Shown here piece after piece: positions 1-64,000 of a stretch of 64,000 bases of DNA. A program made the position numbers and the translations under genes. Below the pieces are notes generated by a model. That model was not told the origin of the DNA, made no database searches, and worked only from the letters and a program-made list of their open reading frames with translations. This DNA comes from Cycloclasticus sp. (GTDB lineage: Bacteria; Pseudomonadota; Gammaproteobacteria; Methylococcales; Cycloclasticaceae), in NCBI GenBank assembly GCA_002700385.1, contig PADC01000006.1, positions 744,001 through 808,000 of the forward strand. The letters run 5' to 3'. Numbering within the stretch: the first letter of the stretch is position 1; every line of letters starts with the position of its first letter.

Positions 1-720
1 AGTTTTAAGCAATGTTTCTAACACACGAGGGTTCATACCTTCTTGGATACTTTGAATCGTTTCCAAAATAAGCGTTTTATTTAACCGCTCATTATGGCTT
101 ATGCTGCCTAATTTAGCCGCCATTGGTAATGCAAAAGCATTCGCTATAATGGCACCGTACAATGTTGTCAGCAAGGCCACTGCCATAGCAGGGCCAATGG
201 CCGCTGGGTCAGACATATTTGCCAGCATTTGCACTAAGCCGACTAAGGTTCCGATCATTCCCATGGCAGGCGCCATATCGCCAACAGCCTTCCACATATT
301 CTGGCCTACTTCATGACGGCCAATGGCTAAATCCATATCACGGCTCAAGAGTTTTTGCACCATTGCGGCATCGTGCCCATCAACACATAAACTTAAACCA
401 CGCTTCAAAAACTCGTTTTCAACTTCTTGATCTTCTAATGCTAATAAACCATTTTTTCTAGCAATATCTGATAACTCAACAGCCTTTTCAATGAGACTGA
501 TTGGGCTATCATTTTTATTCATAAATGCTTTAATGGCGACTTTAAAAGAACTTAAAAATTCTTTAATGGATAACTGCATTAAAGTCACCATAAAAGTACC
601 TACCACCACAATCAATACCGAGGGAACATCTACAAACATGACAATATCACCGCCGGTTGCAATAGCGGCAATAATGATGCCTAACCCACCTATAAAACCT
701 ATTAACGTCGCTAAATCCAA
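1..720 (-). CDS. pomA: Flagellar motor stator protein PomA/MotA (3' end cut by window)
   Basis: Stator subunit that, with a PomB/MotB partner, conducts ions across the inner membrane to drive flagellar rotation. The 240 codons visible begin LDLATLIGFIGG and contain the family block MGMIGTLVGLVQML and the ending NPRVLETLLKT, with four hydrophobic segments. The family is about 250 residues, so only around a dozen residues are missing beyond base 1. The start must be TTG at 720: the ATG at 725 is out of frame and hits a stop after four codons, and AGGAAGGAAA sits just upstream of the TTG. Similarity to Vibrio PomA suggests sodium coupling, but the partner gene is outside the window, so the ion is inferred. 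Confidence 0.9.
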   Translation of the reverse strand, partial: MDLATLIGFIGGLGIIIAAIATGGDIVMFVDVPSVLIVVVGTFMVTLMQLSIKEFLSSFKVAIKAFMNKNDSPISLIEKAVELSDIARKNGLLALEDQEVENEFLKRGLSLCVDGHDAAMVQKLLSRDMDLAIGRHEVGQNMWKAVGDMAPAMGMIGTLVGLVQMLANMSDPAAIGPAMAVALLTTLYGAIIANAFALPMAAKLGSISHNERLNKTLILETIQSIQEGMNPRVLETLLKT

Positions 721-765
721 AACATTTCCTTCCTTTTATATATCAGACTTCTTATTACTAACAAA

Positions 766-793
766 TAATCGGCCCACCACCCTTAAAACTTTA
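766..793 (-). promoter_or_regulatory. Sigma-28 (FliA) type promoter for pomA
   Basis: On the minus strand TAAAGTTT (793-786) is followed after 12 bases by GCCGATTA (773-766). The FliA consensus is TAAAGTTT, 11 bases, GCCGATAA, so this differs by one base and one base of spacing. It would start transcription about 40 bases before the TTG start of the stator gene. The rest of the 304-base gap 722-1025 holds only the porin terminator. Confidence 0.7.
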
Positions 794-970
794 GCAGATA
801 AAACTGATTTTTAAAGAGTCACTGTTTATATATTTACCACTCGCTAACTGATAACTGACCCCCTCGGTGGATAATGTGAACGGTATTGCTGACTAACCAG
901 CTCATTTTCTTACTTTTCTCAATTATTCGACTAACTACCATAACGAATGATTGGTTCATTTATAGCAAAC

Positions 971-1001
971 AAAAAAAAGCCCCAACATCCTGTCGGGGCT
1001 C
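971..1001 (-). terminator. Rho-independent terminator of the porin gene
   Basis: Minus strand reads AGCCCCGACA, a short loop, then TGTTGGGGCT followed by eight T. It lies 25 bases past the porin stop codon. Confidence 0.85.
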
Positions 1002-1025
1002 AAAACAATATAATGTTTTAACTGC

Positions 1026-2213
1026 TTAGAATTTGGCTTTTAAATCAATTTGCCAAGTATCTACATCTAAATCACCGTTCAAGTCGCCAACATCTGTTGC
1101 AAAGTATGTTGTTCCTACACTGAAGTTTTTATCGATTTTGTACGATAGTTTAAAGCGATGTCCATCAGCGTCGGTACGACCACCAGCAAAATCAGAATCG
1201 TTAAATGCGCCATTAACCGCATTCAATTCAGTTTCTCGGTAGTCATAGCTGGCTTTCCAAGAACCGACTTTAGTGCCAAGACCCAACAACCAAGCAGTAT
1301 CTTCACCATCATTGACACCATTTGCATCGTTATTAGTCGCATATTGCCCGTAAAGCTTGATAGGCAAGCCTAAATCAAATGTTGTTTCACCAAATATCTC
1401 AGATATAGAAAATTCAGTTGAATCGTTACCGCCACCTGATGTCATGCCGCCATTTTCATCTTCGTCGTATTCGTAAATACTAACCCCGAGTTTTGTTTTG
1501 CCCATTTTAGCCGCTAACTGGCCAAACTGAACTGTTCTGTCTTCGTCAAAACTAAAACCATCAATATCATTTAACACTAAGTGGCCTGCTGTACCAATCA
1601 GCTTAGCACCACCTAATTTTGTTGTGTAACGTAACGCCACACCCTCTGGGTTAACGTCTCCATCCCAAACCAAGCCACCGCTCACTTCCTGCCAGGGTTT
1701 TTTGAATTTACCACCCATCAATTCTAAGCCTTCAACTGGTGCCCAGTTGATGTAAGCTAAATCAAAATACACGGGATCATTTGAAAAATTATCGCCTAAT
1801 GTTTCATTAGTCGATGTTGCCCCACCGGCAGAAGCTAATCGGACACCCGCTTTAACATTGTCTGTCACATCAGCATAAACGCCTATCCTGGCGCGGTAAC
1901 GTTGACGATCTTCACCATCGCCTGAACCAACACCTGTATCCTCGGTTTGGTATTCCTGACGAACTCGTAAATCACCTTTAATCTTAATTTTCCCAGCCCA
2001 TGCCATTTTCTTAAGCATTTCGTCAGATGGTTTTTTTTGCTTTTCCATCATGTTAGCCATCGATAGCTCTAGGTACTGATCTTCTGTAATTGCTCCATTT
2101 GCCTTCAAAATGTCCAGCAATTCTTTGTCCGCAGACAATGCAGCCGGTGCAAACGCTATTGAAGCGCCCAATAATGTTGCTTTAATTGCAACAGATAGCT
2201 TTGTTTGTTTCAT
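1026..2213 (-). CDS. Putative porin, Porin_5/OprO-OprP-like, phosphate-regulated
   Basis: Outer-membrane beta-barrel porin of 395 residues. A signal peptide ends near AFAPAALSA (residue 28). A short N-terminal region (KELLDILKANGAITEDQYLEL) typical of this porin family follows, then WAGKIKIKGDLRVRQEYQ starts the barrel. Alternating aromatic strands continue to a C-terminal KAKF, the terminal-Phe signal for outer-membrane insertion. It is monocistronic, with its own terminator and a three-repeat PHO box in the promoter, so it is almost certainly induced by phosphate starvation. Phosphate or polyphosphate uptake is inferred from this regulation and from the adjacent pst genes; substrate selectivity cannot be read from the sequence. 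Confidence 0.82.
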   Translation of the reverse strand: MKQTKLSVAIKATLLGASIAFAPAALSADKELLDILKANGAITEDQYLELSMANMMEKQKKPSDEMLKKMAWAGKIKIKGDLRVRQEYQTEDTGVGSGDGEDRQRYRARIGVYADVTDNVKAGVRLASAGGATSTNETLGDNFSNDPVYFDLAYINWAPVEGLELMGGKFKKPWQEVSGGLVWDGDVNPEGVALRYTTKLGGAKLIGTAGHLVLNDIDGFSFDEDRTVQFGQLAAKMGKTKLGVSIYEYDEDENGGMTSGGGNDSTEFSISEIFGETTFDLGLPIKLYGQYATNNDANGVNDGEDTAWLLGLGTKVGSWKASYDYRETELNAVNGAFNDSDFAGGRTDADGHRFKLSYKIDKNFSVGTTYFATDVGDLNGDLDVDTWQIDLKAKF

Positions 2214-2259
2214 TATTTATCCCTTGTATTTAGTTTGATACATCGTTAACACGGGGGGA

Positions 2260-2304
2260 ATTCTAGGTTCTTAAAATGACAGTCATGTGACAACGAGATG
2301 ACAA
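2260..2304 (-). promoter_or_regulatory. PHO box and -10 element of the porin gene
   Basis: The minus strand carries TTGTCAT (2304-2298), TTGTCAC (2293-2287) and CTGTCAT (2282-2276), spaced exactly 11 bases. This is three PhoB half-sites against the consensus CTGTCAT. A -10 TAGAAT lies at 2265-2260, ten bases past the last half-site, the usual geometry of PhoB-activated promoters without a -35. Confidence 0.93.
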
Positions 2305-2330
2305 TTGTTGTTTTTTGCCCCTATACAACA

Positions 2331-2360
2331 AAAAAACCTGCTCGATGGCAGGTTTTTTTT
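2331..2360 (-). terminator. Terminator after phoU
   Basis: CCTGC/GCAGG stem (2337-2341 with 2348-2352) flanked by A and T runs on both sides. It can end the pst-phoU transcript and separate it from the porin promoter. Confidence 0.8.
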
Positions 2361-2390
2361 AAGCTTAACTGAAGTTAGGGTAGCTTTTTT

Positions 2391-3089
2391 CTATAAATGC
2401 TCTTTTAATTCTTTTAACTCTGTATGCCGAACATCTTTACCTTTCACTAAGTAAATAACATATTCGCAAATATTGCATGAACGATCACCAATCCGTTCAA
2501 GTGCTCTGGAGGCCCATAATAAATCAATCGCTACTGGAATTTTTCTCGGGTCTTCCATCATGTGAGTAATTTGTTGGCGAACTAAGTTTTCATAATCTTT
2601 ATCTACTTTGCGATCGATATGAATCACGTTTAGTCCTTCTTCAATATCTCGACGGGCAAAAGCATCTAATGCTCTATTTAGCATCGTATTAACACGTGCA
2701 GACATCTGCTCAATGCTCTCAAATTGCTCGGGCAACGCGCCACGCTTAGAAATATCAACCGCTTGCCTTGCTATGCGCTTTGCCTCATCCCCCATTCGCT
2801 CAAGGTCCGACGTTGTTTTGATAATCGCCATAATTAAACGCAAATCGGTGGCGGTTGGTTGGCGTACGACAATAATTCGATTACACATTTCGTCAATTTC
2901 AACATCCAATGCGTTTACTTTTACATCATCATCTATAACACCTTGAGCGAGCATTTTATCTCCCGTCAACAATGCTTTTATGGCTCTGTCTATTTGTTGA
3001 ACAACCAAGCCCCCCATGTTTAATACGCTGGTGGTAACCTCTTCAACTTCTTCATCAAACTTGTGTGAAATATGCTGTCCCGTCGTCAT
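2391..3089 (-). CDS. phoU: Phosphate transport system regulator PhoU
   Basis: PhoU represses PhoR signalling when phosphate is plentiful and modulates the Pst transporter. The protein is 232 residues, two PhoU three-helix repeats with the metal-binding motifs ERMGDEAKRIAR and ERIGDRSCNICEYVIY. The open frame extends to 3116, but the start at 3089 (MTTGQHISHKFDEE) has AAGGAGA just upstream and matches the family N-terminus. It is the last gene of the pst cluster, 10 bases after pstB, and is probably driven by the pstS PHO-box promoter. Confidence 0.96.
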   Translation of the reverse strand: MTTGQHISHKFDEEVEEVTTSVLNMGGLVVQQIDRAIKALLTGDKMLAQGVIDDDVKVNALDVEIDEMCNRIIVVRQPTATDLRLIMAIIKTTSDLERMGDEAKRIARQAVDISKRGALPEQFESIEQMSARVNTMLNRALDAFARRDIEEGLNVIHIDRKVDKDYENLVRQQITHMMEDPRKIPVAIDLLWASRALERIGDRSCNICEYVIYLVKGKDVRHTELKELKEHL

Positions 3090-3099
3090 TTCTTTCTCC

Positions 3100-3885
3100 T
3101 TAACCAAAACGACCACTGATGTAGTCTTCTGTTTGCTTTTTCGAAGGTTTCATAAAAATGGTATCCGTTTGATCATATTCAATCATCTCTCCCAGGTACA
3201 TGAACCCCGTAAAGTCAGATATACGTGCGGCTTGCTGCATATTATGCGTCACAATGCAGATACTGTACTTTTCCCTTAATACTGAAATCATTTCTTCAAT
3301 CGCCAAGGTTGAAATAGGGTCCAATGCGCTTGTTGGCTCATCAAACAGAATCACTTCAGGCTTTAGCGCTATAGCTCTAGCAATACATAAACGCTGTTGC
3401 TGCCCACCACTAAGGCCACGCGCATCATGATCCAGCCGGTCTTTTGCTTCGTTCCATAGCGCAGCATCACGTAGGGATTGCTCTACAATGTCTTTGAGGT
3501 CCGCTTTATTTTTAATGCCTGAAAGACGAAGGCCATAAGCAATGTTTTCAAAAATTGTCATCGGAAAAGGTGTCGGCTTCTGAAAAATCATACCGACACG
3601 TTGACGAAGGCGAATTAATTCGGCTTCTTTCTTAATATCCAGAATATTGGTATAGCTCTTCCCGTCGGTATTCAATAAATTAATAACACCTTCGTATGTA
3701 TGACCTGGATACAAATCATGAATTCGATTCATGCCACGTAACAGTGTCGATTTTCCACAGCCACTGGGGCCAATTAAGGCGGTGACTTTATTTTTTTCCA
3801 CGGGTAAGGTCACATCAACCAGTGAGGCTTCATTTGCACCACTATAAGTAAATGTTAACCCTTTAACTTCCATCATGTTCTTCAT
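3100..3885 (-). CDS. pstB: Phosphate ABC transporter ATP-binding protein PstB
   Basis: ATPase that powers high-affinity phosphate import, bound to PstA and PstC at the inner face of the membrane. 261 residues with Walker [10 protein letters not shown] (39-47), signature LSGGQQQR, Walker [13 protein letters not shown] and the switch His in IVTHNMQQA. Length and motif order are normal for PstB. It starts 3 bases after pstA and is followed by phoU. Confidence 0.97.
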
Positions 3886-3888
3886 GGT

Positions 3889-4698
3889 TTAGCTTCTCTT
3901 CTTTTTGCCACTATATCGGCCCAGCAGATTAATTATTAGCACCATCGCTGTTAATAAAAACGCACCCGTCCAGCCTAACTGAACCAAGTTGTCATCAGGC
4001 ATCGTCGCCAGGTTATAAATTGATACCGTTAACGACGGAAACGTATCTGTTAAATCTGTCGACCAAAACTCACTCGAGCCACTTGTGTAGATTAAAGGAG
4101 CGGTTTCTCCAACCACTCTGGCAAACGCCAATAAAATACCCGTCAAAATTCCTGCTTTTGCATAGCGAACGACGATGTTCATCGTGACATGATATTTAGA
4201 CGCGCCAATCGCAATACCTGCTTCACGCAGCTCGATAGGCACCAATTTCAGCATATCATCTGTCGTTCTCACAATAATGGGTACCATAAGAATAAATAAA
4301 GCCAACACGCCTGCCCAACCCGTCGTATGGCCTGTAGGCACGACAACAATAGCATAGACAAAAGTGCCTACAACAATAGAGGGCGCGGACATCATCACAT
4401 CACTGAGATCACGAATAAACTCGGTGGTTTTTGAATTACCGCCGTATTCCTGCAAATAAATGCCCGCGAGAATACCAACCGGTATTCCAATCATTGTCGC
4501 CACGCCCGACATCATCATTTGACCCACAATCACGTTTCGCAAACCGCCATTTATAAGATCTTTTGTAAAAACATCAAGGCTTAGGCCCGATAAGCCCTTT
4601 ACACAAAGAGTAAATAGGATCCAACCTAGAAAAAACAAGCCGACGAGCGCAGCAAACGTTGAAAAAATAAGGAATATACGATTCAGTATTAAGCGCAT
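3889..4698 (-). CDS. pstA: Phosphate ABC transporter permease PstA
   Basis: Integral membrane half of the phosphate channel. 269 residues with about six hydrophobic segments and the ABC permease EAA-type loop near EAGIAIGASKYHVTMNIVVRYAKAG followed by ARVVGETAPL, which contacts PstB. The start codon overlaps the pstC stop by one base (TAATG), indicating translational coupling. Confidence 0.96.
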   Translation of the reverse strand: MRLILNRIFLIFSTFAALVGLFFLGWILFTLCVKGLSGLSLDVFTKDLINGGLRNVIVGQMMMSGVATMIGIPVGILAGIYLQEYGGNSKTTEFIRDLSDVMMSAPSIVVGTFVYAIVVVPTGHTTGWAGVLALFILMVPIIVRTTDDMLKLVPIELREAGIAIGASKYHVTMNIVVRYAKAGILTGILLAFARVVGETAPLIYTSGSSEFWSTDLTDTFPSLTVSIYNLATMPDDNLVQLGWTGAFLLTAMVLIINLLGRYSGKKKRS

Positions 4699-5702
4699 TA
4701 TTTTCTTCTCAAGAAATAAAACTTCGCGATCGCGATGACCCCAAAGCTTAAAACAAATAAGATCAGCGCCAAGTAGAACAACACTGATAAACTCAATCCG
4801 CTGGACTCTGCAAAGCTATTCGCCAATACCACCGGGATAGAGTTAGTAGGATCAGTTACTTTCTCGGCAAATTGATAAACACCACCAATCACAAAGGCAA
4901 CGGCCATGGTCTCCCCTAAAGCTCGGCCAAAAGACAAAATGATAGAACCGATGATGCCCGTTTTTGCATAAGGAAAGACAACGTCTTTAATCACTTCTAA
5001 TTTAGTCGCACCCATTGCGTAAGCAGATTCTTTCAACATATCCGGCACAGTTGCAATCGCATCACGACTAAGCGCCGCCATAAATGGAATGACCATAATT
5101 CCTAAAACCAAACCCGCCACCAACAAAGAAACCGTATTCCCACCAAATAAACTTGCTATAAAAGGCCCAAAATAAAATAAACCCCACATACCATAAATAA
5201 TACTCGGTATAGAGGCCAACAGCTCAATAGCAACCCCAACGGGTTTAGCCAGTGCACTTGGTGCAATTTCTGATAAAAAGACAGCGATACCTATTGCTAA
5301 TGGGATAGAAAACAACATCGCAATCAAGGTAGAAAATACTGTGCCGACTATCGGCACCAAAGCACCATAAATCGTTTTATTTCGATTAGAATCTGACTCC
5401 ATGTCATCATCAAAGATAAAGTCATCTTCATCATCCATCATGAAGTCTTCCTCATCTTTTATAAAGTCATCATCAGTTTGAATATCAGCAGACTTCTCTA
5501 GCTGTTTTAGATCACTTTGCTCTGCGATAGCAGGCGGCTCAACTTTCTCCTGAACACCCCAACGAGGTTCTATCAAAAATTTAAGCCCAAACTCTTCTAT
5601 TGCCGGTTTTGCAGACAAATACAAGACTATTGTCGTCGCTGCCAGGATAACAAAAACTAAACTTGCACTAAGCTGAGCAATTTTTTTAAAGATTAATTCC
5701 AT
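4698..5702 (-). CDS. pstC: Phosphate ABC transporter permease PstC with acidic insert
   Basis: Partner permease of PstA. 334 residues: first membrane helix at about 10-30, then a hydrophilic stretch, then five more helices with the permease loop KESAYAMGATKLEVIKDVVFPYAKTG and GRALGETMAV. Residues 73-104 are 18 Asp/Glu out of 32, with repeated DDFI/DEDF units, inserted after the first helix where short PstC proteins have only a small loop. Topology places this insert in the periplasm. A stem-loop lies between pstS and pstC, so pstC is likely expressed below pstS. Confidence 0.94.
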   Translation of the reverse strand: MELIFKKIAQLSASLVFVILAATTIVLYLSAKPAIEEFGLKFLIEPRWGVQEKVEPPAIAEQSDLKQLEKSADIQTDDDFIKDEEDFMMDDEDDFIFDDDMESDSNRNKTIYGALVPIVGTVFSTLIAMLFSIPLAIGIAVFLSEIAPSALAKPVGVAIELLASIPSIIYGMWGLFYFGPFIASLFGGNTVSLLVAGLVLGIMVIPFMAALSRDAIATVPDMLKESAYAMGATKLEVIKDVVFPYAKTGIIGSIILSFGRALGETMAVAFVIGGVYQFAEKVTDPTNSIPVVLANSFAESSGLSLSVLFYLALILFVLSFGVIAIAKFYFLRRK

Positions 5703-5720
5703 TACCTGCCTTTGTTATTA

Positions 5721-5760
5721 AAAAAAGCCCTTCCAGCAAAAGTGCTGGTCGGGCTTTTTT
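5721..5760 (-). terminator. Stem-loop between pstS and pstC
   Basis: Minus strand: AGCCCGACCAGCAC, loop, GTGCTGGAAGGGCT followed by six T. It lies inside the operon, so it probably works as a partial terminator or 3' stabiliser that keeps the binding protein more abundant than the permeases. Confidence 0.8.
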
Positions 5761-5782
5761 GTGGAGACTAAAAAACCTAAGG

Positions 5783-6781
5783 TTATTTTAAACCTTTTTC
5801 AGCCCAATACGCTTGAACTTTTTCAATAACCGCTTCAGGTAATGCAACATAACCAACCGACTCAATGGCTTTGTTCTTTTTGGTTAATGCGTACTCAAAA
5901 AACTTAATCACTTCTTTTGAGTTTTCACCTTCTTGAGGTGTTAAAGCAAACGTAGCCGTTACAACTGGATAACCTTTAGGTGGGTACGCAATATTGGCAT
6001 AAAAGTCTTTTTTCGGATCCAGGTCAGCATAAACCGCTGCTGCTTCAAACGTTTCAGGTTCCGCTTTAACAAACACTTTTTCGCGATTTTCGATAATCGC
6101 CATATCTAAGCCGTTCTTTTTAGCGTCTGCATAATCAACATAGCCAATTGAAAACGCGTTGTTTTTAATTGCTGTTGCTACGCCAAAGTTACCTTTACCA
6201 GCAATACGGTTTTTAGAAGGCCATGCAATGACTTTCTTAGCACCTATCGTTTCACGCCATTCTTGATTCATTTTGCTCAAGTAGTACGTAAAAGCAAAGG
6301 TTGTGCCCGACTTGTCACTACGGTGAACAAATAAAATTTCTTTATGCGGTAATTTAAGACCTGCATTATCTTTAGCGATCAATGCATCATCCCAATATTT
6401 AATTTTACCCAACATGATGCCGGCTATCGCTTCTTCACTTAATTTTAAGCCGCTGACACCTTCAACATTGTAAGCAAAAGTTACCGCACCTATTGCTGTT
6501 GGAAACTGAATTAAACCCGCTTTATTTAATGCAGACGTTTTTAATGGCTTGTCAGAGCCACCAAAGTCAACGTGACGAGCCGTTACTTCTTTAATCCCTG
6601 ATCCACTACCGGTTGGCGTGTAGTTAACTTGACCACCTGTTTCACCGTAATAGGCTTTACTCCATGTTGTGTAGGCTAAGTAAGCAAAGCTTGACCCTGT
6701 TCCTTCAACTTTAGCTGCATAAGCGGATGTACCAATCGACAAACCCAATAAGCCTAACGCTAATAATTTCTTTATGTTCAT
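5783..6781 (-). CDS. pstS: Periplasmic phosphate-binding protein PstS
   Basis: High-affinity phosphate receptor feeding the PstCAB channel. 332 residues with a signal peptide ending SIGTSAYA (about residue 22). The mature protein begins KVEGTGSSFAYLAYTTW. Phosphate-contact motifs TGSGSGIKEV and DFGGSDKPL near residues 58-80 and RSDKSGTTFAFTYYL near 155 are intact. First gene of the operon, directly behind a PHO-box promoter. Confidence 0.96.
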   Translation of the reverse strand: MNIKKLLALGLLGLSIGTSAYAAKVEGTGSSFAYLAYTTWSKAYYGETGGQVNYTPTGSGSGIKEVTARHVDFGGSDKPLKTSALNKAGLIQFPTAIGAVTFAYNVEGVSGLKLSEEAIAGIMLGKIKYWDDALIAKDNAGLKLPHKEILFVHRSDKSGTTFAFTYYLSKMNQEWRETIGAKKVIAWPSKNRIAGKGNFGVATAIKNNAFSIGYVDYADAKKNGLDMAIIENREKVFVKAEPETFEAAAVYADLDPKKDFYANIAYPPKGYPVVTATFALTPQEGENSKEVIKFFEYALTKKNKAIESVGYVALPEAVIEKVQAYWAEKGLK

Positions 6782-6855
6782 AATTTTTCCAATTTGTTGA
6801 ATACCTGATAAAGCATCTGCTCTACTCTGATGCCACTATGGTGTTGTAACGTGGC

Positions 6856-6890
6856 ATTATAATGAATTCAATATGACAATTTAATGACAG
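6856..6890 (-). promoter_or_regulatory. PHO box and -10 element of pstS
   Basis: CTGTCAT (6890-6884) and TTGTCAT (6879-6873) are spaced 11 bases, with a weak third half-site AATTCAT at 6868-6862. A perfect TATAAT (6861-6856) lies 11 bases after the second half-site. This is the standard layout of a PhoB-activated pstS promoter. Confidence 0.94.
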
Positions 6891-6900
6891 CATCAACTGC

Positions 6901-8196
6901 TTAAAATCGCTCCGGTGGAAAAACACACTGAAAGCAACTGCCTTCACCCTCTTGGCTATCAATTACAAGGCGCGCCTCGTGCCTATCTAATTCGTGCTTA
7001 ACAATGGCCAAACCAAGGCCCGTGCCCGTTTTATTCTTGACATTATTTTCCGCAACCCGGTAAAAACGTTCAGTTAATCTGGTTAAATGCCTTGGGGCTA
7101 TACCGCTCCCTTTGTCTTTTACAAACAAAGAACCCTGACCTTGATCATCTACCAACCAGCCAATTCGAATTTCTCCTTTTTCATCAGAGTAGTTGATTGC
7201 ATTGCCTACCAGGTTTCTCATTATCGTTAACAGTGAGGCTTTATTCGCTTTTATATTCAGCGTTTTGGGAATATCAAAAATTAAAGCCTGTTTACGCTTG
7301 TCCGCCGCTGATTGAAATTCTGCCTTAATCTGCTCACATAATCCACGAAGATTAATGGAGGCTTGAGAATCATCCACCTTCCCTTCTTCCAGACGACTCA
7401 GCGCCAACAGCTCTTCGATCATTGTTTGCATTTTAACGACTTGCTGATCTACTTTTTTTAGCGAAGCCACCTGCACCGTCTCATCAGAAGATGAGGCCAG
7501 AAGCATTTCCACATACCCTTTCATCACCGTCAACGGTGTTCTTAATTCATGTGACGCATTTGAGACAAAATCTTTTCTCACTTGATTAGCTCGCTCAATT
7601 TTAGTGACATCCCGAATGAGCAATAACCGCTCATCATCACCGTAGGGCAACAGGCGAATTTCAATCTTTTCTGCCGACCAATTTGTTTCCGCTGAAGGGG
7701 CCTCCATGACAATCACATCATCATCTTTAAAATTTTTCAGAAAATGCGTAAAACGCGGGTGCCGCACTAAATGATTAATCAACTGCCCTGTGTCTTCTTT
7801 TTTCAAAATAAGCAGGCGAGAGGCCTGATCATTGAACCATTGAATTTCATTCTTTAATGACAAAATAACAACGCCATCAGGAAAAACTGAAATCAGTTTT
7901 TTGAAACGGTCCAGTTGATATTTAACACTTTCTTTTTCCACTAAACGCTGTTTTGTAGAATGGTGAATAAGCTCAGCAAGCTGGCCGAACAAACCTTTTT
8001 CAAAGGGTATTTCTTTTGGTTCCGAAAAGCGCGCCCATTGATACAGTGTTCTTAGCCGAGCATATTGAACAGCGATATAGGCTAACAAAAAAACTGCTAA
8101 AAATTCTGCAGGATAACCCGCAACCACGCCAAACATTACAACAAACGCCAAACAAATCAGCAGTATATTACGATCGTATTTTATATCTGTTTTCAC
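6901..8196 (-). CDS. phoR: Phosphate regulon sensor histidine kinase PhoR
   Basis: Membrane kinase that phosphorylates PhoB on phosphate limitation and dephosphorylates it otherwise. 431 residues: a hydrophobic double helix at about 11-47, a charged linker, a PAS domain (about 97-200), the HisKA motif SNASHELRTPL with phospho-acceptor His216, and a HATPase domain with N box NLVGNAINYS and G boxes DKGSGIA and GTGLGLAIV. The gene overlaps phoB by four bases, the usual phoBR order. Confidence 0.96.
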   Translation of the reverse strand: MKTDIKYDRNILLICLAFVVMFGVVAGYPAEFLAVFLLAYIAVQYARLRTLYQWARFSEPKEIPFEKGLFGQLAELIHHSTKQRLVEKESVKYQLDRFKKLISVFPDGVVILSLKNEIQWFNDQASRLLILKKEDTGQLINHLVRHPRFTHFLKNFKDDDVIVMEAPSAETNWSAEKIEIRLLPYGDDERLLLIRDVTKIERANQVRKDFVSNASHELRTPLTVMKGYVEMLLASSSDETVQVASLKKVDQQVVKMQTMIEELLALSRLEEGKVDDSQASINLRGLCEQIKAEFQSAADKRKQALIFDIPKTLNIKANKASLLTIMRNLVGNAINYSDEKGEIRIGWLVDDQGQGSLFVKDKGSGIAPRHLTRLTERFYRVAENNVKNKTGTGLGLAIVKHELDRHEARLVIDSQEGEGSCFQCVFPPERF

Positions 8197-8888
8197 GGAG
8201 TAGGGTCCACCAGTTTATAGCCAAAACCACGTACTGTTTGGACCAAGTCTGCACAGCCCTGCGCATCCAAAATTCGTCTTAGGCGCCGGATATGAACATC
8301 AACGGTACGATCTTCCACGTACACATTGTCCCCCCAAACATTGTCCAACAACTGATTGCGTGAAAAAACTTTATTTGGGTTAGAGGCAAAAAAATACAGT
8401 AATTTATATTCTGTTGGGCTCATCATGACATCTATATTATTCAAGGCAACACGATGGCTATTCGGCTCTATAAACAACGGGCCTATAGAAATAACCTCTG
8501 TATCAGTTTTAGCACCAGACCGTCTCAATACCGCCTTCATTCTGGCAATGAGCTCTTGAACAGAAAAGGGCTTTGTGACGTAGTCATCCGCACCGGTATC
8601 CAAGCCAGAGATTTTGTCATCTTCAGCACTTCGTGCTGTCAGCATGATGATGGGAATGCGCTTATTTTCTTCCTGATTTTTCAAGAATTTCACCCAATCG
8701 GGTCCGCTGATGCCCGGCAACATCCAATCGAGCAGAATGATATCTGGTGTAGAATCACGTAAAGATTCCTGTGCTTTCATCACATCAGTGCACCAAATGA
8801 CTTCAATCTGATTTGAGCTAAGGGAGAGTTGCAGCATCTCTCCAATATCCTCGTCATCCTCTACCAGTAAAACGTTCATTTTTTCCAT
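8193..8888 (-). CDS. phoB: Phosphate regulon response regulator PhoB
   Basis: Transcription factor binding PHO boxes as a phosphorylated dimer. 231 residues: receiver domain with acidic pocket EDD at 10-12, phospho-acceptor Asp54 (LLDWMLPG) and Lys106 (TKPF), then an OmpR-type winged helix with DRTVDVHIRRLRR and GFGYKL. An internal ATG at 8879 (MNVLLVEDD) is an equally possible start and matches the usual PhoB N-terminus better; neither has a strong ribosome site. Its own PHO box implies positive autoregulation. Confidence 0.96.
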   Translation of the reverse strand: MEKMNVLLVEDDEDIGEMLQLSLSSNQIEVIWCTDVMKAQESLRDSTPDIILLDWMLPGISGPDWVKFLKNQEENKRIPIIMLTARSAEDDKISGLDTGADDYVTKPFSVQELIARMKAVLRRSGAKTDTEVISIGPLFIEPNSHRVALNNIDVMMSPTEYKLLYFFASNPNKVFSRNQLLDNVWGDNVYVEDRTVDVHIRRLRRILDAQGCADLVQTVRGFGYKLVDPTP

Positions 8889-8916
8889 TGGATTTGTTCA
8901 ATTATTATTTACTAGC

Positions 8917-8950
8917 ACATTACACTGACATTATGACGGTTTAATGACAG
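8917..8950 (-). promoter_or_regulatory. PHO box of phoBR
   Basis: CTGTCAT (8950-8944) and CCGTCAT (8939-8933) spaced 11 bases on the minus strand, with a -10-like TAATGT at 8922-8917 ten bases on. A further CTGTCAG half-site lies at 8972-8966, exactly 22 bases (two turns) upstream. Confidence 0.85.
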
Positions 8951-9079
8951 CGCATCAGCAATGACCTGACAGCACAAGCCCCTCAATCAATCGATGTCAT
9001 CGAATTGTCACATTAATATCTTTTAATTGCCCTAGACTCTGTTAGATACTCACCCCAAATTCATGCGACAACGATTGAT

Positions 9080-10864
9080 ATGACAGAATTAGAGGCCTCT
9101 TTAGAGCAATCTTTACATAATATCCTGAAGAATTCTTCAATCACCCCGGTTTTCCAACCCATTATATCGCTTGCAAATAATGCTATTCATGGTTACGAGG
9201 GGTTAATTAGAGGGCCTTCCAACAGCCCCTTACATTCACCCTTTAATTTATTTGAAACTGCCGCCAAACATGGGCGCCTGGCTGAATTAGACCTATTATG
9301 CCGCAAGGTCACCATCGAACGGTATGCCCAGTTAAAACTCAATAAAAAACTATTTCTCAATACCATCCCTGAAATATTGTTATATAAAGACTACCAGCAT
9401 GGCCATACCCTTGATTACTTAAAGCGAGCCGGCATTGACAGCAAACAAATCGTGATAGAACTGACCGAGCAGCACCCCATTGACGATTACAGCTTGATGG
9501 TCAACGCAACACAACATTATCAAAACATGGGGTTTTCAATCGCCATCGATGATCTCGGTGCTGGGCACTCAGGCTTAAGAACCTGGTCCGAAATTAAACC
9601 CGACTTTGTTAAAATCGACCGACACTTTCTACAAAATATTCATGAAGACAAGCACAAGCAACAATTTGTCCAATCGATTATTGATATTGCCAAAGGAGTC
9701 GACTGCCGCGTTATTGCTGAGGGCATAGAACAGCGTGAAGAATATTTAACCAGCGAGCGCTTGGGCATGGACCTTGTACAAGGCTATTACTTTGCCCGCC
9801 CAGCTTATCAGCCAACACGATCGTTAAAACCTGGGCTGCTGTCCAAAAGGCGAGAAGAAATCAGTAGACCTTACAACAGCATTCGCAGTGCACAAACTGT
9901 TGAAAAGCTGTTAACCCCTCTTGAGCCCATTCATTTCCAGACCTTGTTTAATGAAATATATGATCGGTTCGTTACGTCAGACAAGCTGTCCTCCCTTCCC
10001 GTTGTTGATGACCATCACCGAATAGCTGGGGTTATTTTTCGCCATGACTTTCTTAACGTTTGCGCCAGCCGATTTGGAAAAGAGCTACACAGTAAAAAAA
10101 CAGCCGAGTTTTTTTTAGACAAAGACCCCATTTGTATTGATATACACCTGCCTCTTCATCTATTAAGCCACACCATCGACAAGCATCAATTCAAAATACG
10201 CAATGAGTCATTCATCATGACTGAAAACGACGTATACAGGGGCATGGGGAATTACCTTGACCTGTTAAAAGACCTGACAGAAATGAAAATAAGCTTTGCT
10301 AAACACATGAATCCACTGAGCAACTTACCAGGCAATGTCCCCATCAGCCAACAAATCAGTTCTTTCATTGATAGCGCTGAAAATTTTACTGTCTGTTACT
10401 TTGATCTTGATCATTTCAAACCATACAACGATACCTATGGCTTCAGTAAAGGGGATGAAGTTATCCGCAAAGTGAGTGAATTATTGTGTCAACACAGCTG
10501 TGAAAATAACGACTTCGTTGGGCATGTTGGCGGAGATGATTTTGTTGTTATTTACAGCAGTTCTGATTGGGAAAAACGATGTGACAACATTCTAGCCGAC
10601 TTTGAAAAATCGCTGGGTCTTTTCTACTCGGAAGAGCATTTATCTGCCTCCGGAATACAGGCCCTCGATAGGCATGCTAAGCCTGCCTTTTTCCCGCTTT
10701 TATCCATATCAATTGGCGCACTTCGAGCACATGATTTTGATGGTATTCGAAACGAAGCAGACATCTCTTCAATTGCCACCGCCGCGAAGTCTATGGCCAA
10801 GAAAATAAGGGGTAACAGTTTGTATCTTATCAGGCCAGAAGAGCACTTGGATCAAGCCTTGTGA
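9080..10864 (+). CDS. EAL-CBS-GGDEF c-di-GMP signalling protein
   Basis: 594-residue cytoplasmic protein with no membrane segment. N-terminal EAL phosphodiesterase domain (about 20-250) keeps the catalytic set: EGL at 40-42, Asn94, Glu127, Asp157-Asp158, Lys178, Glu214 and Gln234. A CBS-pair-like region covers about 275-395. The C-terminal GGDEF domain has GGDDF at 484-488, an accepted active variant, and FDLDHFKPYND. Both activities look possible, with the CBS pair likely sensing a nucleotide. It is transcribed away from phoB across a 191-base gap containing the phoB PHO box, so phosphate control is possible but unproven. No operon partner is seen. Confidence 0.9.
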   Translation: MTELEASLEQSLHNILKNSSITPVFQPIISLANNAIHGYEGLIRGPSNSPLHSPFNLFETAAKHGRLAELDLLCRKVTIERYAQLKLNKKLFLNTIPEILLYKDYQHGHTLDYLKRAGIDSKQIVIELTEQHPIDDYSLMVNATQHYQNMGFSIAIDDLGAGHSGLRTWSEIKPDFVKIDRHFLQNIHEDKHKQQFVQSIIDIAKGVDCRVIAEGIEQREEYLTSERLGMDLVQGYYFARPAYQPTRSLKPGLLSKRREEISRPYNSIRSAQTVEKLLTPLEPIHFQTLFNEIYDRFVTSDKLSSLPVVDDHHRIAGVIFRHDFLNVCASRFGKELHSKKTAEFFLDKDPICIDIHLPLHLLSHTIDKHQFKIRNESFIMTENDVYRGMGNYLDLLKDLTEMKISFAKHMNPLSNLPGNVPISQQISSFIDSAENFTVCYFDLDHFKPYNDTYGFSKGDEVIRKVSELLCQHSCENNDFVGHVGGDDFVVIYSSSDWEKRCDNILADFEKSLGLFYSEEHLSASGIQALDRHAKPAFFPLLSISIGALRAHDFDGIRNEADISSIATAAKSMAKKIRGNSLYLIRPEEHLDQAL

Positions 10865-10931
10865 TGATGTGTCGCTCATTTAATTTTACCCATCGGGTCA
10901 TTTGCCCACGATAAAGCTCATTTTCGTTGTT

Positions 10932-10971
10932 AAAAAAAACGGTGATTATTCGTTACTCGAATAACCACCGT
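10932..10971 (-). terminator. Terminator of clpB
   Basis: Inverted repeat ACGGTGGTTATTCG / CGAATAATCACCGT with one mismatch and a four-base loop. It ends in eight T on the minus strand, 23 bases past the clpB stop. Confidence 0.85.
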
Positions 10972-10993
10972 CGATACCTCTCTAACGCACCGC

Positions 10994-13588
10994 TTATTCA
11001 GCTTTTTTAAAGATCAACCGAGCATCATCTGCTTCACCGGCAAGCTCGATGTTAATGATGTCACCCGGCATGAATTTACCAGCTAACAAATCTTGTGCCA
11101 AAGCATTTTCCATACGTTGTTGAATCGCACGCTTCAAGGGTCTTGCGCCATAAACGGGGTCAAATCCAGCCTCACCTAGATTATCAAGCGCTTCATCAGA
11201 CACCTTCAGCTCAATCTCACGTTCCTGCAAACGTTGGCGTAAAATATCCACCTGAATCGTCGTAATCGCCCTAATTTGTGAACGTCCCAACGGATGGAAA
11301 ACCACCGATTCATCGATTCGATTAATAAATTCTGGACGAAAGTGACTGCCCACCACCTCCATGACCGATTTTTTCATTTCATCGTAGTTTGATTCACCCG
11401 CCAATTCCTGAATACGGTCAGAACCTAAATTCGATGTCATCACAATCACTGTATTTCTGAAATCCACTGTTCGGCCTTGACCATCGGTTAAGCGGCCATC
11501 ATCCAACACTTGCAATAAAATATTAAACACATCTGGGTGCGCTTTTTCTACTTCATCCATCAAAATAACGCTATAAGGTCTCCGTCGAATGGCTTCCGTC
11601 AGATACCCGCCTTCTTCATAACCGACATAGCCGGGAGGCGCACCAATTAAACGTGCCACGGAGTGTTTCTCCATAAATTCAGACATATCAACGCGGACAA
11701 TCGCCTCTTCGGTATCAAATAAAAATTCAGCCAACGCTTTACATAATTCAGTTTTACCAACACCCGTTGGACCCAAGAACAAAAAGGAGCCATTGGGTCG
11801 GTTAGGGTCAGACAACCCAGCTCGTGATCGACGTATCGCATCACTAACGGCTTTAACGGCTTCTTCTTGGCCGATTACGCGCGCGCCCAGGCCCTCTTCC
11901 ATTTGAAGCAGTTTTTCGCGCTCGCCCTCCAACATTTTCGATACCGGTATTCCCGTCCATTTAGACACGACCTCGGCGATTTCCTCTTCCGTTACTTTAT
12001 TTCTGAGCAAACTAAATTCTTGTTCGCCGCCAGCATTTTCAGCGTCTTGAATGGCTTTCTCTAAACGGGGTATTTCGCCATATTGCAGCTCAGACATGCG
12101 TGTTAAATCGCCAGCCCGCCGAGCCGTTTCCATTTCAAGCCTAACGCGTTCTAACTCTTCTTTGTGTTGAGCGCTACCCTGCATTGCCGCTTTTTCAGAT
12201 TTCCATACTTCTTCTAAATCAGCGTACTCTTTTTCCAGTTTGTTAATTTCGCTTTCGAGTAACTGCAAACGTTTTAAAGACGCTTCATCGGATTCTTTTT
12301 TAAGTGCTTCGCGTTCAATTTTTAACTGAATTAAACGACGCTCTAGTCGATCCATGGATTCGGGTTTTGAATCCATTTCCATACGAATACGACTGGCCGA
12401 CTCATCAATTAAATCAATCGCTTTGTCAGGAAGCTGCCGATCTGTAATATATCGATGCGACAGCACAGCCGCCGAGACAATCGCTGGATCTGTCACATCA
12501 ACACTGTGGTGTACTTCATAACGCTCTTTTAATCCTCGTAAAATAGCAATGGTATCTTCAACACTGGGTTCATCGACCAATACTTTTTGGAAACGGCGTT
12601 CCAAAGCGGCATCTTTCTCTATATATTGACGGTATTCATCTAACGTCGTTGCCCCCACGCAATGCAAGTCGCCTCGCGCCAAAGCAGGTTTCAGCATGTT
12701 ACCCGCATCCATCGCGCCATCACCTTTACCTGCTCCCACCATGGTATGCAATTCGTCAATAAATAAAATGACTTGCCCTTCTTGTTTGGACACGTCATTC
12801 AACACGGCTTTTAATCGCTCTTCAAATTCACCCCGAAACTTCGCACCCGCAATCAATGCCGCCATATCTAGCGACAATAACCGTTTTGATTTTAAATTCT
12901 CAGGCACCTCGCCGTTCACAATACGTTGGGCAAGCCCCTCGACAATGGCTGTTTTACCTACACCCGGTTCACCAATCAGCACAGGGTTATTTTTGGTACG
13001 GCGTTGCAACACCTGTATGGTGCGTCGAATTTCTTCATCACGGCCAATCACAGGATCAAGCTTGCCTTGCTCTGCACGTTCAGTTAAATCGATGCTGTAT
13101 TTTTCTAGCGCTTGGCGATTTTCTTCCGCGTTTTGATCATTAACCGCTTCGCCACCTCGTAGATCCTCTATCGCTTTTTCGAGCACGCTTTTCGTCGCAC
13201 CCGCTGCTTGCAACGCCTTTCCAGCACTTCCTTTATCTTCTAGTGCCGCCAACAGAAATAGCTCACTTGAAATGTAGGCATCTTTACGCTTCTGCGCGAG
13301 TTTATCTGTGATATTCAGCAGCCGACCTAACTCTTGAGACACTTGGACATCGCCAGCATCTCCTTCAACCGTGGCTGTCCGATCAAGGGTTTCACCCAAA
13401 GCGGAACGTAATTGATTAACATTCACCCCTGCTAATTGCAGTAAGTGGCGTATATTTGCACCGTCCTGATCAAGCATAGCAACCAACAAATGTGCTGGTT
13501 CTATAAACTGATGATCTTTACCTAACGCTAAGCTTTGCGCATCTGAAAGTGCTACTTGAAACTGGCTCGTCAGTTTGTCCATTCGCAT
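10994..13588 (-). CDS. clpB: ATP-dependent disaggregase ClpB
   Basis: Hexameric Hsp100 chaperone that with DnaK pulls proteins out of aggregates. 864 residues: N-terminal Clp repeats (to about 145), first AAA+ domain with Walker A GEPGVGKT near 206, the long coiled-coil M domain (about 405-525), and the second AAA+ domain with GPTGVGKT near 604 and the pore motif GYVGYEEGG. The start MRMDKL has GAGG about ten bases upstream. It is preceded by a sigma-32 promoter. The clpB-pgeF-rluD order matches enterics except for the inserted ZIP gene. Confidence 0.97.
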
Positions 13589-13622
13589 ATTTCAATCCTC
13601 ATTAAATTAATTTGATGCTTAA

Positions 13623-13653
13623 TTAATGGGGGTAAAACAGCGTTTTTTCAATC
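13623..13653 (-). promoter_or_regulatory. Sigma-32 heat-shock promoter of clpB
   Basis: Minus strand GATTGAAA (13653-13646), 13-base spacer, CCCCCATTAA (13632-13623). The RpoH consensus is CTTGAAA with CCCCATNT after 13 to 15 bases, so the match is close. Confidence 0.88.
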
Positions 13654-13674
13654 CCTAAGGGCTACCAGCAAATG

Positions 13675-14454
13675 TTAATGGATGAAGCCATGCAGCCATC
13701 CAATCAAAGCAATTCCGGCTACCATCAATAAAATTTGCTCTATCGCCGCCGCTGGATTGACCCGTTTGTGCAGGGTTGGAATTAAATCGGCAACGGCTAT
13801 GTAAATAAAGCTAGCCGCGGCAAAGGCTAAAACATAAGGCAAAATATGTTCAAAATCGGCTAACCAAAAATAGGCTACCAAGCCGCCAACTAACGTTGCC
13901 AAACTTGAAACAACATTATAGAGAATCGCTTTTTTACGTGAAAAACCACTTTGCAATAAAATCGCAAAATCACCTATTTCCTGAGGAATTTCATGCGTTG
14001 TCACCGCCAAAGCCGTCACCACACCCAAATGAATGTCCGTCAAAAAGGCTGCCGCGATCAACACACCATCTACGAAATTATGCACGCTATCACCCACCAG
14101 AATCAGCGTGCCGGCTGATTTATGGCTATGCGTATGGACATCCACATGCCCTTCACAATCATCATGATGGCAATGTCGCCATAACACCATTTTTTCCAGC
14201 ACAAAGAAGAACATCAAGCCGCCTAATATGGTGATAGACAAAGCGTGGAAGTGATCATGACCTACTTCTTCCAATGCATGCGGAACCAAGCCTACAAAAG
14301 AAACGCTCAGTAAGGCACCGGTCGCAAAACTCACGCCAAATGGCAAGGCTTTACTAATAATCCTTTTTGGCAAGAAAAGCACTAGCGAAGCACCTAAAAC
14401 ACTTAATGCGCCGCCAAACAGGGTAAATAAGATAATCCAAGTGAGTACTGTCAT
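13675..14454 (-). CDS. ZIP family divalent metal transporter
   Basis: Inner-membrane transporter likely importing zinc or a related divalent metal. 259 residues with about eight helices. The helix-4 motif SVHNFVDGVLIAAAF and helix-5 motif HEIPQEIGDFAILL form the metal site, and a His-rich cytoplasmic loop (WRHCHHDDCEGHVDVHTHSH) lies between helices 3 and 4. It sits between pgeF and clpB, 10 bases after pgeF, so it may be co-transcribed with rluD-pgeF. The exact metal cannot be read from sequence. Confidence 0.9.
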   Translation of the reverse strand: MTVLTWIILFTLFGGALSVLGASLVLFLPKRIISKALPFGVSFATGALLSVSFVGLVPHALEEVGHDHFHALSITILGGLMFFFVLEKMVLWRHCHHDDCEGHVDVHTHSHKSAGTLILVGDSVHNFVDGVLIAAAFLTDIHLGVVTALAVTTHEIPQEIGDFAILLQSGFSRKKAILYNVVSSLATLVGGLVAYFWLADFEHILPYVLAFAAASFIYIAVADLIPTLHKRVNPAAAIEQILLMVAGIALIGWLHGFIH

Positions 14455-14464
14455 GGGTAATAAA

Positions 14465-15205
14465 TTAGGGCTGCAGCCAAATTAACGATGCCATTCGGCC
14501 CGTTATCGGTTCACGCCGATATGAATAAAATTGATTCGGCTGATTATACGTGCAATGTTCACCCCCATAAATTTTTTTTACACCACATTGCAACAGCGTC
14601 ATTCTTGCCAACGCATATAAATCCGCCAAATAATGCGAAGAGTCTACCGGCCTAAAACCCTGTTTCATGAACCAATGTTTGTTTACAAAAGCCTGTTTAA
14701 CTTCTTCGCCTACCTCAAAATGCCCCGGGCCAATAGCAGGGCCTAACCAAGCCATTGAATTGTCTGCTTGACCCAATTGCATCACGGCATTCTCTATAAC
14801 GCCGGTTAGCAACCCACGCCAGCCGGCATGAATGGCCGCAACGGCAGAGCCATCTTCTTTACACAATAAAACGGGTAAACAATCTGCTGTCATCACAGCA
14901 CAAACAACGCCTGAGCTCCTGGCAATAGAAGCATCCGCCTGAATTGAATGATTGGCTAGATTCGGGTTTAACTCAACAACCTTTGCGCCGTGTATTTGCT
15001 CCAGCCAAACAGGGCTTGTAGCTAGCCCAAGCTCATCGCTCAAGACTGACCTATTGGCGCTCACCGCGTCATCTTCATCACCAACATGCATGGCCAGATT
15101 AAAACTTGAAAAACCTGCTTGACTTACACCTCCGTCACGACAGGTTGTTATTGCCTTTACTTGTTGCGGTGCTGGCCAACTGGGAGCAATAAAGTTCATA
15201 CCCAA
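14465..15205 (-). CDS. pgeF: Peptidoglycan editing factor PgeF (YfiH, laccase-domain)
   Basis: Cytoplasmic amidase of the YfiH/DUF152 family that removes mis-incorporated L-Ser from peptidoglycan precursors; older annotations call it polyphenol oxidase. 246 residues. The metal and active-site block TADCLPVLLC, then AAIHAGWRGLLTGV, and the C-terminal GGEHCTYNQPNQFYSYRR are all present. It starts one base after rluD ends, in the usual rluD-pgeF order. Confidence 0.93.
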   Translation of the reverse strand: MGMNFIAPSWPAPQQVKAITTCRDGGVSQAGFSSFNLAMHVGDEDDAVSANRSVLSDELGLATSPVWLEQIHGAKVVELNPNLANHSIQADASIARSSGVVCAVMTADCLPVLLCKEDGSAVAAIHAGWRGLLTGVIENAVMQLGQADNSMAWLGPAIGPGHFEVGEEVKQAFVNKHWFMKQGFRPVDSSHYLADLYALARMTLLQCGVKKIYGGEHCTYNQPNQFYSYRREPITGRMASLIWLQP

Positions 15206-15206
15206 T

Positions 15207-16163
15207 TTACTTAACCGGCATTTCTTGTGTTAACACCTCAACCAAATGACGCATATCAGCCGGCATATCGCATTCCCAAGATATGTTTTCACCAGTCTCC
15301 GGGTGAACAACACCCAATCGAGCAGCATGCAGGGCTTGGCGTTTGAAACCGCGCAAGGTTTCACTCAGCATTTCACTGGCCCCTGCTATTGGTTTATATC
15401 GACCGCCATAAACCTGATCACCTACAATCGGATGATTAATATGGCTCATATGAACACGAATTTGATGAGTACGCCCCGTTTCAAGCTTCACTTTCAATAA
15501 GGTATGTTTTGCAAAACGCTTCGCCACTCGGTAATGCGTCATCGCTTCTTTACCACCCATTTTTACCGCGTATTTTTTTCGATCGGTCGGGTGCCGAGCC
15601 AACGGCTCATCTATCGTTCCACCTGCTGTCATATAGCCGCGAACGACTGTCAGGTATTCACGCTCAAACTCACGGGCCTGTAATTGATCAACTAACGTTT
15701 TATGTGCTGTGAGGTTTTTTGCCACCATCAACAGGCCGCTGGTTTCTTTATCAATTCGATGCACAAGCCCAGCACGCGGCAACCCTTCCAAATCAGCATC
15801 ATGGTGCAAGAGCGCGTTTTGCAACGTCCCATCCCAATTACCCGCCGCAGGGTGTACGACTAACCCGGCCGGTTTATTCACCACCAATACAGAGGCATCT
15901 TCGTAAATGATATCAAGTTTGATGGGCTCAGCTTTTATATCCAGTGACGTGTCTGCAACCGGGTTAATGGCAATGACTTCACCCCCTATCACCTTATCAC
16001 GTGGCCTCTTCGATTCGCCATCAATCAGAATATGCCCGCTATTCAGCCAGTTCTTCAAACGACTACGTGAATACTCAGAGCATAATTCTGCCAAGGCCTG
16101 GTCAAGCCTCAACCCCACCATGTCCGAAGGGACGATTAATTCTATTTGTTGTTCAGTTTTCAA
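15207..16163 (-). CDS. rluD: 23S rRNA pseudouridine synthase RluD
   Basis: Makes the pseudouridines of helix 69 in 23S rRNA. 318 residues: an S4 RNA-binding domain (about 17-75), then the synthase domain with catalytic Asp138 in GLVHRIDKETSGLL and the C-terminal GRTHQIRVHMSHINHPIVGD. It is divergent from bamD across 74 bases, a common gammaproteobacterial arrangement, which supports RluD over RluC. Confidence 0.95.
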   Translation of the reverse strand: MKTEQQIELIVPSDMVGLRLDQALAELCSEYSRSRLKNWLNSGHILIDGESKRPRDKVIGGEVIAINPVADTSLDIKAEPIKLDIIYEDASVLVVNKPAGLVVHPAAGNWDGTLQNALLHHDADLEGLPRAGLVHRIDKETSGLLMVAKNLTAHKTLVDQLQAREFEREYLTVVRGYMTAGGTIDEPLARHPTDRKKYAVKMGGKEAMTHYRVAKRFAKHTLLKVKLETGRTHQIRVHMSHINHPIVGDQVYGGRYKPIAGASEMLSETLRGFKRQALHAARLGVVHPETGENISWECDMPADMRHLVEVLTQEMPVK

Positions 16164-16237
16164 GCTAATAACATTGTAATAATTAATGTGCTACGGCATT
16201 ATAACCGTTTAATTACTCATCACTCGTTATTTAGCCC

Positions 16238-17092
16238 ATGTCTCTGATTCGCCATCCATCCATAAAAAAATTTTTGCTTGCTCTTTTATTCGTTTCTTTA
16301 AGTGCTTGCTCTACGATGGATCTAGTTACACCGATCGAAGCCCCTGATGAAACCGCCAATTGGTCAGCTGCTGACTTTTACAATGAAGCAAAAGCCGAAT
16401 TAGATGATGAAAATTACATTAGCGCCATTGAGCTTTATGAGAGTCTTGAGTCTCGCTACCCCTTTGGCCAATATGCCCAGCAAGCGCAAATTGATTTGGC
16501 CTACGCATATTATAAGAACAACGAACCGGAATCCGCCCTGGCAACGGCCAACCGCTTTATTCGCATTCACCCTCGCCATGTAAACGTAGATTACATCTAC
16601 TACCTAAAGGGGCTCATTAATTTCAATCGTGGTATAGGTTTTTTGGAACGCTACTTGCCAACCGACAAGTCACAACGTGACCCGGGGGCTGCCATTGAGT
16701 CCCTGGATGATTTTGCAACACTCCTGAGACGCTTCCCAGACAGCCAATATGCTGCTGATTCCAAGCAACGTATTGTTGCACTTAAATCAAACATTGCTTT
16801 ACATAATTTAAATGTTGCTCGTTACTATATGAAACGTAAAGCTTATGTTGCCGCTCTTAACCGGGGCAAACACATTATCGAGGAATACCCGCATACAACT
16901 GCTGTACCAAGGGCATTATTATTAATGGTTGAGGCTTATCAACTCATCGGCATGAACGATTTAGCCGCCGACGCGCAACGTATTTATGACCTAAACTACC
17001 CTAACGGGTTGCCTCCATTGGATAACCCCAAATACGCGCACAAAAAAACCACCTCTGAGAAAATTTGGGAGTACTTAGAACTCGACAAATAA
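16238..17092 (+). CDS. bamD: Outer membrane assembly lipoprotein BamD
   Basis: Essential lipoprotein of the BAM complex that inserts beta-barrels. 284 residues; signal peptide with lipobox LSAC and lipidated Cys24. Five TPR-like helical pairs follow, beginning SAADFYNEAKAELDDENYISAIELYESL and including the conserved YPFGQYAQQAQIDLAYAYYK. The C-terminus is a little longer than in E. coli. Convergent with nadE; only 12 bases separate the two stops and no terminator is visible. Confidence 0.96.
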   Translation: MSLIRHPSIKKFLLALLFVSLSACSTMDLVTPIEAPDETANWSAADFYNEAKAELDDENYISAIELYESLESRYPFGQYAQQAQIDLAYAYYKNNEPESALATANRFIRIHPRHVNVDYIYYLKGLINFNRGIGFLERYLPTDKSQRDPGAAIESLDDFATLLRRFPDSQYAADSKQRIVALKSNIALHNLNVARYYMKRKAYVAALNRGKHIIEEYPHTTAVPRALLLMVEAYQLIGMNDLAADAQRIYDLNYPNGLPPLDNPKYAHKKTTSEKIWEYLELDK

Positions 17093-17104
17093 AACAGTCT
17101 GCTT

Positions 17105-18727
17105 TTAGTCGTCAGACAACAGAACTTTATTAAACCCCGACGTTATCGGGAATCTGCGTTCACGACCAAAGGCGCGTGAGGTGATTTTTATGCCCGGCGG
17201 CGCTTGTCGGCGTTTGTATTCGTTCTGTTCAACAAGTCTCAATACCCTGTCAACCACCTCTTGTTTATACCCCTGTTCTAATATCTGGTTTCGTGATTGA
17301 TCTTTTTCGATATAACGTTCGAGAATATCGTCCAGCACAGGATACGGTGGCAAACTGTCTTCATCTTTTTGATCAGGCGCCAGTTCAGCTGACGGTGGCC
17401 GCTCTATAACTCGCTCTGGAATGACTGGCGACAACCCGTTGCGATATTTAGCCAAGGCATACACCATCATTTTGGGTACATCCTTAATCGGGGCAAAGCC
17501 GCCAGCCATATCACCATACAAGGTTGCATAACCTACGCTCATTTCACTTTTATTACCCGTCGTCAGCAACATTTTGCCTTTTTTATTTGAAATCGCCATC
17601 AATAAAACGCCACGGCTTCGCGCTTGAATATTTTCCTCCGTCACATCGTTCTCAAGCCCTTCAAAAACATCATGCAGCATGGAAGAAAACGCATTAACTG
17701 CTGGTTCAATGGAAATCGTTTGGTGATGAACACCCAATGTTTCCGCTTGCTTAATAGCATCTTCATTACTCATGTCAGCGGTGTATTTTGAGGGCATCAA
17801 TACCACCTCTACGCGGTCGCCTCCCAAGGCATCTGCTGCAATAGCCAGCACGAGTGCAGAATCTATACCACCCGATAGCCCAAGTACCGCACCTTTAAAG
17901 CCATTTTTCGTCACATAATCGCGCACACCTAATACCAGCGCTTGATATATTGATTCCAATTCAGACAGCTCATATTTTAAAGAGTGCTCCGCTTTTGAAT
18001 CATGTAAATGATCGACATCCACATAACTGATCGCCTCAACAAACGCCGGAAGCTGCTGCACAACAGCCCTTGAAGCATTCATGACAAACGATGCACCATC
18101 AAAGACCAGCTCATCTTGGCCACCCACTTGATTAATATAAATAATGGGCAAACCTGTTTCTGTAACACGCTGCCGCAAGGTTTCCTCTCGCTTCAGCCTT
18201 TTATTAACTTCAAAAGGTGAGGCATTTAAATTAATAATGAGCGAAGCGCCTGACTGTTTGAGCTGGTCACACACTGAGGCGCTCCATATGTCTTCACACA
18301 CACTCAGGCCCACTGCCTCCTTGCCTAATTTAAATGTACGGGCTTTCGTGCCCGCTTGAAAATAACGTTTTTCATCAAACACACCGTAATTAGGTAACTG
18401 TTGTTTACGGTAGTTGGCCACTAATTCTCCCGCTTGTAAGACAGCCACACTGTTATATAAAACACCTTCGCCTTTTTCGGGGTAACCCATCAAAATGGTT
18501 ATCAAAGGGCAGGCAGATGATATGCGTTCAAGTTGTTTTTCAACGCGTTGTATAAAATCATCCCGTAACAGCAAGTCTTCAGGGGGATAACCCGTAATGG
18601 CCAATTCAGGAAACACGATGGCTAATGCTTTCTCGCTTGTGGCTTGCTGACAAAATTCGATGATTCGATCAGCGTTTCCGTTTAGGTCACCGACAACTGG
18701 GTTAAATTGTACTAAAGCTATTTTCAT
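17105..18727 (-). CDS. nadE: Glutamine-dependent NAD+ synthetase
   Basis: Makes NAD+ from deamido-NAD+ with ATP, taking ammonia from glutamine. 540 residues: N-terminal nitrilase-type glutaminase domain (1 to about 255) with catalytic Glu in FPELAITGYPPEDLL, Lys in YRKQQLPNYGVFDE and Cys in VGLSVCEDIW, then the synthetase domain with ATP pyrophosphatase loop LGLSGGIDSALVLAIA. The C-terminus RRQAPPGIKITSRAFGRERRFP is diagnostic. This is the two-domain form, not the short ammonia-dependent NadE. Confidence 0.96.
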   Translation of the reverse strand: MKIALVQFNPVVGDLNGNADRIIEFCQQATSEKALAIVFPELAITGYPPEDLLLRDDFIQRVEKQLERISSACPLITILMGYPEKGEGVLYNSVAVLQAGELVANYRKQQLPNYGVFDEKRYFQAGTKARTFKLGKEAVGLSVCEDIWSASVCDQLKQSGASLIINLNASPFEVNKRLKREETLRQRVTETGLPIIYINQVGGQDELVFDGASFVMNASRAVVQQLPAFVEAISYVDVDHLHDSKAEHSLKYELSELESIYQALVLGVRDYVTKNGFKGAVLGLSGGIDSALVLAIAADALGGDRVEVVLMPSKYTADMSNEDAIKQAETLGVHHQTISIEPAVNAFSSMLHDVFEGLENDVTEENIQARSRGVLLMAISNKKGKMLLTTGNKSEMSVGYATLYGDMAGGFAPIKDVPKMMVYALAKYRNGLSPVIPERVIERPPSAELAPDQKDEDSLPPYPVLDDILERYIEKDQSRNQILEQGYKQEVVDRVLRLVEQNEYKRRQAPPGIKITSRAFGRERRFPITSGFNKVLLSDD

Positions 18728-18758
18728 AAGCGGTTCGTTGTTAATTTATTGCAAGCAT

Positions 18759-18790
18759 AAAAAAGGGCTGTTTAGTTTACAGCCCTTTTT
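18759..18790 (-). terminator. Terminator of sucCD
   Basis: AAAAGGGCTGT / ACAGCCCTTTT stem with a seven-base loop and T runs, 27 bases past the sucD stop. Confidence 0.85.
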
Positions 18791-18816
18791 ATACCCTTAT
18801 AAATTTTAGCGCTAAA

Positions 18817-19689
18817 TTAGCCCAAAATTTCTTTCATTTTCGCGCCCATTTCAGTTGGTGACTTCACAATGTGAACACCCGCTGCTTCTAAAGCGGCAAA
18901 TTTAGCTTCGGCGGTACCTTGTCCACCAGAAACAATCGCACCAGCATGCCCCATACGCTTCCCTGGAGGTGCTGTCACTCCGGCAATGTAACCCACTACT
19001 GGTTTGGTGACGTTGTTTTTGATGTATTCAGCGGCTTCTTCCTCTGCTGTTCCTCCGATTTCACCCACCATGATAATACCTTTGGTATTTTCATCTGCTT
19101 CAAAACGTGAAATAACATCAATAAAGTTCATCCCATGAATTGGGTCACCACCAATACCCACACATGTACTTTGACCTAAACCAGCTGAGGTTGTTTGATG
19201 GACGGCTTCATACGTTAAGGTACCCGAACGTGATACCACGCCAATGCTGCCTGCTTGGTGAATAAAGCCCGGCATAATACCAATTTTACATTCGCCCGGC
19301 GTGATAACACCCGGACAGTTAGGACCGATTAAAACCACATCGTCATACTGTTCAAGCGCCGCTTTCACTTTCATCATATCAAGCACAGGAATGCCTTCTG
19401 TAATGCAAACAATCACCTTAATCCCTGCAGATGCTGCTTCTAAAACTGCATCGGCAGCGAACGGAGGCGGCACGTAAATCATTGTTGCCGTTGCACCTGT
19501 TGCATTAACAGCATCTTCAACCGTGTTAAAAACAGGGAGATCCAGGTGCTTCTCTCCACCACGACCCGGCGTGACCCCACCTACCAGGCGAGTGCCATAT
19601 TCTAACGCTTGCTCAGAATGAAACGTCCCTTGCTTACCGGTAAACCCCTGGCAAATAACTTTGGTGTCTTTATCAATTAAAATACTCAT
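18817..19689 (-). CDS. sucD: Succinyl-CoA synthetase alpha subunit
   Basis: TCA-cycle enzyme converting succinyl-CoA to succinate with nucleotide triphosphate formation. 290 residues: CoA-binding Rossmann domain with [13 protein letters not shown], ligase domain with [12 protein letters not shown], and the phosphohistidine loop in [21 protein letters not shown] (His near 248). It lies 13 bases after sucC and is followed by a terminator, so the operon is just sucCD. Confidence 0.97.
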
Positions 19690-19702
19690 TATATTTTCCT
19701 AC

Positions 19703-20863
19703 TTAAGATGCTGCTTTAACAGCGGCTTGCGCTGCCAGCGTTAAATCGTCTGCTGCAATAATATCAAGGCCGGAATCTTTCAAAATTTGACGGCCTTGAT
19801 CTGCATTAGTCCCTTCTAAGCGAACCACAACAGGTACCTGAACACCCACTTCTTTAACTGCTTGAATAATACCGTCAGCAATTAAATTACAGCGCACAAT
19901 ACCGCCGAAAATATTCACTAGAACAACTTTCACTTTGTCATCAGACAAAATCAGTTTAAAGGCCTCTGCAACACGTTCAGCCGTGGCACCGCCCCCCACG
20001 TCTAAAAAGTTAGCAGGGAAACCACCTTCTAATTTCACCAAGTCCATTGTCGCCATCGCCAAACCAGCGCCATTTACCATGCAGCCAATATTGCCGTTCA
20101 ATGTGATGTAGTTAAGATCGTGTTGTTGAGCCGCATGCTCTTTTTCATCTTCTTGCGAAGGATCTCGCATGGCCACCATATCGGGGTGACGATAAGCGGC
20201 ATTATCGTCTAAATTTACTTTTGCGTCTAAGGCAATCAAATCGCCATCGCCATTAACAATTAATGGGTTAATTTCAACTTGACTTGCATCTTTTGCATGA
20301 AAAACGGCCAATATACCTGCCATCACTTTTTGTAATTGACCAATTTGCTTGCCTTTCAAGCCCATTTTAAAAGCAATGTTACGGCACTGATAAGGTTGCA
20401 AACCAGCCACCGGATCAATGGCGGCTAATAAGATTTTTTCCGGTGTTTCTTCAGCCACTTCTTCAATGTCCATACCGCCTGCTTCAGAGGCCATGAACAT
20501 AATTCGTTTTGTAGCACGATCGACAACGGCGCTAATATAAAGCTCGCGCTCAATCGGTTTTACTTCTTCGATTATTAGCATCTCAATCGGCAAGCCTTCA
20601 GCATCCGTTTGAGGTGTCACCAAACGTGAGCCTAACAACTTCTTGCTAAACGCCTCAACTTCATCCATGCCTTTACAGAGCTTTACACCCCCCGCTTTAC
20701 CGCGACCACCGGCATGAACTTGCGCTTTAACAACCCAACAGTCACCACCCAGTTCCTTTGCCACATTAACCGCTTCTTTTACTGACTGCGCTGGTTTCCC
20801 TTCAGGCACTGGCACGCCATATTCCGCAAACACCTGCTTAGCTTGGTATTCATGTAAATTCAT
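19703..20863 (-). CDS. sucC: Succinyl-CoA synthetase beta subunit
   Basis: Nucleotide-binding subunit paired with SucD. 386 residues beginning [22 protein letters not shown], with the ATP-grasp domain ([23 protein letters not shown]) and the C-terminal ligase domain [13 protein letters not shown]. Length is normal. No other TCA genes flank it, unlike the sdh-suc clusters of enterics. Confidence 0.97.
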
Positions 20864-20920
20864 TCAAATTCCTCTATGATTAATTTTGTAAGTCACGTAT
20901 CCCGATCATTCTAATAGATT

Positions 20921-20951
20921 TTGAAATGTAAATCAGCCAAGCATCTATAAT
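20921..20951 (+). promoter_or_regulatory. Candidate promoter giving leaderless pilS mRNA
   Basis: TATAAT at 20946-20951 lies only six bases before the pilS ATG (20958). TTGAAA at 20921-20926 is a possible -35 with a long 19-base spacer. If used, transcription would begin at the start codon. Speculative. Confidence 0.35.
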
Positions 20952-20957
20952 AACGTT

Positions 20958-22589
20958 ATGTATTCTGCACCGAAACACAGCGAATTTGTTAAAACCTGTC
21001 CATTTGGGGGCAGCTTACTTTTGCCTAACGAACAGGCCTGGCGGACACTTAAAGTCTTCCACGCTTATCAACTCGTTTTATCGGCAGCCTTCTTTATTTT
21101 GTTTGCCACTCAAACCGGTCCCTCTATTTTTGGACAAACTAACTCAGCACTTTTCCAAGCAGTTAGCCTGACGTATTTTGCCTTCACTCTTTTCAGCACT
21201 GTCTTTATCCGCAAACCCTATATTCCCTATCACCGGCAAGTACAATTTAAAATGATCGCCGACATCATTTTTCTTACCTTGCTGATGCATGCCAGTGGCG
21301 GCATCACCAGTGGCCTGGGTATTCTGCTTGCTGTTAGCGTTGCGGCAGGTGGCTTATTGGCTGGCGGTCAATGCACGCTGGTTTTTGCTGCTTGCGCAAC
21401 GTTTGCGGTGCTTGGCGAACAAATATATGCCGATACAAATAATACATTTTCTAAAACAGCCTACACCTACGCTGGCGTTTTAAGTGCTTCATTTTTCACG
21501 ATTGCTGCGCTCGCTTTAGTCTTGGCGAAACGGGTCGAACGTTCTGAAAAAATCGCCCAGCTACAAAGCCGTGAAATTGATAGCCTCGTGCAACTTAACG
21601 ACTACATTATCAAGCACCTACAGTCCGGCATCATTGTGATTGATCAACACCACAATGTTCGCCTTACCAATGAAGCCGCTTCCCAACTATCCGGCCAGTC
21701 GATCACCATTGGCACCCCATTATCAGAGCTGTCGCCCGAATACTGGCAATTATTTACTCGCTGGTTAAGAAACCCTGTGGAAAATTCCGCCCACATTGCT
21801 GCAGGCCCCAACACTCCTAAAACCAAGCTGCAATTCAGCCGACTCGCTATACCCGATAACGAGGCCTCCATTATCTTTATTGATGATTTATCAGCTGTTG
21901 ACCAGCAAGTTCAACAAGGAAAACTGGCCTCACTAGGCCGACTAACAGCCAGTATTGCGCACGAAATTCGAAACCCGCTGGGTGCCATTAGCCACGCTGA
22001 AGAATTGTTATCTGAGTCCACCGCAATTGACAAAGAAGATCGCCGTTTGCTCGATATTATTCATAATCATACCAACCGGGTTAACAGCATTATCAACAGC
22101 ACCCTCCAGTTATCACGGCAAGAAGTAAGCCTTGTCGAAACCATTGAACTTCAAAAATGGCTCACTGATTTTGATAGCCGCTTTAAAGAGCAATTTGGTC
22201 TACAAACATCACCTATAAAAATACACCTTTCCGAAGAGATTAAAACGATTCAATTTGACAGCAACCACCTAAAACAAATTATCGACAATCTCTGTAGCAA
22301 CGCTCTAAAATATGGCCAGCTGACCGACAAGGAATCGGTCATTTATCTACAAGCAGACCGACAACCAATGACTCAAAAAATCTTTATTTCCGTTACCGAT
22401 GAGGGCAACGGTATGAGTGAAGCCACTGCGGAAAATATATTTGAACCCTTTTATACGACCTCCCCCTCTGGTACTGGCCTGGGGTTGTACATTTCAAACC
22501 AGCTGGCTGAGCTAAATCATGCTAAATTAAGCTACCAGCCTAACCCGCAGGGCGGCAGTTGTTTCACTCTGACACTTAATAGCATTTAA
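20958..22589 (+). CDS. pilS: Type IV pilus sensor histidine kinase PilS
   Basis: Inner-membrane kinase controlling pilin transcription through PilR. 543 residues: six hydrophobic segments between about 35 and 190, a PAS domain (about 210-310), HisKA with phospho-acceptor His335 in ASIAHEIRNPLGAISHAEELL, and HATPase motifs NLCSNALKYG, DEGNGM and GTGLGLYIS. The HAEEL wording and gene order with pilR and a pilin identify it as PilS rather than another NtrB-type kinase. Followed after 7 bases by pilR. Confidence 0.94.
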   Translation: MYSAPKHSEFVKTCPFGGSLLLPNEQAWRTLKVFHAYQLVLSAAFFILFATQTGPSIFGQTNSALFQAVSLTYFAFTLFSTVFIRKPYIPYHRQVQFKMIADIIFLTLLMHASGGITSGLGILLAVSVAAGGLLAGGQCTLVFAACATFAVLGEQIYADTNNTFSKTAYTYAGVLSASFFTIAALALVLAKRVERSEKIAQLQSREIDSLVQLNDYIIKHLQSGIIVIDQHHNVRLTNEAASQLSGQSITIGTPLSELSPEYWQLFTRWLRNPVENSAHIAAGPNTPKTKLQFSRLAIPDNEASIIFIDDLSAVDQQVQQGKLASLGRLTASIAHEIRNPLGAISHAEELLSESTAIDKEDRRLLDIIHNHTNRVNSIINSTLQLSRQEVSLVETIELQKWLTDFDSRFKEQFGLQTSPIKIHLSEEIKTIQFDSNHLKQIIDNLCSNALKYGQLTDKESVIYLQADRQPMTQKIFISVTDEGNGMSEATAENIFEPFYTTSPSGTGLGLYISNQLAELNHAKLSYQPNPQGGSCFTLTLNSI

Positions 22590-22596
22590 AAACAAA

Positions 22597-23952
22597 ATGA
22601 CCCAGGCACTAGCACTTATTGTCGATGATGAACCCGACATTCTAGAACTCCTTAACATCACCTTGTCTCGTATGGGTATTTCGAGCAAAGCCGCGCAAAA
22701 TTTAACCGAAGCCAAACAGCTACTAAAAACCCATCATTTCGACATTTGCCTCACAGACCTGCAACTACCCGATGGCAACGGACTGGAACTGGTTGAACAC
22801 ATTCAAACACATTGCCCAAACCTGCCTACAGCCGTTATTACCGCTTTTGGCAGCATGGAGGTCGCTATAAAAGCCCTTAAACTAGGCGCCTTTGATTTTG
22901 TTTCCAAACCCGTCAACCTGAAGAGCCTCAAAAACCTTGTCAGTTCAGCCATAAAAATTAACGACACCGAGACACCTGTTGATCGACGAAGCCGCGACAC
23001 CTTACTTGGCGATTCTATTGTCATGGCAAACGTACGGGCAAAAATAGCCAAACTCGCTCGCAGTCAAGCCCCTATTTATATCAGTGGTGAATCGGGCACC
23101 GGCAAAGAACTTGTTGCAAAACTCCTCCACGAAAAAGGCCCAAGGGCACAACAAGCTTTTATACCCATTAACTGCGGCGCCATCCCTCACGAACTGATGG
23201 AAAGCGAACTATTTGGCCATCAAAAAGGCAGCTTTACTGGTGCCATCGCTGATAAAAAAGGCCTGTTTCAAACAGCAAACGGTGGCACCTTGTTTTTTGA
23301 CGAAATTGCCGACCTTCCCTTGCACATGCAAGTCAAATTATTACGCGCCATCCAAGAAAAATCCATCAGACCCATCGGCAGTGATCAAGAAATCCCCATC
23401 GATGTTAGAATTTTATGCGCCACGCATAAGGATTTAAACCAGCTGGTTGCCAATGGCGATTTTCGGCAAGATTTGTATTACAGAATTAACGTTATTGAAC
23501 TTCCTTTACCACCACTGCGCGAACGTAAAGAAGACATTAAACAACTGGCTGTTCACCTGCTAAAAAAATTCAATAGCGGACATAACGACAAACCAACATC
23601 ATTAACCGATAACGCCTTAAAAGCACTTGAACAGCATAGCTTTCCCGGCAATGTGCGTGAGCTTGAAAACATACTCGAACGAGCTTTTACTTTATGCGAA
23701 AACAACCTGATTCACGCACCAGACCTACAGCTCTCTAGCCACACGTCCGTTGAGTTGCTAACCGCGCCAGCACAGGACAAAACCTCACTAAAAGATGCCC
23801 CTTTAGAAGACTACCTCGGTTCATTAGAAAAAGAAGCTATCACCAGTGCACTAGAAAAAACACGTTGGAATAAAACAGCTGCCGCAAAAGAATTAGGTAT
23901 TACCTTCCGCGCTCTACGCTATCGGTTAAAAAAGCTGGGGCTAGACGACTGA
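22597..23952 (+). CDS. pilR: Sigma-54 response regulator PilR
   Basis: NtrC-type activator of pilin transcription. 451 residues: receiver with Asp54 (LTDLQLPDG), AAA+ domain with Walker A GESGTGKE (165-172), sigma-54 contact loop GSFTGA (212-217, a variant of GAFTGA), Walker B GGTLFFDEIADLP, and a C-terminal Fis-type helix-turn-helix (KTAAAKELGITFRALRYRLKKLGL). A sigma-54 promoter precedes the downstream pilin gene, which is its expected target. Confidence 0.95.
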   Translation: MTQALALIVDDEPDILELLNITLSRMGISSKAAQNLTEAKQLLKTHHFDICLTDLQLPDGNGLELVEHIQTHCPNLPTAVITAFGSMEVAIKALKLGAFDFVSKPVNLKSLKNLVSSAIKINDTETPVDRRSRDTLLGDSIVMANVRAKIAKLARSQAPIYISGESGTGKELVAKLLHEKGPRAQQAFIPINCGAIPHELMESELFGHQKGSFTGAIADKKGLFQTANGGTLFFDEIADLPLHMQVKLLRAIQEKSIRPIGSDQEIPIDVRILCATHKDLNQLVANGDFRQDLYYRINVIELPLPPLRERKEDIKQLAVHLLKKFNSGHNDKPTSLTDNALKALEQHSFPGNVRELENILERAFTLCENNLIHAPDLQLSSHTSVELLTAPAQDKTSLKDAPLEDYLGSLEKEAITSALEKTRWNKTAAAKELGITFRALRYRLKKLGLDD

Positions 23953-23981
23953 CACAAAGTGACGCAGAACGTCACTTTGTG
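23953..23981 (+). repeat. Perfect 12-bp inverted repeat between pilR and the pilin gene
   Basis: CACAAAGTGACG (23953-23964) and its exact complement CGTCACTTTGTG (23970-23981) flank the loop CAGAA. It starts directly after the pilR stop. No T run follows, so it is a poor intrinsic terminator. It lies about 110 bases upstream of the sigma-54 promoter, a fitting distance for an enhancer site. Confidence 0.85.
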
Positions 23982-24090
23982 ACAAAAATATACATATTAT
24001 TGCCTTGACCTGCCGGAAAAAAATTCAATCGACATAAAAATAGTGATGACTATCAACAAGTTGCATGAGTTTATTATTTCATTAAAAAAA

Positions 24091-24107
24091 ACGGCACAGT
24101 AAGTGCT
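24091..24107 (+). promoter_or_regulatory. Sigma-54 promoter of the pilin gene
   Basis: GGCAC at 24093-24097 and GTGC at 24103-24106 place GG and GC exactly 12 bases apart, as in the consensus TGGCAC-N5-TTGC. A seven-base inverted repeat GCACAGT (24094-24100) / ACTGTGC (24114-24120) overlaps it and the expected start site near 24118. PilR is encoded just upstream. Confidence 0.85.
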
Positions 24108-24156
24108 ATAATCACTGTGCAAGAAAATTATTAAATTTTTATATAAGGATATAAAC

Positions 24157-24642
24157 ATGAAAAACATACAGACAATGAAACAACGCGCACAAAAAGGTTT
24201 TACGCTAATTGAATTAATGATCGTGGTAGCGATTATTGGTATTTTAGCTGCGTTGGCGATTCCCGCTTACCAAGACTACACTATCAAATCACGTGTAGGT
24301 GAAGGCGCTTCTTTATCAGGCGGTTTTAAAACAGCCATAGACGTATACTGGAGTGAAAATGGCACACTGTCAAATACCGGAACAAATATTTCCAGCGCAA
24401 CCCTAGGTCTAACCTCAGTCGCAGCAGAATATGTGTCCGATATTTCTATCGTTCTGTCCGGAACAAGACCAAATCTGGAAGTTGCTCTTCGCGATAGCAC
24501 TAAGCTTGGTTCGGCAGCAAACACTTGTTTTACTTATATACCAACCGCCCCTCGCGGAACAAGCGGAAACTTACAATGGACTGTTAGTGAAGTATGTGCC
24601 GGCGGTACTGATCTTCCCGTGAAATACTTACCTAAAACTTAA
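24157..24642 (+). CDS. pilA: Type IV major pilin
   Basis: Structural pilin, 161 residues. Class III leader [14 protein letters not shown] is cut before Phe15, giving N-methyl-Phe [22 protein letters not shown] with the essential Glu at +5. Two Cys near the C-terminus (NTCFTYIP and SEVCAGG) form the D-region disulfide. AAGGAT eight bases before the first ATG supports the 14-residue leader over the internal ATG. The gene is followed by its own terminator and preceded by a sigma-54 promoter. Only one pilin copy is present here. Confidence 0.95.
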
Positions 24643-24658
24643 TAGCTGGGTAAAAGAT

Positions 24659-24690
24659 AAAAAAAAGCGGCGTTAAGCCGCTTTTTTTTT
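24659..24690 (+). terminator. Terminator of the pilin gene
   Basis: AAGCGGC / GCCGCTT stem with a five-base loop and nine T, 20 bases past the pilin stop. The next gene starts 14 bases on, so it is expressed by readthrough or from a separate weak promoter. Confidence 0.9.
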
Positions 24691-24703
24691 ATAAAATTAT
24701 TGT

Positions 24704-26611
24704 ATGGCCTTAACACCAAAAAACCTTATTCTATTTGCGCTCGTTTTCTGCGCCTTATTTGTATACTACCCCGGCCTCTACGGCCCCTTTATTTTTGATG
24801 ACCTAACAAACATCACCAACAACTCATTACTTAGGCTTAATGAACTAACATTCAGCAGCCTTTACGAGGCCTCTAAAGCCGGTTTTGCCGGCCCATTAAA
24901 ACGCCCGGTTGCCATTAGCACCTTTGCCTTAAACTATTATGTAGCCGGTGGTTACGATGCGTTCCATTTTAAAGTCACCAATATCGCTATACACAGCATC
25001 AATGCTGTCTTGGTTTTTTTATTGAACCTTAAATTAATAAACCTTGCGCGACAAGACACTTCGCCTCAAATTCAACTGATACTTGCAGCCAGTGTGGCAT
25101 TTATCTGGGCTTTACACCCCATCAACCTGACCAGTGTGCTGTATATCGTCCAACGGATGACCTCATTAAGCACTTTGTTCTCTTTACTTTGCTTGCTCTT
25201 CTATTTATCTGCACGTGGCGCAAGCTCAGGGCAAAACGGAATAAAAAGTATCATCTATTTTATTGCCGCCAGTGTTAGTTTTATTTTAGCGATTTACAGC
25301 AAGGAAAATGCCTTACTGACCCCTCTTTATATCCTATTGATCGAAGCCCTATTCTTCAGCAAACAACCGCCTTGGTCGGTATTTAACGCTCTTTCATCTC
25401 GCATAAAAATACTCAGCACGATGATCCTTGTTGCCCTATTTTTTGCTGTTGCTTGGCACGCGTTTGATTATGCCGCTCGAGGTTTCGGCGGTCGGCCTTT
25501 TACCATGTGGGAGCGGGCGCTGACTGAGAGCCGTGTCGTTGTTTTTTATCTCAGTTTAATTCTAATTCCAAGAATCAATGGCTTTGGGCTTTTTCATGAC
25601 GACTTTGCTCTATCGACTTCCTTTATTGAGCCGGTAACGACCCTGATATCGTTTATCGTTATCGCAGGGCTTATTATCACTGCCTTTGCCGTTAGAAAAA
25701 AACAACCCTTATTTGCCTTAGGTATCGGGTTATTTTTTATCGGCCACTTAATGGAATCGACCATTTTCCCGTTGGACATCGCTTACGAACATCGGAATAA
25801 CTTTCCTTCTATCGGCATTATCCTTGCCTTAGTCTCACTAGCCCCAAGAACGATTAACACCAAAAAATTCATTGCCAGCATATCAGCCATTTGTCTCATC
25901 GTCGGCGGGACAACAGCACTACGAGCAAAACAATGGGGGAACTATCAATCTTTAGCTTTTTTTGAAGCCGAGCATCACCCAAATTCACCGGCTATACAAG
26001 CCCTTTTAAGCAATGCTGCTAACCAGGCTGGCGATATTGAACTGGCGACTTCCGCCATTAAAAAAGCGATGGATCTTGACCCAACAGAAACAGCTTATGC
26101 TTTGCACTATCAAAATATCTTAGCGGTCGGCGAAAAACCGATCCCCCAAGCACTTCAAGATGCAACAATTGAGCGCATTAAAGCCAACCGAATTTCGCCA
26201 TCAACCCAGTTAGCCTTAGATCAAATTGCTGGCTGCTTGAAACTGGACCCGTGCAAACCCCTTCGCCAGAACTATATCGGCTGGATTAGTGCAGTGATTG
26301 AAAAACAGCCCAAAAAAGCGGTCTTTTGGTATATGCGAGGCAAAGCTCAGCTAGCCTCTGGCAACACGTTAGCGGCTTTAAATGATTATCAACATGCTTT
26401 TGATCTAAGCCCGCTGTTTCTTCACCCTCTGTTTGAAATAGCCAACATTCTTATGCTTAACAACCAATGGCAGCCCATTCCAATGCTGATCGAGCAGATA
26501 GAAACCGCAAATGAAAAGTCACGTTTTAAACGCTATGATGAAATCGAACAATTAAAAACAGTGTACCAACATCACTTAAAAAATACTCAGCACTCCAGCC
26601 GCTTAAAATAA
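24704..26611 (+). CDS. TMTC-like membrane glycosyltransferase candidate with TPR domain
   Basis: 635-residue membrane protein with about ten to eleven hydrophobic segments (to about residue 405) and a soluble C-terminal part (about 420-620) of TPR-like helical pairs. The N-terminus has YYPGLYGPFIFDD with Asp32-Asp33 in the first periplasmic loop, followed by RPVAISTFALNYYVAGG and later AYEHRNNFPSIG. These blocks characterise the TMTC/Dpm-dependent GT-C proteins that O-mannosylate other proteins. It lies 62 bases after the pilin stop, so pilin glycosylation is an attractive role, as for PilO/TfpW-type enzymes. That role is inferred from position alone. Confidence 0.72.
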   Translation: MALTPKNLILFALVFCALFVYYPGLYGPFIFDDLTNITNNSLLRLNELTFSSLYEASKAGFAGPLKRPVAISTFALNYYVAGGYDAFHFKVTNIAIHSINAVLVFLLNLKLINLARQDTSPQIQLILAASVAFIWALHPINLTSVLYIVQRMTSLSTLFSLLCLLFYLSARGASSGQNGIKSIIYFIAASVSFILAIYSKENALLTPLYILLIEALFFSKQPPWSVFNALSSRIKILSTMILVALFFAVAWHAFDYAARGFGGRPFTMWERALTESRVVVFYLSLILIPRINGFGLFHDDFALSTSFIEPVTTLISFIVIAGLIITAFAVRKKQPLFALGIGLFFIGHLMESTIFPLDIAYEHRNNFPSIGIILALVSLAPRTINTKKFIASISAICLIVGGTTALRAKQWGNYQSLAFFEAEHHPNSPAIQALLSNAANQAGDIELATSAIKKAMDLDPTETAYALHYQNILAVGEKPIPQALQDATIERIKANRISPSTQLALDQIAGCLKLDPCKPLRQNYIGWISAVIEKQPKKAVFWYMRGKAQLASGNTLAALNDYQHAFDLSPLFLHPLFEIANILMLNNQWQPIPMLIEQIETANEKSRFKRYDEIEQLKTVYQHHLKNTQHSSRLK

Positions 26612-26631
26612 AACAGGCATATTAGATTTTA

Positions 26632-27732
26632 TTAAAATAGCGACAACATACTGTCTAATGACTTTTTAGCCATCAACTTGTCGTCACTCGCGACTTGAAT
26701 TTGATTCACCACGTGGCCTTCAACAAGGTTTTCAAGCGCCCACGCTAAGTGCTGAGGGTCGGTTCTGAACATCGTTGAACACATTGCGACAGTTGGAGAC
26801 ATAAAATGCACCTCTTTCTTTTGATCCTTCACTTCTTCTTTTAGGCGATTTACCAAATTTAGCTCGGTGGCCACTAACCAACGGGTGTTAGGCTTTGCCT
26901 CTCGAACCGTTTTAAGTATCATTTCGGTTGAGCCAACATAATCAGCCTTCTCACACACTTCAAAATTGGCCTCCGGGTGAGCAATCACGATGGTGTCTGG
27001 GTGTTTCTTTTTAAAATCATCTATTTGCTTTGTTTGAAACATTTGATGAACCGAGCAGAAGCCTTTCCACAAAATCATTTTTGCACTTTTTATTTGCTCT
27101 TCCGTTAAGCCGCCGAGTGGCTGACTAAAATCCCACACCACCATTTCTTCTTGTGGGATACCCATCCGATAACCCGTGTTCCGGCCCAGGTGCTCATCGG
27201 GGAAAAACAAAATTTTCTCGCGCTTATCAAAACACCAGTTGAGTACTTTTTCTGCATTGGAAGAGGTGCACACAATGCCATCATGTCGGCCACAAAAGGC
27301 CTTTAAATCCGCAGCAGAGTTGATGTAAGTCACCGGTGTTATTTGTTCATCGGCATTCAATACGCTATTCAGTTCCTGCCAACTGCGTTCAACATTTTTA
27401 AGATTAGCCATATCGGCCATCGAGCAACCTGCCGCCAAATCGGGCAAAATGGTCACTTGTTCAGGTCGCGATAAAATATCGGCCACTTCGGCCATAAAAT
27501 GCACGCCACAAAAGACAATGTAGTCCGCTTTTGACTCGGCCGCATACTTTGAAAGCTTTAACGAATCGCCACTGACATCCGCATGCTTGAACACCTCATT
27601 ACGTTGGTAATGGTGCCCTAAAATAACACATCGCTCGCCTAAGGTTTTTTTAGCGGCTTGAATGCGTACATCACACTCATCGTCTGTGAGCAAAGAGTAA
27701 TCCTGAATAGGTTTTAAAGCGGCTGACATCAT
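26632..27732 (-). CDS. nadA: Quinolinate synthase NadA
   Basis: Condenses iminoaspartate and dihydroxyacetone phosphate to quinolinate in NAD synthesis. 366 residues with three pseudo-repeats and the three Cys ligands of the 4Fe-4S cluster at about Cys103 (AGCSMAD), Cys226 (KGFCSVH) and Cys318 (AMCSTMF). Substrate motifs LGHHYQ and DSLKLSKYAA are intact. It starts six bases after aspS ends, so the two may be co-transcribed. Its partner nadB is not in the window. Confidence 0.96.
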   Translation of the reverse strand: MMSAALKPIQDYSLLTDDECDVRIQAAKKTLGERCVILGHHYQRNEVFKHADVSGDSLKLSKYAAESKADYIVFCGVHFMAEVADILSRPEQVTILPDLAAGCSMADMANLKNVERSWQELNSVLNADEQITPVTYINSAADLKAFCGRHDGIVCTSSNAEKVLNWCFDKREKILFFPDEHLGRNTGYRMGIPQEEMVVWDFSQPLGGLTEEQIKSAKMILWKGFCSVHQMFQTKQIDDFKKKHPDTIVIAHPEANFEVCEKADYVGSTEMILKTVREAKPNTRWLVATELNLVNRLKEEVKDQKKEVHFMSPTVAMCSTMFRTDPQHLAWALENLVEGHVVNQIQVASDDKLMAKKSLDSMLSLF

Positions 27733-27738
27733 GTTTCC

Positions 27739-29526
27739 TTATGTTGATTCTACGGCAGGCGGTTTTCTTAATTTAATGCCCAGTTCTTTTAACTGAGCCT
27801 CGCTCACTCTTGCCGGAGCAGAGGTTAACGGACACGCTGCTGTTTGTGTTTTAGGGAAGGCCATAACATCTCTAATCGTTGACGCACCGGACATTAACAT
27901 CACCAAACGATCCAAACCGAAGGCAATACCGCCGTGAGGTGGGCAACCGTACTTAAGGGCATCTAATAAAAAGCCAAATTTTTCTTCCGACTCTTTTTCA
28001 TCCATACCCAGTAAATCAAACACCGTTTGCTGCATGTCCATTTTATGAATACGTATGGAACCACCGCCTACTTCTGTGCCATTTAACACTAGATCATAGG
28101 CTCTTGATAATGCCTGACCGGTATTTTCTTTCAATTCTTCTGCGCTGCATGATGGCGCGGTGAACGGATGGTGGATTGCATTCCAACGGCTTGACTTTTC
28201 ATCCCAATCAAACATCGGGAAATCAATAACCCAAACAGGTTTCCAATCTCCTTCCAATAAACCCTGATCCTGGCCTATTTTGTCGCGTAACGCGCCAAGC
28301 GACTCGTTTACCACCTTTGTTTTATCTGCGCCAAAGAAAACAATGTCCCCTGTTTGCGCCCCTGTTCGTTGCATGATATTTTCCACAACATCATCCGGCA
28401 AAAACTTCAAAATAGGTGACTGCAAGCCTTCGATGCCGGCCTCACGATCATTGATTTTAATATAGGCCAAACCTTTTGCCCCATAAATACTGACAAACTG
28501 TGTGTAACCATCAATATCTTTTCGACTGAGCGTACTACCGCCCGGTACTCTTAAGGCCGCAACGCGACCATCCTGACGATTTGCCGGGCCTGAAAAGACT
28601 TTAAACTCAACCGAGGCCATCAAATCACCAACATCATTGAGTACCAGCGGATTACGCAAGTCAGGGCGGTCTGTTCCATAAACATCCATCGCTTCTGCAT
28701 AACTCATCTGTGGAAACGCTTCAGGCAGTTGAACATCAATCACCTCACTGAATAGTCGGCGAATCATGTTTTCCATTAAGCCCATGATCTCAGTTTCATC
28801 CAAAAAAGACGTTTCTATATCCAATTGGGTGAACTCTGGCTGACGATCGGCACGCAAATCTTCATCACGGAAACAACGCACCACTTGATAATAACGGTCC
28901 ATTCCACCCATCATCAGCAATTGCTTGAACAACTGCGGAGATTGCGGCAGCGCGAAAAAACTGTTCTCGTGCGTTCGACTTGGCACCAAGTAGTCTCGAG
29001 CACCTTCAGGTGTTGCCTTGGTCAAAAAGGGCGTTTCAATTTCATAGAAATTTTCATCTTCTAAAAAACGGCGTAAATTCAACGTCACGTCACGACGCAA
29101 ACGAATGTTTTCCAACATGTCCGGACGACGTAAATCAATATAGCGATAACGTAAACGCGTTTCTTCATTCACTTCGATATCACCATCCACCTGAATTGGC
29201 GGTGTTTTAGACTCGTTGAGCACCTCGAGCTCAAGCCCTAACATTTCCACTTTACCGGTTTTCATTTTAGGGTTCGTAGTGCCTTCTGGCCGAGGACGAA
29301 CACGCCCTTTAAGTCTTAACACATATTCACTACGCACATTTTCAGCAATGGCAAACGGTTCAGCACGATCAGGGTCAAACACAACTTGCACGATCCCCTC
29401 ACGATCTCGTAAATCGATAAAAATAACGCCGCCGTGGTCACGCCGCCTGTGCACCCAGCCACAGATTTCTACTTCTTCCCCTAGGTGTTTTTCGTTAATA
29501 TCACCACAATAATGGCTACGCATCAT
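27739..29526 (-). CDS. aspS: Aspartyl-tRNA synthetase
   Basis: Charges tRNA-Asp (possibly tRNA-Asn too if the organism lacks asparaginyl-tRNA synthetase). 595 residues: OB-fold anticodon domain beginning [23 protein letters not shown], class II catalytic core with motif 2 [20 protein letters not shown] and motif 3 [21 protein letters not shown], and the bacterial GAD insertion in between. It is preceded by the fmdB-like gene in the usual order. Confidence 0.97.
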
Positions 29527-29604
29527 TTTTACTTCCCTACTGTTATGTTTGCTTGATTAACCTTTTCGGCTATTGCACGAATTGCCTTCTTTAATGAAAG
29601 GCTT

Positions 29605-29841
29605 TTATTTACTATCACTCGATTTTTTGGCCGAACCTTCTGCCAAATTTTTCTTTTTGCCGCTCTTAAAGTCTGTTTCATACCACCCTTCACCTTTCAA
29701 TCGAAAGCCTGAGGCAGACATTAACTTTTGTAACGTCTCCTTGCCGCAAGCAGGGCACTTCGTTAATGGCTCATCACTTATTTTGCGTAACACTTCACAA
29801 CGATGCTGGCAGGCATCACATTGGTATTCATAAATAGGCAT
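29605..29841 (-). CDS. FmdB family zinc-ribbon protein
   Basis: 78-residue protein starting MPIYEYQC with a zinc ribbon of Cys8, Cys11, Cys29 and Cys32 (CDAC and CPAC) and a Lys/Ser-rich tail. FmdB-type proteins are small predicted regulators, commonly encoded beside aspS, with no established biochemical role. The domain match is clear, the function is not. Confidence 0.92.
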   Translation of the reverse strand: MPIYEYQCDACQHRCEVLRKISDEPLTKCPACGKETLQKLMSASGFRLKGEGWYETDFKSGKKKNLAEGSAKKSSDSK

Positions 29842-29992
29842 AATTTAAATTGCTCCAAGTACTAGCTTGTGGACATTTTTAACCGACCACACTAAACAGA
29901 ACTGGGTATTTTCGGTGATTTACAAGGTTTATAGCAAGTAATGCATGTAAAATAATCTTACTTTTATGGAATTAAGAGAAAAAATTAAATAG

Positions 29993-31024
29993 ATGACAAC
30001 TCAACTAACCATAACAAAACCGGATGACTGGCATTTGCACCTTCGTGATGGTGACGCACTGGATACAACGGTCGCCTTTACTGCCAGACAGTTTCAGCGC
30101 GCTATTGTTATGCCTAATCTGGCTCAACCTGTCGTTAATACACAGTTAGCCGCGGCATATCGGCAACGAATCTTAAATGCACGTCCTGAAGGCAACACAT
30201 TCCAGCCACTGATGACTCTCTATCTCACCAATAACACGCGTGTTGAAGATATCAGACAAGCAGGTGAAAGCGACTTTGTTTATGCGGCTAAGCTATATCC
30301 AGCAGGCGCAACCACAAATTCCTCTAACGGGGTGACGGATGTCTCTGCCTTAAGCCCGGTATTAGACGAGATGCAAAAACAAGATCTCCCCTTACTTGTC
30401 CACGCTGAGGTCACCGACCCTGATATTGATGTGTTTGATCGAGAGCAAGTTTTTATCGACAAATACCTGGTGCCCATCAAAAAGAATTTTCCTGAGCTTC
30501 GGATTGTTTTGGAACATGCAACCACCGAACAAGCCATTGATTTCGTTCTTCACAATCACTTAACTGCTGCTACGTTAACGCCACAGCATCTTCTGTTTAA
30601 CCGAAATGATTTATTGGTTGGCGGTATTCACCCGCATAATTATTGCCTACCCATCTTAAAGCGCGAAACACACCGCAAGACCTTGGTTAATGCTGCCACC
30701 AGTGGTAATCCAAAATTTTTCTTGGGCACCGACAGTGCTCCTCACACAACCAATGCAAAGGAAAACCAATGCGGTTGCGCAGGGTGTTTTACTGCACATG
30801 CGGCTATTGAGCTTTATGCGGAAATTTTTGATAAAGAAAACGCCTTAGATAAACTGGAGGGATTCAGTAGCTTCTATGGCCCCGATTTTTACCGCCTGCC
30901 TAGAAATCAACAAACGCTGACACTGCACAGAGAAAGTTGGCAAGCACCCAGCCATTACCCTTTTGGCAAACAAACACTCACGCCATTTAGACAGCAAACA
31001 CCCTTACAATGGACAATAAAATAA
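29993..31024 (+). CDS. pyrC: Dihydroorotase PyrC
   Basis: Closes carbamoyl-aspartate to dihydroorotate in pyrimidine synthesis. 343 residues, class II dihydroorotase. Zinc ligands His14 and His16 (DDWHLHLRDG), the carboxylated Lys in YAAKLYPAGATTNS, His in VHAEV and HATT, and the catalytic Asp in GTDSAPHT are present. Single gene ending in a terminator; transcribed divergently from the fmdB-aspS-nadA group. Confidence 0.97.
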   Translation: MTTQLTITKPDDWHLHLRDGDALDTTVAFTARQFQRAIVMPNLAQPVVNTQLAAAYRQRILNARPEGNTFQPLMTLYLTNNTRVEDIRQAGESDFVYAAKLYPAGATTNSSNGVTDVSALSPVLDEMQKQDLPLLVHAEVTDPDIDVFDREQVFIDKYLVPIKKNFPELRIVLEHATTEQAIDFVLHNHLTAATLTPQHLLFNRNDLLVGGIHPHNYCLPILKRETHRKTLVNAATSGNPKFFLGTDSAPHTTNAKENQCGCAGCFTAHAAIELYAEIFDKENALDKLEGFSSFYGPDFYRLPRNQQTLTLHRESWQAPSHYPFGKQTLTPFRQQTPLQWTIK

Positions 31025-31049
31025 GGCTCTGCGATTGCTAACACAAATA

Positions 31050-31080
31050 AAAAAAGGCCCTTATAAAAAGGGCCTTTTTA
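31050..31080. terminator. Bidirectional terminator between pyrC and mlaA
   Basis: GGCCCTT (31056-31062) pairs with AAGGGCC (31068-31074), flanked by A and T runs on both sides. It serves the two convergent genes. Confidence 0.88.
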
Positions 31081-31090
31081 TTAATCCGCC

Positions 31091-31819
31091 TTACTCCTCG
31101 AAAAGATCCTCCTCTAAAGGAGGGTTTCCATCATGTATCAAATAGTTGCGACGTTGAAAATAAGCACTTCTTTCAAACTCATAAGGGTCTAACGAGGCCT
31201 GATCAACAACTTTTTTTGTCTGGATCAGGTCCGCACGCGTATCAACACCTTTAAGCGCAATAACACTCCACATTGCATCAGAATCATCAATCTGTTGAAT
31301 AGGATCAACAAATGTATCTGCAAAAATCCCCGCCGCGTCTCGCAACGTACTGGAACCTAAAATAGGCAAAACAACATACGGCCCAGTTCCAACGCCATAA
31401 GCACCGAGGGTTTGACCAAAATCTTCATTGTTTTTTGGCATGCCCATATCGGTTGCCACATCAATAAAGCCAAGCACACCGACTGTTGTATTCACAAGAA
31501 CACGACCACCATCCGACAGCGCTTGATTGAATTTCAGTTGTAATAAGTCGTTAACAAAAACAACAACATCGTCTAGGTTACTAAAAAAGTTTGTAATACC
31601 CTTATCGACCACTTCAGGTGTCACGTATTGATAACCCTTAGCCACAGGCTCTAAGACATACTGATCCGCTTTTTGATTAAACTGATAAACACCTCTATTT
31701 ACATATTCGAGAGGGTCGTTTTCTTGTTGCGACGTTAGCGACGCGCAACCCGACAACAGGGCCATTGAGGTGATAGCGGTACCAACAATTCCTTTTTTTA
31801 AATAACTCGTTAACCTCAT
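31091..31819 (-). CDS. mlaA: Phospholipid-removal lipoprotein MlaA (VacJ)
   Basis: Outer-membrane lipoprotein that removes mislocalised phospholipids from the outer leaflet and hands them to MlaC. 242 residues, lipobox LLSGC, then the family signatures DPLEYVNRGVYQFNQKADQYVLEPVAKGYQ and FGQTLGAYGVGTGPYVVLPILGSSTLRD. The other mla genes are not nearby, which is usual for this gene. Confidence 0.95.
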   Translation of the reverse strand: MRLTSYLKKGIVGTAITSMALLSGCASLTSQQENDPLEYVNRGVYQFNQKADQYVLEPVAKGYQYVTPEVVDKGITNFFSNLDDVVVFVNDLLQLKFNQALSDGGRVLVNTTVGVLGFIDVATDMGMPKNNEDFGQTLGAYGVGTGPYVVLPILGSSTLRDAAGIFADTFVDPIQQIDDSDAMWSVIALKGVDTRADLIQTKKVVDQASLDPYEFERSAYFQRRNYLIHDGNPPLEEDLFEE

Positions 31820-31920
31820 CGAAACTTTCTCCAGTCTGTTATTAATGCAACTTTATTTAGCCGCCCTGTGTTCGTTGATTTATTATAGCCGAATATTTAA
31901 AAATTGTTAGTCCAGAACCC

Positions 31921-32544
31921 ATGCCAAACACCCTTGTTAGAACGATGAACAATCGTTTTCGTAGTTATCTGCCTGTCATTGTCGACCTTGAAACGGCTGG
32001 CTTTAATGCGAAAACCGATGCTTTGCTTGAGATGGCCGTTGTCATCCCTGCGATGAATGAGGAAGGCCAGCTTTTTATCCAATCAGCTCATCGCGAACAC
32101 ATCATCCCTTTTGAAGGCGCTAATCTTGACCCCGCTGCGTTAAAGTTCAACGGCATCGATCCTCACCATCCTTTTCGCTTGGCAATTGATGAAAAACAAG
32201 CGCTAAAAAACCTATTTGCTCCCGTCAGGGAAGCGGTTAAAGCACAACAATGTACTCGCGCCATTTTAGTCGGCCATAACCCTGCTTTTGATATTGGGTT
32301 TATGAATGCAGCCGTGGAGCGCACCCAATTTAAACGCAACCCGTTTCACCCCTTCAGCACCTTTGATACCGCTACATTAGGGGGTTTAGCCTATGGTCAG
32401 ACTGTTTTAGCGAAGGCAGCAAAAGCGGCTGGCATGGAATGGGATAGTGAACAAGCTCACTCGGCGCTTTATGACGCTGAGCAAACCGCTACTTTATTTT
32501 GTAAGATTGTTAATCAGTGGGATAGTCTAACTAAGCCACTTTAA
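31921..32544 (+). CDS. rnt: Ribonuclease T
   Basis: 3'-5' exonuclease maturing the ends of tRNA and other stable RNA. 207 residues of DEDDh exonuclease: ExoI VDLETAGFNAKTDALLE, ExoII VGHNPAFDIGFMN, ExoIII HSALYDAEQTA with the catalytic His. The start at 31921 gives an N-terminus equal to that of other RNase T; an internal ATG at 31945 is possible. Its last 14 bases overlap the end of grxD on the other strand, a conserved pairing. Confidence 0.96.
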   Translation: MPNTLVRTMNNRFRSYLPVIVDLETAGFNAKTDALLEMAVVIPAMNEEGQLFIQSAHREHIIPFEGANLDPAALKFNGIDPHHPFRLAIDEKQALKNLFAPVREAVKAQQCTRAILVGHNPAFDIGFMNAAVERTQFKRNPFHPFSTFDTATLGGLAYGQTVLAKAAKAAGMEWDSEQAHSALYDAEQTATLFCKIVNQWDSLTKPL

Positions 32545-32848
32545 CGTCATCCAGCACGGTTTTTAATTCACCACTTTCGAACATTTCAATCATGATGTCC
32601 GCACCACCCACTAACTCGCCATTAACATAAAGCTGCGGAAATGTTGGCCAATTTGAATATTCTTTCAACCCTTCTCTAATTTCGCTATCGTCAAAAATAT
32701 TAACGTAAGCAAACTCCACTTCACACGCTTGCAAGATTTGCACTGCCTTGCTCGAAAAGCCGCATTGTGGAAAATAGGGCGTCCCCTTCATATACAACAA
32801 AACAGCATGATTTTTTAGCTGATCTTCTATTCGTTCATTTACACTCAT
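32531..32848 (-). CDS. grxD: Monothiol glutaredoxin Grx4
   Basis: Binds and transfers 2Fe-2S clusters as a glutathione-bridged dimer. 105 residues, Cys29 in the CGFS motif, cis-Pro in WPTFPQLYVNGELVGGADIM. The residues before the motif read KGTPYFPQCGFS, as in the family. Convergent overlap with rnt. Confidence 0.97.
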   Translation of the reverse strand: MSVNERIEDQLKNHAVLLYMKGTPYFPQCGFSSKAVQILQACEVEFAYVNIFDDSEIREGLKEYSNWPTFPQLYVNGELVGGADIMIEMFESGELKTVLDDVKVA

Positions 32849-32899
32849 TTTGGGTACCTTTAAGAATTACTTGAGGGCATTATACCCTGAATATTTAGA

Positions 32900-34435
32900 T
32901 TAAGTCTTAATTCCATAACCGCCCCCGCCCGGGGTTTTAATTGTCAAGCAATCCCCCGGCCTTACATCAACGCTTACCTTAGCGCCCAACGGTTCTTTAT
33001 TCAGCCAATTCTCACCACATTGACCACTGTCTCCCCCTGCTAGCCCCCAAGGTGGGTGCTGTCTTCTTTCCGTTAACAACGTCACGCTCGCGGGCTGTAA
33101 AAACTCCATCTCACGAACGATGCCATCACCACCTTTTGTTTTACCTGAACCACCTGAATGACGACGTATCTGATAACGTTTAATTCTCAGAGGATAATGC
33201 CTCTCTAATGATTCAATGGGTGTATTCAGGGTATTTGTCATATGTGTTTGTATGGCCGACAACCCATCATGTCCGGCACCGGCGCCCATGCCGCCACCAA
33301 TGGTTTCATAATAATTCCAGCTCGCCCCGCCTTCTCTTGCGCCCATGGCTAAATTGTTCATGCTGCCATGACTGGCGGCTGGGATTTTTTCCGGCATCGC
33401 TTTTGCTAAAGCCCCCATCACGACATCAACAAGTCGCGTGCTGGTTTCCACATTGCCCGCTGCGACCGCGGCTGGCTTCGTTGCATTGATCAGCGAACCC
33501 GCCTCGGCTTTTATTGCTATTCGCCGATAGACACCAAAACAGGCCGGCGTATTGATTGGCATCAAGCACCTGAAGACATAGTAAACAGCCGCTGCAACAA
33601 CTGACAATGGGCAATTAATATTCCCCCTGACTTGCTTTGCTGTACCCGAAAAATCAGCCAGCACTTGATTATTATTGAGCGTCAATTTGAGTTTAATCTT
33701 AAGGTTTTCAGCGCCCAGTCCATCACCATCCATCACGTCTTCAAAAGCATACAGGCCATCGGGGATGCTACTTAATAATTGCAACATCAACCGGTCACCG
33801 TAATCATTTAGATGCCAAAGCGCACTCTCATAATTCTCAGCCCCCATCTCCATCACGATAGACAGTAAACGCTCCGCACCCCGCTGGTTAGAGCTGATTT
33901 GCGCATTAAAATCACCCGTTGACTCTACGGTATACCGCAACGCTTGCTTTATTTCTTCGAATTCTACAGAGGCTTCGTTGTTCCGCATCACTTTAACGGG
34001 CGAAATAACCAGTCCTTCTTCATCTAAATGCGTGGCGAGCGGCATCGAGCCGGGAGTGTCCGAACCAATATCTGCATGATGAGCGCGATTAGCGACAAAA
34101 CCAATCAAAGCGTCTTCAAAATACACGGGGCAAACCAGCGTCACATCGGGTAAATGAGTGCCTCCCAAGTATGGATCATTAAACGCCAGCATATCGCCCT
34201 GCTGCCAGTCAACCTGATCAACAATCCCCTTCATTGCATACGCCATGCTTCCTAAATGTACTGGTATGTGCGCAGCCTGAGCACACAATTGACCTTTTGC
34301 ATCAAAAACGGCACATGAAAAATCCAAGCGATCTTTAATATTGGGCGAAAACGCTGCTCGTTGTAAAATCGCCCCCATTTCGTCACACACAGACTCAATT
34401 CGACTCGAAAAAATACTTAATTCTATGGTATCCAT
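32900..34435 (-). CDS. Hydantoinase B/oxoprolinase family protein (HyuB)
   Basis: 511-residue protein of the HyuB family, which forms the second half of ATP-dependent 5-oxoprolinase or N-methylhydantoinase. The whole domain is present, with FNDPYLGGTHLPDVTLVCPVYF and the AHHADIGSDTPGSM metal-binding-like block. The partner HyuA ATPase is not adjacent: rnt-grxD lie on one side and argD on the other. It may pair with a HyuA elsewhere. Substrate unknown. Confidence 0.88.
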   Translation of the reverse strand: MDTIELSIFSSRIESVCDEMGAILQRAAFSPNIKDRLDFSCAVFDAKGQLCAQAAHIPVHLGSMAYAMKGIVDQVDWQQGDMLAFNDPYLGGTHLPDVTLVCPVYFEDALIGFVANRAHHADIGSDTPGSMPLATHLDEEGLVISPVKVMRNNEASVEFEEIKQALRYTVESTGDFNAQISSNQRGAERLLSIVMEMGAENYESALWHLNDYGDRLMLQLLSSIPDGLYAFEDVMDGDGLGAENLKIKLKLTLNNNQVLADFSGTAKQVRGNINCPLSVVAAAVYYVFRCLMPINTPACFGVYRRIAIKAEAGSLINATKPAAVAAGNVETSTRLVDVVMGALAKAMPEKIPAASHGSMNNLAMGAREGGASWNYYETIGGGMGAGAGHDGLSAIQTHMTNTLNTPIESLERHYPLRIKRYQIRRHSGGSGKTKGGDGIVREMEFLQPASVTLLTERRQHPPWGLAGGDSGQCGENWLNKEPLGAKVSVDVRPGDCLTIKTPGGGGYGIKT

Positions 34436-34445
34436 GGTTGATTAG

Positions 34446-34474
34446 TTGATGAATTTCATATAGAGAATTATAAT
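34446..34474 (+). promoter_or_regulatory. Sigma-70 promoter for argD
   Basis: TTGATG (34446-34451), 17-base spacer, TATAAT (34469-34474). The predicted start near 34481 is just before a hairpin in the leader. Confidence 0.6.
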
Positions 34475-34490
34475 GATTGATTAACAAAAT

Positions 34491-34518
34491 AGGCAGCCAA
34501 ATTGGGCTGCCTTTATTT
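34491..34518 (+). terminator. Leader hairpin resembling an attenuator before argD
   Basis: AGGCAGCC (34491-34498) pairs fully with GGCTGCCT (34505-34512), followed by TTTATTTTT on the plus strand. It lies between the argD promoter and its ATG at 34554, with no plus-strand gene ending nearby, so it fits a regulated leader terminator. No leader peptide or known riboswitch fold is apparent. Confidence 0.6.
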
Positions 34519-34553
34519 TTCCACACCAATTTGTAACATTTATAAGGTTTATT

Positions 34554-35720
34554 ATGCGCCACCATATTATGCCAACGTATGCATCGATGCCGGTTCGCTT
34601 TACTAAAGGCGAAGGCGCATGGCTATGGGATGAAAAAGGCAACAAATACCTTGATGCTTTATCAGGCATCGCTGTTTGTGGCTTGGGCCACGCACATCCG
34701 GAAATCGCGCATGCAATCAGCGAACAGGCCAATACCTTAATACACACATCTAACTTGTACTACATTGACAAGCAAGAAAAGCTGGCTGACAAATTGTGTG
34801 AATTAACCGGCATGAATGACGTCTTTTTTGGAAACTCTGGCGCAGAGGCAAACGAAGCTGCTATTAAAATAGCGCGTCGCTTTGCCTATAAGAAAAATAT
34901 CGATCAGCCAATCATCGTTACCATGAATAAAAGTTTTCATGGCCGCACACTGGCCACCTTAACTGCAACGGGTAATTCTGCCGTTAAAGAAGGTTTTTCA
35001 CCGCTACCCGAAGGTTTTAGGCATATTCCTTACAATGACATCAATACCTTAGATATTCTATCAAAGCAATTACCTCATATTGTTGCCGTCCTTGTTGAAC
35101 CCATCCAGGGTGAAAGCGGTATTCATATCCCTGCTTCGGATTATTTAAATAAACTCAGCGCATTATGTGAAAAAAACGATTGGTTGTTAATGTTGGATGA
35201 AATCCAAACAGGCGTAGGACGCACCGGTCATTTTTTAGCCAGTCAACAAAACGGCATCAAAGCCGATGTCATCACCATGGCTAAAGCCCTTGGTAATGGC
35301 GTCCCCATTGGTGCCTGTTTATCTTCTAACAAAGCCAGCGGGCTTTTAACTGCTGGTTCTCATGGCTCAACATTTGGCGGCAACCCCTTGGCTTGCGCTG
35401 CCGCCCTTAAGGTTCTTGAGATTGTTGAACGCGACCAATTAGCAAAACGCGCATGGGCTTTAGGCAACCACATGGGCAAGGTTTTTAAAACAAAGTTAGA
35501 ACATTGTGATCACGTTGTTGAAATACGGCAAAAAGGGCTGATGATAGGTATTGAGTTATCATCACCCTGCCCTGAACTCGTTACTAAAGCGCTAGAAAAA
35601 AAGCTTCTCATTAATGTCGCTGGTGGCAACACTGTTCGCTTGTTACCCCCTCTTACTCTAAGTGATGACGAGGCCATGACGATCACTGATCTCGTCAGCG
35701 AGCTGATTCTTGCTCACTGA
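34554..35720 (+). CDS. argD: Acetylornithine aminotransferase ArgD
   Basis: PLP enzyme of arginine synthesis, transaminating N-acetylglutamate semialdehyde; may also serve lysine synthesis. 388 residues, class III aminotransferase: GAEANEAAIKIARR phosphate-binding turn, SFHGRT, LMLDEIQTGVGRTG with the PLP-binding Asp, Schiff-base Lys in TMAKALGNGVPIGA, and GSHGSTFGGNPLA. argF follows after 25 bases, forming an argD-argF unit. Confidence 0.95.
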   Translation: MRHHIMPTYASMPVRFTKGEGAWLWDEKGNKYLDALSGIAVCGLGHAHPEIAHAISEQANTLIHTSNLYYIDKQEKLADKLCELTGMNDVFFGNSGAEANEAAIKIARRFAYKKNIDQPIIVTMNKSFHGRTLATLTATGNSAVKEGFSPLPEGFRHIPYNDINTLDILSKQLPHIVAVLVEPIQGESGIHIPASDYLNKLSALCEKNDWLLMLDEIQTGVGRTGHFLASQQNGIKADVITMAKALGNGVPIGACLSSNKASGLLTAGSHGSTFGGNPLACAAALKVLEIVERDQLAKRAWALGNHMGKVFKTKLEHCDHVVEIRQKGLMIGIELSSPCPELVTKALEKKLLINVAGGNTVRLLPPLTLSDDEAMTITDLVSELILAH

Positions 35721-35745
35721 CCCACTATTTTTGTAAAGTACCCGC

Positions 35746-36648
35746 ATGAAACCACGACATTTTATTACCTTAAACGACTTAAGTGCTGATGAGCTACGCG
35801 CTATCATTCAACGCGCTATCGAGTTAAAAAAAATGCGCACCGATGGCGTGATCTTTGAACCGTTAAAAAATAAAGTGCTTGCGATGGTTTTTGAAAAATC
35901 GTCAACACGCACTCGTATTTCGTTTGAAGCCGGGATGACGCAGTTTGGAGGTAGTGCCTTATTTTTATCACCTCGCGATACACAATTAGGAAGAGGAGAA
36001 CCCATTGAAGATTCTGCGCGGGTGATTTCTCGCATGGTCGACGGCATTATGTTACGCACAAATGATCACAAGACCGTCACCGCCTTTGCCGCCCATTCCA
36101 AGGTACCGGTTATTAATGGTTTAACTGATCGATTCCATCCATGCCAACTTCTCGCGGATTTGCAAACATGGTTCGAGCTGCGCGGCGATATTAAAGGCCA
36201 TCACGTTTGCTGGATTGGAGACGGTAATAATATGTGCCAATCATATATAAATGCAGCCAAGTTACTGGATTTTCAATTAACCATCGCCTGCCCTCCAGGT
36301 TACGAGCCAGAAGAACAACTGCTGACTTCAACCTCTACCCATGTCAAACTCTTTCACGATGCGAAGCAGGCAGCTAAAAATGCCGACTTGGTCGTGACAG
36401 ATGTTTGGGCCAGCATGGGCCATGAAGAAGAACAAAAAATACGTGAAAAAGCCTTTGCTGACTTTCAAGTAAACCGTCATATAATGTCTACCGCACAACC
36501 TGATGCGCTATTCATGCATTGCTTACCGGCACACCGTGAAGAAGAAGTAAGCGCCGAGGTATTGGATGGACAACAAAGCGTCGTCTGGGACGAGGCAGAA
36601 AATCGATTACACGCTCAAAAAGCGTTATTAGAATTTTTAATGGCTTAG
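35746..36648 (+). CDS. argF: Ornithine carbamoyltransferase
   Basis: Makes citrulline from ornithine and carbamoyl phosphate. 300 residues with carbamoyl-phosphate motif [10 protein letters not shown] (about 52-61), the second-domain HPCQLLADL, and the ornithine-site [12 protein letters not shown]. Downstream of argD in the same direction. Anabolic role is inferred from the arginine-synthesis neighbours. Confidence 0.96.
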
Positions 36649-36682
36649 GATGTTAAACCCATTGGTATTTAAAGGACTTTTT

Positions 36683-37348
36683 GTGAAAAACTTACTCTTA
36701 ATTTGTTCCCTTCTAGTCAGCTCCATCGCTCTGGCTGAAACTGCTTACGTTTCCGATGAACTCGAAATCATGGTGCGCTCTGGAAAAAGCCCCGGACACC
36801 GCATTATCGCCACCCTAAAAAGTGGCAAAAAAGTCAATATTGTCGAACGCGATCAAGCCGCTGGCTATTCAAAAATTAAACTGAGCGAAAACAGAGAAGG
36901 CTGGGTTTTGTCGAGACTGCTGCAAAAAACACCCTCGGCTAAATCGCGCTTAAGCAAATCAGAAGCTGAATTAGCCTCACTTAAAGAAAATTTTAAAGCA
37001 ACCAGCGAACAGCTAACACAAATCAGTGAAGAAAAAGGCAGCCTGGACACCGAAACCAGCACATTAAAAGAACAAAATACCGCTCTTTCACGTGAACTGG
37101 CCCAACTGAAAGAAACATCTAAAAATGCTGTGCAAATTCTCCAAGAACGCAATCAACTTCAACAACGGGTTGTCACTATTGAGCGTGAACTGGAAAGTTT
37201 AAAAAGAGAAAATGATATGCTCATGAACAGTGAAGCTCTAGACTGGTTCCTTATAGGTTCAGGTGTGCTGTTTCTCGGTATTATCCTTGGTTTTATTTTG
37301 CCAAAAATCAGTTGGCGAAAAAAATCTTCCTGGCAATCTTCATTCTGA
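36683..37348 (+). CDS. SH3-domain membrane protein, YgiM-like (TIGR04211)
   Basis: 221 residues from a GTG start with AAAGGA upstream; a longer frame opens at 36650, but the GTG places the signal peptide VKNLLLICSLLVSSIALA at the terminus. The order is signal, bacterial SH3 domain (about 20-80), long Glu/Lys coiled coil (about 85-185), one membrane helix (ALDWFLIGSGVLFLGIILGFIL) and a basic tail. This matches YgiM/TIGR04211 proteins. Role unknown; cell-envelope location is likely. Confidence 0.85.
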   Translation: MKNLLLICSLLVSSIALAETAYVSDELEIMVRSGKSPGHRIIATLKSGKKVNIVERDQAAGYSKIKLSENREGWVLSRLLQKTPSAKSRLSKSEAELASLKENFKATSEQLTQISEEKGSLDTETSTLKEQNTALSRELAQLKETSKNAVQILQERNQLQQRVVTIERELESLKRENDMLMNSEALDWFLIGSGVLFLGIILGFILPKISWRKKSSWQSSF

Positions 37349-37373
37349 TTTAACCCTTTAAAACGAGCGTAAT

Positions 37374-39068
37374 ATGTCTGACAAAAAACATGATATTAGG
37401 AAATTTTCTTCCCCGGTAGTGGATGGTATGGAGCGGGCACCAAGCCGCGCCATGTTACACGCCGTAGGGTTTAATGATGCCGACTTCAAAAAACCTCAAG
37501 TTGGCATTGCATCCACTTGGGCAATGGTGACCCCCTGCAATATGCACATCAATGATTTGGCAGATGATGCAGCGAACGGAGTCAACGACGCTGGTGGTAA
37601 AGGTGTTGTTTTTAACACGATCACCATTTCTGATGGAATCTCAATGGGTACTGAAGGCATGAAGTACTCGTTAACCTCACGTGAAGTTATCGCCGACTCC
37701 ATTGAAACAGTCGTCGGCTGTCAAGGTTATGACGGCGTTGTGGCTATCGGAGGCTGTGATAAAAACATGCCGGGCTGCATGATTGCTTTAGCCCGCCTCA
37801 ACCGCCCGGCTATTTTTGTTTATGGCGGCACTATTTTATCGGGCTGCCATAAACAACGTAAATTAGACGTTATTTCTGTCTTTGAGGCAGTAGGCGCTCG
37901 CGCAAACAACCTCATCAATGATGAAGAACTGCATGCCATTGAATCAAAAGCGATTCCCGGGCCGGGATCTTGTGGCGGCATGTACACCGCTAACACGATG
38001 GCTTCAGCCATTGAAGCCATGGGCATGAGTTTGCCAAATAGTTCTGCTCAAGCCGCCATTTCAGATGACAAGAAAAAAGACTGCGAAGAAGCCGGCAAAG
38101 CCGTACTTAAATTACTAGAGCTTGACATCAAACCACGCGATATCATGACCCGCAAAGCATTTGAAAATGCCATTACGGTGGTCATTGCTCTGGGTGGATC
38201 AACAAATGCCGTTCTTCACTTGTTAGCCATGGCTCATAGCGCCAATGTTGAACTTAAACTAAGCGATTTCACGACCATTGGCAAACGTGTGCCTATGGTG
38301 GCTGATTTAAAACCCAGCGGCAAATATTCAATGGGCGAGTTAATCGAAATCGGCGGCATCCAGCCTTTGATGAAAATTCTCCTGGAGGCCGACTTACTTC
38401 ATGGTGATTGCCTCACTGTGACCGGTAAAACATTGGCTGAAAACTTAGCAGATGTTGAGCCCTACCCCAGCGATCAAGACATCATTCATTCATTGGATAA
38501 CGCCATCAAGAAAGACAGCCATCTGGTCGTGCTTCATGGCAACCTGGCTGCTGAAGGTGCCGTGGCAAAAATCACCGGCAAGGAAGGCTTAGGTTTTACG
38601 GGTACAGCCCGTGTTTTTGATTCTGAAGAAGATTCAATGGCCAGCATTCTTAATGGCTCAATAAAAGAAGGTGATGTTCTGGTTATTCGATACGAAGGCC
38701 CCAAAGGCGGTCCGGGCATGAGAGAAATGCTGGCCCCAACATCCGCCATCATGGGCAGAGGTCTGGGCGACAAAGTGGCCTTTATCACCGACGGTCGATT
38801 CTCGGGCGGCACGCACGGCTTTGTGGTTGGCCACATCACACCCGAGGCTTACCAAGGAGGCGTTATCGCTATTGTTGAAGATGGTGACACCATTACCATT
38901 GACAGTGTGAAAAATGAATTACGCCTTCATCTTGATGATGACGTAATTCAACAACGCCTCGCCAACTGGACAAAGCCAGCACCTCGCTACACGCGCGGCG
39001 CGCTCGCTAAATATGCCGCGTTAGTGAATTCAGCCTCTGAAGGTGCTGTCACAGATAAACTGGGGTAA
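37374..39068 (+). CDS. ilvD: Dihydroxy-acid dehydratase
   Basis: Fe-S enzyme of isoleucine, valine and pantothenate synthesis. 564 residues of the IlvD/Edd family with the three cluster Cys at about 55 (TPCNMH), 128 ([10 protein letters not shown]) and 200 ([14 protein letters not shown]), and [10 protein letters not shown] near the C-terminus. The shorter length relative to the 610-residue enteric enzyme matches the second IlvD subgroup. Other ilv genes are absent here. Confidence 0.95.
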
Positions 39069-39116
39069 TAGGCGATCAACGCATTCATAAAAACCCCTGC
39101 AACTGGCCAATAACAC

Positions 39117-40280
39117 TTGGCCAAACCGCTTAACACATTGGATATGATGCGTGCCTTAATTGGCACGCCCTCGGTGAGCAGTACAAATAAAACGCACGAT
39201 CAAAGTAATTTACCCGTCATTCACTTATTAGCCGACTGGCTGGAAAATTTGGGTTTTGCCGTCACAATTGTTCCCTTGCCTAATCACGCGGGAAAGGCCA
39301 ACCTCATTGCGACCATTGGTCCGTGCTATAAGGGTGCAAAGGGCCTTGTTTTATCGGGGCACACCGACACGGTGCCCTACGATGATAGCAAATGGCAACA
39401 AGACCCTTTTAAATTAACTGAAAAAAATAACCATTTTTACGGTTTAGGCAGTACGGACATGAAGTCCTTCTTTGCCCTGGCTATTGACGTTGCCTCCCGA
39501 TTTAAAGCAGCCGATTTTAAGCGCCCCCTCACCCTGCTCGCAACAGCGGATGAAGAAAGCGCCATGAGCGGTGCTCAGGCCTTAAGCAATGAGCAACTGC
39601 AACACGCAAAGTATGCCATCATTGGAGAACCCACCGGTATAACGCCTATACGGATGCATAAAGGCGTCATGATGGAATCCATCGTTGTTACGGGCCACGC
39701 CGGCCATTCAAGCAATCCAACTTTAGGGGCCAGCGCAACCGAAGGCATGCTCAAGGTGATGGATGAATTACTAAAATGGCGAGAAGACCTGCAACGAAAA
39801 CATCAAAACCCTGCGTTTGACATTGCCTCACCCACCATGAACATTGGCTCCATTCATGGTGGCGACAACCCCAACAGAATTTGCGCCCACTGCGAAACGC
39901 AAATTGATATTCGACCGCTTCCAGGTATGGACATTGATTTATTACGTGCCGATTTGCAAAAGCGGTTAGTCAACATTTTGCCTGAAGACAGTAAACTAAC
40001 ACTTATTTATCGGCCTATTTTCTGCGGTGTTCCGGCGTTTGAAACCGCCGCTGACGCACAGTTTACTCAGCTGACTGAATCGCTCAGTGGAAAAAAAGCG
40101 CAAGCCGTAGCCTTCGGTACTGAAGCGCCCTATCTCAATAAACTGGGCCTCGATACCCTTGTTATTGGCCCCGGTCATATCGACCAAGCTCATCAAGCCA
40201 ACGAATATATACCGGCGAATCAGATCACACCTTATTGCAATTTATTGCAAAATTTAATTAAAAACATCTGCATTAAATAA
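39117..40280 (+). CDS. argE: Acetylornithine deacetylase
   Basis: Zinc hydrolase releasing ornithine from N-acetylornithine. 387 residues of the M20 family: LSGHTDTVPYD with zinc His and Asp, ATADEESAMSG catalytic Glu, GEPT, dimerisation lid with GHAGHSSNP, and GPGHIDQAHQANEYI near the end. The frame needs a TTG start (LAKPLNTLDMMRALIGTPS); a shorter form could begin at the internal ATG pair. The presence of ArgE with a full ArgA indicates the linear rather than the cyclic acetyl route. Confidence 0.93.
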   Translation: MAKPLNTLDMMRALIGTPSVSSTNKTHDQSNLPVIHLLADWLENLGFAVTIVPLPNHAGKANLIATIGPCYKGAKGLVLSGHTDTVPYDDSKWQQDPFKLTEKNNHFYGLGSTDMKSFFALAIDVASRFKAADFKRPLTLLATADEESAMSGAQALSNEQLQHAKYAIIGEPTGITPIRMHKGVMMESIVVTGHAGHSSNPTLGASATEGMLKVMDELLKWREDLQRKHQNPAFDIASPTMNIGSIHGGDNPNRICAHCETQIDIRPLPGMDIDLLRADLQKRLVNILPEDSKLTLIYRPIFCGVPAFETAADAQFTQLTESLSGKKAQAVAFGTEAPYLNKLGLDTLVIGPGHIDQAHQANEYIPANQITPYCNLLQNLIKNICIK

Positions 40281-40333
40281 CTATATTTGCAATTTATATC
40301 ATAAAATTAATTATATTTTTTGCATTTATTGCA
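40235..40333. repeat. Five TTGCA repeats before argA
   Basis: TTGCA begins at 40235, 40245, 40287, 40320 and 40329, each in very AT-rich sequence. The first two lie in the tail of argE, the last ends 21 bases before the argA ATG. Pairs are spaced 10 and 9 bases, about one helical turn, as expected for a multi-site operator. I did not find the motif before argD, argF or argE. Confidence 0.6.
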
Positions 40334-40354
40334 TTTTAATTTTAATATTCACGC

Positions 40355-41899
40355 ATGACCTACGATGCAAACTTCATCATCCAGCAATTTGGCGGTGTTA
40401 AAAAATTAGCCAAGGCCATTAACAAAGATCCTGCCACCATTTATCGTTGGACCTATCCAAAAAAAAGGCAAGGAACCGGTGGCCGAATACCTTCGTCTGC
40501 TCTCAATGGCATTATCAAGGCGGCGGCGGCTTTAAATATCTCGCTTGAGCAACAGCCCAGCTCTGTTTCTACAACACAGCTGTCAACACAACCTCACCAA
40601 TTTATACATTGGTTCCGACAGACCGCCCCTTATATTCATGCCCATCGGGGCAAAACTTTTGTTATATACATCAGTGGTGATGCCGTTAACGATGCCTTGT
40701 TTTCAACGTTGATTGAGGATATTGCCTTACTCCACAGCTTAGGCATTCGGCTTATCCTAGTGCATGGAATTCGCCCACAATTAGAAAAAAAGCTCGCCCT
40801 TTATCATCATTCAAGTCAGGTGTTTCAGCACCTTCGTGTCACAGACAAACTAACACTCGACTTAGCTAAAGAAGCCACTGGAGTTGTTCGCGCGGATATA
40901 GAAGCTAAATTAGCCACCAGTATCTCAACTCTCGCCTCCTCTAAAACCACTATAAAAATTGCGTCTGGAAATTTTATTCTTGCCAAACCGTTAGGCGTTA
41001 TTAACGGGGTAGATTACCAATTTACCGGTGATGTTCGACGCGTCAATGGTGACGCTATCTCAAACCTTCTATCTTCGGGGCAAGTCCTTCTTATTTCTCC
41101 ACTAGGATATTCACCCAGTGGCGACATTTTTAACCTTCGCAGCGAAGAAATAGCCACCGCTATTGCCACTGAAATAAAAGCCGACAAACTGATTTTAATG
41201 ACCGAGCAGGCTGAAGTACTGAGCACAAACAAAAAGCTTATTCGCCAACTCACCACAGAGCAAGCGCAAGCCTTACTGAAGACGTCAACGAACGATCAGG
41301 ATGACGCTTATCTTCATCTCCAAGAAGCTATCCGCGCCAGTCAATTAGGTGTCAAACGCGTCCATTTAGTGGATCGAAAAATTAACGGTGGGTTACAGCT
41401 AGAACTTTTTACGCGCCAGGGATCAGGAACCATGATCTCCGTCCAACCTTTTGAAGATGCCCGCCCAGCCAACATTAATGACCTACATGGCATCATTGAG
41501 TTGATTAGGCCGTTAGAAGCACGTGGGCTGCTCAGCTATCGGTCGAATGAAACCCTCGAGATGGACATCGATAAATTTCACGTGATTGAGCAAGATGGCC
41601 TAATAACAACTTGCGCAGCCTTATATGAATACCCTAATGAGCAAATGGCTGAACTGGCCTGCGTTGCCGTCCACCCAGACTATCGAAATGGCGAGCGCGG
41701 CGAATATTTATTAAGCATGATTGAAGACAAAGCGCGCTCCAAAGGCCTAAAGCATTTATTTGTCCTCACCACGCAAAGTAGCCACTGGTTTGCTGAAAAA
41801 GGCTTCTTCCCGGCAACACTCAATGATTTACCCGTTGCAAAACGCCAGAACTACAATCAAACTCGCCGTTCTATTGTGATGATAAAGGCCTTATCATAA
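40355..41899 (+). CDS. argA: N-acetylglutamate synthase ArgA fused to an N-terminal DNA-binding domain
   Basis: First enzyme of arginine synthesis, acetylating glutamate. 514 residues, about 75 longer than usual. Residues 6-65 (FIIQQFGGVKKLAKAINKD, then ATIYRWTYPKKRQGTGGRIP) form a YdaS/carph-isopro type helix-turn-helix. A Ser/Thr/Gln linker (about 68-83) joins it to a complete ArgA starting FIHWFRQTAPYIHAHRGKTF: amino-acid kinase domain to about 345, then GNAT acetyltransferase (LACVAVHPDYRNGERGEYLL). No ATG, GTG or TTG lies in the linker, so it is one protein. A regulatory role for the extra domain is inferred. Confidence 0.93.
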   Translation: MTYDANFIIQQFGGVKKLAKAINKDPATIYRWTYPKKRQGTGGRIPSSALNGIIKAAAALNISLEQQPSSVSTTQLSTQPHQFIHWFRQTAPYIHAHRGKTFVIYISGDAVNDALFSTLIEDIALLHSLGIRLILVHGIRPQLEKKLALYHHSSQVFQHLRVTDKLTLDLAKEATGVVRADIEAKLATSISTLASSKTTIKIASGNFILAKPLGVINGVDYQFTGDVRRVNGDAISNLLSSGQVLLISPLGYSPSGDIFNLRSEEIATAIATEIKADKLILMTEQAEVLSTNKKLIRQLTTEQAQALLKTSTNDQDDAYLHLQEAIRASQLGVKRVHLVDRKINGGLQLELFTRQGSGTMISVQPFEDARPANINDLHGIIELIRPLEARGLLSYRSNETLEMDIDKFHVIEQDGLITTCAALYEYPNEQMAELACVAVHPDYRNGERGEYLLSMIEDKARSKGLKHLFVLTTQSSHWFAEKGFFPATLNDLPVAKRQNYNQTRRSIVMIKALS

Positions 41900-41985
41900 C
41901 GAGCAGGCTGTTTATCGCAGTGTTTTTGAAATCAACGTCTATACTTATTAAAAATAAAAATTGCATGATGGATTTTTTATAAAAA

Positions 41986-42807
41986 ATGAACGTTTTCTTA
42001 CCCAACAAATGCTCACCTTCAGACATAAAGGTCTTGCAGCTGTCTGATCTGCATTTGATGTCGTCTATTGACGACCAATTAGTGGGGGTTAATACAGAAG
42101 AAAGCTTTTTATCTGTATTAAAACTAGCACACGAAGAAAGCTGGCCACCTGACCTCATCATCCTGACCGGAGACCTTAGCCAAGACAGCTCAACGCAATC
42201 GTATAAGCGACTCATAGGGCATTTAGAAAAACTAAAAACGCCTTGTTATGTTCTTCCCGGCAACCATGACACACCCAACACTTTAAAACAGTTATTTTCT
42301 AATTCGCCGGTCAGTTACCAGCCTTTCCTTCACTATAGAGAATGGATGTTTGCCTTTCTCAACACAGAAGTCCCCGGTGAAGAAGGCGGTGCTCTCTACG
42401 ATGTGGAAATCAACAACCTTCGAGAAGAAATAAACGCTCACCCAGACAAAAATGTCCTGATTTGTTTGCACCACCAGTTAATACCCGTTGGAAGCAAATG
42501 GTTAGACACCATGGCCGTGTCTAACCCAGAGGCATTAATTGAAATAATAGAGACCTATCCAGCGGTACGAGGCGTCATTCATGGCCATGTACACCAATCT
42601 TTCAACAGTAACATTGAAAACACGCCCTTATTTTCTGCACCATCCACCTGTTTCCAATTCAAACCTAACAGTAAAGAATTTGCTATAGATAAGCTTCCGC
42701 CTGGTTACCGCTGGCTCCGCTTGTCAGCGCAAGGTGATATCAGCACAGATATCATCAGGCTTAAAGAAGCCCCTCTTAACCTTGATCAGGATTCCGCAGG
42801 GTACTAG
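41986..42807 (+). CDS. cpdA: 3',5'-cyclic-AMP phosphodiesterase CpdA
   Basis: Class III phosphodiesterase lowering cAMP. 273 residues of calcineurin-like fold with the full metal set: LSDLHL, LTGDLSQD, LPGNHDT, LICLHHQ and HGHVHQ. It overlaps the end of rppH by four bases on the opposite strand. CpdA is favoured over other metallophosphatases by length and motif spacing; a CRP gene is not in the window. Confidence 0.9.
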   Translation: MNVFLPNKCSPSDIKVLQLSDLHLMSSIDDQLVGVNTEESFLSVLKLAHEESWPPDLIILTGDLSQDSSTQSYKRLIGHLEKLKTPCYVLPGNHDTPNTLKQLFSNSPVSYQPFLHYREWMFAFLNTEVPGEEGGALYDVEINNLREEINAHPDKNVLICLHHQLIPVGSKWLDTMAVSNPEALIEIIETYPAVRGVIHGHVHQSFNSNIENTPLFSAPSTCFQFKPNSKEFAIDKLPPGYRWLRLSAQGDISTDIIRLKEAPLNLDQDSAGY

Positions 42808-43304
42808 CTTTTATATATATTAGGTGTCACGCCGGGGAAGAGGTAAGACCACATTTCTGTTAGGGCACTTAAGTACACATTGCGCTTAAAGTGGACAACA
42901 TCAAAAGCCGGTTCCCAATAATCAGCCCACCGCCAACTATCAAATTCAGGCTTATCGGTTTTATCAAAAGAAATATCCTTTTCATCACCTAGTAACTTCA
43001 ACATAAACCAAATCTGTTTTTGCCCTTTACACACAGGAAAACTATCCATGCGAACAAAATGTTTAGGTAAATCGTAATAAGCCCATTCTCTTGTTTTTCC
43101 AACAATTTCAACATGTTCAGGCTTTAAACCAATTTCTTCATACAATTCACGATACATGGCTTCTTCATGCGTTTCACCTTCAGCCATACCACCTTGAGGG
43201 AACTGCCAACCACTTTGATTAGCTCGTCGAGCCCAAAATAATTTTTTATGCTGGTTACATAAAATGATGCCCACATTATGCCGGTAACCATCGTCATCAA
43301 TCAT
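42804..43304 (-). CDS. rppH: RNA pyrophosphohydrolase RppH
   Basis: Removes pyrophosphate from mRNA 5' ends, starting RNase E decay. 166 residues starting MIDDDGYRHNVGIILCN, with a perfect Nudix box GGMAEGETHEEAMYRELYEEIGL (38-60, given by its key residues GG, E, REL, EE). The C-terminal W..Y..P..V..FKR..Y block is typical of RppH. Confidence 0.96.
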   Translation of the reverse strand: MIDDDGYRHNVGIILCNQHKKLFWARRANQSGWQFPQGGMAEGETHEEAMYRELYEEIGLKPEHVEIVGKTREWAYYDLPKHFVRMDSFPVCKGQKQIWFMLKLLGDEKDISFDKTDKPEFDSWRWADYWEPAFDVVHFKRNVYLSALTEMWSYLFPGVTPNIYKS

Positions 43305-43459
43305 GTTTCTTTAGTGTAAACTGTATTTATATGGCTTTATTATAGCGACGTTTTAACAGAGCGCGACCCTCCAAAACAAAATGATTGGGAATCGCTTTTT
43401 TTTGTGTCAGACTGGCACTTTAACGATATCTATTCTTTTGATTTTTATATGTAACCCCT

Positions 43460-44113
43460 ATGAGCTTAACGATTTTTGATCTGGACAACACCTTAATTAG
43501 TGACGATAGTGACCACCTTTGGGGCGAGTTTCTTGTCGAAAAAAAACTGGTCGATGGTGATCACTATGCCAAAGCAAACACCCAGTTTTATAATGATTAT
43601 TGCCAAGGCAAGCTTGATATCAACGAATACCTGCAATTTGCATTAGCCTTTCTTGCGGAGCATCCAATTGATAAATTATATCAATGGCGAGATCAATTTA
43701 TTGAAGAAAAAATTCATCCTCTTGTGCTGCCAGCAGCTCAAGATTTAGTTGAAAAACACCGCGACAAGGGAGACACCCTAATGGTTATTACAGCAACCAA
43801 TCGGTTTGTTACCGCGCCCATTGTCGAACTTTTTGGCATTGACACCATGCTGGCCACTGAACCAGAGTTTATTAACGGTCGATACACCGGACAATATGTA
43901 GGCATGCCTTGTTATCAGGAAGGGAAAGTTTCTCGCCTCACCGATTGGCTTACACAACATCAACTAGACTTGAATAACAGCACCTTTTATAGCGATTCTC
44001 ATAACGACATTCCTTTATTAAAAAAAGTCACTAACCCTATCGCTGTTGACCCTGACGGGCCATTAAAACAGTACGCAAACAAACATCACTGGCCAATTAT
44101 CACTTTACGGTGA
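43460..44113 (+). CDS. HAD-IB family phosphatase
   Basis: 217-residue hydrolase with motif I FDLDNTL (Asp7, Asp9), motif II VITATN, and motif III/IV FYSDSHNDIPLL. It belongs to the SerB-like HAD-IB group. A homologous gene often sits next to rppH in Pseudomonas. Phosphoserine or histidinol phosphate are candidate substrates, but the sequence alone does not decide. It is followed after 3 bases by tag. Confidence 0.88.
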   Translation: MSLTIFDLDNTLISDDSDHLWGEFLVEKKLVDGDHYAKANTQFYNDYCQGKLDINEYLQFALAFLAEHPIDKLYQWRDQFIEEKIHPLVLPAAQDLVEKHRDKGDTLMVITATNRFVTAPIVELFGIDTMLATEPEFINGRYTGQYVGMPCYQEGKVSRLTDWLTQHQLDLNNSTFYSDSHNDIPLLKKVTNPIAVDPDGPLKQYANKHHWPIITLR

Positions 44114-44116
44114 ATC

Positions 44117-44683
44117 ATGAGTGAAAAAATTCGATGCTCATGGGCAAAAAAACCTTTAGATATTGAGTATCACGACCAAGAATGGGGAGTTCCCTTAAAA
44201 GATGAACACCGGTTATTTGAATTTCTCATCTTAGAGGGCGTACAAGCCGGCCTGAGTTGGTCTACCGTGCTACAGCGACGTGAACATTACCGAAAGGCAT
44301 ATCACAACTTTGACCCGGCTATCGTTGCAAATTTTGATGCCAAGACAACCCATGATTTATTACAAAACCCAAACCTCATACGTAATAAACTCAAAATAAA
44401 TGCCAGCGTAAAAAATGCGATGGCCTTTATTAAGGTGCAGGAAGAATTTGGTAGCTTTGCTCATTACCTTTGGGGCTTTGTGAATAATACCCCCATCATT
44501 AACCATTGGGAAAAACCAGAACACGTGCCTAGCGAAACTGATTTATCAACTAAATTAAGTCATGATTTAAAAAAGAGAGGCTTTAGCTTTGTTGGCCCTA
44601 CGATCTGTTATGCGCTTATGCAAGCAACAGGGCTTGTAAACGATCACCTAACCACTTGCTTCAGACATTCAGAGTTACAATAA
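44117..44683 (+). CDS. tag: DNA-3-methyladenine glycosylase I
   Basis: Base-excision repair enzyme removing 3-methyladenine. 188 residues with the family start RCSWAKKPLDIEYHDQEWGVP, LEGVQAGLSWSTVLQRRE, and the zinc-binding C-terminus (ending HLTTCFRH with the N-terminal Cys). Part of a tight HAD-tag-cysG-hydrolase run with gaps of three bases. Confidence 0.95.
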   Translation: MSEKIRCSWAKKPLDIEYHDQEWGVPLKDEHRLFEFLILEGVQAGLSWSTVLQRREHYRKAYHNFDPAIVANFDAKTTHDLLQNPNLIRNKLKINASVKNAMAFIKVQEEFGSFAHYLWGFVNNTPIINHWEKPEHVPSETDLSTKLSHDLKKRGFSFVGPTICYALMQATGLVNDHLTTCFRHSELQ

Positions 44684-44686
44684 ACC

Positions 44687-46066
44687 ATGGACTACCTTCC
44701 TCTTTTCCACACATTAGATCAAAAAAAGTGCTTACTTATTGGCGGCGGATCTATAGCGACTCGCAAAGCACGCCTCCTCTTAGAGGCTCATGCCCATCTC
44801 ACTGTGATTGCACCAACATTAACAAACGAATTATCCGATCTCGTACAGCGCGGAGAAATATCTCACCAAGCCAGACCCTTTAAATCGAATGATACTCTCG
44901 GCTTTCATCTCGTCATTAGTGCAACCGATAACGATTTGACGAATGCTCAGGTGTCTAAGGAAGCGCAATCAAACAACATTCCTGTCAACGTGGTTGATCA
45001 ACCCACCTTGTGCAGTTTTATTTTTCCTGCCATTGTCGACCGTTCGCCGATTACCATTGGGATATCCAGCGGCGGTGTCGCGCCTGTTCTGGCAAGATTA
45101 GTCCGCGCAAAACTGGAAACATTATTGCCCCATGGTTTAGGTAAATTAGCCTCACTTGCTGCTGAATATCGGCAAACTGTTAAAAATCATTTCACGAATG
45201 CCAAGCAGCGCCGTCTCTTTTGGGAAACGATTTTTAATGGCCCGATTGCCGACCTGAGTTATCAAGGGCAACAGGCCGAAGCAGAAAAAGGTCTCCTTCA
45301 AGCACTTGCTCAAGCTAACGATGTCGCCCCAGCAGGAAAAGTTTATCTAGTGGGCGGTGGGCCTGGTGACCCAGAATTGCTCACCTTAAAAGCGCTACGC
45401 GTTCTGCAACAAGCTGACATTATCATCTACGATCGGCTTGTTTCAGCCGACGTGTTGAACTTGGCTCGTCGAGATGCTGAGCGTATTTACGTTGGAAAAA
45501 AACGTAGCGATCATAGCGTCCCTCAAGAGAACATCAATGCCCTGTTGCTACGTTACGCCAAAGATGGCCAGCGAGTTGTCCGGCTAAAAGGTGGTGACCC
45601 CTTTATGTTCGGCAGAGGTGGGGAAGAGATTGAAACTTTAATCGATGACAAGGTTGCTTTTGAAGTGATCCCAGGTATCACGGCTGCATCGGGTTGCGCC
45701 AGTTATTCAGGCATTCCATTAACACACCGAGACCACGCGCAATCATGCACGTTTGTCACGGGTCATTTAAAAGATAACTCTGTCAATCTGGACTGGGACC
45801 AACTCGCAAAACCCAACCAGACCCTCGTTATTTATATGGGACTGCTGGGTATTCGCCAAATCAGTGAGAAACTCATTCAGAGAAACCTGCCAAGTAACAC
45901 GCCTGTTGCACTGATACAAAAAGGCACAACGCACGAACATAAAGTGATAATTTCTGATTTAATGGACATTGCTGATAAGGTGGAGCAACTGAAACCCAAA
46001 CCACCCACACTGATTATTATCGGTACAGTGGTTTCGTTGCATAATAAATTAAACTGGAATCGTTAG
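44687..46066 (+). CDS. cysG: Siroheme synthase CysG
   Basis: Trifunctional enzyme making siroheme from uroporphyrinogen III for sulfite and nitrite reductases. 459 residues: precorrin-2 dehydrogenase/ferrochelatase half (1 to about 205) with LIGGGSIATRKARLLLE, then SAM methyltransferase half (about 215-455) with VGGGPGDPELLTLKA, RLKGGDPFMFGRGGEE and PGITAASGC. Complete in both halves. Confidence 0.96.
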   Translation: MDYLPLFHTLDQKKCLLIGGGSIATRKARLLLEAHAHLTVIAPTLTNELSDLVQRGEISHQARPFKSNDTLGFHLVISATDNDLTNAQVSKEAQSNNIPVNVVDQPTLCSFIFPAIVDRSPITIGISSGGVAPVLARLVRAKLETLLPHGLGKLASLAAEYRQTVKNHFTNAKQRRLFWETIFNGPIADLSYQGQQAEAEKGLLQALAQANDVAPAGKVYLVGGGPGDPELLTLKALRVLQQADIIIYDRLVSADVLNLARRDAERIYVGKKRSDHSVPQENINALLLRYAKDGQRVVRLKGGDPFMFGRGGEEIETLIDDKVAFEVIPGITAASGCASYSGIPLTHRDHAQSCTFVTGHLKDNSVNLDWDQLAKPNQTLVIYMGLLGIRQISEKLIQRNLPSNTPVALIQKGTTHEHKVIISDLMDIADKVEQLKPKPPTLIIIGTVVSLHNKLNWNR

Positions 46067-46069
46067 CCT

Positions 46070-46969
46070 ATGCCATTTTTACCGCTAAAACGCGTCAATT
46101 TGCATTACGAGCACCAAACAAACGGCGAGATACCCATTATCCTATTACATGGTAACTTTGGTAGCTGGCACTATTGGCAGCCTTTTTTACAAAACTTGCC
46201 TGAGGGATACCAAGGGTATGCACCTGACTTTAGAGGCTGTGGCGACAGTGAAGTCACTGAAGATGGCTACGATATACAGACGCTAAGTCGAGATATACTG
46301 GAATTTGCAGACCAACTTAAATTAGATACATTCCACTTGGTTGGGCACTCATTAGGTGGCGCCGTTGCCCAAGAATTAGCAGGCACAGTGCCAGAACGGG
46401 TTTTAACCTTAACATTAGTTGCTCCGGTACCCGCTGAAGGCCTTTTGTCGTTAAAAAACGTGTCTTTATCTGATTCATTTTTTTCTGCCAAAAACACCTT
46501 TAATTTGTTAGATACTCTTGGCCTAAAAAGAAAAATGTTAGCCGCCACCTTTCAAAAGTCCATGCCCGGTCTAAAAAACAACCAAGCTTTCCTCAATTTA
46601 GTTGTTGATGATGCACTCAAAATGGATATCAAGGCGTTCAATGGTTTTTTAGCGACCTTAAAGAACTGGAAAGGCACTCACCTTTTACCTTGTTTTAAGT
46701 TTCCTGTTCTCATTATGTATGGTGAATTGGATAGCATCGTGCCCTTACAACCTCTAAAAGCCATGCAACAAGAAATTCAAGATTGTAGATTCCATACATT
46801 TCGTCGTATTGGCCATAGCCCTCAGTTAGAACACCCAAACGCCTTTAACAAGCTGATCACTGCCTTTATCTTAGGTAACGAGGTTGAACCTGTCACTGAC
46901 AGCACATTAAAAAAACCACTCGACCTTGTGAATCAAATCAAAACAAAATTGAAACGCCTATTTAAATAA
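46070..46969 (+). CDS. Alpha/beta hydrolase
   Basis: 299-residue hydrolase with oxyanion motif LLHGNFGSWHYWQ, nucleophile elbow GHSLGGAVAQE, acid Asp in MYGELDSIVP and catalytic His in RIGHSPQLEHP. No transmembrane or signal segment. Substrate unknown. Three bases after cysG, probably in the same transcript. Confidence 0.9.
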   Translation: MPFLPLKRVNLHYEHQTNGEIPIILLHGNFGSWHYWQPFLQNLPEGYQGYAPDFRGCGDSEVTEDGYDIQTLSRDILEFADQLKLDTFHLVGHSLGGAVAQELAGTVPERVLTLTLVAPVPAEGLLSLKNVSLSDSFFSAKNTFNLLDTLGLKRKMLAATFQKSMPGLKNNQAFLNLVVDDALKMDIKAFNGFLATLKNWKGTHLLPCFKFPVLIMYGELDSIVPLQPLKAMQQEIQDCRFHTFRRIGHSPQLEHPNAFNKLITAFILGNEVEPVTDSTLKKPLDLVNQIKTKLKRLFK

Positions 46970-46988
46970 TTCAGCTATTCTTATTAAA

Positions 46989-47957
46989 ATGAGCTGCTTT
47001 CTAAAAAAATTCTACTTCATTGGGCTTTTGCTTTTATTGCAGGCTTGTCAATACGAGAGTCTCCCAGAGCAACAATGGGTACATGATAACGCTGGCTTGC
47101 TCAATGCGAGTTTTTCCAAAGACGGCTCACTTACACTTATTTCTATCACAAATGGTGCAGCACAACTGATCGACACTGCTCGAAATAAAGTATTACATCA
47201 ATGGCAACACACGGACACTAACGAAGGCATTATAGCCTCGGCCATTTCGGCTAATAATAAATTCGCTGTTACCGCTGAACGAAACTCCCTGGCATTATGG
47301 GAAATTCAAACCGGTAAGATTATCGGCTATTGGGACTTCCCAAACATCACCGATATCAGCCTTTCTGCTAATGGACAACACGCCTTAATCGGTATGGAAG
47401 CAAACAAAGCCTATTACTTTGACCTTTACCACGGAAAAATAATACACGTCTTTCAACATGAGGGGTTTATTAACACGGTTGCCCTATCTAACAATGGCCT
47501 ATTCGCTATCACCGGAAGCAATGATCAATACGCAAAGCTTTGGGATGTAAAAAGCGGGAAACTGGTTCAACAATGGCGTCAAAATTTTAAAATTTTCAAT
47601 GTTGCCCTCTCTGACAATGGCCGCTATGCCATGAGCAATGCTTCATTAGGTAAAACCAAGATATGGGACACTAAAACCGGCCAGAAATTAAGCCAATTAC
47701 CCATGAGGTATATGACCGTCTCTGCAAGCCAATTTTCCCCAGACTCTCAAACTCTGTTAACTGGCCGTCCTAATCAACGAATTGATTTATGGGATGTAAA
47801 AACAGGTGATTTGATTAACACCTGGATGCCAAAAAAAGATGTCATCTGGGGAAATGAAACCGCGGCTATTATTGCCTTAGCTTTCTCATCTGATGGGAAA
47901 CATTTCTTTAGCGAGACCTCTAGCGGAATCGCCCAAAAATGGGCCATAAAAAAATAA
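46989..47957 (+). CDS. WD40-repeat lipoprotein
   Basis: 322 residues; lipobox LLLQAC with lipidated Cys20, then about seven beta-propeller blades marked by recurring AISANNKFAVTA, ALSNNGLFAITGS and LWDVKSGKL units. Predicted periplasmic-side lipoprotein, probably a protein-binding scaffold. I do not recognise a named family. It ends the tag-cysG-hydrolase run. Confidence 0.82.
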   Translation: MSCFLKKFYFIGLLLLLQACQYESLPEQQWVHDNAGLLNASFSKDGSLTLISITNGAAQLIDTARNKVLHQWQHTDTNEGIIASAISANNKFAVTAERNSLALWEIQTGKIIGYWDFPNITDISLSANGQHALIGMEANKAYYFDLYHGKIIHVFQHEGFINTVALSNNGLFAITGSNDQYAKLWDVKSGKLVQQWRQNFKIFNVALSDNGRYAMSNASLGKTKIWDTKTGQKLSQLPMRYMTVSASQFSPDSQTLLTGRPNQRIDLWDVKTGDLINTWMPKKDVIWGNETAAIIALAFSSDGKHFFSETSSGIAQKWAIKK

Positions 47958-48035
47958 TCCGTCATTTATTGTCAACCTTTCTTCTTGTTACTCGTTATTA
48001 GGTGTGCAATTCGCATAACAAACAGGTAAAAAGCA

Positions 48036-48431
48036 ATGAAAAAACAACTGGTATTCCCCGCATTACTCATGAGTGTATTTGTTACCCCTTCCTTCGCAGA
48101 CTTTGGAGATAAGGTTGAAAATCGCCTTGATAATAAAGGTGATCGTATTGAAAACAGATTAGATCATCGAGGTGACCGGATAAATAACCGACTTGATCAC
48201 AAAGGCGATCGTATTAATGAGCGCTTTGACAATCGCGCTGATAAAGCCCTTGAAATGGGTCACAGCAAAGCCGCTGCCAAATTAGAAAATAAAGGGCAGC
48301 GCTTGAGTAACCGTCTGGATAGAAAAGGCGATAGAATTGACCATCGTCTAGACCAAAAAGGCCACCGAATTGATCGCAGGCTTGACCATAAAGGCAATGC
48401 ATTCAATAACCAGTGGAATAAGAAACGCTAG
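48036..48431 (+). CDS. Secreted hendecad-repeat protein of unknown function
   Basis: 131 residues. A signal peptide ends FVTPSFA (residue 21). The rest is built from an 11-residue unit resembling INNRLDHKGDR, four copies, then a spacer (ALEMGHSKAAAK), then about three more. The repeat keeps one hydrophobic residue and Leu in NRLD, with alternating Arg/Asp and Lys/Gly-Asp, so a charged helical rod is likely. The protein is strongly basic and acidic at once with no Cys. Function unknown; periplasmic or surface location is inferred. Confidence 0.85.
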   Translation: MKKQLVFPALLMSVFVTPSFADFGDKVENRLDNKGDRIENRLDHRGDRINNRLDHKGDRINERFDNRADKALEMGHSKAAAKLENKGQRLSNRLDRKGDRIDHRLDQKGHRIDRRLDHKGNAFNNQWNKKR

Positions 48432-48482
48432 ACTTCAACCTCAAGTCTGGCCCGATTCAGTTATACGGGTAGACGGGTTTAA

Positions 48483-48511
48483 TAAAAAAACGGGGCTTTC
48501 GCCCCGTCTTC
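48483..48511 (-). terminator. Terminator of the first OmpA-like gene
   Basis: ACGGGGC / GCCCCGT stem with a TTTC loop and seven T on the minus strand; it may also serve the convergent repeat protein. Confidence 0.85.
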
Positions 48512-48528
48512 TTTCAAGCTAATAAGAA

Positions 48529-49284
48529 CTATTTTTTTTCACTCAATTCAACACGGCGGTTTTTAGCTCGCCCTTCTTTAGTGTTATTGTCAGCAATAGG
48601 TTGAGTCTCGCCATAACCTTCTATAAATAGCTTAGATGCATCACAACCATGAGACACCAAGAAAGCGCGGACAGATGCTGCTCGCCTTTCAGATAAATCC
48701 TGATTATAAGGCACCGTACCACGGGAATCCGTATGGCCGGTAATCAGCAGATTAACATCTCCATGGTGCTTATGGTGGGCCATTGCTATTGGAAGCAAAA
48801 TAGCTTTTGCGGAATCCGTAAGTTCAGCTGATGCTGTGTGAAAATTAACGCCGTCAAGCACTAAAGCATCAACACAACCTAACGCATTCACTTTGGCTCC
48901 AGGCACTGAGTCAGGACATTGATCCTTATAATCGGCCACCCCATCACCATCGGTATCGGACGTACAGCCTTTGCTATCTACAACTGCACCGGCAGGCGTA
49001 TTCGGGCATTCATCACGGCTATCGACCACACCATCATTGTCTGTATCAGGTTCAGGCCCTGGAACAACCTCCGTTTCTTTCCCACAAAGCAGACGTCCTA
49101 TCGTCCCGCCTGCTACTGCGCCAACCCCTACTTCCGTTGCGCCTTCAACAAAAGCACCTGCTGCACCACCTAATAGGGCACCACCAATTGCACAGTTTTG
49201 CCAGCTCTCTGTTTCTACGGTTGCACAACCTATAGCCATCATTGATGCAATAATCACTCCTGTGAATTTTTTATAAAAGCCCAT
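48529..49284 (-). CDS. OmpA-family lipoprotein with thrombospondin type 3 repeats (copy 1)
   Basis: 251 residues: lipobox AIGC (Cys20), a Gly/Ala-rich glycine-zipper segment (GGALLGGAAGAF), two calcium-binding TSP3 repeats (DTDNDGVVDSRDECP, DTDGDGVADYKDQCP), then an OmpA C-terminal domain with LITGHTDSRGTVPYNQDLSERRA and NRRVELSEKK that binds peptidoglycan. It likely tethers the outer membrane to the wall. A close paralog follows upstream; each has its own terminator. Confidence 0.92.
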   Translation of the reverse strand: MGFYKKFTGVIIASMMAIGCATVETESWQNCAIGGALLGGAAGAFVEGATEVGVGAVAGGTIGRLLCGKETEVVPGPEPDTDNDGVVDSRDECPNTPAGAVVDSKGCTSDTDGDGVADYKDQCPDSVPGAKVNALGCVDALVLDGVNFHTASAELTDSAKAILLPIAMAHHKHHGDVNLLITGHTDSRGTVPYNQDLSERRAASVRAFLVSHGCDASKLFIEGYGETQPIADNNTKEGRAKNRRVELSEKK

Positions 49285-49448
49285 TAACCTCTCCCTATAA
49301 TTTTAAATAAACCATTCGTTGAGAATAATTCTAACCTAAACAAAAACAAGATTAAAAATTTAAATGATTAACGGGCCTGTATTCAATTGATTTTCAGGTG
49401 CAAAAGCCTCAGTTGATATGGCTGAATTGTTATTTTTTATCACGGATA

Positions 49449-49478
49449 AAAAAAACGGGGCTAGAGCCCCGTTTTTTA
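49449..49478 (-). terminator. Terminator of the second OmpA-like gene
   Basis: AACGGGGCT / AGCCCCGTT stem with a two-base loop and T runs, 24 bases past the stop at 49503. Confidence 0.85.
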
Positions 49479-49502
49479 CCTACTTAGATGAACCCAGTGT
49501 TT

Positions 49503-50282
49503 TTATTTAACACTTAACTCAACACGTCGATTTTTTGCACGACCTTCTTTTGTTGCATTATCAGCAATAGCCTGGCTTTCACCATAACCAATCGCTGTTA
49601 ATTTCGAAGCATCGCAACCATTCTCAACCAAGAAAGCTGCAACAGCCTCAGCACGTTGTTGAGAGAGTGTTTGATTATATTTTGCTGAACCTTGAGAATC
49701 TGTGTGGCCACTAATTAGTACCTCAACGTCTCCATGATATGTGTGATGAGCCGTTGCGATTGGCTTTAATATAGCCTTTGCTTCTTCTGTTAGCTCTGCA
49801 GAGTCAAAGTGGAAGTTAACCCCTTCCAGCACTAATGGTTTAGCACAACCCAATTCATTGACGACCGCTCCTGGAGCAGACTCAGGGCATTGGTCTTTAT
49901 AATCTGCCACTCCATCGTTATCAGAATCTAAAGCACAGCCATTAGCATCCACGGATGCACCTGCCGGTGTCGTTGGACACTGATCGATGCTATCAGCTAC
50001 ACCATCTCCATCAGCGTCGCCATCAACAGGCTCGGGCGCAACGACTTCAACTTCATCTTCAGCCATCAGCGCACATACTGTTCCACCAACAATGGCACCA
50101 CCGATGGCACTGACTATTAAATCAGAGCGGTCATGATCATCACCAAAGCCACCTGCAGCACCACCCATTGCAGCTCCTGCCATTGCACAGCTTTTCCAGT
50201 CATCTTTTTGGACAGATGCACAACCTGTCACGAGTATCGCCACGGATATCACAGCAGCTAAGTTTTTAAACATTTTCATCAT
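49503..50282 (-). CDS. OmpA-family lipoprotein with thrombospondin type 3 repeats (copy 2)
   Basis: 259 residues with lipobox VTGC (Cys21), glycine zipper (AGAAMGGAAGGF), TSP3 repeats (DADGDGVADSIDQCP, DSDNDGVADYKDQCP) and OmpA domain LISGHTDSQGSAKYNQTLSQQRA ending NRRVELSVK. It is a tandem duplicate of the gene at 48529-49284, with the same domain order and high similarity in the C-terminal half. A sigma-70 promoter is visible upstream. Confidence 0.92.
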   Translation of the reverse strand: MMKMFKNLAAVISVAILVTGCASVQKDDWKSCAMAGAAMGGAAGGFGDDHDRSDLIVSAIGGAIVGGTVCALMAEDEVEVVAPEPVDGDADGDGVADSIDQCPTTPAGASVDANGCALDSDNDGVADYKDQCPESAPGAVVNELGCAKPLVLEGVNFHFDSAELTEEAKAILKPIATAHHTYHGDVEVLISGHTDSQGSAKYNQTLSQQRAEAVAAFLVENGCDASKLTAIGYGESQAIADNATKEGRAKNRRVELSVK

Positions 50283-50314
50283 TTAACTCCAAAATTTAAT
50301 ATTATGCTGGCGAG

Positions 50315-50344
50315 ATTATAACCAATGCCTTGTTGATAAGCCAA
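50315..50344 (-). promoter_or_regulatory. Sigma-70 promoter of the second OmpA-like gene
   Basis: Minus strand TTGGCT (50344-50339), 18-base spacer, TATAAT (50320-50315), about 33 bases before the ATG at 50282. Confidence 0.65.
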
Positions 50345-50366
50345 TAAAAAAGCAATTACTCCTGCT

Positions 50367-50594
50367 CTAAATCAACTTTAGTTTATTTTTGCCGCAACGC
50401 TGGCATCTAAACAGGGTCACCAACTTTCCTTGCTTTACATCAAACTTTTTTTGCTTTACATCAAACTTTTTTTGCTTTACATCAAACTTTTTTTGCTTAT
50501 CAGTTACCCAGATATGGTGACCATTACGGCATAATGTCTGACCTTTTTGGCGCTCAGGCCGTTTTTTCTTTTTGAACTGTAATATATCCGCCAT
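50367..50594 (-). CDS. Small zinc-ribbon protein with in-frame 7-residue repeats
   Basis: 75 residues from MADILQFKKKK; the frame opens at 50645 but this start matches related small proteins I recall in gammaproteobacteria. It has a C..GH N-terminal metal half (TLCRNGHH) and CQRCG C-terminal half, so a zinc ribbon is likely. Between them KKFDVKQ occurs three times, encoded by a perfect 21-base tandem repeat at 50431-50494. Relatives carry one copy, so this copy appears expanded. Function unknown. Confidence 0.7.
   Translation of the reverse strand: MADILQFKKKKRPERQKGQTLCRNGHHIWVTDKQKKFDVKQKKFDVKQKKFDVKQGKLVTLFRCQRCGKNKLKLI
50431..50494. repeat. 21-bp tandem repeat, three copies
   Basis: The unit reads GCTTTACATCAAACTTTTTTT on the plus strand, in 21-base steps from 50432, three times with no mismatch that I can see. 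It is a multiple of three, so copy number changes keep the reading frame. Confidence 0.9.
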
Positions 50595-50701
50595 AATACA
50601 TAATCGCCTGCTCATTGTTCGATGACACTCAATCAACTCATACACCCCTTTCTTAAAGAACCAGATGCTGGAGCATCCTCATCAATAACACTCCGGCTCC
50701 A

Positions 50702-52321
50702 CTAAATGTCATCAGCTTGGTCTCTTAACGTAAATTTTTGAATTTTCCCTGTGGACGTTTTAGGCAAATCGCCAAACACTACAAATTTTGGTGCCTTATA
50801 GTGCGCCAAATTTTCCCTGCAAAACGATATGATGTCTTTTTCAGTTACCTGCTGACCTTCTTTTAAAGTCACGAAAGCACAAGGTTTTTCACCCCAGACA
50901 TCGTCTTTCTTGGCGACTACCGCTGCTTCAAAAATGGCAGGATGACGGTACAATACTGACTCAACTTCTAAAGTGGATATATTCTCCCCGCCAGAAATAA
51001 TAATATCTTTTGATCGATCTTTAATATCTATATAACCATCTTCATGCCATACCGCCAAATCACCTGAATGAAACCAGCCACCTTTAAACGCTTCTTCCGT
51101 CGCGGAAGGGTTTTTCAAATAACCTTTCATGACATTATTGCCCCTCATGAAGACTTCACCCAGACTCACACCATCTTTCGGCATGGGCTCCATCGTTTCC
51201 GGATCGGCAACCATCAAATTTTCTAACATAGCACTTCGCACCCCTTGCCTTGCTCTAAGAACGGCCTGTTCTTCAACCGGTAAATCTTCCCACTCTTCAT
51301 GCCAAGCACAAACCGTACACGGTCCATACGTTTCGGTTAGACCATAAACATGCGTCACGCTAAAGCCCATTTCTTCCATTTGCTGAATGACAGAGGCCGG
51401 AGGCGCAGCCCCTGCTGTCATCACTTTTACAGTCTGTTCAATACCTTTTTTATGCTTTTCAGGGGTATTAATCAACATGGTCAAAACCGTTGGGGCGCCA
51501 CAAAAATGATCCACTTTTTCAGACTTTATCAACTTAAAAATAGTTTTCGGCAAAACGCTGCGTAAACAGACATTAGTGCCCGCTGATGCCGCAATGCTCC
51601 ATGGAAAACACCACCCATTACAATGAAACATCGGCAATGTCCAAAGGTAGACAGGGTGATTCCCCATATCCCAAGTCACCACATTACTCATTGCATTTAA
51701 ATACGCCCCCCGGTGGTGATACACCACTCCTTTCGGGTTACCCGTGGTACCTGACGTGTAATTCAATGTGATGGATTGCCATTCATCCTCTGGTAATCCC
51801 CATTCAAAAAGCTGACTGCCTGCTTCAAGGAACGATTCATACTCAATCTCACCAATCAAACGGCCGGCTTTAAATGTTGCGTCTTCAACATCAACCACAA
51901 AAGGAGAGACTTCTGCTTCTTTTGCCGCGGCGGCCATCACATCTGAAAATTAACCATCAATGAAGATGGCCTTGCTTTCAGAATGATCCAGTTGAAAGGC
52001 CACTGACTTAACATCCAATCATGTGTTAATGGTATGCAACACAGCGCCTAACATTGGAACCGCAAAATGCAACTCAAACATCGCAGGAATATTTGGCAGC
52101 ATCGCTGAAACAGTATCCCCTTTTTTTATGCCTTTTCGAGACAAGGCGGAAGCGAGTTTAACGCAGCGGATGTATGTTTCCGCCCAAGTAAATGTCTGTT
52201 CGCCATGGACACAGGCTGGTTTATTTGGGTAAACATCTGCCGCTCTTTTTAAAAAGGTCAGCGGGGACAGTGATACATAATTAGCCGGATTTTTATCCAG
52301 CGACATATCAAAAAGATTCAT
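50702..52321 (-). pseudogene. Acyl-CoA ligase (DmdB-like AMP-binding) with two in-frame stops
   Basis: The whole 540-codon frame is intact apart from two nonsense codons: TGA at 52021-52019 (after TINT) and TAA at 51952-51950 (after FIDG). N-terminal part MNLFDMSLDKNPANYVSLSPLTF, AMP-binding motif YTSGTTGNPKGVVYHHRG and C-terminal GKIQKFTLRDQ are all present in one frame with no indel. In relatives the first stop position is normally Arg after NT (CGA to TGA would do it). It resembles the methylmercaptopropionate-CoA ligase DmdB group and sits beside a DmdC-like dehydrogenase. Whether it is decayed, misread or rescued by readthrough is unknown. Confidence 0.85.
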
Positions 52322-52440
52322 GCATAAAAACCTATTTTTTATTCTTAATAAGTCAAATATAAAAACGTGATGCGCTTGTCACAAACAGTCATCACCCTGC
52401 TGAAAAGCAGCATGATGACTTTCTACGTTTAAAGTTCTGT

Positions 52441-54210
52441 CTAAATAATTAAATCCTCACTGGGATCCATAACACAGCTACTGCCAGACATTAAAACAGG
52501 CACCAAACCATGCACTCGTGGCAACAACTTTGTTGCAAAGAATTTGGCCGTTGCCAACTTGCCCGCATAAAATGCGCCTTCTTTGCCACTCGCTACTTTG
52601 GATGCACGCAACCAGTAATAGCCCAATGTTACTAAACCAAAAACCTGAAGATAATCAACGGCGGCGGCGGCCGAATCATTGAGGTTATTTTCCTTGGATT
52701 GGGTTAACCATTCTGTTGCCTCCTCCAAAGCGCTAAGAGCAGAGGTCAGCGGGGTTGTTATAAAGCTTAAGTCAACGTCGACCGATGCTAATTCATTTTT
52801 TACTTCTCTAAAAAAATCGGTGGGTAATTGACCGCCATGCATTGACAGTTTACGGCCAATTAAGTCCATCGCCTGAATACCATTTGTGCCTTCATAAATG
52901 CAGAAAATTTTACTGTCGCGCATATTCTGTTCCATACCATGCTCACGGATATAACCATGACCCCCATACACTTGCACGCCGAGTCCAGAAACCTCCACAC
53001 CCACATCAGTAATAAATGCTTTGCAAACCGGCGTCATTAAATCAACGCGAGCCTTAGACGCCGCTCGAACCGCTTCATCCGCATGATTTTCAGATAAATC
53101 CACGTGCTTAGCCGTATCGTACGCCATCATTCTGCACCCTTCGGTTAAGGCTTTCATCGTTAGCAACATACGACGAACATCAGGATGAACGATAATTGTA
53201 TCGCTATCAAATGACGATTCAGCTTTACGTGTCAGCGGACGCCCTTGCTTACGATCTTTTGCATAAGTAATCGCATTCTGTGTGGCCCGCTCTGCGACGC
53301 CTAACCCTTGTAGCCCCACCATTAAACGAGCGGCATTCATCATAACAAACATATTTTGAATGCCTTTATTGAGCTCTCCCACTAGATAGCCCGTTGCATT
53401 CGTAAAGTTTAATACGCAGGTGCATGAGCCATGAATACCCATTTTTTCTTCGATATTCGCACATTCCACTTTGTTCCGCTCACCTAAAGAGCCATCACTG
53501 TTGATGAGAAATTTGGGTACCACAAACATACTGATGCCTCGAATACCCTCAGGTGCTCCGGGTGTTCTGGCTAACACCAAATGAATGATATTATCGGTTA
53601 AGTCATGCTCGCCGGCCGTTATGAAAATCTTATTACCTTCCACAAGATAACTGCCATCATCTTGTGCTGTCGCCTTGGTACGCACTTGCCCTAAATCACT
53701 ACCCGCACCGGGCTCTGTTAAACACATCGTGCCACTCCAGTCGCCTAGACTCAAATGGCTCATATAGGTTTCTTTTTGTTCCTGAGTCCCATGTGCCTTT
53801 AGAGCTTCATAGGCCCCATTACTCAACCCGGGGTAGAGAGAAAACGCGGCATTAGCACCTGATAACATATCCGTCACCGCAGTTGCTAAGGTATAAGGCA
53901 GGCCTTGCCCATCAAACTCGACATCTTTATCTAGCCCAATCCAGCCACTTTCAGCGTAGGCCGCATAGGCTTCTTTAAATCCTGCCGGTGTTGTGACTTC
54001 ACCTTTATCCAGAGTCGCACCCTCCGCATCTCCAGATTCATTTAATACGCCAATTGTATTGTCTATTTGTTTTGCGGCCTCATCCAGTACGCCTTTAACA
54101 ATATCGGCAGTTGCATCTTCGAACTTTTCAATTTCAGTTAACGAACCGATATTGACAATCTCATTCAGTACAAACTCCATATCACGTACTGGGGATTTAT
54201 AAATTGCCAT
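52441..54210 (-). CDS. Acyl-CoA dehydrogenase with C-terminal extension (DmdC-like)
   Basis: FAD enzyme oxidising an acyl-CoA to the enoyl-CoA. 589 residues, the long form: N-terminal extension about 30-60, FAD and substrate core with TEPGAGSDLGQVRTKA and IFITAGEHD, the motif IYEGTNGIQAMDLIGRK with catalytic Glu, and an extra C-terminal domain of about 120 residues. This long form includes DmdC of DMSP demethylation and related enzymes. It stands between two disrupted genes yet has no stop itself. Substrate uncertain. Confidence 0.88.
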   Translation of the reverse strand: MAIYKSPVRDMEFVLNEIVNIGSLTEIEKFEDATADIVKGVLDEAAKQIDNTIGVLNESGDAEGATLDKGEVTTPAGFKEAYAAYAESGWIGLDKDVEFDGQGLPYTLATAVTDMLSGANAAFSLYPGLSNGAYEALKAHGTQEQKETYMSHLSLGDWSGTMCLTEPGAGSDLGQVRTKATAQDDGSYLVEGNKIFITAGEHDLTDNIIHLVLARTPGAPEGIRGISMFVVPKFLINSDGSLGERNKVECANIEEKMGIHGSCTCVLNFTNATGYLVGELNKGIQNMFVMMNAARLMVGLQGLGVAERATQNAITYAKDRKQGRPLTRKAESSFDSDTIIVHPDVRRMLLTMKALTEGCRMMAYDTAKHVDLSENHADEAVRAASKARVDLMTPVCKAFITDVGVEVSGLGVQVYGGHGYIREHGMEQNMRDSKIFCIYEGTNGIQAMDLIGRKLSMHGGQLPTDFFREVKNELASVDVDLSFITTPLTSALSALEEATEWLTQSKENNLNDSAAAAVDYLQVFGLVTLGYYWLRASKVASGKEGAFYAGKLATAKFFATKLLPRVHGLVPVLMSGSSCVMDPSEDLII

Positions 54211-54277
54211 GATTACTCCATTTAGTCTTAAAAATTATGTTGAACCTACTTGTTCATTCTACTTGTTTTACAAAAGC

Positions 54278-54310
54278 AAAAAAAAGACCAGCGAATAATC
54301 TGGTCTTTTT
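54278..54310 (-). terminator. Terminator after the PQQ dehydrogenase
   Basis: AAAGACCA / TGGTCTTT stem with T runs on the minus strand, 16 bases past the stop at 54326. Confidence 0.85.
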
Positions 54311-54325
54311 CATCAAAGGGTTATT

Positions 54326-56122
54326 TTAGCTTTTATGAAGTTTAAACACCCATAATGAACCCCCTTGATTAAGCGTTTTGATACGCTTTGCAACATCGCC
54401 ACCCCACAATGGAACAGCGCCGCCCCAACCAGAAGGAACCGCGATAAACTGCTCTCCATCCATTTCCCAAGTGACAGGAATACCAACAATGCCGGAGCCC
54501 GTTTGGAATCTCCACAGTAATTCCCCTGTTTTTGCATCCAGTGCATTTAAATACCCTTCAGGCGTTCCAAAGAAAACCAAGTCGCCGCCGGTTGAAAGAA
54601 CGCCGCCCCAGAGAGGTGCGTTATTTTTATGCTCCCAAACCCATTGGCCCGTTTTAGGGTCAATGGCGCGCAAAGCGCCAATGTAGTCTTCATAAAGTGG
54701 CTTAATGGTGAACCCCGCTCCTATATAAGCCGCGCCCTTTTTATAAGTGACCGTTTCATTCCAAAGGTCCATGCCCCATTCGTTGCTGGGCACATAGAAC
54801 AAATCGGTTTTTGGACTATACGCCATTGGCATCCAGTTTTTACCGCCTAAAAAGGAAGGCGCTGTAAAGATTGTTGAGCCTTTTTTTCCTTCCGATTTAG
54901 CTGGGTCACCTGGACGAGCGTTAGGCGTTTCAATTGGGCGGCCTGTTTTAAGATCAACACCCGTTGCCCAATCTTAACGAGTCACAAACGGGTTTGCAGA
55001 AATTAACTGACCGGTTTTGCGGTTAATAACATAGAAAAATCCATTACGATCCGCTTTTGCACCTGCCTTGATGACCTCATCTCCTTTTTTAAGATCAAAA
55101 GAAACGAACTCATTCACACCATCAAAATCCCAACTTTCATTCGGTGTTGATTGATAATGCCAGACTATCTTACCTGTTTCAGGGTCAATCGCCACGGTTG
55201 AAGCAGAATACAAGTTATCACCCGGGCGCAAATAAGCATTCCATGGTGCCGGATTTCCTGTTCCGAAAAATAGTAACCCGACTTCTGCATCATACGTTCC
55301 CCCAAGCCATGTGGCTGAACCACCCGTTTTCCACATATCTCCTGGCCAGGTTGCACCACGCGTTCCTGAAATCCCGTTCTCAATTTTTTCGCCGTCTTTA
55401 TACTTTCCATTTTTTTGTTTAACCGCGGGGCCGTACTTATAGCCCATATGCCCTTCAATAACAGGACGGGACCATACCATCGCACCCGTTAGCGCATCAC
55501 GTGCCTCAACACGGCCTACTACGCCAAACTCACCACCCGATACCCCTGTAATAACTTTCCCATTAACGATAATTGGCGCGGCTGTTAACGAATATCCTGC
55601 CTTGTAGTCATCTACCTTTTTCTTCCAAACGACTTTGCCCGTTTCTTGGTTAAGCGCAACAATTTTCGCATCCAACGTACCAAAAATTACTAAATCACCG
55701 TATAAGGCAGCCCCTCGATTAATAACATCGCAACACGGCAGAATTCCATCAGGTAAACGATGATTATATTCCCAGAGTTCCTGGCCTGTTTTTGCATCAA
55801 TTGCAAAAAGGCGTGAATAAGAAGCGGTGACAAAAATTCTGCCGTTATAAACCACGGGTTGCGCTTCTTGGCCTCTTTGCTTTTCACCTCCGAATGAAAA
55901 AGACCAGGCCGGCACCAAATCTTTAACCGTTTCTACATTTATTTTAGATAACGGACTGTAGCGTTGCGCTTTTGTACCGATACCATACGACACAACATTT
56001 TCCGTGTTCATCGCATCGTTGAGAATATCCTCATCTGTCACACCAGCATGAGCAACACTCAGCGATAACACGGCAGCACCAAAACAGATGCCAATAGCTG
56101 ACTTTAATCGACTAACTTCCAT
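54326..56122 (-). pseudogene. Lanthanide-type PQQ methanol/alcohol dehydrogenase (XoxF-like) with one in-frame stop
   Basis: Periplasmic quinoprotein dehydrogenase, about 598 codons. Signal peptide ends VAHA (residue 26). The vicinal disulfide Cys130-Cys131, metal ligand Glu198, Asn290, catalytic Asp332 and the extra Asp334 (WDFD) are present; that extra Asp marks lanthanide use, as in XoxF and ExaF. A single TAA at 54976-54974 after FVTR splits it; the reading frame continues unbroken with [15 protein letters not shown] to the stop at 54326. The C-terminal half carries the [12 protein letters not shown] and [12 protein letters not shown] blocks. No cytochrome xoxG or xoxJ is next to it. Confidence 0.9.
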
Positions 56123-56254
56123 TTTTCACTCCTCATTTTTTATTCATTTTTATTTATTCAAACGTCTGCCTCACAATCATGCAAAGAGCAATGTAAAACT
56201 TTGATGATCGAGTTTAACATAACCTTCCGGTCAAATAACAAATATGAAAAAAAC

Positions 56255-57196
56255 ATGGAACAACTCAAATACCATCAACTAGGCCACAAAATATGCTGTA
56301 TCGACACCCAATATATTCGACCCGGCTTAGCCAGCTGTTACCTTATTGAACAGAATGGCCATGCTGCTTTTATTGACACGGGGACAAACTTCACAGCGCC
56401 TTTATTATTGGAGCTTCTCAAAATCAAACAGATACCTCCTGAAAACGTTGATTTCATTATCCCCACCCATATACATTTAGATCACGCAGGCGGCGCGGGA
56501 AAACTGATGCAGCTGTTCCCCAACGCACAACTTATTATTCACCCACGCGGGGCGCGGCATATGATTGACCCAAGTCGTCTTCAAGCTGGCGCCTCCGCGG
56601 TATACGGCGAATCTGAGTTCAAAAAACAATACGGTGACTTAATACCCATTGATGAACAACGTATAACAGAAGCCGATGATGGCTTTCGTATCCATTTTCA
56701 AGGTCGCGAACTCACTTTCATTGATACGCCCGGGCACGCAAAGCACCATTTTTGCATCGTCGATAAGACAAGCAAGGGGCTATTCACTGGGGATACTTTT
56801 GGCGTTGCCTACCCCGAATTAACGGTTAACGGACAACCGTTTATTTTCCCACCAACGTCACCCATCGATTTCAATCCTGAAGACTGGCTAAAATCAATAG
56901 ACACCTTAATGGCGACACACAGTGAACGCGCTTACCTCACGCATTTTGGCATGGTGGAAAATTTGAAACCTTTAGCTGACTCACTTCGTCAGCGTATACA
57001 AATATTTACAGAATTAGCCAAACAATCGCCGTCAAAAGATGCACTCGAAAGTAATATAAAAAAATATCTTATTGATGAAATTAAATCCACTGGCTGCCTA
57101 CTAAGCGAAGAAAACCTGTTTAAAATTCTAGCGTTAGATATAGACCTGATCACACAAGGCCTCAGTGTTTGGCTTGAAAAAAGTACCGCAAAATAG
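56255..57196 (+). CDS. MBL-fold metallo-hydrolase
   Basis: 313 residues. Metal motif THIHLDHAGG near the N-terminal third, then GHAKHH and GDTFG, and HFG near the C-terminus: a binuclear metallo-beta-lactamase fold of the glyoxalase II type. An earlier ATG at 56201 would add 18 residues; the internal start at 56255 fits the family better (short lead to YHQLGHKICCIDTQYIRPG). Divergent from the PQQ dehydrogenase with a short gap. Related hydrolases often sit beside quinoprotein dehydrogenases, but the substrate is unknown. Confidence 0.85.
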   Translation: MEQLKYHQLGHKICCIDTQYIRPGLASCYLIEQNGHAAFIDTGTNFTAPLLLELLKIKQIPPENVDFIIPTHIHLDHAGGAGKLMQLFPNAQLIIHPRGARHMIDPSRLQAGASAVYGESEFKKQYGDLIPIDEQRITEADDGFRIHFQGRELTFIDTPGHAKHHFCIVDKTSKGLFTGDTFGVAYPELTVNGQPFIFPPTSPIDFNPEDWLKSIDTLMATHSERAYLTHFGMVENLKPLADSLRQRIQIFTELAKQSPSKDALESNIKKYLIDEIKSTGCLLSEENLFKILALDIDLITQGLSVWLEKSTAK

Positions 57197-57268
57197 TAGA
57201 GTAAACGGTTATCAAGCGACTCAATTTAACATTAAAATTCCAGCATTTACTATTTGCCAGGAGGGGCG

Positions 57269-59167
57269 ATGGGGCAATACCTAGATCAATACAAACTATC
57301 TCTCGAGCAGCCAGAAAAGTTTTGGGCTACTGCTGCAGATTCTATTGACTGGACTAAAAAATGGGATCGCGTCTTAGATGACTCAAACGCACCCATCTAC
57401 CGTTGGTTTACTGGCGGCAAACTCAACACCTGCTACAACGCCTTAGATCGCCATGTATTAAATGGCCGTGCAAATCAAGCAGCTCTCATCTATGACAGCC
57501 CGGTCTCAAACACAAAAAAAACATATAACTACCAGGAACTTCTAGAGAAGGTTTCAAGATTAGCAGGTGTTTTAACTGATCTGGGTGTTGAAAAAGGCGA
57601 TCGCGTACTGATCTATATGCCAATGATTCCCGAAGGCGTTATGGCGATGTTAGCTTGCGCGAGAATCGGGGCTGTCCACTCAGTCGTCTTTGGTGGTTTT
57701 GCTGCAAATGAGCTGGCCACGCGCATTGATGACGCTAAACCAAAAGTCATCTTATCTGCCTCTTGCGGCCTCGAAGGCAGTCGAGTGATTGAATACAAAC
57801 CTTTGCTAGACGGAGCGATAGAACTGTCCAATCATCAACCGTCTAACACCGTTATTTTGCAACGCCCGCAAGCAAAGGCATCGCTGAAAAAAGGCCGTGA
57901 CATTGATTGGGCCAGCGCCATGACCGATGCACTCGTCACCGATTGCGTCACTGTCGAGGCAACCGACCCCCTTTATATCTTGTACACATCTGGTACAACC
58001 GGGCAACCCAAGGGCGTCGTTCGCGATAATGGTGGCCATGCCGTCGCCATGATGTGGACGATGAAAAACCTGTACAACATCAAACCCGGTGAGGTCTTTT
58101 GGGCTGCTTCCGACATCGGCTGGGTTGTAGGTCACTCCTATATCTGCTACGGCCCATTACTCAACGGCTCGACCACCGTCATGTACGAAGGGAAACCGGT
58201 TGGAACACCTGACCCTGGAGCATTTTGGCGCGTCATTTCTGAACACAAGGTAGCCGCCATGTTTACCGCACCTACCGCCTTGAGAGCAATAAGAAAAGAA
58301 GACCCCGATTGTGAGCATATCAAGCAGTACGATCTGTCTTCCATGCGCGCCTTGTTTTTAGCAGGCGAACGATGTGACCCTGATACCTTGTATTGGGCAA
58401 AAGATAAGATCCAGGTGCCAGTGGTTGACCATTGGTGGCAAACAGAAACCGGTTGGGCAATAGCCGCAAACTGCTTGGGCCTCGAAGAATTTCCAGTAAA
58501 AGCAGGCTCGCCGACTAAGCCTGTCCCTGGCTATGAAATCCATTTCTTAGACGACGCCGGACAAGCTGTACCTAAAGGCGAAATGGGTGCAATAGCCATA
58601 AAACTGCCTTTACCTCCTGGCACGTTTCCAACATTATGGCAAAACGAAAAACGTTTCTTTACTTCATATCTGGAAACATTCGAAGGCTATTACGAAACAG
58701 GGGATGCCGGCTACCAGGATGAAGAGGGGTACGTGTACATCATGGGTCGAACCGATGACGTCATCAACGTTGCTGGACATCGCTTATCCACTGGTGCGAT
58801 GGAAGAAGTCATTGCTTCCCACCCCGATGTTGCGGAATGTGCCGTCATTGGCGTAGCAGACAAACTCAAAGGTCAATCACCTATAGGGTTTGCTGTTTTA
58901 CAAGCAGGTGCAAACCGAAATGAGGACGAAGTTTCTCAAGAACTTATAGCGCTTATACGGGAAAAAATTGGCCCAGTGGCTGCCTTTAAAATAGCAACCG
59001 TAGTAAAACGCCTTCCTAAGACAAGATCTGGTAAAATATTGCGCGGCACCATGCGAAGCATGGCTGATGGTGTGGATTACAACATCCCAGCAACCATCGA
59101 TGACCCCGTATCTTTAGACGAAATCGTTGAAAACCTCAAAACGCTTGGTTACCCAAAAAGCGTATAA
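57269..59167 (+). CDS. prpE: Propionyl-CoA synthetase PrpE
   Basis: Activates propionate to propionyl-CoA for the methylcitrate cycle. 632 residues. AGGAGG at 57259-57264 sets the ATG at 57269; a TTG at 57254 would add five residues. Motifs: VFGGFAANELATRIDDAKPK, ILYTSGTTGQPKGVVRDNGG, WWQTETGW, YYETGDAGYQDEEGYVYIMGRTDDVINVAGHRLSTGAMEE and C-terminal PKTRSGKILR with the catalytic Lys. The prp context and the PrpE-like N-terminus favour propionate over acetate. Confidence 0.92.
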   Translation: MGQYLDQYKLSLEQPEKFWATAADSIDWTKKWDRVLDDSNAPIYRWFTGGKLNTCYNALDRHVLNGRANQAALIYDSPVSNTKKTYNYQELLEKVSRLAGVLTDLGVEKGDRVLIYMPMIPEGVMAMLACARIGAVHSVVFGGFAANELATRIDDAKPKVILSASCGLEGSRVIEYKPLLDGAIELSNHQPSNTVILQRPQAKASLKKGRDIDWASAMTDALVTDCVTVEATDPLYILYTSGTTGQPKGVVRDNGGHAVAMMWTMKNLYNIKPGEVFWAASDIGWVVGHSYICYGPLLNGSTTVMYEGKPVGTPDPGAFWRVISEHKVAAMFTAPTALRAIRKEDPDCEHIKQYDLSSMRALFLAGERCDPDTLYWAKDKIQVPVVDHWWQTETGWAIAANCLGLEEFPVKAGSPTKPVPGYEIHFLDDAGQAVPKGEMGAIAIKLPLPPGTFPTLWQNEKRFFTSYLETFEGYYETGDAGYQDEEGYVYIMGRTDDVINVAGHRLSTGAMEEVIASHPDVAECAVIGVADKLKGQSPIGFAVLQAGANRNEDEVSQELIALIREKIGPVAAFKIATVVKRLPKTRSGKILRGTMRSMADGVDYNIPATIDDPVSLDEIVENLKTLGYPKSV

Positions 59168-59197
59168 ATAACAGCTAGTTAAGGAGCTTTACTTTAA

Positions 59198-60082
59198 ATG
59201 ACTACTCAATCAGCAGGCCTACGTTTCCGCGAGGCCATGGCGAATGAAAAGCCGCTACAAATCATGGGAACAATTAATGCTTATGCGGCGTTGCTAGCCG
59301 AAAAAACAGGTTATAAAGCCATCTATCTTTCTGGTGGCGGTGTTGCCAACACATCTTTTGGTTTACCTGATTTAGGCGTCACAACACTTAATGATGTATT
59401 AACCGATGCCAGCCGTATTACATCGGCAACAGATGTTCCTCTACTGGTTGATATCGACACAGGTTGGGGCAGCGCGTTCAGTATTGCTCGAACAATTAAA
59501 GAATTTGAACGTGCTGGGGTTGCGGCCGTTCATATCGAAGACCAGGTGGCTGCAAAGCGCTGCGGGCACCGTCCAAATAAAGAACTGGTCACAAAAGAGG
59601 AAATGGTCGACCGTGTAAAAGCGGCTGCAGACGCGAAAACGGACCCCGACTTTGTCCTAATGGCACGTACCGACGCCTATAACAGCGAAGGTCAGCAAGC
59701 GGCCATTGATCGTGCTTGCGCTTATGTCGAGGCTGGCGCAGACATGATTTTTGCCGAAGCTGTTTACGAACTTGATGATTACCGTGCGTTTACTGCTGCT
59801 GTTGATGTTCCTGTTCTTGCAAACATCACTGAATTTGGAAAAACGCCTTATTTCACAACTAAAGAACTTGGTGAAGCGGGTGCCAGTATGGTGCTTTACC
59901 CGCTCTCTGCTTTCCGTGCAATGAGTAATGCCGCACTCAACGTCTACGAAACTATTCGAAAAGAAGGTACCCAAGTTAACGTGGTTGACACCATGCAAAC
60001 TCGAATGGAGCTTTATGATGTATTGGGCTATCACGAATACGAACAAAAATTAGATGCACTATTCTCAAAGGGGAAAAAATAA
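59198..60082 (+). CDS. prpB: 2-methylisocitrate lyase PrpB
   Basis: Cleaves 2-methylisocitrate to succinate and pyruvate. 294 residues of the isocitrate lyase superfamily, active-site Cys122 in [12 protein letters not shown], metal motif VDIDTGWG and [10 protein letters not shown]. Translationally coupled to prpC by a one-base overlap (TAATG). Distinguished from isocitrate lyase by its short length. Confidence 0.96.
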
Positions 60083-61209
60083 TGACTGAAAAGAAAGTAG
60101 GCGGAGCTGGCCTTCGCGGCCAATCGGCGGGAGAAACTGCCTTATGTACGGTTGGCAAATCGGGCACAGGCTTAACGTATCGCGGCTACGATATGACAGA
60201 TTTGGCAGAAAATGCTTCATTTGAGGAAGTAGCTTATTTGTTAATTTACGAAAAACTACCCAATCAGGCCGAATTAGACGCATACATTAGTCGATTAAAA
60301 ACATTGCGCGGCTTACCAAACGCACTCAAAACCGTACTAGAAAATATCCCTGCTGAAGCGCACCCGATGGATGTTCTTCGTACAGGCTGCTCAATGCTAG
60401 GCAACCTAGAGGAAGAAAAAGATTTCTCAGAACAAACAGACAAAATCGACCGAATGGTTGCTGTTTTTCCATCCATCATTTGCTACTGGTATAAATTCAG
60501 CCATGAAGACATTCGCATAGAAACCGAAACAGATGACGATTCCGTTGGCGGCCACTTCTTGCACATGCTACGCGGCGAGAAACCAAACGAGTTGCATAAA
60601 ACGGTCATGAGTGCTTCGCTGATCTTATATGCAGAACACGAATTTAACGCATCAACCTTTACTGCTCGTGTTTGTGCGTCAACATTATCAGATATCCATT
60701 CATGTGTGACTGGTGCTATCGGTTCATTGCGCGGACCCTTGCATGGTGGCGCGAATGAAGCCGCTATGGAAATGATCGAAAACTGGACCTCTCCCGAAGA
60801 AGCCGAAGAAAAAATGATGGGCATGTTAGCCCGCAAAGAAAAAATAATGGGCTTTGGCCATGCTGTCTACACGACTTCTGACCCACGAAATGCCGTCATT
60901 AAAAAATGGTCCGAGAAGCTCAGTAAAGATGTCGGCGATACAACGCTTTACCCAGTATCTGTTCGTTGCGAAGAAGTCATGTGGAGAGAAAAGAAATTAT
61001 TCTGTAATGCCGATTTCTTCCATGCCTCTGCCTATAACTTCATGGGTATTCCAACAAAATTATTCACCCCTATTTTTGTTATGTCCCGTGTTACAGGCTG
61101 GACAGCACATGTCATGGAACAACGGGCAAACAACCGCATTATTCGCCCAAATGCTGACTACATCGGCCCAGACCCACGCCCTGTTCCAGCCATGGCAGAT
61201 CGTGATTAA
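60082..61209 (+). CDS. prpC: 2-methylcitrate synthase PrpC
   Basis: Condenses propionyl-CoA with oxaloacetate. 375 residues, citrate synthase fold with GPLHGGANEAAMEMI, active-site GFGHAVYTTSDPR and the C-terminal NRIIRPNADYIGPD. The order prpB-prpC and short bacterial form identify it rather than housekeeping citrate synthase. A strong terminator follows 24 bases downstream. Confidence 0.95.
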   Translation: MTEKKVGGAGLRGQSAGETALCTVGKSGTGLTYRGYDMTDLAENASFEEVAYLLIYEKLPNQAELDAYISRLKTLRGLPNALKTVLENIPAEAHPMDVLRTGCSMLGNLEEEKDFSEQTDKIDRMVAVFPSIICYWYKFSHEDIRIETETDDDSVGGHFLHMLRGEKPNELHKTVMSASLILYAEHEFNASTFTARVCASTLSDIHSCVTGAIGSLRGPLHGGANEAAMEMIENWTSPEEAEEKMMGMLARKEKIMGFGHAVYTTSDPRNAVIKKWSEKLSKDVGDTTLYPVSVRCEEVMWREKKLFCNADFFHASAYNFMGIPTKLFTPIFVMSRVTGWTAHVMEQRANNRIIRPNADYIGPDPRPVPAMADRD

Positions 61210-61233
61210 TCACTTTTAGCTACAAAACTCTAT

Positions 61234-61269
61234 AGCCAGTCTTAATGAATGTTTAAGACTGGCTTTTTT
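61234..61269 (+). terminator. Terminator between prpC and acnD
   Basis: A perfect 12-bp stem AGCCAGTCTTAA (61234-61245) / TTAAGACTGGCT (61253-61264) with a 7-base loop and six T. Since acnD-prpF follow, it may be a partial stop that lowers their expression, or acnD has its own promoter, which I cannot see clearly. Confidence 0.9.
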
Positions 61270-61291
61270 AACGTAATTTAATGAGCACAAC

Positions 61292-63880
61292 ATGAACACC
61301 GACTATCGTAAAAAACTCCCAGGCACCAACTTAGAATACTTTGACACGCGTGAAGCAATTGAATCAATAAAGCCGGGGGCGTACGCCAAGTTACCTTACA
61401 CATCACGTATCTTGGCTGAACAACTGGTTCGCCGTTGCGAACCATCTGCTCTACACGATAGCCTATCCCAAATCATCGATGTCAAAAGAGACCTAGATTT
61501 CCCTTGGTACCCTGCTCGCGTTGTTTGCCATGATATTTTAGGCCAAACCGCTCTTGTCGACTTAGCGGGGCTAAGAGATGCGATTGCGGACCAAGGAGGC
61601 GACCCTTCTCAAGTTAATCCCGTTGTACCCACTCAACTGATTGTTGACCATTCCTTAGCAGTTGAACACGGCGGTTTCGATCCGGATGCGTTTGAAAAAA
61701 ACCGTGCTATTGAGGATAGACGAAATGAAGACCGATTCCATTTCATCGATTGGACAAAAACTGCTTTTAAAAATGTTGATGTGATCCCCGCTGGTAATGG
61801 CATCATGCACCAAATTAACTTGGAAAAAATGTCACCTGTGATTCAAGCACGTGACGGAATGGCTTTTCCTGACACCTGTGTCGGCACAGACAGCCATACG
61901 CCTCACATCGATGCCCTAGGTGTTATTGCTATAGGCGTTGGTGGCTTAGAAGCTGAAACCGTCATGCTGGGTCGCCCTTCCATGATGCGGCTACCGGAAA
62001 TTATCGGTGTGAAACTGACTGGTAAACGTCAACCCGGTATCACCGCCACAGACATCGTGTTAGCGATAACTGAGTTTTTAAGAAATGAACGCGTCGTTTC
62101 ATCCTATTTAGAATTTTTTGGTGAAGGCGCAAGAAGCCTAACAATTGGTGATCGTGCGACCATCTCAAACATGACACCTGAGTTTGGCGCATCAGCCGGC
62201 ATGTTCTATATTGATGAACAAACCATTGATTATCTAAAACTTACCGGCCGTGATGCAGAGCAAGTGGCCTTAGTTGAAAATTACGCCAAAACCACAGGCT
62301 TATGGGCAGATGATTTAGAAGAAGCACAGTATGAACGTGTTTTAACATTTGATTTATCTACTGTATGCCGCAACATGGCAGGCCCATCAAATCCACATCG
62401 CCGTCTTCCAACAAGCGATTTAGCGGCTAGAGATATTGCTGGCAGTTGGGAAGAAAAAGAAGGTGAGATGCCAGATGGTGCTGTCATTATCGCAGCGATT
62501 ACCAGCTGCACAAACACGAGTAACCCGCGCAATGTTGTTGCCGCCGGTTTGCTTGCCAAGAAAGCCAACGAGCTTGGGCTTATTAGAAAACCATGGGTTA
62601 AATCCTCATTTGCACCGGGGTCTAAAGTAGCCCAACTGTATTTAGAAGAATCGGGGTTGCTACCTGAACTAGAAAAACTAGGGTTTGGTATTGTTGCCTT
62701 TGCCTGCACAACATGTAACGGTATGAGCGGTGCATTAGACCCAAAAATTCAACAAGAAATCATTGACCGAGATTTATACTCTACGGCAGTTTTATCAGGC
62801 AACAGAAACTTTGACGGCCGCATTCACCCTTATGCCAAACAAGCCTTTTTAGCCTCTCCTCCTTTGGTTATTGCCTATGCAATCGCTGGTACGATACGTT
62901 TTGACATTGAACAAGATGTTTTAGGCACAGATAAAAATGGCAATAACATCACCCTGAAAGACATCTGGCCAAGTGATGAAGAGATAGACGATATTGTTAA
63001 ACAATTTGTCAAACCAGAACAGTTCAACCGCATCTACACACCGATGTTCGATCTTGGCAAGGTTGAGCAAGCCAAAAGTCCCTTATATGATTGGCGCGAA
63101 AAAAGCACATACATCCGCCGGCCACCCTATTGGGAAGGCGCGCTCGCTGGCGAACGCACACTTAAAAACCTGCGTCCACTGGCTGTTTTAGGCGATAACA
63201 TTACAACGGATCATTTATCACCATCAAATGCAATTTTGTTAGACAGCGCAGCAGGTGCATATCTGGCAAAAATGGGTGTACCAGAAGTTGATTTCAATTC
63301 TTACGCCACTCACCGCGGAGATCACTTAACAGCACAGCGCGCAACATTTGCCAACCCGAAGCTATTAAATGAAATGGTTAAAGAAAACGGCGAGGTTGTT
63401 CAGGGCTCACTAGCTCGAATCGAGCCCGAAGGCGATGTTACTCGTATGTGGGAAGCCATTGAGACCTACATGGAGCGAAAACAGCCCCTTATCATTATTG
63501 CAGGGGCTGATTATGGCCAAGGTTCCTCTCGCGATTGGGCCGCTAAAGGGGTCCGTTTAGCAGGTGTCGAAGTGATTGTCGCTGAAGGTTTTGAACGTAT
63601 CCACCGAACTAATCTTGTCGGCATGGGTGTTTTACCAGTGCAGTTTAAAGCAGGAGAAAACCGTCACACCTATTCTATTGACGGCACTGAAACATACAGC
63701 ATCACCGGCGAGATCACACCCGGTGCAGACTTAACACTAACCATTACTCGAAAAAATGGCGACACGGTTGATGTGCCTGTGCAATGTCGACTAGATACGG
63801 CTGATGAGGTACTGGTATATCAAGCAGGCGGGGTGCTACAACGCTTTGCTCAAGACTTCTTAAAATCAACAGCAAACTAA
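61292..63880 (+). CDS. acnD: 2-methylcitrate dehydratase AcnD
   Basis: Fe-S aconitase-like enzyme dehydrating 2-methylcitrate, working with PrpF instead of PrpD. 862 residues beginning MNTDYRKKLPGTNLEYFDTREAIESI. Cluster Cys are in TSCTNTSNPRN and ACTTCNGMSG, substrate motifs VGTDSHTPHID and GADYGQGSSRDWAAKG are intact. The next gene is prpF, as expected for the AcnD variant of the cycle. Confidence 0.96.
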   Translation: MNTDYRKKLPGTNLEYFDTREAIESIKPGAYAKLPYTSRILAEQLVRRCEPSALHDSLSQIIDVKRDLDFPWYPARVVCHDILGQTALVDLAGLRDAIADQGGDPSQVNPVVPTQLIVDHSLAVEHGGFDPDAFEKNRAIEDRRNEDRFHFIDWTKTAFKNVDVIPAGNGIMHQINLEKMSPVIQARDGMAFPDTCVGTDSHTPHIDALGVIAIGVGGLEAETVMLGRPSMMRLPEIIGVKLTGKRQPGITATDIVLAITEFLRNERVVSSYLEFFGEGARSLTIGDRATISNMTPEFGASAGMFYIDEQTIDYLKLTGRDAEQVALVENYAKTTGLWADDLEEAQYERVLTFDLSTVCRNMAGPSNPHRRLPTSDLAARDIAGSWEEKEGEMPDGAVIIAAITSCTNTSNPRNVVAAGLLAKKANELGLIRKPWVKSSFAPGSKVAQLYLEESGLLPELEKLGFGIVAFACTTCNGMSGALDPKIQQEIIDRDLYSTAVLSGNRNFDGRIHPYAKQAFLASPPLVIAYAIAGTIRFDIEQDVLGTDKNGNNITLKDIWPSDEEIDDIVKQFVKPEQFNRIYTPMFDLGKVEQAKSPLYDWREKSTYIRRPPYWEGALAGERTLKNLRPLAVLGDNITTDHLSPSNAILLDSAAGAYLAKMGVPEVDFNSYATHRGDHLTAQRATFANPKLLNEMVKENGEVVQGSLARIEPEGDVTRMWEAIETYMERKQPLIIIAGADYGQGSSRDWAAKGVRLAGVEVIVAEGFERIHRTNLVGMGVLPVQFKAGENRHTYSIDGTETYSITGEITPGADLTLTITRKNGDTVDVPVQCRLDTADEVLVYQAGGVLQRFAQDFLKSTAN

Positions 63881-63891
63881 AGGCACTGCAT

Positions 63892-64000
63892 ATGTCTACT
63901 GCACCACAAATTAAAATACCTGCCACGTACATGCGTGGCGGTACGAGTAAAGGGGTTTTTTTCAACCTAACGGACCTACCAGCAGTTGCGCAAATACCCG
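63892..64000 (+). CDS. prpF: AcnD-accessory isomerase PrpF (5' end only)
   Basis: The first 36 codons, MSTAPQIKIPATYMRGGTSK, then GVFFNLTDLP, match PrpF, a PrpF/DUF453-type cis-trans isomerase required for AcnD function. ATG at 63892, 11 bases after acnD. The rest is beyond the window. Confidence 0.93.
   Translation, partial: MSTAPQIKIPATYMRGGTSKGVFFNLTDLPAVAQIP

Follow-up and report, generated by a model that had tools for sequence, protein, structure and literature searches.

What would an N-acetylglutamate synthase (NAGS; ArgA) do with a helix-turn-helix (HTH) domain at its N-terminus, which DNA would that domain bind, and where did it come from? These questions are raised by a single argA gene in a 64,000-nucleotide stretch of a Cycloclasticus genome (the window). 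Bacteria of this genus rank among the main marine degraders of aromatic hydrocarbons and also live as symbionts of mussels and sponges. An initial annotation, made from the letters of the window, had described one 514-residue frame joining an HTH to a complete NAGS, with no alternative start in the linker, and had suggested that the enzyme may also bind DNA, coupling arginine feedback to transcription. The description of the frame held. It runs from ATG to stop without an internal stop codon and encodes an HTH of ~64 residues, a variable linker, and a complete NAGS, in that order (Table 1), and ATG, GTG, and TTG are all missing from linker codons 65 to 100. A profile search of the N-terminus for HTH similarity, proposed at the same time, returned carph-isopro (NF046037) at residues 8 to 64 (E 1.9e-10).

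Table 1. The argA fusion gene, its parts, its predicted control region, and neighboring genes (window coordinates)
Feature	Position	Strand	Evidence
Nearby arginine genes argD and argF, no box upstream	34554..36648	+	box search
ilvD, neighbor; ilvD-argE-argA order common to sister families	37374..39068	+	frame, neighborhood comparison
argE (acetylornithine deacetylase), upstream neighbor, 74 nt 5' of argA	39117..40280	+	frame, neighborhood comparison
Predicted argA operator, TTTTGCATTTATTGCATTT; right arm diverged in this species (TGCAT, not YGCAA)	40318..40336	+	alignment, matrix searches
Putative -35 position TTGCAT, 17-nt spacer to TAATAT	40320..40325	+	inferred
Putative -10-like TAATAT, ends 6 nt before ATG	40343..40348	+	position and TAnnnT conserved in most congeners; inferred
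argA fusion gene, Cro-type HTH and N-acetylglutamate synthase, 514 aa	40355..41899	+	frame, NCBIfam profiles, congeners
Cro-type HTH, residues 1-64 (helices 5-12, 15-21, 26-31, 47-59)	40355..40546	+	NF046037, AlphaFold pLDDT 89, Foldseek
Linker, variable and low-confidence, residues 65-81	40547..40597	+	conservation, predicted model
N-terminal helix and amino-acid-kinase domain, residues 82-340	40598..41374	+	PF00696 at 100-340; N. gonorrhoeae NAGS match
Arginine-binding motif ELFTRQGSGT, residues 350-359	41402..41431	+	PMC4490483 motif; defining residues invariant in genus
GNAT N-acetyltransferase domain, residues 367-513	41453..41893	+	PF00583, 3e0k

The Fusion Is Conserved throughout Cycloclasticus

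A search for other ArgA proteins with the same N-terminus found the full-length fusion in 16 of 18 Cycloclasticus genomes, that of the window included, always stop-free and 61 to 78% identical to the window protein. One of the remaining two genomes (G003) carries only the N-terminal part of the fusion, at a contig end, and in the other (G010, 83% complete) neither argA nor the HTH domain was found. In G010, argB, argH, carA, and argJ were present and argA and argC were unmatched, which may mean that the assembly is incomplete or that the arginine pathway is reduced there. With full-length copies in 16 of the 18 genomes, the fusion is not an artifact; frameshift, chimeric assembly, and chance are excluded as its source. 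Of the two separating events named in the initial annotation as what would undo its reading, a frameshift is ruled out by a frame that stays open and aligned across these genomes, and a second start is made improbable by the lack of start codons in the window linker.

Beyond the genus, we scrutinized progressively wider samples with searches aimed at this HTH, which an ArgA joined to another kind of HTH would escape. Across the order, 16 of 311 genomes from 50 genera encoded the fusion, all of them Cycloclasticus, and it was not found in the 293 genomes of other genera. Nor was it found outside Cycloclasticus in a sample of the class (369 genomes), in a sample of the phylum (398 genomes), or in a peptide-pattern scan of 84,980 species. 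Among the matches listed outside the genus in the class sample, no alignment started before about residue 49, so that all of them lie past the HTH. The one extra match in the pattern scan, from a Geobacter MAG, was rejected on finding no ORF with such a domain there. Within the genus, conservation is strong in the HTH, with the recognition-helix region IYRWTYPK among the parts that vary least, and does not extend to the linker; the argA N-terminus is the sole match per genome to the carph-isopro model.

The Enzyme Part Is a Classical NAGS

Two NAGS models matched residues 78 to 513 over their whole length, TIGR01890 with 534.7 bits (cut-off 202.85; E 1e-160) and PRK05279 with 584.8 bits (cut-off 344; E 1e-175), and by these profiles the enzyme part is a classical NAGS. 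Its nearest solved relative is the Neisseria gonorrhoeae enzyme (2r8v, 3d2p). The arginine-binding motif of NAGS, E-(L/I)-(F/M)-(T/S)-x-x-G-x-G-T (PMC4490483), is intact (E350LFTRQGSGT359), its defining residues being invariant in the genus. The protein shares with classical bacterial NAGS a complete amino-acid-kinase domain, a GNAT domain, and the arginine-binding motif, and differs in its length (514 versus ~440 residues), in the extra N-terminal DNA-binding domain, and in the promoter of its gene, which is its own and bears a candidate operator. A second full ArgA was not found in the Cycloclasticus genomes, where the second match was ArgB-like. ArgJ is encoded in all 18; therefore, given the known role of ArgA beside ArgJ, this ArgA may be mostly anaplerotic.

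The N-Terminal Domain Resembles Phage Cro

The initial annotation had called the N-terminal domain YdaS/carph-isopro-like, a small domain that normally occurs as a separate prophage-type or antitoxin-type regulator. The HTH stood, and NF046037 scored on either side of its cut-off of 38 bits, with 40.8 bits for the N-terminus alone, 35.1 in the whole protein, and 32 to 40 bits across congeners. The antitoxin or YdaS-type assignment did not, as the YdaS toxin family PF15943 scored below its gathering cut-off (18.4 versus 30 bits; E 0.002), and the domain points to phage Cro instead. P22_Cro (PF14549) fell just below its own cut-off (27.8 versus 30.2 bits; E 2e-6). AlphaFold predicted the N-terminal part with confidence (pLDDT 89) as a small domain of helices; in the model of the whole protein, the linker that comes next is of low confidence. 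When the HTH model was compared with the PDB using Foldseek, the best matches were Cro proteins, namely Xfaso 1 Cro and operator-bound N15 Cro, with P22 Cro lower; probabilities reached 1.00 and TM scores 0.57 to 0.72, with E-values of 0.06 or more, which are weak owing to the very small size of the domain.

Among standalone proteins, those most similar in sequence come from phages, with up to 54% identity. Two phage records annotate them as Cro or Cro-like, and in one of these records the protein adjoins a CI-like repressor. The HTH and its closer phage relatives have the signature (V/I)YRWTYPK..GGT.G.IP in common. Judged by predicted fold and by sequence, the domain is thus of the Cro type, and 'carph-isopro' and 'YdaS' are best read either as names that databases give to such a domain or as weak matches to it. 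With phage Cro proteins (P22, N15, and Xfaso 1 Cro, and the Cro-like protein of Paracoccus phage Pben1) it shares the fold; with the closer relatives, the signature; and with phage Cro in general, a palindromic predicted operator in the promoter region of its own gene. Unlike them, it is fused to an enzyme and encoded on the chromosome, with ilvD and argE as neighbors and no adjoining cI. The best carph-isopro match in a genome of another family of the order (62.6 bits) is likewise the N-terminal part of a long frame (L061, 373-1944, minus strand), by its sequence another domain fusion, the remainder of which resembles a RhuM-type protein.

A Conserved Palindrome Marks the Promoter of Fused argA

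In aligned upstream regions, all 16 fused argA genes are preceded, ~20 to 25 nt before the start, by the palindrome TTTGCR-N5-YGCAAA, in fuller form close to TTTGCR-TTTTN-YGCAAA, although the shared ancestry of these congeners means that the 16 promoters are not 16 independent events. The two arms pair at 81% of positions in register versus 28 to 51% when slid, with too little variation for a covariation test. Because the left arm lies ~16 to 18 nt upstream of a TAnnnT box, any protein bound there would sit over the -35 element and spacer of a probably leaderless argA promoter. The -10 reading rests on conservation, a consensus promoter scan having made no call at the argA promoter, and the -10 position differs in two loci (L012 and L013). 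A second half-site occurs 28 to 32 bp upstream in 9 of the 16 promoters, versus 0.15 expected.

In a leave-one-out analysis, 11 of 15 sites outscored all 127,964 positions of the window. For the other four, between one and three positions scored as high or higher, among them the argA site of the window itself. When whole genomes were searched with the matrix, the argA box was the top match in 15 of 18, including G003, which was not used in building the model. It ranked fourth in the window's own genome, with three sites elsewhere scoring higher; G009 has a variant 1 bp longer, and G010, without argA, gave background scores only. Most other pattern matches that we inspected lie within genes, and one in G000 (C12:740892) was rejected for this reason. 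The box was absent upstream of unfused argA in the sister families. It was not found upstream of argB, argC, argH, or carA in five congeners, nor of argD, argF, or argE in the window (argG lay outside the set), and the genome-wide search revealed no recurrent second target in the 18 genomes. From these matrix searches, the target appears to be argA alone rather than an arginine regulon.

Two further elements in this region were considered as operators. A site ~70 to 100 bp upstream of argE in most congeners (score up to 22) was rejected because it encodes LAKYAK at the C-terminal end of ilvD and is accounted for by conserved codons. TTGCAA units spaced 10 bp apart at the argE 3' end (window 40230-40280; -120 to -87) are also conserved in most congeners. 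They were not counted, as they may only reflect the conserved coding of PYCNFLQ...NICIN, and may owe their conservation either to constraint on the protein sequence or to a former array of operators.

The Same Palindrome Occurs beside Phage cro Genes

We scanned 15 distinct phage loci that encode related Cro proteins with a matrix derived solely from the argA boxes of Cycloclasticus. Ten sites scoring at least 16 were recovered in seven of the loci, compared with 0.36 on average in shuffled sequence (maximum 3) and 0.09 with column-permuted matrices. Of the 200-nt regions before phage cro, 9 of 19 were significant, whereas none of the 18 controls was (Fisher p 1.5e-7). In locus L187, the cI-like and cro genes are divergent, and the DNA separating them holds the sites TTTTGCGATCTACGCAAAA and ATTTGCGACACTCGCAAAG and, in between these two, a third, related palindrome; paired sites stand 33 to 34 bp apart in L173, L177, L178, and L184. 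In contrast, the operator regions of lambda, P22, and N15 gave no match to the matrix. Since matches occur at related phage cro genes and not at those of lambda, P22, or N15, DNA motif and protein family go together by sequence, in phages and in Cycloclasticus alike. The DNA-binding reading of the initial annotation thereby gains support from three sides, namely the genus-wide conservation of the HTH, its predicted Cro fold, and an argA-promoter palindrome, conserved alongside it, that matches sites beside phage cro.

Predicted operators of the form TTTGCG-N5-CGCAAA and variants such as TTTACG-N5-CGTAAA are recognizable in six loci with YRWTYPK-type Cro (L173, L177, L178, L184, L185, and L187), and site pairs in such phages are ~33 bp apart. 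Operator variation between these loci could yield the recognition code of the family.

A Captured cro Gene Would Make ArgA an Autorepressor

The distance between argE and argA is 61 to 75 nt in Cycloclasticus, whereas in sister families, which share the argE neighborhood with unfused argA, the two genes range from overlapping to at most 16 nt apart where measurable. The longer gap contains the box and the -10 element, which is most simply explained if a phage cro gene, promoter and operator included, was inserted between argE and argA and then fused to argA. We therefore propose the following course of events. A Cycloclasticus ancestor would have captured a phage cro gene, with promoter and operator, between argE and argA, and a flexible linker would have come to join the captured frame to argA, yielding a NAGS with DNA-binding domains of the Cro type. 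In the ArgA oligomer, these domains would work in pairs, binding TTTGCR-N5-YGCAAA across the -35 and spacer of the promoter and keeping RNA polymerase out, so that the enzyme represses its own promoter. We consider this account, capture and autorepression together, probable on the comparative sequence evidence; within it, we infer that the domain binds, that binding represses, and that the gene was captured.

Whether arginine would modulate such repression is a more speculative matter. Arginine moves the N-terminal helix of N. gonorrhoeae NAGS, changes the hexamer by 10 to 20 Å, and widens its ring (PMC4490483). Given these movements and an HTH tethered just before this helix, arginine control is plausible by analogy: the moving helix and widened ring would alter the spacing of HTH pairs and make repression arginine-dependent. 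The fuller proposal, that ArgA is an arginine-responsive autorepressor in which movement of the hexamer ring sets the spacing of captured Cro domains on a phage-derived operator, merging feedback and repression, is tentative, and we give it slightly less than even weight.

Other readings of the HTH and its box must be weighed against autorepression. The box could be the site of a separate regulator, with the HTH serving in oligomerization or protein-protein contact or persisting as a relic. Some HTH domains do serve as protein contacts, and binding of this one to the box is a prediction; yet the box accompanies fused and not unfused argA, the same palindrome lies beside standalone phage relatives of the HTH and not beside unrelated Cro genes, and IYRWTYPK is among the best conserved residues while the linker is not, which makes this reading unlikely. 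Less likely still, in our estimation, are two parts that are made or end as separate proteins, a Cro-like autoregulator and an ordinary ArgA, through an internal start or cleavage of the linker. The variable, low-confidence linker could be cut, but the window linker lacks start codons, and a frame kept open in 16 species without stop or frameshift is unexpected if separation were the functional state; we regard this reading as highly improbable.

A functional HTH could also belong to a repressor of the whole arginine regulon that replaced ArgR and acts at many arg genes. ArgR (PF01316) is indeed absent from the whole genus, and ArgA would sense arginine. However, ArgR is equally absent from the sister families, which lack the fusion, and the other arg genes searched carry no box, just as no second target recurs genome-wide; a regulon repressor is accordingly quite improbable. 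Because the sister families are also without ArgR, the fusion did not simply take its place, and for the same reason loss of ArgR was rejected as the driver of the fusion. An autorepressing ArgA thus remains the preferred reading.

Relation to Known Regulators and Fusions

PutA, BirA, and NadR of Escherichia coli are trigger enzymes (PMC8249747), metabolic enzymes with a DNA-binding domain of their own, a likeness that extends to Cycloclasticus ArgA in sequence and predicted fold. PutA also acts at its own gene, as proposed here for ArgA. The three differ from it in enzyme, pathway, and type of DNA-binding domain, and DNA binding by ArgA is predicted. If the allosteric reading is right, ArgA would resemble ArgR in coupling arginine to transcription; ArgR is an unrelated, regulon-wide protein. 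Arginine-pathway enzymes have been rearranged through domain fusion before, in ArgH-NAGS and NAGS/K (PMC4490483), where enzyme is joined to enzyme and none is described with a DNA-binding domain.

The initial annotation knew of no described ArgA of this kind, and our search of the open literature agreed, finding no paper on an HTH-ArgA fusion or on 'carph-isopro'. Cycloclasticus ArgA is probably a new trigger enzyme, a NAGS with a Cro-type domain, a combination described in no report found among open papers. To our knowledge, trigger enzymes are few and their origin has mostly been guessed. Here, the steps may be readable from genomes, from phage cro relative and operator to inserted promoter and a conserved fusion protein that only one genus has, the sister families with their unfused argA serving as controls. 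Arginine synthesis in bacteria without ArgR would gain a concrete, testable form of control, and one enzyme, one operator, and one ligand would make a simple system for asking how enzyme allostery drives DNA binding.

Other Features of the Window

Elsewhere in the window, an AMP-dependent (acyl-CoA) synthetase gene (50702-52400, minus strand) has in-frame TGA (52019-52021) and TAA (51950-51952) codons in a frame that otherwise continues, and is probably a pseudogene. A single in-frame TAA (54974-54976) divides a PQQ-type dehydrogenase gene (54326-56122, minus strand) into two ORFs, which probably reflects either a pseudogene or a sequencing error. A small secreted-looking protein encoded at 48036-48431 (plus strand) is built of repeated RLDxKGDRI/NRLDHKGDRI units.
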